This document shows, in pieces, positions 1 to 24,398 of a stretch of DNA of 24,398 nt. Every line of letters starts with the position of its first letter. Positions within the stretch are counted from its first letter, which is position 1. A program made the translations under genes and the position numbers. The stretch is from a virus: positions 1 to 24,398 of the IMG/VR virus record IMGVR_UViG_3300024348_000241. One strand, 5' to 3'. The notes beneath the pieces are model-generated. The model saw nothing but the letters and a program-made list of their open reading frames with translations, did no database searches and was not told where the DNA came from.

Positions 1-1266
1 TAGTATACAAATGTATGCGTTTACGCCTTGCGTTGCAACATCACCTGCATCATAGTATGTAGAGTTAGTATATGCCGCTTTCCATGCCGCGCCCTCATTT
101 AATTTATCCCAATAAGTTGTATTTGGGGGACGCTGTCCGTTTGAGTTAGCCTTAGCAAGATATGTATATCCTCCTAGTCTTACAACATCACCGACAATAT
201 AATCTTGGTTTGTAGAATCGTCACCGTAATCACCACGTAAATTAAACCCAGTTACAAATACTTGCCAGTCACTTGTTTGCTCTGCTGGTTTCTTTTCTAC
301 GTTATTGGTTTTAGCAATGTATGTATATCCGCCATATGTAACAATGTCACCTGGTTGATATTCTCTATATGCTCCCCATGTATCTTCAAATTCTAATCCA
401 GCAATAAAGATTGACCAATTAGCTTCATCTAGTCTTAAATTTTCATGAGTAGCACTTGATGTATGATATGTTGTACAAATCCATGTACCACCTGAATCTT
501 TAACAACATCATTTATTCTATAACGAGTTGCATTTGCCCATTCGCCCCTGTATTCAATACCTTTATGAAAATAATCCCATTTAGATTGATCTGCTTCTAA
601 GCCGAGTGTAATTGTTGCCGCAGATGTGTGGCCTGTATTTGCTCTATAAACCTGTCCACCGTATTTGGTTAAGTCACCAACTTTATATCGAGTATTAATA
701 GTCCAGTCTGTTTTCCAGTCTTGACCATCACTCATCATATCCCATTTAGCTTGATCAGTTTCTAGGCCAGTGGCTAGCGAAGCTGAACTTACATGATATA
801 CTGTACAGATGTAAATTCTTGAACCATACTTAACAATATCATTAACTTTGTAACGGGTATTAACTGTCCAATTACCTTTATAATCAAATCCTTCTGAAAA
901 TAGATCCCAATATGCCGAAGTGCTATCATCACCTAAATTACTTTCAAGGCCGCCAATAGTATCAGTGTCTGAAACATGTCCAGTATTACAAATATATAAT
1001 AATCCGCCATATTTTACAACGTCATTAATTTTATAAACTGACGAAACTGTCCATTCGCCCTTCCAAGTTTGACCGTCAGCAAACTGCTCCCATTTAGGAG
1101 TTGCGTTATTCAAATCTAACATAAAGTCAGTTTGTGCAATGTGTCCTACTATACATATAAAAGTTTTTCCGCCGTATCTTACTACGTCATCTTTATAGTA
1201 AGTGGTAGAAGAAGACCATTCATCTTTCCAAATAAATCTAATTCTTCCTAACTTAAACTCTGCCAT
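1..1266 (-). CDS. Tail adhesin with tandem CBM5/12-like repeats (partial, C-terminus off window)
   Basis: The frame is open from the ATG at 1266 to the window edge, giving 422 codons with no stop, so the 3' end is missing. It opens MAEFKLGRIRFIWK, close to the MAEFRIDRIRYNWK start of the next gene upstream. What is visible is about eight tandem repeats of 45-60 residues with the pattern W-x3-W...Y..-(G/N)D-(V/I)-V-x-Y-G-G-x-x-Y-x-C-x3-H-(T/V)S...W. This resembles the aromatic-rich chitin/cellulose-binding CBM5/12 fold (ChtBD3). Family knowledge suggests surface-glycan binding by a virion protein; I infer a fibre or baseplate-attached adhesin. A GGAG ribosome-binding site precedes the ATG, and a GATAAATAC late-promoter motif lies 25 bases further upstream, so this gene probably has its own transcript. 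The missing C-terminal part may hold a beta-helix like its paralogue. Confidence is high that it is a gene, moderate for the ligand class. Confidence 0.88.
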   Translation of the reverse strand, partial: MAEFKLGRIRFIWKDEWSSSTTYYKDDVVRYGGKTFICIVGHIAQTDFMLDLNNATPKWEQFADGQTWKGEWTVSSVYKINDVVKYGGLLYICNTGHVSDTDTIGGLESNLGDDSTSAYWDLFSEGFDYKGNWTVNTRYKVNDIVKYGSRIYICTVYHVSSASLATGLETDQAKWDMMSDGQDWKTDWTINTRYKVGDLTKYGGQVYRANTGHTSAATITLGLEADQSKWDYFHKGIEYRGEWANATRYRINDVVKDSGGTWICTTYHTSSATHENLRLDEANWSIFIAGLEFEDTWGAYREYQPGDIVTYGGYTYIAKTNNVEKKPAEQTSDWQVFVTGFNLRGDYGDDSTNQDYIVGDVVRLGGYTYLAKANSNGQRPPNTTYWDKLNEGAAWKAAYTNSTYYDAGDVATQGVNAYICIL

Positions 1267-1290
1267 GGGTAACTCCAATGTTATTACTTG

Positions 1291-1298
1291 TATTTATC
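1291..1298 (-). promoter_or_regulatory. T4-type late promoter, GATAAATAC
   Basis: The minus strand reads GATAAATAC in the 56-base gap between the 1626-aa gene and the partial adhesin gene. It matches the TATAAATA late -10 element of T4-like phages (gp55 sigma) at all but the first base, and sits just upstream of the ribosome-binding site and ATG at 1266. Confidence 0.6.
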
Positions 1299-1322
1299 AA
1301 AACCCTATACTCCTTGATCTTT

Positions 1323-4300
1323 CTATGTACCTGAACCGCCTGCAAACATTGCATGCGTCAACATACTACCTGCTACACCGTGAGCCGCACCACTGAGTGG
1401 ATCACCTTGAATATTAACTGTAGTAAGTATATTAATATTTCCGCCAAGTGCTTTAAAAATTCTATCGCCTGTAAAACTTATATCACCTGCATTTAATCTG
1501 TTAACTGCTACATCTGATCCACCACTTGAAATACGTGATTTAACATATATACCAATTGCCTTTTGTGTTGGTACAATATTATTTGAGTTAGCAGTAAACG
1601 TACCATCTGTACTAAACTCTCTAACAACAGCACCTGTTCCGCCTAGCACCACGCCGCCTAATGCTAACTCATCTAATCCGCTAAGATCAAAGAAACTAGC
1701 ATTAATTGATATTGTACCAGTTGATTGCTCGACTTCAAATAGTTCACCAACTCTAAAATTACCATCTTGGTCAGTACTTGTATAAAATACTCTACCGCCG
1801 TCATATTGTAATACTTCGTTAAATTGCTGTGGTTCGTTTACTGAATCAAATCCAAACACATATAATGCTGGATAGTTTGTATCTGTAAAGTTACCCGAGC
1901 CAATATCTAAGAAGTCGTGTCCTGTTAGTCTAATTTGGCTATATTTTTTTCTTAATGTAACATTAGTTGCATGTGTTACTGCTTCTGCTCTACCTAAACT
2001 TGGGCTAATTTGGAATTCAGCATCAAATGTTGGTGCTGACCCTCCACTTGAAATAGTCTTAACAACATAAAAAGTTACATCGTCTATTCCTGATATAGCA
2101 ATATTGTCACCCGGCCCCGGAAGTTCTGATAAATTATTAACTATTAGTCGATCTGTAATTTGTAAAAGTTCGGCATATCCATCACCTGATGAAACAGTAC
2201 TAATAACGCTAAAATGTCCTGTTCCTCTATTAGTCCAAGTTGGCCAACCAAGTACACCATCATTAATTCTTGCTACATTTGTTACAGCTAAAGTTGATAC
2301 AGGATCAAACACTGTAACTACAGGAGGATCACTAACATCATAAAAACTTCCTGGATTACTTATAACAAATGTTGCAATTCTGCCACTTCCTACAATAGCA
2401 ATAGCTTCTGCTTTTGCTCCAGTAATAATTCTAGTACCTGTTTCAGTAGCACTAGCAACACCAATCCAGTTACCATTATTTGCCGCAATACTAGTCCAAT
2501 CTGCGGCGGACTGTGTAACTCTAGAGTACCAACAAAATCCATCTCTACTCATTGCTACAATATCTGATAAGGGATCTAATGCAACAAATAAGCCTTCATT
2601 ATACGCAAGATCTCTCCATTGTCCTGTTTCCATACTACCTTCGTACCATGTTATTCCGTCAAGACTAACTGCTGTTACGCATCGTGTACTATCGCTTTTT
2701 TCTGATATAGCAACAAATCTATCGTTACCATATACTACTCTATTCCATTCTTGACTTGACGGAAGTGTACTTTGAACCCAAGATACCCCGTCGTCAATAC
2801 TGTAGTATGCTTTGTCGCCGCCTGCTTGAATTACAACAAACTTAGATTGGCCGTATGCTACACTAGCCCAATCAGCAGTAATTCCAATATTTACTGTAGC
2901 CCATGCACTACCGTTATCAGTTGACCTTGCTAAAGTTGATGATCCGGTGCTATCACTTGTTCTAGGAACTGCTATAACTACATCCGAACCGTTACCGCAC
3001 ACATCGCTCCAATCTAAAGATGTTGGAAGTGTGCTACTAGACCAAGTTGTTCCATCCGATGAATAACCTGCAGAACTTCCTGCTTCTGCAACTGCAATAT
3101 ATCTTGAATTATTAAACGTTACTGCCTGCCAATCAGCAGTTACTGGTAATGTACCTGTGCTCCAAGATAGCCCATCTGCTGATGTTGCCGCAGATGTTGA
3201 ACCCTTTGCAATAGCTACAAATCCCGATGTTCCGTATGTAATGCTTTGCCACCTAGCTGTTGCAGGTAACGAAGTTGTTTGTGTTTGGAATGAAGGATAA
3301 GGTATATCTACACGAGGTTCAATAACATAATAACTACTTTCATCTAGTGCAGGTGCAATTGGCATTCCTGTTACATGCTCCCACCCTGGAAGTCCTGTTG
3401 ATTCTTGCTCTACTGTTACAAGTTTAACCGCAGTATTAAATGTTTTAATTTTAGCATACTGTCCTGTTCCTGTTCCTGAATCAATTCTTATTCGCATACC
3501 TATATATTTTTCTTCTGTTCCTGTGTCAGCACCTGATAATGTAATTTGTGTTGTATTACCGTTTTGAGCTTTATTTAATACAAATTGATAATTAGCACCA
3601 CCAATAAAGTTAGAAGCTTCTTCTGTTGCAAAAATTTCTGAAATGCCCCCGGTTCTAAACTCGTTATAATCTAAGACTTGGCCAATACCTGGTCCTGCAA
3701 ATGACACTGTTGCATTTGTATAATTTTGTCCTGCATTTGAAAATCCAAATCCGTATATTTGATTTTTATCAGTATATGTGTTATAAATTTGTGCTTGTTT
3801 AGATCTGTTATTAACTGTTGCCGTTGCTGGTGTTTCACTACTATTATAACCTTCAGCTACGCTACCATATAGTCCGTATGAGTTGTTACCGTTTAGTGCT
3901 CTTATCTTGCCGCCATCAGTACAAAGATAACCAATATGGCAATAGTATGTAAACACACTAACAAGCTCTGATAGCCCGTCTGCATTGACCCAATATCCAA
4001 TACCGTCACTTAATATCTGTGTAAAGTCATTTGCAACCATAGACTTATTACCGCCATTATGTAAAGTTCCATCAACTTTCATTCCAATACACCCATTACC
4101 GAATGTTGATACGTTTTGTACATATGGAGATTTACTAGTAATGTGTGCATATGTATCACCTGGTCCATTTGCTGGATCTAATGCAACATACGCTCCAGCA
4201 CTTGGGCGTCTTGTTAAATTATCATTAGGATCACCTAGTGTTCCGTTTAGCCCTTGTAGTGACATATTTCTTAAACCTGATCCATTGTGCATTCTAAACA

Positions 4301-6203
4301 TATCAGAGGTTTCATAACCAGCCGCAGGCTGTACTGTTACGCTTCTTAATTCGTCGCCAACAATAGCTGTATCTGCTGGAACAACAATTGGTAACACTTC
4401 TTGATATAATCCTGTTGCACAGAATATTGTAGCAGGTGCTCTTGTAGCAATATCGCCTCGTATATATTGACATGCATAATTAATAGATGCATATGCTGTA
4501 GCAGGATTACCCCCAAACCCTACAGCATCAGTTCCGTTAGGAGAAACATAGTAAACGTTAACTGTTTTATTTAAATCCTCCCATTTTACTATATTAGTAT
4601 CATCAACTTTTAATGCCGAACCTGCAACTCCTATAGTAAGGTTTGTTGGTCCTGCTGTACTTCCGTCGTATGTTGTATTGTATGTACGCATGTCACCTCT
4701 ATAGCGTAACGTATTGTTTACAGCGGCAGTTGAATTACCAAAATATATAGTCCAATAACTATTTGCTCCTGTTTCTGGATCTACGTCAAATATAGGTCTT
4801 GCTTCAAATATATTACTATAATGTTGCTTCTTGCAAATGTATGTAATACTCCTGTCCATAACAACGTCACCTGGGTAGTATTGGAAGAAGCTACTATCAG
4901 ATGCATCGCCTACAGTTTCGTACCCTAAGAACTCTTGCCATTCACCTTTCCAAAATATTCCTGTTACTAATAGTAACCATTTAGATACACCTTCAGCGTT
5001 GTATATTCCGTCCTTTATTGGTTGATCACTACCGCCGGGGTCAGTGTCGCCTGGCTCAACTAGATCACTTGGTATTATTAAAACTCTTGCTTCGTATAAG
5101 TATCCATTCTTTCTTACTACGCTACCCATTGGATATACTTGTGTAATATCCCAATCGCCTTTAAAATCATATCCTCTAGTTAATAATTCCCACTTGCCGG
5201 CGTCTTGTAATAATCCTTGTTCAAAAGGAGTTTCGCCTATGCTAAGTTCTAAACATGTATATGTATATCCGCCATACGTAACAATGTCACCTGGTTGATA
5301 AAGTACTGCCGCGTTCCATTCTGTTTCGTATCCTAAACCAGGAACCCAAAGATCCCAATCCACTCCATTAAAGAATGTATCAGTTCCACTCATTCCTCTT
5401 TTTGCTTTATATAAACTAGAACCGTATCTTACAATATCGTTAGTTTTATAGTAACTACCAGTCCACTCGCCTTTATATTCAATGCCTACGCTAACTAATT
5501 CCCACTTAGCTATACTTGAATCTAAACCTAAATCAGTACCAATACCTTCTGTTATGTCATCATTACTTGTATGGCCTACTGTACATCTATATAAGTTGCC
5601 GCCGTATCTTACTACATCATCTTTAATATATCGTGTTCCTACAGCCCAATTATTTTTCCAAAAATCACTTCTTTGAAGTACTGCCCATTTTGATTGGTCG
5701 TATTCTATTCCTGCATTGGTTGTATTTGATTGGTGGTCAGTAAGGCAAATATATACAATACCATTATAACGTACTACATCATTCTTTTTATATTCTGTAA
5801 ATGCTGACCATAGATTTAACCAATTATAACCTTTAGCAAACGGGGTCCATTTAGCTTGATCGTTTTCTAATCCTAATGCTACGCTAGATGCACTAGTATG
5901 ACTATCAATACAACTATAAACAATTCCTCTATATTTTATTAAATCATTAACTTTGTAAAATGTTGACGGTAGCCAGTCGCCCTTCCAGGCTTTACCGTCG
6001 GCTACTTGTTCCCACTTAGGTGTTGATTCGCCGCTTATTGTATAATCTAAGTCTGTGTTAAAATCAGCAGATGCAGTGTGACTTGTTAAAGCAACAAATG
6101 CTTTACCACCGTATGAAATTATGTCATCTTTAATATAAGCTGTTCCGGTAACCCAAGTACCTTTCCAGTTATACCTAATCCTATCAATTCTAAATTCTGC
6201 CAT
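1323..6203 (-). CDS. Large multidomain tail fibre/adhesin: CBM repeats, beta-helix, beta-propeller
   Basis: This 1626-aa protein is probably a virion adhesin. Residues 1 to about 485 hold eight CBM5/12-like repeats (W...W...Y..(N/G)D.V.Y.G..Y.C...H). From about 550 to 785 there is a pectate-lyase/DUF1565-like right-handed beta-helix, starting with YYVSPNGTDA and shared in weaker form with the 1415- and 1709-aa fibres. From about 970 to 1260 there are seven repeats of roughly 40 residues with the pattern (D/R)W..(V/I).(Y/F)....(F/Y)VA.........S.DG..W, which look like Asp-box/BNR blades and would close a seven-bladed propeller. The C-terminal region carries FYTSTDQDGNFRVGELFEV, which matches FTSVDHRGDFRVGDAFYV in the 1709-aa fibre, and ends in a Gly/Ala-rich tail. 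The ATG at 6203 has an AGGAAAG ribosome-binding site. No catalytic residues could be assigned, so I call it binding rather than enzymatic. Confidence 0.9.
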   Translation of the reverse strand: MAEFRIDRIRYNWKGTWVTGTAYIKDDIISYGGKAFVALTSHTASADFNTDLDYTISGESTPKWEQVADGKAWKGDWLPSTFYKVNDLIKYRGIVYSCIDSHTSASSVALGLENDQAKWTPFAKGYNWLNLWSAFTEYKKNDVVRYNGIVYICLTDHQSNTTNAGIEYDQSKWAVLQRSDFWKNNWAVGTRYIKDDVVRYGGNLYRCTVGHTSNDDITEGIGTDLGLDSSIAKWELVSVGIEYKGEWTGSYYKTNDIVRYGSSLYKAKRGMSGTDTFFNGVDWDLWVPGLGYETEWNAAVLYQPGDIVTYGGYTYTCLELSIGETPFEQGLLQDAGKWELLTRGYDFKGDWDITQVYPMGSVVRKNGYLYEARVLIIPSDLVEPGDTDPGGSDQPIKDGIYNAEGVSKWLLLVTGIFWKGEWQEFLGYETVGDASDSSFFQYYPGDVVMDRSITYICKKQHYSNIFEARPIFDVDPETGANSYWTIYFGNSTAAVNNTLRYRGDMRTYNTTYDGSTAGPTNLTIGVAGSALKVDDTNIVKWEDLNKTVNVYYVSPNGTDAVGFGGNPATAYASINYACQYIRGDIATRAPATIFCATGLYQEVLPIVVPADTAIVGDELRSVTVQPAAGYETSDMFRMHNGSGLRNMSLQGLNGTLGDPNDNLTRRPSAGAYVALDPANGPGDTYAHITSKSPYVQNVSTFGNGCIGMKVDGTLHNGGNKSMVANDFTQILSDGIGYWVNADGLSELVSVFTYYCHIGYLCTDGGKIRALNGNNSYGLYGSVAEGYNSSETPATATVNNRSKQAQIYNTYTDKNQIYGFGFSNAGQNYTNATVSFAGPGIGQVLDYNEFRTGGISEIFATEEASNFIGGANYQFVLNKAQNGNTTQITLSGADTGTEEKYIGMRIRIDSGTGTGQYAKIKTFNTAVKLVTVEQESTGLPGWEHVTGMPIAPALDESSYYVIEPRVDIPYPSFQTQTTSLPATARWQSITYGTSGFVAIAKGSTSAATSADGLSWSTGTLPVTADWQAVTFNNSRYIAVAEAGSSAGYSSDGTTWSSSTLPTSLDWSDVCGNGSDVVIAVPRTSDSTGSSTLARSTDNGSAWATVNIGITADWASVAYGQSKFVVIQAGGDKAYYSIDDGVSWVQSTLPSSQEWNRVVYGNDRFVAISEKSDSTRCVTAVSLDGITWYEGSMETGQWRDLAYNEGLFVALDPLSDIVAMSRDGFCWYSRVTQSAADWTSIAANNGNWIGVASATETGTRIITGAKAEAIAIVGSGRIATFVISNPGSFYDVSDPPVVTVFDPVSTLAVTNVARINDGVLGWPTWTNRGTGHFSVISTVSSGDGYAELLQITDRLIVNNLSELPGPGDNIAISGIDDVTFYVVKTISSGGSAPTFDAEFQISPSLGRAEAVTHATNVTLRKKYSQIRLTGHDFLDIGSGNFTDTNYPALYVFGFDSVNEPQQFNEVLQYDGGRVFYTSTDQDGNFRVGELFEVEQSTGTISINASFFDLSGLDELALGGVVLGGTGAVVREFSTDGTFTANSNNIVPTQKAIGIYVKSRISSGGSDVAVNRLNAGDISFTGDRIFKALGGNINILTTVNIQGDPLSGAAHGVAGSMLTHAMFAGGSGT

Positions 6204-6218
6204 TTTCTTTCCTAATCT

Positions 6219-6941
6219 TTAAGTAAGTGTATTTATTTGTCCGCCCATACCACTATGATTTACACAGTAATAATATAACGTTGGAGCGTTAACCGGAATT
6301 TGTATTTTAACATATGCGCCTTCTAACCCTGCTGTACTAATAGTAGTAACTCCAGTAGTATATTCTACTCCGCCACCATGTATTCCGTTTGGCGTTGTTG
6401 AAAATCTAATTGGATGAGTATTATTTGAAGAATCAGCTTGTCCAAATGTATAAGTTTGTCCTTCAAATAAATTTAATGTAGGAGCAACAATATCGTTAAG
6501 ATAAAACTTATTACCTGATCCTGGATTAGCTATTGTAACTTTAAAATGCTTTGGATTATAGTCTCCACTACCGTCAGTACTAACACCTGTTGGATATGTA
6601 TAAGGTCTATTAAATCTAACAACTAGTTCGCCTTCATCGTTAATGTAATAAAATAAGTGTCTTTCGTCCCAGCGTAGTTGTTCATATGTTAAATTCTCAT
6701 AAACATATTCATGATTTTGATCTCTTCCCTCAAAGAAGTCAGTTCCTTGTTCAAAGTCTTTATAATTATTATTAGGATCGCCTGGCGCATTTACTTGTAT
6801 AGTTGCATTTGGATCCATTTGATCTACTTTTGTAATAAACAATTCACCATCGTCAGTTCTACGTAGACCGTAAAAAAATCTACCATCTACACCACCTAAT
6901 ATATTGTCTGCACTGTTACCAAAATATGCTGTGTTTGACAT
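6219..6941 (-). CDS. Virion protein with C-terminal cupredoxin-like domain
   Basis: This 240-aa protein has an N-terminal half of unknown fold that opens MSNTAYFGNS and contains a YEQLRWDERHLFYYINDEGE stretch. The C-terminal 95 residues look like a cupredoxin. A beta-rich segment (FYLND...NLFEGQTYTFGQ) is followed by NNTHPIRFS with His176, and near the end YYYCVNHSGMGG gives Cys226, His229 and Met232. The spacing His...Cys-x2-His-x2-Met resembles the type-1 copper ligand set of plastocyanin-like proteins, though copper binding is an inference. There is no signal peptide. It is the third gene of a run with the 1709-aa fibre and the 109-aa protein, which indicates a virion role near the tail fibres. 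The last codons overlap the weak late-promoter motif of the next gene. Confidence 0.85.
   Translation of the reverse strand: MSNTAYFGNSADNILGGVDGRFFYGLRRTDDGELFITKVDQMDPNATIQVNAPGDPNNNYKDFEQGTDFFEGRDQNHEYVYENLTYEQLRWDERHLFYYINDEGELVVRFNRPYTYPTGVSTDGSGDYNPKHFKVTIANPGSGNKFYLNDIVAPTLNLFEGQTYTFGQADSSNNTHPIRFSTTPNGIHGGGVEYTTGVTTISTAGLEGAYVKIQIPVNAPTLYYYCVNHSGMGGQINTLT
6230..6237 (-). promoter_or_regulatory. Possible weak late promoter, AATAAATAC
   Basis: The minus strand reads AATAAATAC, 27 bases upstream of the ATG of the 1626-aa gene, the same distance as the better copies in this window. The first base differs from the consensus and the motif lies inside the last codons of the upstream gene, so it could be chance. 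Confidence 0.35.
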
Positions 6942-6951
6942 TTAATTACTC

Positions 6952-7281
6952 CTATACTATATCTACGTAACTTATAATAGCATCACAGCTATCACTTAAA
7001 TTACTCTGTATCAGTAAAGAATTGTTTGCAGGGATAATTAACTTTTCTCCTCCAAGCATTCCTTTGAAACTACTATTTGGTGCTATCATTACATCTTTCA
7101 TAAAGTAACCTTCAACACTTGTATCATCCTTAACATAGATATTTACATTTACTGCAAAGTCTGTTATGTTTGCAACGTTAATTCCTAGCACAGTTGCGTT
7201 AGTTGATCCGTCACTTGCGAACACTTCAATTTTTTGTGTTCCTATGTTTTTAATAATCTTGTTTCTAAAATATGTTGCCAT
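6952..7281 (-). CDS. Small virion protein, beta-sandwich-like
   Basis: I do not recognise a named family for this 109-aa protein, MATYFRNKIIKNIGTQ to SYVDIV. It has alternating hydrophobic strands, no signal peptide and no membrane segment. Its second half (..LGGEKLIIPANNSLLIQS....ISYVDIV) lines up by eye with the second half of the 112-aa protein at 18305-18643 (..DSEKVVLEAGDKITMLG....VSFLEV), so the two may be paralogues with the same jelly-roll-like fold. It begins only a few bases after the 1709-aa fibre gene ends, with the ribosome-binding site AGGA overlapping that stop codon, so translation is probably coupled. It ends 10 bases before the cupredoxin-domain gene. By position it is a small structural or fibre-attachment protein; the function is not shown. 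Confidence 0.75.
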   Translation of the reverse strand: MATYFRNKIIKNIGTQKIEVFASDGSTNATVLGINVANITDFAVNVNIYVKDDTSVEGYFMKDVMIAPNSSFKGMLGGEKLIIPANNSLLIQSNLSDSCDAIISYVDIV

Positions 7282-7285
7282 CTTT

Positions 7286-10200
7286 TTATCCTAACGCTAA
7301 AACGTACTCCAATGCTAATGCCTCTGCATCACTAAAACTTATTCCGCCACTTGAACCTGCAACTGATACCCAGTTAGTTCCGTTAAATATTTCTACTCGA
7401 GCCGATGTAGTATTATACCGTGTCATGCCTGTTTCTGCATTAGATACACTTGGCCTTGTAGCATCAGTACCAATAGGAATAACAACTCCTTTAGTACCTG
7501 CAAATTTAAAATAACCAGTTCCTGTTGGTTGAAATACTGTTTGACTGTCAGTAACTGTATTTGTAATAGTATTGTTTTTAATCTTAAAGTTATCTATTAC
7601 AACACTACCAGTACCATTAGCATTTAAATTTAAATCTGTGTTAGTACTTATCGTTGTTATAGTACTCCCATCAATTTCTATATCATCAACTTCTAATTTG
7701 TTTGTAGAAAATTTAGTTGCATCTAAACTAGCAGTAAGTGAGCCACTGTTATAAAATCTAATAATATTATCGTTAGCACCTGGTGTATTTTCTGCTGTAA
7801 TATATGTATCATTGTCACTATCTGTAAGCGATGTACTTAATTCTACCCAACTTCCGTTATAACCTTCAAATTTATTAGTTGTTGTATTATAACGTGTCAT
7901 GCCTGTTACAGGACTTGCATTCCTTTGTGCAGTTGTACCTTTTGGAAATAATATACTATCTGTACTGTTGATTTGTAGTACACCCGATTCTGGTGTTAAC
8001 ACCATATCGCCATCAGTACTTAATACATTAGCGTTAAAACTAAAGTTGCCTGTAGTAACAGATCCTGTTCCATTTGCTCTAAGTTCTAAATTACTATTAC
8101 TAGTAGTTGTAGTAATAAAATTATCATCAATTAAAATATCACCGGTAGTAAAACTATTTGCTGTAATTTTTCCTGTGCTATTTAAAGTATTAAGTGTTAC
8201 TGTTCCATCTACAGTTAAGTCATTTGTAATAACAACATTATTATTTGGAATACTAATATTTCCGGTGCCGTTTGCACGTAATTCTAAATCACTATTGCTT
8301 TGTGTTGTAGTAATAAAGTTATCATCTATTCTAATATCTTCAAAATTCGCAACGCCTGTTACTGTTAATGTTCCAGTAATTAATGCATCACCAGCATTAA
8401 ACGCTCCACTAGTTGTAATATTTGTAAAGTTTGTATTACCGTTTATTGTTAAATCATTTGTAATTAAAACGTCATTGTTTGGTACAAGAACTGTACCAGT
8501 TCCATTTGCTCTAAGTTCTAAATTACTATTACTAGTAGTTGTAGTAATAATATTATCATTAATTTCAATATCTTCAAAATTAACTTGACCGTTAATAGTC
8601 ATAGTATCATTAACTACAATATTTCCAGTGTTAACTGTTGAAGCAGTGGCTGCCCCTAAAACTGCTGTTCCGCTTACAGTTAAGTTGTTATCGATAACTG
8701 TATTGCTATTAGTTATTTTAACAACACCTGTACCTGCGGCTTCTAATTCTAAATCACTATCACTATCTGTTGTTCTTAGTACGTTACCAGCAACTTGAAT
8801 ATTTTCAAAGTTTGCCTGTCCTAATATAGATGTAGTACCAGTTACATTTAAATTTCCTGTTACTGTAGCAGTATCACTAACATTCAAGTTTTGTGGAGTA
8901 AATGCACCTAGCACAGAAAGATTTTGTTCAATTACAAGATTGTTTTCTGGTATAATTATTCTGCCTGTACCATTTGCACGTAGTTCTAAATCGCTATTAC
9001 TAATAGTAGTACTAATAACGTTATCGTCAATTTGTATATTTTCAAACTGGAACGCTCCGGCAACTGACAATGTGTTAACGTTTACACTATTTGCTGTAAT
9101 ATTTCCACTTGCTGTAAGATTAGTAAGAGTTAATCCTCCACTAATAGCAACATCACCGCCTACTGCTAAATCTGTTCCTGCAGGAACAATAACGTTTCCA
9201 CTACCGCTTGCTGAAATTTCTAAATCACTGTTAGTATCACTTGTACTAATAGTATTATTGATAATGTTAATATTATCAAATACTGCACTACCTGCAACAG
9301 TAAGTCCGTTATTTACTACCAAATCACCACTTAGTGTAGTACTACCCGATGACTGAACAATATTCCCTGCAACAGTAAGTCCGTTTGTAGTTCTAACTTC
9401 TGCATTAAATGTTGCAATTCCGGTTACATCTATTGTATCAGAAACAACTAAGTCAGTTAAAATATTAACTTTACCTGTACCGTTTGGAGCTAGGTCTAAG
9501 TTAGAATCTGATATTGTAGTTTCAATTTTGTTACCTGAAATTATAATATTATCTAAGTCTAAATTATTAGCAAAAACATTATTCCATCGTTTTGTGTTTG
9601 TTCCTATATTAAATGTTGCATCTATATTTGGTATTAAATTACTATCAATATCACCAGTAAATTGTATACCATCAGTGTCAGCATCTCCAATAGTAATATC
9701 GCCACCAATAGTAACATTGCCTGTTACATCTAAGTTGCCGGTTATATTTGTATTGTCTGATATATTAACTGATCCACTAACACTTGATATTGTCATATCA
9801 GTAGTTAATGTTTTAATTGTACTACCTTGTATTCTAAAATCACCAGTTTCAATTTTAGTACCATCAATAAATGTTGTATCAGACCCTGTTTGAAAAGTTA
9901 AACCATTTGTAGTAATAACTTCTAAGTTTGCTGTATTAAATTGTACTTGTCCTGTTTCTTGATCAACATAAAATGCATCACCTACTCTAAAGTCACCTCT
10001 GTGGTCAACACTAGTAAAATTAACTTTAGCTGAGTTAGCCTCAACAACTTCATTAGCTTGTACTACTGTAGACTTATCATTATCAACTGCTTTGCCGTTA
10101 CCAATATATGCAAAGTTTTGACCAACCAAATACATAATAACACCCGGACCGTCGCCATATGCTCCATATGTTCCGTATACATTTGCACTACCAATAGATC

Positions 10201-12415
10201 TAATTTCGCCGCCAAAGTCGGTTACATCAAATAAATCTACATAGTTTGCAGTCGCGCCGCCGGAGAATTCAATGGTCTGTGCAATCTTAAGATCTTCTAC
10301 AAATGTTGTTGCCGCGGCATTACCGTTAAAGTGTGATAAAAATTTAGTATTAGCATCGCCTACTAATTCTGCTGTAGCAACTGTAAATCCTGCATCTGAC
10401 GAATATCTTGAACTATTGCTAATTCTTACATCATCAATATAACCATCAACTGAATTTATTCCTGCAAACGTAGCACCTAATCTAACAGGCTTACTTGAGC
10501 CGTAGTTATTATTATCTAGAATTGATGTACCAACTTTTGTGCCGTCTAGGTATAACTTAGTAGTATTAGCTAATCTACTTACTGCTATGTGGTGCCATGT
10601 ATTTGCAGATAACGTTCCTCCTGATATTCTAGTAACGTCTGCTACATTGAATTTTAGTGTAGTACCGTCAATTAATAGTGTAGGTGTAATATCAGTAGTT
10701 AAGCCTGCACGTAAATCAAATACTGTTTGCACTCCACTTACTGTATCTAGTCTAATAAAGCATTCAAGAGTAAAATCATTTACTCCAAATCCAAAATCAT
10801 CACTAGCACCCATGCTTATATAATCGCCGGTTCCGTCTAATAATAAACTAGCATTACCAAATTTCTTTTGAGTTTGACTAAGCTGTGCATTACCAACTGC
10901 ACTTTGATTCTTTGCTGTTCTTGTTGTAACTTCGTTTACGCCGCTAACTTTACCATTAATATAAAATTTTCCGTCTGTGTCTTTACTAGCAATAGTACCT
11001 GTACCTAGTGTACTACTTCCGTCGACACTCTTTAAAGTAAAAGTTTCGCTTGCCGCAAATGATCCTGTTAAGCCTCCAACTCTTATTGCAGTTTGTCCTG
11101 CATTTTTTAATCCTTGTGTGCCATCAATAGCATACAATCCTTTTGCCGCAAAATACGTAAAACTATTAAGCCACTCAACTCGTGTTCCGTTAGTTACAGT
11201 AAGGGCGTTAACTCCTGGAGTGATAAATGTTACAGCATGAAATAAACATCCAGCTTCTTTACTAGTAGCATGAGCCACTTGTCCATCTAAGTAAGCACCA
11301 CACCCTGCATCCCCTTGATCAAATCCTCTTGGATCGCTACTACTTACTACAGAGCCCTTTGTTATTACACTTACGTTTCTAATGTAAGGACTTCTAGTAG
11401 TTACTGTAATATTAGTTGCAAATTTAAAAGCATAACCTTCATTTGCTCCGCTGTTAAAGTAAAAATCTTTAATAGTTAGGTCTTCAATAGTTACTTCGCC
11501 ATTTAATAAAAATGCATCATTATTGTTAGTTCCAACAGTAGGAGTTATACTCACAGTACGCATACTGTGTCCTTTAACTGTAACTCCTACTGGTACAGTT
11601 AATGGAAATACTTCTTCATAATCTCCTGGATATACATGTATAGTATCACCAGCTGATGCCAGTGTTAATGCTTTTGTTATTGTAAGAACTGGATTATTCT
11701 GATGTAATCCGGCATTTGTGTCATCGCCGTTTTTAGAAACATAAACTATGTTTCCTTGAGCTTGTGATAAATTAATTGAGCCAATATTTAGTGCTGATGC
11801 ATTAACATTAGTAGCATTAACTGTAGTTGACCATATATTATCCCAGCGTTTATCTGTACTACCTAAGTTATATGTATTATTAACATCTGGTATAATATCA
11901 CTAGCAATTTCTGCATTAAGTGTAATGTTGTCAGTGTCAGCATCGCCTAACGTAATGTTACCGTTAGCTGTAATATTACCTGTAGCATGTAAATTACCAG
12001 TTACATTAGTATCAGCAAGTAATTCAATTGTACCTGTACCGTTAGCATCAATTTCTAAATTAGCATTAGATTCAGTAGTACTGATAGTATTGTCATTTAT
12101 TTCAATGCTATCAACTGTTAATTTGTTTTGATAAATTACTTCGTCAGCTGATCCTAATTGAATACTGCCGTTAGGATTACTAATGCCATTAGCATCTATT
12201 ATAATATTGCCTACTGTAAGAGCAGTTGTAGCTCGTAAGTTTGTTGCGTGAAGTGTTCCGTTTACATCTAAATCGTATTGTGGAGTCGTTGTCTTAACAC
12301 CGATGCGACTATTGTTCACATCTAGATATAGAAGATCCGTCTCAAATGCTAAGTCTATCCCGTTTCTAACGAGATTTGACTTTAAGAGCGGACCGGATAT
12401 GCGACCTACAGCCAT
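7286..12415 (-). CDS. Giant tail fibre with beta-helix, inserted LamG-like domain and NGTG repeats
   Basis: This 1709-aa protein is a paralogue of the 1415-aa fibre; both start MA..GRISGP.L..NL. Domains by rough position are as follows. The N-terminal attachment segment spans 1-60, and a strand motif (ADTDNITLNAEIASDIIPD) lies at about 158-198. A DUF1565/pectate-lyase-like beta-helix runs from about 222 to 435, starting IVYVSKNGDD. A LamG/concanavalin-like jelly roll spans about 508-695, with FGNASLLLDGTGDYISMG, FTLECFIRLD, NTWHHIAVSR and YIDDVRIS. About ten repeats of roughly 55-60 residues with the core SNSDLELRANGTG follow. The end carries two GTTAQR...TRYNT...W modules at about 1487-1532 and 1642-1690. 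It probably forms a long trimeric beta-structured fibre. The ATG follows GAGGAG, and a perfect TATAAATAC late promoter lies 107 bases upstream. Confidence 0.9.
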   Translation of the reverse strand: MAVGRISGPLLKSNLVRNGIDLAFETDLLYLDVNNSRIGVKTTTPQYDLDVNGTLHATNLRATTALTVGNIIIDANGISNPNGSIQLGSADEVIYQNKLTVDSIEINDNTISTTESNANLEIDANGTGTIELLADTNVTGNLHATGNITANGNITLGDADTDNITLNAEIASDIIPDVNNTYNLGSTDKRWDNIWSTTVNATNVNASALNIGSINLSQAQGNIVYVSKNGDDTNAGLHQNNPVLTITKALTLASAGDTIHVYPGDYEEVFPLTVPVGVTVKGHSMRTVSITPTVGTNNNDAFLLNGEVTIEDLTIKDFYFNSGANEGYAFKFATNITVTTRSPYIRNVSVITKGSVVSSSDPRGFDQGDAGCGAYLDGQVAHATSKEAGCLFHAVTFITPGVNALTVTNGTRVEWLNSFTYFAAKGLYAIDGTQGLKNAGQTAIRVGGLTGSFAASETFTLKSVDGSSTLGTGTIASKDTDGKFYINGKVSGVNEVTTRTAKNQSAVGNAQLSQTQKKFGNASLLLDGTGDYISMGASDDFGFGVNDFTLECFIRLDTVSGVQTVFDLRAGLTTDITPTLLIDGTTLKFNVADVTRISGGTLSANTWHHIAVSRLANTTKLYLDGTKVGTSILDNNNYGSSKPVRLGATFAGINSVDGYIDDVRISNSSRYSSDAGFTVATAELVGDANTKFLSHFNGNAAATTFVEDLKIAQTIEFSGGATANYVDLFDVTDFGGEIRSIGSANVYGTYGAYGDGPGVIMYLVGQNFAYIGNGKAVDNDKSTVVQANEVVEANSAKVNFTSVDHRGDFRVGDAFYVDQETGQVQFNTANLEVITTNGLTFQTGSDTTFIDGTKIETGDFRIQGSTIKTLTTDMTISSVSGSVNISDNTNITGNLDVTGNVTIGGDITIGDADTDGIQFTGDIDSNLIPNIDATFNIGTNTKRWNNVFANNLDLDNIIISGNKIETTISDSNLDLAPNGTGKVNILTDLVVSDTIDVTGIATFNAEVRTTNGLTVAGNIVQSSGSTTLSGDLVVNNGLTVAGSAVFDNINIINNTISTSDTNSDLEISASGSGNVIVPAGTDLAVGGDVAISGGLTLTNLTASGNITANSVNVNTLSVAGAFQFENIQIDDNVISTTISNSDLELRANGTGRIIIPENNLVIEQNLSVLGAFTPQNLNVSDTATVTGNLNVTGTTSILGQANFENIQVAGNVLRTTDSDSDLELEAAGTGVVKITNSNTVIDNNLTVSGTAVLGAATASTVNTGNIVVNDTMTINGQVNFEDIEINDNIITTTTSNSNLELRANGTGTVLVPNNDVLITNDLTINGNTNFTNITTSGAFNAGDALITGTLTVTGVANFEDIRIDDNFITTTQSNSDLELRANGTGNISIPNNNVVITNDLTVDGTVTLNTLNSTGKITANSFTTGDILIDDNFITTTTSNSNLELRANGTGSVTTGNFSFNANVLSTDGDMVLTPESGVLQINSTDSILFPKGTTAQRNASPVTGMTRYNTTTNKFEGYNGSWVELSTSLTDSDNDTYITAENTPGANDNIIRFYNSGSLTASLDATKFSTNKLEVDDIEIDGSTITTISTNTDLNLNANGTGSVVIDNFKIKNNTITNTVTDSQTVFQPTGTGYFKFAGTKGVVIPIGTDATRPSVSNAETGMTRYNTTSARVEIFNGTNWVSVAGSSGGISFSDAEALALEYVLALG
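8067..8118. repeat. Exact 52-bp direct repeat, copy 1
   Basis: This stretch is identical over 52 bases to 8499-8550. Both copies encode the SNSNLELRANGTG core of the fibre repeat and are offset by 432 bases (144 codons), so recombination between them would keep the reading frame. The other fibre repeats resemble it only at the protein level. Confidence 0.85.
8499..8550. repeat. Exact 52-bp direct repeat, copy 2
   Basis: This is the second copy of the sequence at 8067-8118, in the same frame of the 1709-aa fibre gene. Identity extends over the whole 52 bases and is broken by one mismatch before a further short match. Confidence 0.85.
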
Positions 12416-12521
12416 CTTTTCTCCTCAATACGGGGATCCTGTCCCTCTAGCCACCTTACGTTGCGGGCTAACCACAGTATGATAATAAACACAATTAGGT
12501 CTATGCGTCTATTATATAATG

Positions 12522-12529
12522 TATTTATA
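12522..12529 (-). promoter_or_regulatory. T4-type late promoter, TATAAATAC
   Basis: The minus strand has a perfect TATAAATA followed by C just after the stop codon of the 1415-aa fibre gene (12534). The leader to the ATG at 12415 is about 100 bases. It contains a small GGGA-CAGGA-TCCC hairpin (12435-12448 area) just before the GAGGAG ribosome-binding site. It probably drives the 1709-aa fibre, the 109-aa protein and the cupredoxin-domain gene. Confidence 0.7.
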
Positions 12530-12533
12530 TGAT

Positions 12534-15500
12534 CTATCCAAAGATGATAGTATAGGTATTAAGGAGATCTGCCATGTCGGAAGCCGAGGCCGCACCGCCA
12601 CTTCCGACGGCTGTAGTCCAGGATGAACCAGTAAACACTTCTAAATAAGCAAGCTCAGTGTTGTATCTAGTATGGCCAATTTCTGGTGATGTTTCTCTAC
12701 CTGCAGTATTGCCTGCAGGCAATACTAATGCTTTATTATCGTTAAATTTTACAGTACCATCGCCTGTGTTTGCAAAAGAAACTGTTGAATTATCTGCATG
12801 AATATACAAGTCAGAAAGTTGTAAACTACCAAATGCAACCCTTGCATGTCTAGCATCAAGTGTTAAGTCTGTATCAGCAGATGTAACTGTAAGATTATTA
12901 GCATCTAAAGTCATATTACTAAGTTCAACTTTATTAAATTCAGTTTTATTATTACTAGTAAACTTAGAAACAATAGATCCGTTTATCTTAAAATTTAAAT
13001 CATTACTAATACTAGAAAGTTCTATTCCTGTTTGATAATTGTCCGAAAGTAATGCACTACTAAGAACAACATTTGTTGTTGGTCCGTATCCAACAAATTG
13101 ATTTATAGTTGTATTATATCTAACTGTGCCAGCTGTAGGAGAACTGCTCCGCTGTGCAGTTGTGCCTTTTGGTAATAAAATAGAACCAGTTGTACTAATA
13201 TTTAAGATATCAGTAGGATCTAATTGTAGATTTCCGCTGGTATTTGCTAATATATTACTAGTAAAAGGCAACCCGTTATAATCAACTATTCCGCTTCCGT
13301 TTGCTCTAAGTTCTAAATCACTATTACTAATTGTTGTTTCTACAAAATTATCATTAATTTGTATATTACCAAGTACTTCAAGGGATCCTAAGTCTACATC
13401 ATTTTGTATGTTAATATTTTTTGTGTTAAGAGTTCCACTAACTGTAATATTATTAGAAATTGCAACATCTTCATTCATAGAGATAATGCCCGAGCCACTT
13501 GCACGTAATTCTAAATCAGTGTCAGTAACAATAGTATTAATTGTATTGCCGCTTATTCTTATCTTATCAATGTTTGATTTTAGCGTAGATGTTCCTGCTA
13601 TGTTTAAGTTTACAGAATTAAAGTTAAGTGTTTCAAATGTATTTTGTACATCTATACTACCAATAGTAGTTGTACCATTAACTGTAAGATCGTTCTCAAT
13701 AACAACGTTTTCACCGAATGTAACTTTACCTGTTCCATTAGCTCGTAATTCTAAATTAGCATCTGAGTCTTTAGTACTAATTACATTTCCGCTAAGAGAT
13801 ACACCTTCAAATATACTGCTACCTACACCGGATATATTCGTTGCAGTTATATTATCAACAGTAAGTGTGTTATTAATCGTAGTAGCTTGTAATGAGATTG
13901 GACCTAACACTGTTAAGTTATTCTCTGCAATAAAATTTTCTTTAATTCGTACAATACCAGTACCGCTTGCTCTAAACTCTAAATCACTATTAGAATCTGT
14001 ACTAGTAACTCTATTTCCTGCAAACATTATATCTTCAAATATAATTTGTTTATTTTCAGAATTAAGAGTTTGTACTATTAATTTATTTGCTCCTAGGTTT
14101 CCTGTTGAAGTTGATGCAACAGTACTTGTGGCCGGAGTTATTACATCACCCGTGAGTACAACATTTTCTTGGAATCTTACAGTCCCTGTTCCACTTGCTC
14201 TAAGTTCTAAATCGCTATTACTAGTTCTAGTTGATATCATATTATCAGCTATAGCAATATTTTCTATTACTGCATCGCCTGACAAAATAATATTTTGTGA
14301 AAGTAGTTCTTCTCCAACTACTTTATCTAATCCTGACGCACTACCAATACTAATATTTGCACTTGGAGCAACTAAGTTTACTACATCTAGGTCTGATAAA
14401 AAATTAACTTTTCCTGTTCCTGCAGGATCTAAACTTAGATCATCGTTGCCTGTTGTTGTTTTAATTTGGTTTCCATTAAATAGTATCTTATCAAACGTTG
14501 TTAAGCTGTTACTAGAAATTAAAGTAGGTGTACTAACTTGACGTAATGTTGTAGTTTTATTGCTATCTGTTTCATTAAAGTTTCCAGTAATTGTAAGTTG
14601 TCCATTTACATTTACTTGATTTGATAAATTATTAATGCCTGTTGTATCTGTGTTTACTATTGTTCCTAATACTGTAGTTGCTGTAACAATAACGTTTCCA
14701 GTGCCACTGGTAGCAAAGTCTAAATCTGCATTAGATTCGTCTGTAATAATAGTATTACCTTGAATAGATAAATTATCAAGGTCTATATTACTGGCATGAA
14801 TAGTGTTCCACTGTTTTCCGTTTTTGCCTATACTGTAACTGTTTAGATTTGGAATTAAATTGCCTTCAATATCTGCATTAAAATCAATTTTGTCAGTGTC
14901 TGCATTTCCTAGTCTAACTAGTGTTCCTGCTAAGGTTACATTGCCTGTTACATCTAGGTTACCTGTAATGTTTGTATCACTAGTAATATTAATATCGTCG
15001 CCGCCGGCTTCTATTGTTAAATCTCCTACAATAGATTCCATCGTAGAACCTGAAAATTTAATAAAATCAGTTTCTACTTTTTCACCTTTAAGCTGTACAG
15101 ATTGGCCGCCTGTTGAAACTGTAAGTTTCTCAACACCACTAAAATCAAAGTTAGTTGAGTCAATTATTGTTTCTCCTGATTGTTGATCAACTGCTAATGC
15201 CCCTCCAACACGATAAACTCCGCTATGATCTAACGAAGTAAACACAACAACAGCGTTGTTTAGTTTTTCAACTTCGTTTGCTTGTATGTGTAATGTTTTA
15301 TCGTTTGTTGTATCTTTTCCTACACCTATGTACCCAAAGTTATGATTTACTAAGTATATTAATGTACTTGCACCGTTTGCTACAATTCCTTTAGTTCCGT
15401 AAACACACGCACTTCCTATGCATCTTATTTCTGCACCGTACTTTACACCTTGACCTGCAAGTCCTGATGATCCTTGTTCTGTTTTTATGCCAGCAGATGC

Positions 15501-16781
15501 AAAGTATGTAAAGCTGTTAAGCCATTCAATCCTTGCTCCGTTCTTTGCTGTTAGTCCTTGTTGATTTGGAGTAATAAATGTTGCCGCATGAAATAGCATA
15601 CCAGCTTCTTGAGATACTGTTGTAACACTTGCGCCGTCAACTAGTGCGCCTCTACCAGCATCGCCTTGATCAAATCCTCTTGGGTCTGCCGCATTAGTTA
15701 CACTACCTTTTGTAATAACAGTTACATTTCTAATATACGGACTTCTTGAAGTGACTACACTGTTTGTTGTATATCGGAACCCGTACCCAGTATCGGCACC
15801 ACTATTGTAATAAAAGTCTTTAATAGTTAAATTTTCAATAGTTACTTCGCCGTTTACTAAAAATGCATCACTAGACTCTGTTATACTACTAGGAGTTATA
15901 ATAACATTACGCATATCTTCGCCAGTAACTGTAACACCAACTGGTATTGTTATAGGAAATTTTTCTACATATGTACCAGGATATATATGAATTGTATCAC
16001 CAGCCGACACTAGTGTTATTGCTTTTTCTAAACTTAAAACTGTATCATTTAAGTGTATTCCTGTATTAGAATCACTACCATTTTTAGAAACATAAACAAT
16101 ATTTCCTTGTGTTTGTGTTAAACTAACACCGTCAATAGTTGCAAAATCAGCTGTTACTAATCCTGTTGTAACATCCTTTGCCCAAGAATTTGACCAACGC
16201 TTTGTAGTACTACCTAAATTATATGTTACTGTGTCGTCTGGTATAATATCAGTAACTAATTCGCCTGATAACGTTAAGCTATCATTGCTGTTATCGCCAA
16301 TGACAATATTTCCATTAGCTGTAATGTTACCAGTAGCATGTAAATCGCCGCTTACATTAGTGTTAGTTAATAATTCAATAGTACCTGTAGCGTTAGGAGA
16401 AAATGTTACCGGAGCATCGCTTACATAAGAATATATTCTATTATCTCGTATTATTAATTGATCAGTGCCTATACCAGTAGCATTTACTCCAGTAGCACCA
16501 TTTATTACAAATGATCCTGAAAGTGCATCTATTCCTGTATTACTAATAGTAAAATTATTAACAGTAACACTATTATTTGATACTAAATTTGTAGCATTAG
16601 CAGTGCCGTTAACTGTTAATTGTTGAGATGGTGCAGTAGTATTAACGCCAATTAAATTATTTTGTACGTCAAGTTTAAGGACAGGAGTACTTGCATTTAG
16701 ATTCCTAAAATCTAAGTTTACGTTATGTCTTAGTAAATTTTCCTCTAATACCGGACCGGATATTCTGCCTAATTGTGCCAC
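12534..16781 (-). CDS. Giant tail fibre with beta-helix and NGTG repeats (GTG start)
   Basis: This 1415-aa protein is a paralogue of the 1709-aa fibre. The start is GTG at 16781, chosen because AGGAGA lies five bases upstream and MAQLGRISGPVLEENLL then aligns with the paralogue's N-terminus. A strand motif at about 160-204 (DDTVTYNLGSTTKRWSN) precedes a DUF1565/pectate-lyase-like beta-helix at about 224-435, starting IVYVSKNGSD. A second copy of the strand motif follows at about 620-664, then about eight repeats with the core NSDLELRASGTG. Two modules of the GTTAQR...RYNT type lie at about 1202-1240 and 1349-1394. It lacks the LamG-like domain found in the paralogue at the same place. I infer a long beta-structured fibre carried by the virion, probably trimeric as in other phage fibres. 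No enzymatic residues were identified. Confidence 0.9.
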   Translation of the reverse strand: MAQLGRISGPVLEENLLRHNVNLDFRNLNASTPVLKLDVQNNLIGVNTTAPSQQLTVNGTANATNLVSNNSVTVNNFTISNTGIDALSGSFVINGATGVNATGIGTDQLIIRDNRIYSYVSDAPVTFSPNATGTIELLTNTNVSGDLHATGNITANGNIVIGDNSNDSLTLSGELVTDIIPDDTVTYNLGSTTKRWSNSWAKDVTTGLVTADFATIDGVSLTQTQGNIVYVSKNGSDSNTGIHLNDTVLSLEKAITLVSAGDTIHIYPGTYVEKFPITIPVGVTVTGEDMRNVIITPSSITESSDAFLVNGEVTIENLTIKDFYYNSGADTGYGFRYTTNSVVTSRSPYIRNVTVITKGSVTNAADPRGFDQGDAGRGALVDGASVTTVSQEAGMLFHAATFITPNQQGLTAKNGARIEWLNSFTYFASAGIKTEQGSSGLAGQGVKYGAEIRCIGSACVYGTKGIVANGASTLIYLVNHNFGYIGVGKDTTNDKTLHIQANEVEKLNNAVVVFTSLDHSGVYRVGGALAVDQQSGETIIDSTNFDFSGVEKLTVSTGGQSVQLKGEKVETDFIKFSGSTMESIVGDLTIEAGGDDINITSDTNITGNLDVTGNVTLAGTLVRLGNADTDKIDFNADIEGNLIPNLNSYSIGKNGKQWNTIHASNIDLDNLSIQGNTIITDESNADLDFATSGTGNVIVTATTVLGTIVNTDTTGINNLSNQVNVNGQLTITGNFNETDSNKTTTLRQVSTPTLISSNSLTTFDKILFNGNQIKTTTGNDDLSLDPAGTGKVNFLSDLDVVNLVAPSANISIGSASGLDKVVGEELLSQNIILSGDAVIENIAIADNMISTRTSNSDLELRASGTGTVRFQENVVLTGDVITPATSTVASTSTGNLGANKLIVQTLNSENKQIIFEDIMFAGNRVTSTDSNSDLEFRASGTGIVRIKENFIAENNLTVLGPISLQATTINNTLTVDNITATNISGVGSSIFEGVSLSGNVISTKDSDANLELRANGTGKVTFGENVVIENDLTVNGTTTIGSIDVQNTFETLNFNSVNLNIAGTSTLKSNIDKIRISGNTINTIVTDTDLELRASGSGIISMNEDVAISNNITVSGTLNTKNINIQNDVDLGSLEVLGNIQINDNFVETTISNSDLELRANGSGIVDYNGLPFTSNILANTSGNLQLDPTDILNISTTGSILLPKGTTAQRSSSPTAGTVRYNTTINQFVGYGPTTNVVLSSALLSDNYQTGIELSSISNDLNFKINGSIVSKFTSNNKTEFNKVELSNMTLDANNLTVTSADTDLTLDARHARVAFGSLQLSDLYIHADNSTVSFANTGDGTVKFNDNKALVLPAGNTAGRETSPEIGHTRYNTELAYLEVFTGSSWTTAVGSGGAASASDMADLLNTYTIIFG

Positions 16782-16799
16782 TCTAATCTCCTGACACAG

Positions 16800-16807
16800 T
16801 ATTTATC
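16800..16807 (-). promoter_or_regulatory. T4-type late promoter, GATAAATAC
   Basis: The minus strand reads GATAAATAC in the short gap between the Cys-rich gene (stop at 16823) and the GTG start at 16781. Its ribosome-binding site AGGAGA follows within a few bases, which gives a very short leader for the 1415-aa fibre. Confidence 0.6.
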
Positions 16808-16822
16808 GGAATGTTTTTTGAA

Positions 16823-17782
16823 TTAGTTCGCGACGTACTTAATACGTACTGCACCACTACCACCGCGCCAACCATGGTCTCTAACACCTGGACACGGATT
16901 ACTTGCAGGACCACCTGATCCATAAGGTACATGCTGTTGACAACCTAACATGTCATAACACTGACATGCTCTATTACCCATCCAACATGATCCATGATAA
17001 ACACCCTGTGACGGATTTCTACTTGCCGCATTAAGTGCATTTACATATTGATGCATTCCTTGTCCTGACCAACGTGAGTAAGGACTATCATCTTCCGTAG
17101 CATATGATACAATAGTACCATTTGTCGCCATTACGTTTGCAGGTAATGCAACATGATAGTATTTCATACATGTACATGCAGGATAACAACCTAAGAAACT
17201 TGAACAACTAATACAACCACAACAGTTTACATCTCCACCATATCCACATGCCATCCAAGCACCACTACAAGCATTACATACTATACCACAGTTTGGTCCT
17301 CTGTTAGTTGTACAATAACCGTTTGCTCTATAGCAACAATATAAACTTGAGTTTGTTGAACAAAAACTTTGTCCGCCCATTCCACCCTGAGCACACATGC
17401 ACCCGTTAGATCCGGAAGCGTCAAACCAACATGCCGCAGACTGTGAACTACACCCTCTATTACATAATTGACTTGCGTTACCACAAGATTTACCCATACA
17501 TCCGCATGCTCTGTTTCCACTTGTAACGTTAAACTCTTTCATAGTATAAGCACCAGCATTGCCCGGAAGGCCTCCTCCACAGCAACACATTCTTGCGCCA
17601 CTGCCGCCAGCTCCCCATACTTCTAATCTAACTACCCCTGCTCCTGGAGATATCCAGCAAAACCCGTTACACATACAGCCGTACATTGAGCCGTTGTCAT
17701 ATGCCCAAATTTTACCTTTTTCTAAGTTTGTTTCCGCGGACTGGAAATTTTTACTACCTAATAAACTTTTTAGCGATGCCAT
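16823..17782 (-). CDS. Cysteine- and glycine-rich tail-tip-like protein
   Basis: This 319-aa protein contains 34 cysteines (10.7%), 29 of them between residues 36 and 205 and five between 266 and 297. Many are paired as C-x-C or CC (36/38, 66-68, 93/95, 128/130, 149/150, 187/188/190, 203/205, 273/275). The frame is typical of the glycine-rich domain at phage tail tips: an opening strand VVRLEVWGAGGSGA at 50-63, a low-complexity Gly/Ser/Cys body, and a closing GGSGAVRIKYV at 307-317. There is no signal peptide and no transmembrane segment. The ATG at 17782 follows AAGGAG. I infer a surface-exposed adhesin or fibre-tip protein. In the reducing cytoplasm the cysteines would be free thiols or bind metal; disulfides could form after lysis. 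The residue positions are seen directly, the role is inference. Confidence 0.85.
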   Translation of the reverse strand: MASLKSLLGSKNFQSAETNLEKGKIWAYDNGSMYGCMCNGFCWISPGAGVVRLEVWGAGGSGARMCCCGGGLPGNAGAYTMKEFNVTSGNRACGCMGKSCGNASQLCNRGCSSQSAACWFDASGSNGCMCAQGGMGGQSFCSTNSSLYCCYRANGYCTTNRGPNCGIVCNACSGAWMACGYGGDVNCCGCISCSSFLGCYPACTCMKYYHVALPANVMATNGTIVSYATEDDSPYSRWSGQGMHQYVNALNAASRNPSQGVYHGSCWMGNRACQCYDMLGCQQHVPYGSGGPASNPCPGVRDHGWRGGSGAVRIKYVAN

Positions 17783-17800
17783 ACAAGTGTCTCCTTAATA

Positions 17801-18301
17801 TTATTTATCAAAGTTGTGTAGCACTGTAACTGGCTTACCAACTGGGGGTGCAGATCCAAATCTAATGTAAAACCCTTCAGCCTTACCTGCAGGATTTTGG
17901 ACCAAAGTATAATTTGTGCTTGCAATTTGAAACACTGTTTCAACTAATACTATTACATTCTGTGGAGCAGATGGAACTGGTTGATCTATATCGCCACTAT
18001 CTAGTGGTCCAAAGTCAACCTCACTAGCATCGCCTACTCCTAAATTCTGTTGTACAATAGTTACTGGTTCTTGCCTTTTTAATTTTGCCCAAGTACCGTC
18101 TGCATAAGATTCGTGTGCTCCAGTTTCAGTATTATATCTAATCATTCCGTTAACAGGAAACAGTGGGCGACTTGCAGTATTTCCCATCGGAACTACTACT
18201 CCTTGTTCGCCACCTAATTGAACAACTTGATTGATATCGTACCGAATACCTTTAGCTTTAATATTTCTTACGCTAGTACTTTGTGCTTTAATTAATCTCA
18301 T
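17801..18301 (-). CDS. Small tail-fibre-associated protein with RYNT module
   Basis: This 166-aa protein has at residues 34-75 the module VVVPMGNTASRP...GMIRYNTETGAHESY...W, which also ends both giant fibres in this window. In those proteins it lies at the C-terminal end, so here it is essentially a free-standing copy. The remainder, rich in Val, Pro and Gly, ends FGSAPPVGKPVTVLHNFDK and is not recognised. It is the last of five closely spaced genes starting at 20482, and its stop codon overlaps the late promoter of the Cys-rich gene. Likely role: a fibre-assembly or tip-linking protein of the virion. Confidence in the gene is high; the role is inferred from module sharing and position. Confidence 0.8.
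   Translation of the reverse strand: MRLIKAQSTSVRNIKAKGIRYDINQVVQLGGEQGVVVPMGNTASRPLFPVNGMIRYNTETGAHESYADGTWAKLKRQEPVTIVQQNLGVGDASEVDFGPLDSGDIDQPVPSAPQNVIVLVETVFQIASTNYTLVQNPAGKAEGFYIRFGSAPPVGKPVTVLHNFDK
17802..17809 (-). promoter_or_regulatory. T4-type late promoter, GATAAATAA
   Basis: The minus strand reads GATAAATAA, overlapping the stop codon of the 166-aa gene and 20 bases before the ATG of the Cys-rich gene at 17782. It lies at a spacing similar to the other late-promoter copies. Confidence 0.55.
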
Positions 18302-18304
18302 ATC

Positions 18305-18643
18305 TTACACTTCCAAGAAACTAACAGTTGCACTTAATACTGTAGGCGATGCTCCGAGCATTGTAATTTTATCGCCAGCTTCTAAAACAACTTTCTCACT
18401 ATCAAAAGTAAATGTTTCACCTGCTGGTAATATTAAATCATTAATGACCATATTTGTATTACTCTTTGCTCCGCCGTTTGGAATAAAGTGCATATCAAAT
18501 TGGCTCTCACCGTGTTCTAAGTGTATTGGGTTTGCTGGTTCTGTATTACATACCATAATTGTCAGTACTGCATATGTTTTTCCTGCCGGGACAGTTAATA
18601 TGTCTGTATCAGTACTTCCTATTGCTGTGCTTGCTATTGCCAT
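18305..18643 (-). CDS. Small virion protein, beta-sandwich-like
   Basis: This 112-aa protein, MAIASTAIGSTDTDILTV to TVSFLEV, is predicted to be almost entirely beta strand. It has one cysteine, no signal peptide and no membrane helix. Short proteins beginning with this pattern (I..T...DI.TVPAGKTYAV) are usual among virion proteins of T4-like marine phages, but I cannot name a family with certainty. Its second half resembles that of the 109-aa protein at 6952-7281 by eye. It sits between the 326-aa and 166-aa genes with gaps of only a few bases, so all are likely co-translated. Probable role: a small structural protein at the fibre or baseplate. Confidence 0.75.
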   Translation of the reverse strand: MAIASTAIGSTDTDILTVPAGKTYAVLTIMVCNTEPANPIHLEHGESQFDMHFIPNGGAKSNTNMVINDLILPAGETFTFDSEKVVLEAGDKITMLGASPTVLSATVSFLEV

Positions 18644-18655
18644 TTTGTTTCCTTT

Positions 18656-19636
18656 TTAAAACAACATACTCAATAAAAGAGCATTTTGTCTACTTATTAT
18701 TTCTCCTGATTTCGACGAACTATGTTTGAAAAACAAACCAGTACCTCCAGTCGCAGGTGCTTTTACATATACCTTAAGTCCATCTGACGGAGCATTTGGA
18801 TCAGTTGCTGAGTCGTCTACGCCCGGAGTTAATGTAAGTGTTAAGTTATCTTCAACAACAACGCCGCCAGTTCCTGGTGACGATAATATTAAATCAGTAT
18901 CAGATACTGTTGTTGTGATTGTATTATCTTGTAATCTAATATCTTCAAATTCAACTCGATTATCAAATATTTGTCCTTTAACATAGTTGTTAAGATTAAA
19001 TGTTACTACACTAGGTGCACCACTAACTTCAAAATCTCTAACTTCTACATAAGACTTACTTGCTGATCCTTCTTCAATTCTTCTTTGAAAAGTACTAGTA
19101 AGCTGTGTTACGATAGTATCGTCGACATATTTTTTATTAGGAATATCGTCGTCGTCTGTAATTTGTGTTTCGTAATTATTTGTACCCGTTACACTTATAA
19201 CACCTGTACCAGAGTTAATAAGATACAAATCACCGCCGCCAGTTGATACACTATTAATTCGTAAACCTTGTAGTGTTCCTGAAGCATTTACTAATGTAAA
19301 TCCACCAGTTATAGTTGTTGCACTAACCGGATCTGCCCAAGTAATAGTTTCGTCAAACACAATTTTTGCATCTGGTAAACTACCTCTATCAAGTTGTAAA
19401 CCAGACTGTGTAAGTGTAATGCCTGTTCCTTGTTCGCCATCATTTAATACAAGTAAATTATCTTTTATATTTAAATCATTACTACTAACTTGTGTTGTTT
19501 GTCCCAGTACTACTAAATTTCCTGTAACAGTAGTAATACCTGTAACTAACCCAGTATCAAGTGTAATATTACCGCCAGATTTTACTTTAACTTTATAGTC
19601 ACTTGTTGGAAGGCTTACAATTTTAGTTTTAGACAT
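18656..19636 (-). CDS. Tail-fibre-like structural protein
   Basis: This 326-aa protein has three fibre signatures. Residues 36-100 hold the common fibre block VTGNLVVLGQTTQV..NDLNIKDNLLVLN...G..L.QSGLQLDRGS...I.FDE...W. Residues 163-173 are DDDIPNKKYVD, like the (T)KKYVDD link found in many tail fibres. Residues 229-265 carry EFEDIRLQDNTITTTVSDTD and then LILSSPGTGGVVVEDNLTL, the same repeat unit used about ten times in the 1709-aa fibre. It is short for a fibre, so it may be a connector or short fibre. It is the third gene of the 20482-17801 run, with a 10-base gap on its 5' side and a 12-base gap on its 3' side. Confidence 0.8.
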   Translation of the reverse strand: MSKTKIVSLPTSDYKVKVKSGGNITLDTGLVTGITTVTGNLVVLGQTTQVSSNDLNIKDNLLVLNDGEQGTGITLTQSGLQLDRGSLPDAKIVFDETITWADPVSATTITGGFTLVNASGTLQGLRINSVSTGGGDLYLINSGTGVISVTGTNNYETQITDDDDIPNKKYVDDTIVTQLTSTFQRRIEEGSASKSYVEVRDFEVSGAPSVVTFNLNNYVKGQIFDNRVEFEDIRLQDNTITTTVSDTDLILSSPGTGGVVVEDNLTLTLTPGVDDSATDPNAPSDGLKVYVKAPATGGTGLFFKHSSSKSGEIISRQNALLLSMLF

Positions 19637-19646
19637 TTACAATTCC

Positions 19647-20009
19647 TTATATCTTCCTAAGTAACACATAACCTTGTGTTGAATCATGATCTAATTCCCA
19701 GCTGTATTTTATATTATTAAAATCTATCATAATGTTATCTATAATTTTTTTAATAAATGTAAAGTTAACCGTTTTACAACATAATGCCCAAATAGACATT
19801 TCGTTTTCTTTTAAATCTTCAATTTTCTTTGCAACAAGTGTACAAATACCTTGATTGCCATCTTCATCTTTTACTTCAAATTCTGAATCATTAAGTTGGG
19901 CTAAGACAACACCGCAAGGTGTTGCCTCAGCTTTTCCAATTTTAACTGAAACTACTAAGTCTTTTAGATTCTTTAAAAAATCCCAAAAAACATTAATCGG
20001 TCGTTCCAT
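19647..20009 (-). CDS. Hypothetical protein, 120 aa
   Basis: I do not recognise this gene. The protein starts MERPINVFWDFLKNLKDLV and mixes helical and strand segments, with four cysteines (one in TPCGVV, one in GICTLV, two in WALCCKTV). It has no signal peptide, repeat or membrane helix. A central acidic stretch (SEFEVKDEDGNQG) could be a surface loop. The ATG at 20009 has an AGGA ribosome-binding site at usual spacing, and the stop at 19647 lies 10 bases before the next start. Its position inside a row of virion genes and under the same late promoter suggests late expression. It looks less beta-rich than its neighbours, so it could be an assembly factor rather than a virion component. Confidence 0.7.
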   Translation of the reverse strand: MERPINVFWDFLKNLKDLVVSVKIGKAEATPCGVVLAQLNDSEFEVKDEDGNQGICTLVAKKIEDLKENEMSIWALCCKTVNFTFIKKIIDNIMIDFNNIKYSWELDHDSTQGYVLLRKI

Positions 20010-20020
20010 TAAGTTAATCC

Positions 20021-20482
20021 TTATGCGTCTTCTGTGAAGTCATCGTCATCAGTTCCGATTAATGTGTTATCATCACCAGCTTCTTCAACCTGCGCCGCAC
20101 CATCTGTAGTAGATGTTGCAAAGTTCCATGGAACACTCTTGCCATCATAAGCATTACTGCCTGTTGCACTTGGTGCTGATAGTGTTGCTTTACGTCCAGT
20201 AATTTTACTTACTGTATATGTTTCTGCATCATCCATTTTGAATGAAATAGCCATTTCACCTGCTGATAAAGCGGCTGGTAGTACACCAGTTTTAAGTGTG
20301 CAAGTAAATAGTCCTGCTGTTTCAATTTCTTCACATACGAATCTTTTTGATCCTTTTTGCTTTACAATATAACCTTCTTTAACTGCTGTGCCGTTATGAA
20401 AGTTTACTTTGATTTCGTTGCCGCCAGCTGTAGGTCCTACGCCTGCAACTCCAAACAATCTTTTATTTAATGGTCTACCCAT
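20021..20482 (-). CDS. Virion structural protein with acidic tail (MGRPLNKR family)
   Basis: This 153-aa protein opens MGRPLNKRLFGVAG, a start I associate with a small conserved protein of T4-like marine phages usually listed as structural. The body is beta-rich (EIKVNFHNGTAVKEGYIVKQ, then FVCEEIE..GLFTCTLKTG). The last 20 residues are strongly acidic (TDDDDFTEDA end), which could be a charged tail exposed on the virion or used in assembly. It is the first gene after the late promoter at 20571 and has a leader of about 90 bases. AGGAGAAAAC precedes the ATG. The next gene starts 12 bases after the stop. The structural role rests on family memory and position; no enzymatic motif is visible. Confidence 0.75.
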   Translation of the reverse strand: MGRPLNKRLFGVAGVGPTAGGNEIKVNFHNGTAVKEGYIVKQKGSKRFVCEEIETAGLFTCTLKTGVLPAALSAGEMAISFKMDDAETYTVSKITGRKATLSAPSATGSNAYDGKSVPWNFATSTTDGAAQVEEAGDDNTLIGTDDDDFTEDA

Positions 20483-20570
20483 TTGTTTTCTCCTAAGTTA
20501 CGTTCTATGTAATACGCAGTGGGTCAATTCTGCATAAGTCCGCAAATTGCGGCACGATTTATGACACAAG

Positions 20571-20578
20571 TATTTATC
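20571..20578 (-). promoter_or_regulatory. T4-type late promoter, GATAAATAC
   Basis: The minus strand reads GATAAATAC about 30 bases after the intrinsic terminator at 20608-20637 and about 90 bases before the ATG at 20482. It probably drives the five-gene run down to 17801. The leader contains a short CCGCA-ATT-TGCGG hairpin (20540-20552) with no following T-run, so it is not a terminator. Confidence 0.6.
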
Positions 20579-20607
20579 ATTAAAAGAGAGTTACGGAAAT
20601 TTAGTCA

Positions 20608-20637
20608 TAAAAAAAGACTTGCTTTAGGCAAGTCTTT
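20608..20637 (-). terminator. Intrinsic terminator closing the iscU/RNA unit
   Basis: A perfect 10-bp stem (AAAGACTTGC with GCAAGTCTTT, at 20628-20637 and 20613-20622) has a five-base loop and merges into seven consecutive T on the minus strand. This is a strong rho-independent terminator for minus-strand transcription. The plus strand has only TTT after the stem, so it is not strongly bidirectional. Confidence 0.85.
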
Positions 20638-20852
20638 AATATAATGTGATAGGTAGGACTTAATGATCACCTACAAGCGCCAGTACAGATCATTTCTGTG
20701 TCACCAGCGAAACCTAGCATCGGATAGTTACTTCCAAAATCTCCATCTCTGTATCTCTACAGTCATGCAGTGCCACTACAGCTACTAGCCAAGTTACGTC
20801 TCTATAAACGCATTTCCTTGCACTATCTAACTTAGGATATCTCCTAACTTAT
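20609..20852 (-). ncRNA. Candidate stand-alone structured RNA, about 240 nt, between iscU and tail genes
   Basis: This region has a sigma70-like promoter at one end, an intrinsic terminator at the other, and no normal gene between. In the minus-strand RNA I see these helices: TTAGGA-GATA-TCCTAA (20832-20847); AAGTTA with TAACTT (20828-20833 with 20791-20796), which partly competes with the first; CTGTA-GAGA-TACAG with a GNRA loop (20749-20762); ACAGA-AATGA-TCTGT (20685-20699); GTAGG with CCTAC (20653-20674); and the terminator hairpin. There is an internal near-repeat (CTGTAGTGGCACT and CTGTACTGGCGCT, 93 bases apart). No tRNA, tmRNA or RNase P signature was found. The longest ATG-started frame is 17 codons. 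Start is estimated from the promoter, end from the T-run. It could be a marine phage RNA of a type already in Rfam, such as the IMES RNAs; I cannot test this here. Confidence 0.55.
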
Positions 20853-20858
20853 GTACTT

Positions 20859-20886
20859 ATAATAGCATCATTATAATAAAAGTCAA
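20859..20886 (-). promoter_or_regulatory. Sigma70-like promoter for the candidate RNA
   Basis: On the minus strand TTGACT (20886-20881) is followed after 16 bases by TATTAT (20864-20859). The -35 box overlaps the TGA stop codon of iscU. This is the only good host-type promoter I noticed in a window otherwise dominated by late-type motifs. A transcript would begin near 20852. A second TATAAT at 20875-20870 lacks a suitable -35. Confidence 0.55.
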
Positions 20887-21263
20887 CCTTTTATTTTAGA
20901 TTTATAATCTTTTATTGCAGATTTAATTGCATCTTCGGCTAAAACTGAACAATGTATTTTAACTGGCGGTAGTGCAAGTTCTTCTGCAAGGTCTATATTC
21001 TTTATTTCACCTGCTTTATCAAGTGTCATGCCTTTAACCATTGTAGTTAATAAACTTGAACTTGCTATTGCACTACCGCAACCGTAAGTTTTAAATTTTG
21101 CATCTTTAATGATTCCATCTTCTACTTCTATCTGTAGACGCATAACATCACCACAAGCAGGTGCTCCTACCATTCCTGTTCCTATGTTATCTTTTTTGGG
21201 ATCAAATGTTCCAACGTTGCGTGGGTTTTCGTAATGGTCCATTACTTTTTCTGAGTATGCCAT
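20883..21263 (-). CDS. iscU: IscU-type iron-sulfur cluster assembly scaffold protein
   Basis: This 126-aa protein is full length for IscU (about 128 aa). IscU is the cytoplasmic scaffold on which a cysteine desulfurase and an iron donor build a [2Fe-2S] cluster before transfer to apo-proteins. All key residues are present: Cys37 and Asp39 in GAPACGDVM, Cys62 in TYGCGSAIASS, and His104-Cys105 in VKIHCSVLAEDAI. The chaperone-recognition motif LPPVK is at 98-102, and the N-terminal YSEKVMDHYENPRNVG is typical. No desulfurase, ferredoxin or HscA/HscB gene is in the window, so it would rely on host partners. It lies between the gp23 terminator and the candidate RNA, under its own TATAAATAA late motif, and has no terminator of its own. 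It looks intact and under selection. The identity is firm; the target apo-protein is unknown. Confidence 0.95.
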   Translation of the reverse strand: MAYSEKVMDHYENPRNVGTFDPKKDNIGTGMVGAPACGDVMRLQIEVEDGIIKDAKFKTYGCGSAIASSSLLTTMVKGMTLDKAGEIKNIDLAEELALPPVKIHCSVLAEDAIKSAIKDYKSKIKG

Positions 21264-21289
21264 ATTAGTCTCTGTAGTTATACTACACT

Positions 21290-21297
21290 TATTTATA
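21290..21297 (-). promoter_or_regulatory. T4-type late promoter, TATAAATAA
   Basis: A perfect TATAAATA on the minus strand lies 27 bases upstream of the iscU ATG (21263) and just after the gp23 terminator. Its placement makes iscU an independently controlled late gene. Confidence 0.65.
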
Positions 21298-21316
21298 AGG
21301 ACAGTTTTAAAAAGTC

Positions 21317-21348
21317 AAAAAAATAGGCCCCTAAATGGAGCCTATTTT
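21317..21348 (-). terminator. Intrinsic terminator after gp23
   Basis: A 9-bp stem (AAAATAGGC with GCCTATTTT, at 21340-21348 and 21320-21328) is followed on the minus strand by seven T, and the loop can add two more G-C pairs. It starts 17 bases after the gp23 stop codon and should end transcripts of the head operon. Confidence 0.85.
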
Positions 21349-21364
21349 AATTGTTAAAGCAATA

Positions 21365-22537
21365 TTAGCTAAAGCTAACGTTCGCTGAAGTAATAGCAAC
21401 ATTTGCTAAGTAGTCAGCGGCATTACCTAGAGACGATGCTGTGTTTGATAACTCAACATATCCGTATCTAGTCATAAAGCTCACTACTGGCTCAAATGTA
21501 CCTGGATCCATTACAACACCACTTGACATCAACGGGATGTATGGGCAGTAGAATGCTGGAGCATCTGATTCACTTGAACCTTTGTAACCAACAAGCGCCA
21601 TAGCGTTATCAGCCGCATATGTATCAACATATACTCTCATTGCGTTGTTTAAAGTACCTACAAACTTAGTGTTTGTTGGTGCTTCAAATGTGCCTTCAGT
21701 TGTACGTGCAAATGCACTTGTTGTAGCAGACTGTAGGATTGTTAACGCAAATGGGCTAACAACACAATAGTTACCAGCGCCTCTTCTTGTTCTCTGTGCG
21801 ATCAAGTTAGCGGCTCTGTTGATTTGAACTGCCAATGCGGCATGTTCGTCACCAACAAATGTTGCTGTACCTGATACACCAGCTTGGTCGTATGTTTGTA
21901 CGGCCGTACCACTTAGTGAACGTAAAGAAGCAAGTACTTCTTGGTCGATTTCAGCAGTAATCTCTTGTGCAAGAGCTGCCATGATTTCAGCTTCGACATC
22001 AATGCCGTGCTGTGCTTGTGCATCCTGAGCTGATTCAAATGTCCAACGAGCACTCAACTTACGAGTTTTCGCTTCAACAGTTTGTTTCAAGATCTGAATA
22101 CTGAGTTTGTTACCAGCTGTACCTTCAGCTAGTGCTGTTCCTTTTGCTCTACCTGCATCTGAACCAGCCTCATCACCTGAATAACCAAGTGCAATTTTGA
22201 ATGGGCTTAATGCCTCTTCGCCTGCTGTGGCATCATCTGCGGTATCTGAGTAACGTACTCTTAATGTGTGGATTTGGCCCACGGGTCCTGTCATCGGTTG
22301 TACTCCAACAAGTTCATTTGCAATCACTGTTGGCATTACACGTCTGATAACTGGTAGGATAACTCTATTTAGAGTTGCGACATTACCGGCAGTAGTCGAA
22401 CCAGCGGCTGATGTCTCAGACAAATACTTGCGAGTATTTTCTAAGGTAGTACCCATTACAGATTTCTTAGTTCCTGAAAGGCCTTCCATCAATGCTGTTT
22501 TCGTCTCTTGCCAGCGACTTTCTAGTAGTTCTGACAT
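21365..22537 (-). CDS. 23: Major capsid protein, T4 gp23-like
   Basis: This 390-aa protein forms the head lattice. The diagnostic segment PVIRRVMPTVIANELVGVQP followed by MTGPVGQIHTLRVRYSD is the conserved gp23 region. Later, WTFESAQDAQAQHGIDVEAE, the NYCVVSPFALTILQS segment and the FMTRYGYVELSNTA end also fit. It is shorter than T4 gp23 (521 aa), probably with a reduced insertion domain. A YLSE sequence at 38-41 gives an (L/I)-x-E site for the gp21 protease, so the mature protein would start near residue 42 and have about 349 residues. The start at 22537 has AAGGAGA eight bases upstream and follows gp22 by 10 bases, so it belongs to the head operon. It is followed by a strong terminator. No gp24-like vertex paralogue is in the window. 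Confidence 0.95.
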   Translation of the reverse strand: MSELLESRWQETKTALMEGLSGTKKSVMGTTLENTRKYLSETSAAGSTTAGNVATLNRVILPVIRRVMPTVIANELVGVQPMTGPVGQIHTLRVRYSDTADDATAGEEALSPFKIALGYSGDEAGSDAGRAKGTALAEGTAGNKLSIQILKQTVEAKTRKLSARWTFESAQDAQAQHGIDVEAEIMAALAQEITAEIDQEVLASLRSLSGTAVQTYDQAGVSGTATFVGDEHAALAVQINRAANLIAQRTRRGAGNYCVVSPFALTILQSATTSAFARTTEGTFEAPTNTKFVGTLNNAMRVYVDTYAADNAMALVGYKGSSESDAPAFYCPYIPLMSSGVVMDPGTFEPVVSFMTRYGYVELSNTASSLGNAADYLANVAITSANVSFS

Positions 22538-22547
22538 AATTATCTCC

Positions 22548-23642
22548 TTAATTTAATCCAGCTAAACGACGGATGTCGACGACATTCTCGTTTTGCTTTT
22601 GTCTACTAACGTTAGTTTCTTCTTTATTGCCTGTAATTTCTTTGCCTTCTACAATAACTGCCTTCTTCTTCGCTGGACTATTACCCTCAATTACTGTTGG
22701 TAGGTACTTGTTAAACGACTTTTCTAATTTTGAAGTTTGAACAGATTCCAGTAAGTCTGACATTATCTCACGTTGATCGTTACCTAATGGTGCAATCAAA
22801 TCGTTCATAATTTTCGAACGTTGAACTGACTCGTTAATCTTTTTAATTTCAGCATCTTTAGCTTCTGTTAAAGTTGTAGTCTTATCAACAATGTTCTTTG
22901 CTTCTGCTAATTGACGATTTTTAGTATCGACAACTTTTAGAAGTTTTGCTGTTTCACTTTTTTCATTTAAGTAGCTATTAGCATACTCGGATGCAAAAGA
23001 TTCAAACAACTTACGACCGAAGTCATTTTGTCTTGCAGTTTCAATATCTTCTTTAAGTGAAGTAATTTCTTTATTCAAGTTCTTACTTACCATTTCTGAT
23101 ACTTTAACTGCACTCTTTTCAATGAAGTTCTTTTTAACTTTATTGAAGTGTGTCTTAGCTTCACGTACTAAACGTACTTTTGTTTCAGCCAAGTCTTGTT
23201 TATCCTCGTAAAATTCTGCAATTTCCTTAGATAGGGCTTCTACAACGAATTCTTCAAGCTGGCCAAACTTAGTTGACATTACTTTTTGATCTTCGTGTAA
23301 TTCAGAAACTTCTTTACCTAACTGTTGCATTACAAAACTTTTTAATAGGTTTGCGTTTTCACGCATTGCTACTGCATATTTTGCTTTAGCTTCAGCTAGT
23401 TGTTTGCGGTCATCTGCAAACTCAGAAATTTCTGCTTGAAGTCGATCTGAAACTAGAGTGTCGACAGCTTCTACCATCTGACTCTTGTCATGCTCGTACT
23501 TAGATGCAAATTCTTCACGAAGTTCAGCAGTTACCTGCATCTTATTCGCTTTAATTTTGCTTTCCCAAGCTTCTTCAATTTGAGCCCTGATATCTTCAGA
23601 AACTACATCGTTTTCAAAGAGTGTTTTCAGTGCATCTATCAT
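22548..23642 (-). CDS. 22: Prohead scaffold (core) protein, T4 gp22-like
   Basis: This 364-aa protein is highly charged and almost entirely helical, as expected for the gp22 internal scaffold, which is degraded by gp21 during head maturation. Long coiled-coil segments span roughly residues 20-290. They contain repeated units such as QAEISEFADDRKQLAEAK, GKEVSELHEDQKVM, KEIAEFYEDKQDLAETK and NKEITSLKEDIETA. More than a dozen (I/L)-x-E sequences (LAE, IAE, LKE, LTE and so on) could serve as gp21 cleavage sites. A NDFGRKLFESFASEYANSYL segment and a basic, Asn/Gln-rich C-terminus ending VVDIRRLAGLN follow. It is longer than T4 gp22 (269 aa). It lies between gp21 (14-base gap) and gp23 in the usual T4 order. 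Confidence 0.9.
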   Translation of the reverse strand: MIDALKTLFENDVVSEDIRAQIEEAWESKIKANKMQVTAELREEFASKYEHDKSQMVEAVDTLVSDRLQAEISEFADDRKQLAEAKAKYAVAMRENANLLKSFVMQQLGKEVSELHEDQKVMSTKFGQLEEFVVEALSKEIAEFYEDKQDLAETKVRLVREAKTHFNKVKKNFIEKSAVKVSEMVSKNLNKEITSLKEDIETARQNDFGRKLFESFASEYANSYLNEKSETAKLLKVVDTKNRQLAEAKNIVDKTTTLTEAKDAEIKKINESVQRSKIMNDLIAPLGNDQREIMSDLLESVQTSKLEKSFNKYLPTVIEGNSPAKKKAVIVEGKEITGNKEETNVSRQKQNENVVDIRRLAGLN

Positions 23643-23656
23643 ACTATTCTCCTAGT

Positions 23657-24274
23657 TTACTGGAGTTTGCTGATTATATTAATCAGCGATTCCTTAAGAT
23701 ACTTTTGTGCCTTTGGATCGTGTCTTGTTGCCTGTGCTAATTCATATGCCTTGTGCCCGCCTCGAGCATTCATTAAGTGTTCGTAAATTGCTGTCGGATA
23801 TGCTCCTGGCGCACTTGGCTGTGCCACAACGTCCACTGTTATGATTTCAAAATCCGATACATCACCGGAGTCTGTTACTTCACCAGAGCCCCTACTGGAA
23901 ACACCAAGTTTAACGCCGCTATTAAGCATTGTTTCAACTAGTTTTCCCATAGGAGTTGGTAATATCTTTAACTTCCCATAACCGTTAGCGTCTTCCATCC
24001 ACATTTCTGTAATCATGTGAGACACGCGGTCTAAGTTAATGTTAAGGCCTTCTGGATGATCTACTTCCCCGAGTACACTGTATCCTCCTGTAACTTGATC
24101 GTTAAGAGTTTTGACAGCCCTACCAATTTCATTAACAGGGTACACACGCTGATTAGCATTGCGTACTCCGCCTTGTATACAAATACCTTTCATAAAAAGG
24201 TCTTTGCCATCATTAGCAGTTTCTACGACGATCTTCGCCTGGTCGAATGTCAAGTTCTCACGTAAGTTTAGCAT
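23657..24274 (-). CDS. 21: Prohead core protease, T4 gp21-like
   Basis: This 205-aa serine protease matures the head by cutting the scaffold and capsid precursors at (L/I)-x-E sites. The catalytic His is in LGEVDHPEGL (His73) and the nucleophile is in GVSSRGSGEV (Ser126 or Ser127). The distance between them, about 53 residues, is close to the 55 of T4 gp21 (His85, Ser140). Asp148 in ITVDVVAQPSAPGA is a candidate third residue. The length is close to T4 gp21 (212 aa). The N-terminal RENLTFDQAKIVVE and the GICIQGGVRNANQRVYP segment are also typical. The ATG at 24274 follows GGAAGA. The stop lies 14 bases before gp22, and the 5' neighbour ends 10 bases upstream, which indicates one operon. Confidence 0.92.
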   Translation of the reverse strand: MLNLRENLTFDQAKIVVETANDGKDLFMKGICIQGGVRNANQRVYPVNEIGRAVKTLNDQVTGGYSVLGEVDHPEGLNINLDRVSHMITEMWMEDANGYGKLKILPTPMGKLVETMLNSGVKLGVSSRGSGEVTDSGDVSDFEIITVDVVAQPSAPGAYPTAIYEHLMNARGGHKAYELAQATRHDPKAQKYLKESLINIISKLQ

Positions 24275-24284
24275 CTAGTCTTCC

Positions 24285-24398
24285 TTATTTGCCTACAATA
24301 GATTTCTTATTGTCAGCTGTTTCGCCTGCGCCTTTTTTCTCAGCACCGTGGCCTTTTGACATTGGTTTCATTGCTTTTCCTGCTTTACCGCCTGGAAC
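24285..24398 (-). CDS. C-terminal fragment of a small basic protein upstream of gp21 (partial)
   Basis: The frame is open from the window edge to a TAA at 24285-24287, giving 37 residues that include KAMKPMSKGHGAEKKGAG and end KKSIVGK. The 5' end lies outside the window. It is Lys/Gly-rich and probably disordered. In T4 the genes just before gp21 are the small prohead-core genes 67 and 68, and the portal gene 20 is further upstream. The position fits such a core protein, but the sequence is too short and low in complexity for me to name it. The 10-base gap to gp21 shows it is co-transcribed. Confidence 0.6.
   Translation of the reverse strand, partial: VPGGKAGKAMKPMSKGHGAEKKGAGETADNKKSIVGK

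Follow-up and report, generated by a model that had tools for sequence, protein, structure and literature searches.

The window, i.e., the whole 24,398-nucleotide stretch of viral DNA analysed here (IMG/VR record IMGVR_UViG_3300024348_000241), encodes a predicted glycine-rich tail-fibre tip protein with a dense and conserved load of cysteine (Table 1). Its scaffold is a known one, that of the Pam3-type glycine-rich fibre tip, and the conserved cysteine load makes it a variant of that scaffold. The protein is best explained as a receptor-facing tip with cysteine-studded loops, which would most likely carry free thiols at first and partial disulfides after lysis, a reading held with modest confidence. 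In the main text of the open-access papers searched, no description of this cysteine richness was found.

Table 1. Coordinates of the cysteine-rich gene, its cysteine-bearing segments and the adjoining genes in the window.
Feature	Position	Strand	Basis
Cys-rich, Gly-rich tail-fibre tip protein (predicted)	16823..17782	-	ORF, composition, PHROG 4205 match, Pam3 fibre fold match
Cys-dense body, residues 36-205, 29 of the 34 Cys	17168..17677	-	Residue positions; DSSP of the model
Cys66-Cys67-Cys68, mid-loop between predicted strands 49-56 and 79-86	17579..17587	-	
C-terminal Cys patch, residues 266-297 (C266, C273, C275, C281, C297), >97% conserved	16892..16987	-	
Small protein, 112 aa	18305..18643	-	Orthologues in L001-L004 of the same family; precedes Cys-rich genes at most loci
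166-aa protein between small protein and Cys-rich gene	17801..18301	-	PHROG matches
1415-aa fibre/baseplate-wedge-like protein, directly downstream of Cys-rich gene	12534..16781	-	phrog_13163 baseplate wedge subunit (E=5.5e-98), others

The gene is read on the minus strand from an ATG start, the plus-strand reading of the same span being interrupted by many stops. Its product contains 51 glycines (16%) and exactly the 34 cysteines in 319 residues (10.7%) that an earlier note on this DNA had counted. At least 34 cysteines in a protein of this length correspond to a binomial p of about 3e-18 against a background of 1.55%, the mean cysteine content of the ORFs of a related 169 kb phage contig. 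The same note had described the cysteines as often forming C-x-C or CC. Such pairs were literally present (seven and four, respectively), but not above what composition alone yields, with shuffles giving 4.1 ± 1.8 of each (p = 0.10 and 0.62). It is the cysteine total and its conservation that exceed chance, rather than the spacing in a single protein.

Relatives were collected from IMG/VR with a single-protein scan (19 loci) and an alignment scan (214 relatives, from which 79 distinct loci were kept), and a further scan with another paralogue yielded more family loci. Viral contigs yielded 165 distinct homologues of full length, each of which contains 28-40 cysteines and 44-65 glycines, and 21 cysteine columns are more than 97% conserved among them. 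Mean conservation is highest for cysteine among the residue types (0.84, versus 0.79 for glycine). At the cysteine codons of the 17 closest orthologues, 134 synonymous and 38 amino-acid-changing differences were counted, compared with 1419 and 1370 at the other codons; the cysteines are thus under clear purifying selection. Fixed cysteine codons, furthermore, vary synonymously between TGT and TGC. The idea that such a density is functional is thereby backed by conservation. Low-complexity drift, in which the richness would be a functionless compositional accident, is scarcely credible: the shuffle-like spacing in the window protein and the strongly differing cysteine positions of the window and cyanophage subfamilies would fit it, but it is already contradicted by the conserved columns, the rank of cysteine among residue types and the TGT/TGC variation, as well as by neighbouring ORFs, which are not cysteine-rich.

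The window protein matches PHROG 4205, whose function is unassigned in PHROG, over most of its length (E=1.1e-11; residues 34-317 on profile positions 46-285 of 287), and a reciprocal profile from isolate members recovered all 134 window-type proteins (best E 1.1e-17), confirming the homology. Divergent members with 24-36 cysteines each were identified in the cultured cyanophages P-SSM2 (36 and 36 per copy), S-CAM1 (36, 31 and 25), S-CAM3 (36, 35 and 24) and S-SSM7 (29, 28 and 30), all of them annotated as hypothetical protein. These homologues resemble the window protein in being cysteine-rich, tandem and located near a fibre chaperone and a carbamoyltransferase gene. However, identity to the window protein is only ~27-29%, few cysteine columns are held in common, and three tandem copies occur in three of the four isolates, as opposed to the two-plus-one arrangement of the window's clade. 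C67, C68, C130 and C149 are common to all eight aligned cyanophage-type proteins. By profile search, PHROG 4205 was absent from the pelagiphage HTVC008M and from S-SM1, Syn9 and S-PM2, three cyanophages with virion proteomes discussed in PMC3037559. Against the Pfam family Gly_rich_2 (PF21722), the window protein scores 18.4 bits, below the gathering cut-off of 24.3, which several family members pass (S-CAM1, 39.3 bits). The Gly_rich_2 proteins of HTVC008M and S-SM1 share this scaffold and lie near fibre genes, but they contain no cysteine and ~100 glycines, so that cysteine seems to replace glycine as the special residue; those of Syn9 have few cysteines, and glycine counts across the three phages range from ~60 to 100. 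In bacterial and archaeal genomes, one family match only was obtained, in a MAG labelled Euryarchaeota (L170, PAOW01000006.1), possibly a misbinned phage contig.

An AlphaFold2 monomer model was usable when built on a 95-sequence alignment (mean pLDDT 81.1, pTM 0.80), a 17-sequence alignment having reached a pLDDT of 40 only. No sequence relatives of the window protein were found in the PDB. By fold, the best PDB matches in Foldseek were the Pam3 fibre structures 7ypx (E=3.5e-05, probability 1.00) and 7yfw (3.7e-04), with modest TM-scores to Pam3 of 0.40-0.49 at ~10-12% sequence identity, followed by the mycobacteriophage Bxb1 tail tip (9d93) and the ALK/LTK glycine-rich domain. Among viral models, the best matches were the S-CAM3 and P-SSM2 family members and many "Glycine-rich domain" phage proteins. 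In the Pam3 gp24 fibre, a TNF-like sandwich bears glycine-rich loops that reach the distal tip, where receptor-binding residues have been proposed, and the fibre needs the chaperone gp25, which embraces the trimer (PMC9608196). Likewise, a TNF-like sandwich with glycine-rich distal loops is predicted for the window protein, for which a receptor-binding role is probable, and a putative tail-fibre chaperone is encoded with the family's arrays. The main difference lies in composition: the Pam3 gp24 glycine-rich domain is 39% glycine, and "cystein" appears nowhere in the text of that paper (PMC9608196), whereas the window protein pairs its cysteine load with a glycine content well short of such a poly-glycine distal domain. 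In addition, the N-terminal alpha-helical docking domain of Pam3 is not clearly predicted, the N-terminus of the model holding only a short, low-confidence helix (residues 4-11). Altogether, the tail-tip framework perceived in the earlier note agrees with the fold match, with the Gly_rich_2 matches of relatives and with the putative chaperone gene beside the multi-copy arrays. None of the cysteines falls in the six predicted sandwich strands (23-29, 49-56, 79-86, 207-213, 223-228 and 311-318); the model places all of them in loops, hairpins and other elements between these strands, which may include the distal tip. Where a cysteine varies, its substitute is mostly Arg, Asn, Gln, Lys or Thr, as is typical of exposed positions.

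Membership of the phage in the T4 superfamily is shown by its capsid protein, which shares 68-71% identity with the counterparts in jumbo phages including CBB and GAP32; one contig of the group measures 364 kb. Two arrangements account for most of the family's cysteine-rich genes: a tandem triplet, and a pair with a further copy ~22 kb off. It is this solitary copy that the window holds. The copy recurs with 100% identity on a contig of the same phage population, represented by two stretches (L002 and L042). Just past the low end of the window, L042 carries the rest of the fibre gene that starts in the window and two small proteins, followed by two more cysteine-rich genes, a ~227-aa protein, a glycosyltransferase-like gene and a carbamoyltransferase. 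A similar order of small proteins, cysteine-rich genes, a ~210-270 aa protein, a glycosyltransferase-like gene and a carbamoyltransferase was observed in S-CAM1, S-CAM3 and another contig (L015), with variations in S-SSM7 and P-SSM2. A gene for a putative tail-fibre assembly chaperone of ~220 aa lies beside or within the array at all 107 tandem pair or triplet loci with visible sequence, a count that includes overlapping stretches of the same contigs and hence loci that are not independent. The S-SSM7 version scores 38.4 bits against Phage_tail_APC (cut-off 26.6) and matches tail-fibre-assembly PHROGs; it is the only one above the Phage_tail_APC cut-off, the others being too divergent, so that their assignment comes from an iterated profile. 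The window copy has no adjoining chaperone gene; on the L002 contig, the putative chaperone is encoded away from this copy, together with the other two.

The S-CAM1 counterpart of the 112-aa small protein matches phrog_11338 (tail fibre protein), and the 166-aa protein matches fragments of phage structural families (phrog_25721, 6.4e-08; phrog_6005, virion structural, 6.2e-07). A secreted or intracellular cysteine-rich protein, e.g., a thiol or metal buffer during infection, could stand among tail genes by chance; this is very improbable in view of a neighbourhood of fibre genes and a putative fibre chaperone, which is conserved in distant phages, and of a predicted fold that resembles solved phage fibres. 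Elsewhere in the window, a very long fibre-like protein (1323-6203, minus strand) contains five matches to the carbohydrate-binding module CBM_5_12 (Pfam E=1.8e-35), and the repeats of a partial ORF (1-1278) look similar to those of this protein. The C-terminal part of the product of 6219-6941 (minus strand) is cupredoxin-like by eye (His...Cys-x2-His-x2-Met: THPIRFS...YYYCVNHSGMGG), so that this tail protein might hold copper; no Pfam, NCBIfam or PDB sequence match was obtained.

The state of the cysteines was approached through their numbers and their joint variation. Cysteine totals are even in 76 of the 165 proteins and odd in 89, and no significant co-change was detected among 666 pairs of cysteine columns on a tree built without these columns (best p 0.0018, uncorrected). 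Because even and odd totals are about equal and co-change is lacking, at most part of the cysteines would be in fixed pairs. The even number and the paired gain and loss expected of a fully disulfide-bonded protein are thus not observed, and a fully paired set appears unlikely from these alignments. For the redox switch envisaged in the earlier note, in which thiols or metal-bound cysteines would become locked in disulfides, these observations count against an end state with every cysteine paired. Pairs proposed from pairwise co-occurrence were dropped, none of them being significant on the tree. The total number, moreover, shows no clear buffering against drift (variance ratio 0.85). Relative to shuffles, C-x-C is in excess and C-x-x-C in deficit across the window subfamily, but the cyanophage subfamily does not repeat this pattern in that form, its most enriched spacing being C-C; since the two subfamilies differ in form, spacing signals were given no weight. 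A search for an Erv/ALR sulfhydryl oxidase returned no match, as did its control.

Partial disulfide stapling ranks first among the readings considered. Second, and rather unlikely, is that the same tail-fibre tip binds zinc, iron or copper in thiolate sites, which would stabilise it or mimic a host metal-uptake ligand. The invariant C-C-C, C-C and C-x-C groups resemble thiolate clusters, the random cysteine parity fits metal binding better than an all-disulfide protein, and metal in phage tail fibres has already been proposed, with HxH iron sites in T4 gp37 and the ferrojan horse hypothesis (PMC11705849). A metal-holding fibre tip might be common to T4 gp37 and the window protein, but no HxH motif occurs in the 319-aa sequence, and in the 17-sequence alignment a single column of histidine (H210) is invariant. 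In addition, no metal-binding family was matched in Pfam, NCBIfam or PDB sequences, and the C-x-x-C spacing, frequent in sites for zinc and iron, shows no enrichment among the homologues of the window subfamily, which are not independent (observed/shuffled 0.47).

Enzymatic modification ranks low. According to this reading, the cysteines would carry thioether cross-links or Fe-S clusters installed by phage enzymes, in line with an IscU gene in the window (20883-21263; TIGR01999, above cut-off), with radical-SAM genes, 1-12 each, in all eight large window-subfamily contigs searched, and with a radical-SAM/SPASM gene ~3.7 kb from the nearest cysteine-rich gene of the array in L015. However, P-SSM2, S-CAM1, S-CAM3 and S-SSM7 encode the cysteine-rich proteins with neither a radical-SAM gene nor IscU, which disfavours such chemistry as a general mechanism. 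IscU, furthermore, is present in only three of the eight large contigs, and in the relative G004 the radical-SAM genes form part of an island that also holds glycosyltransferase-like genes and further genes of metabolism. The modification reading is accordingly very improbable. As to these genes themselves, the window's IscU, an Fe-S scaffold protein with three cysteines present, is encoded on the minus strand beside the major capsid gene, and IscU of G004 is found ~94 kb from the orthologous cysteine-rich gene. Islands of 8-12 radical-SAM genes among glycosyltransferase-like and metabolic genes were noted in large marine T4-superfamily phages (L091 and L092, i.e., contig G004 at 118-146 kb, G018, G020 and G005).

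With partial stapling as the preferred reading, the protein would serve a large marine myovirus of the T4 superfamily as an adhesin with the architecture of Pam3 gp24, in which glycine-rich loops extend from the strands of a TNF-like beta-sandwich to the distal end. The tip, presumably carried on the virion, is probably trimeric and probably folded with the phage tail-fibre chaperone, and the two to three paralogues per genome presumably form separate tips or divide one tip between them. Studded with cysteines in its distal loops, it would most likely be in the free-thiol form when synthesised in the host cytoplasm. Once lysis has released it into oxic sea water, a large part of these cysteines, though not all, may form cross-loop or cross-subunit disulfides, thereby rigidifying a receptor-binding surface that a poly-glycine lattice stabilises in other phages.

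In sum, two to three copies of this probable tail-fibre tip protein, with cysteine at roughly every tenth residue and at positions fixed across relatives, are present in marine phages like that of the window and in some cyanophages, which suggests that the tips may be cross-linked or metal-holding. Tail-fibre tips set host range, and disulfide- or metal-rich adhesins are unexpected for proteins folded in a reducing cytoplasm. The occurrence of the family in cultured, sequenced cyanophages makes the thiol state and metal content of virions directly measurable. If the tips bind metal, a cysteine-based type would be added to the debate on phages as ocean metal ligands; if they are disulfide-stapled, they would represent an alternative to the poly-glycine lattice. 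Tentatively, and as a wider proposal that is itself doubtful, a dense conserved thiol surface on marine phage tips might bind metal or pass from thiol to disulfide on release, in which case the infectivity of free virions would depend on the redox state or trace metals of sea water.
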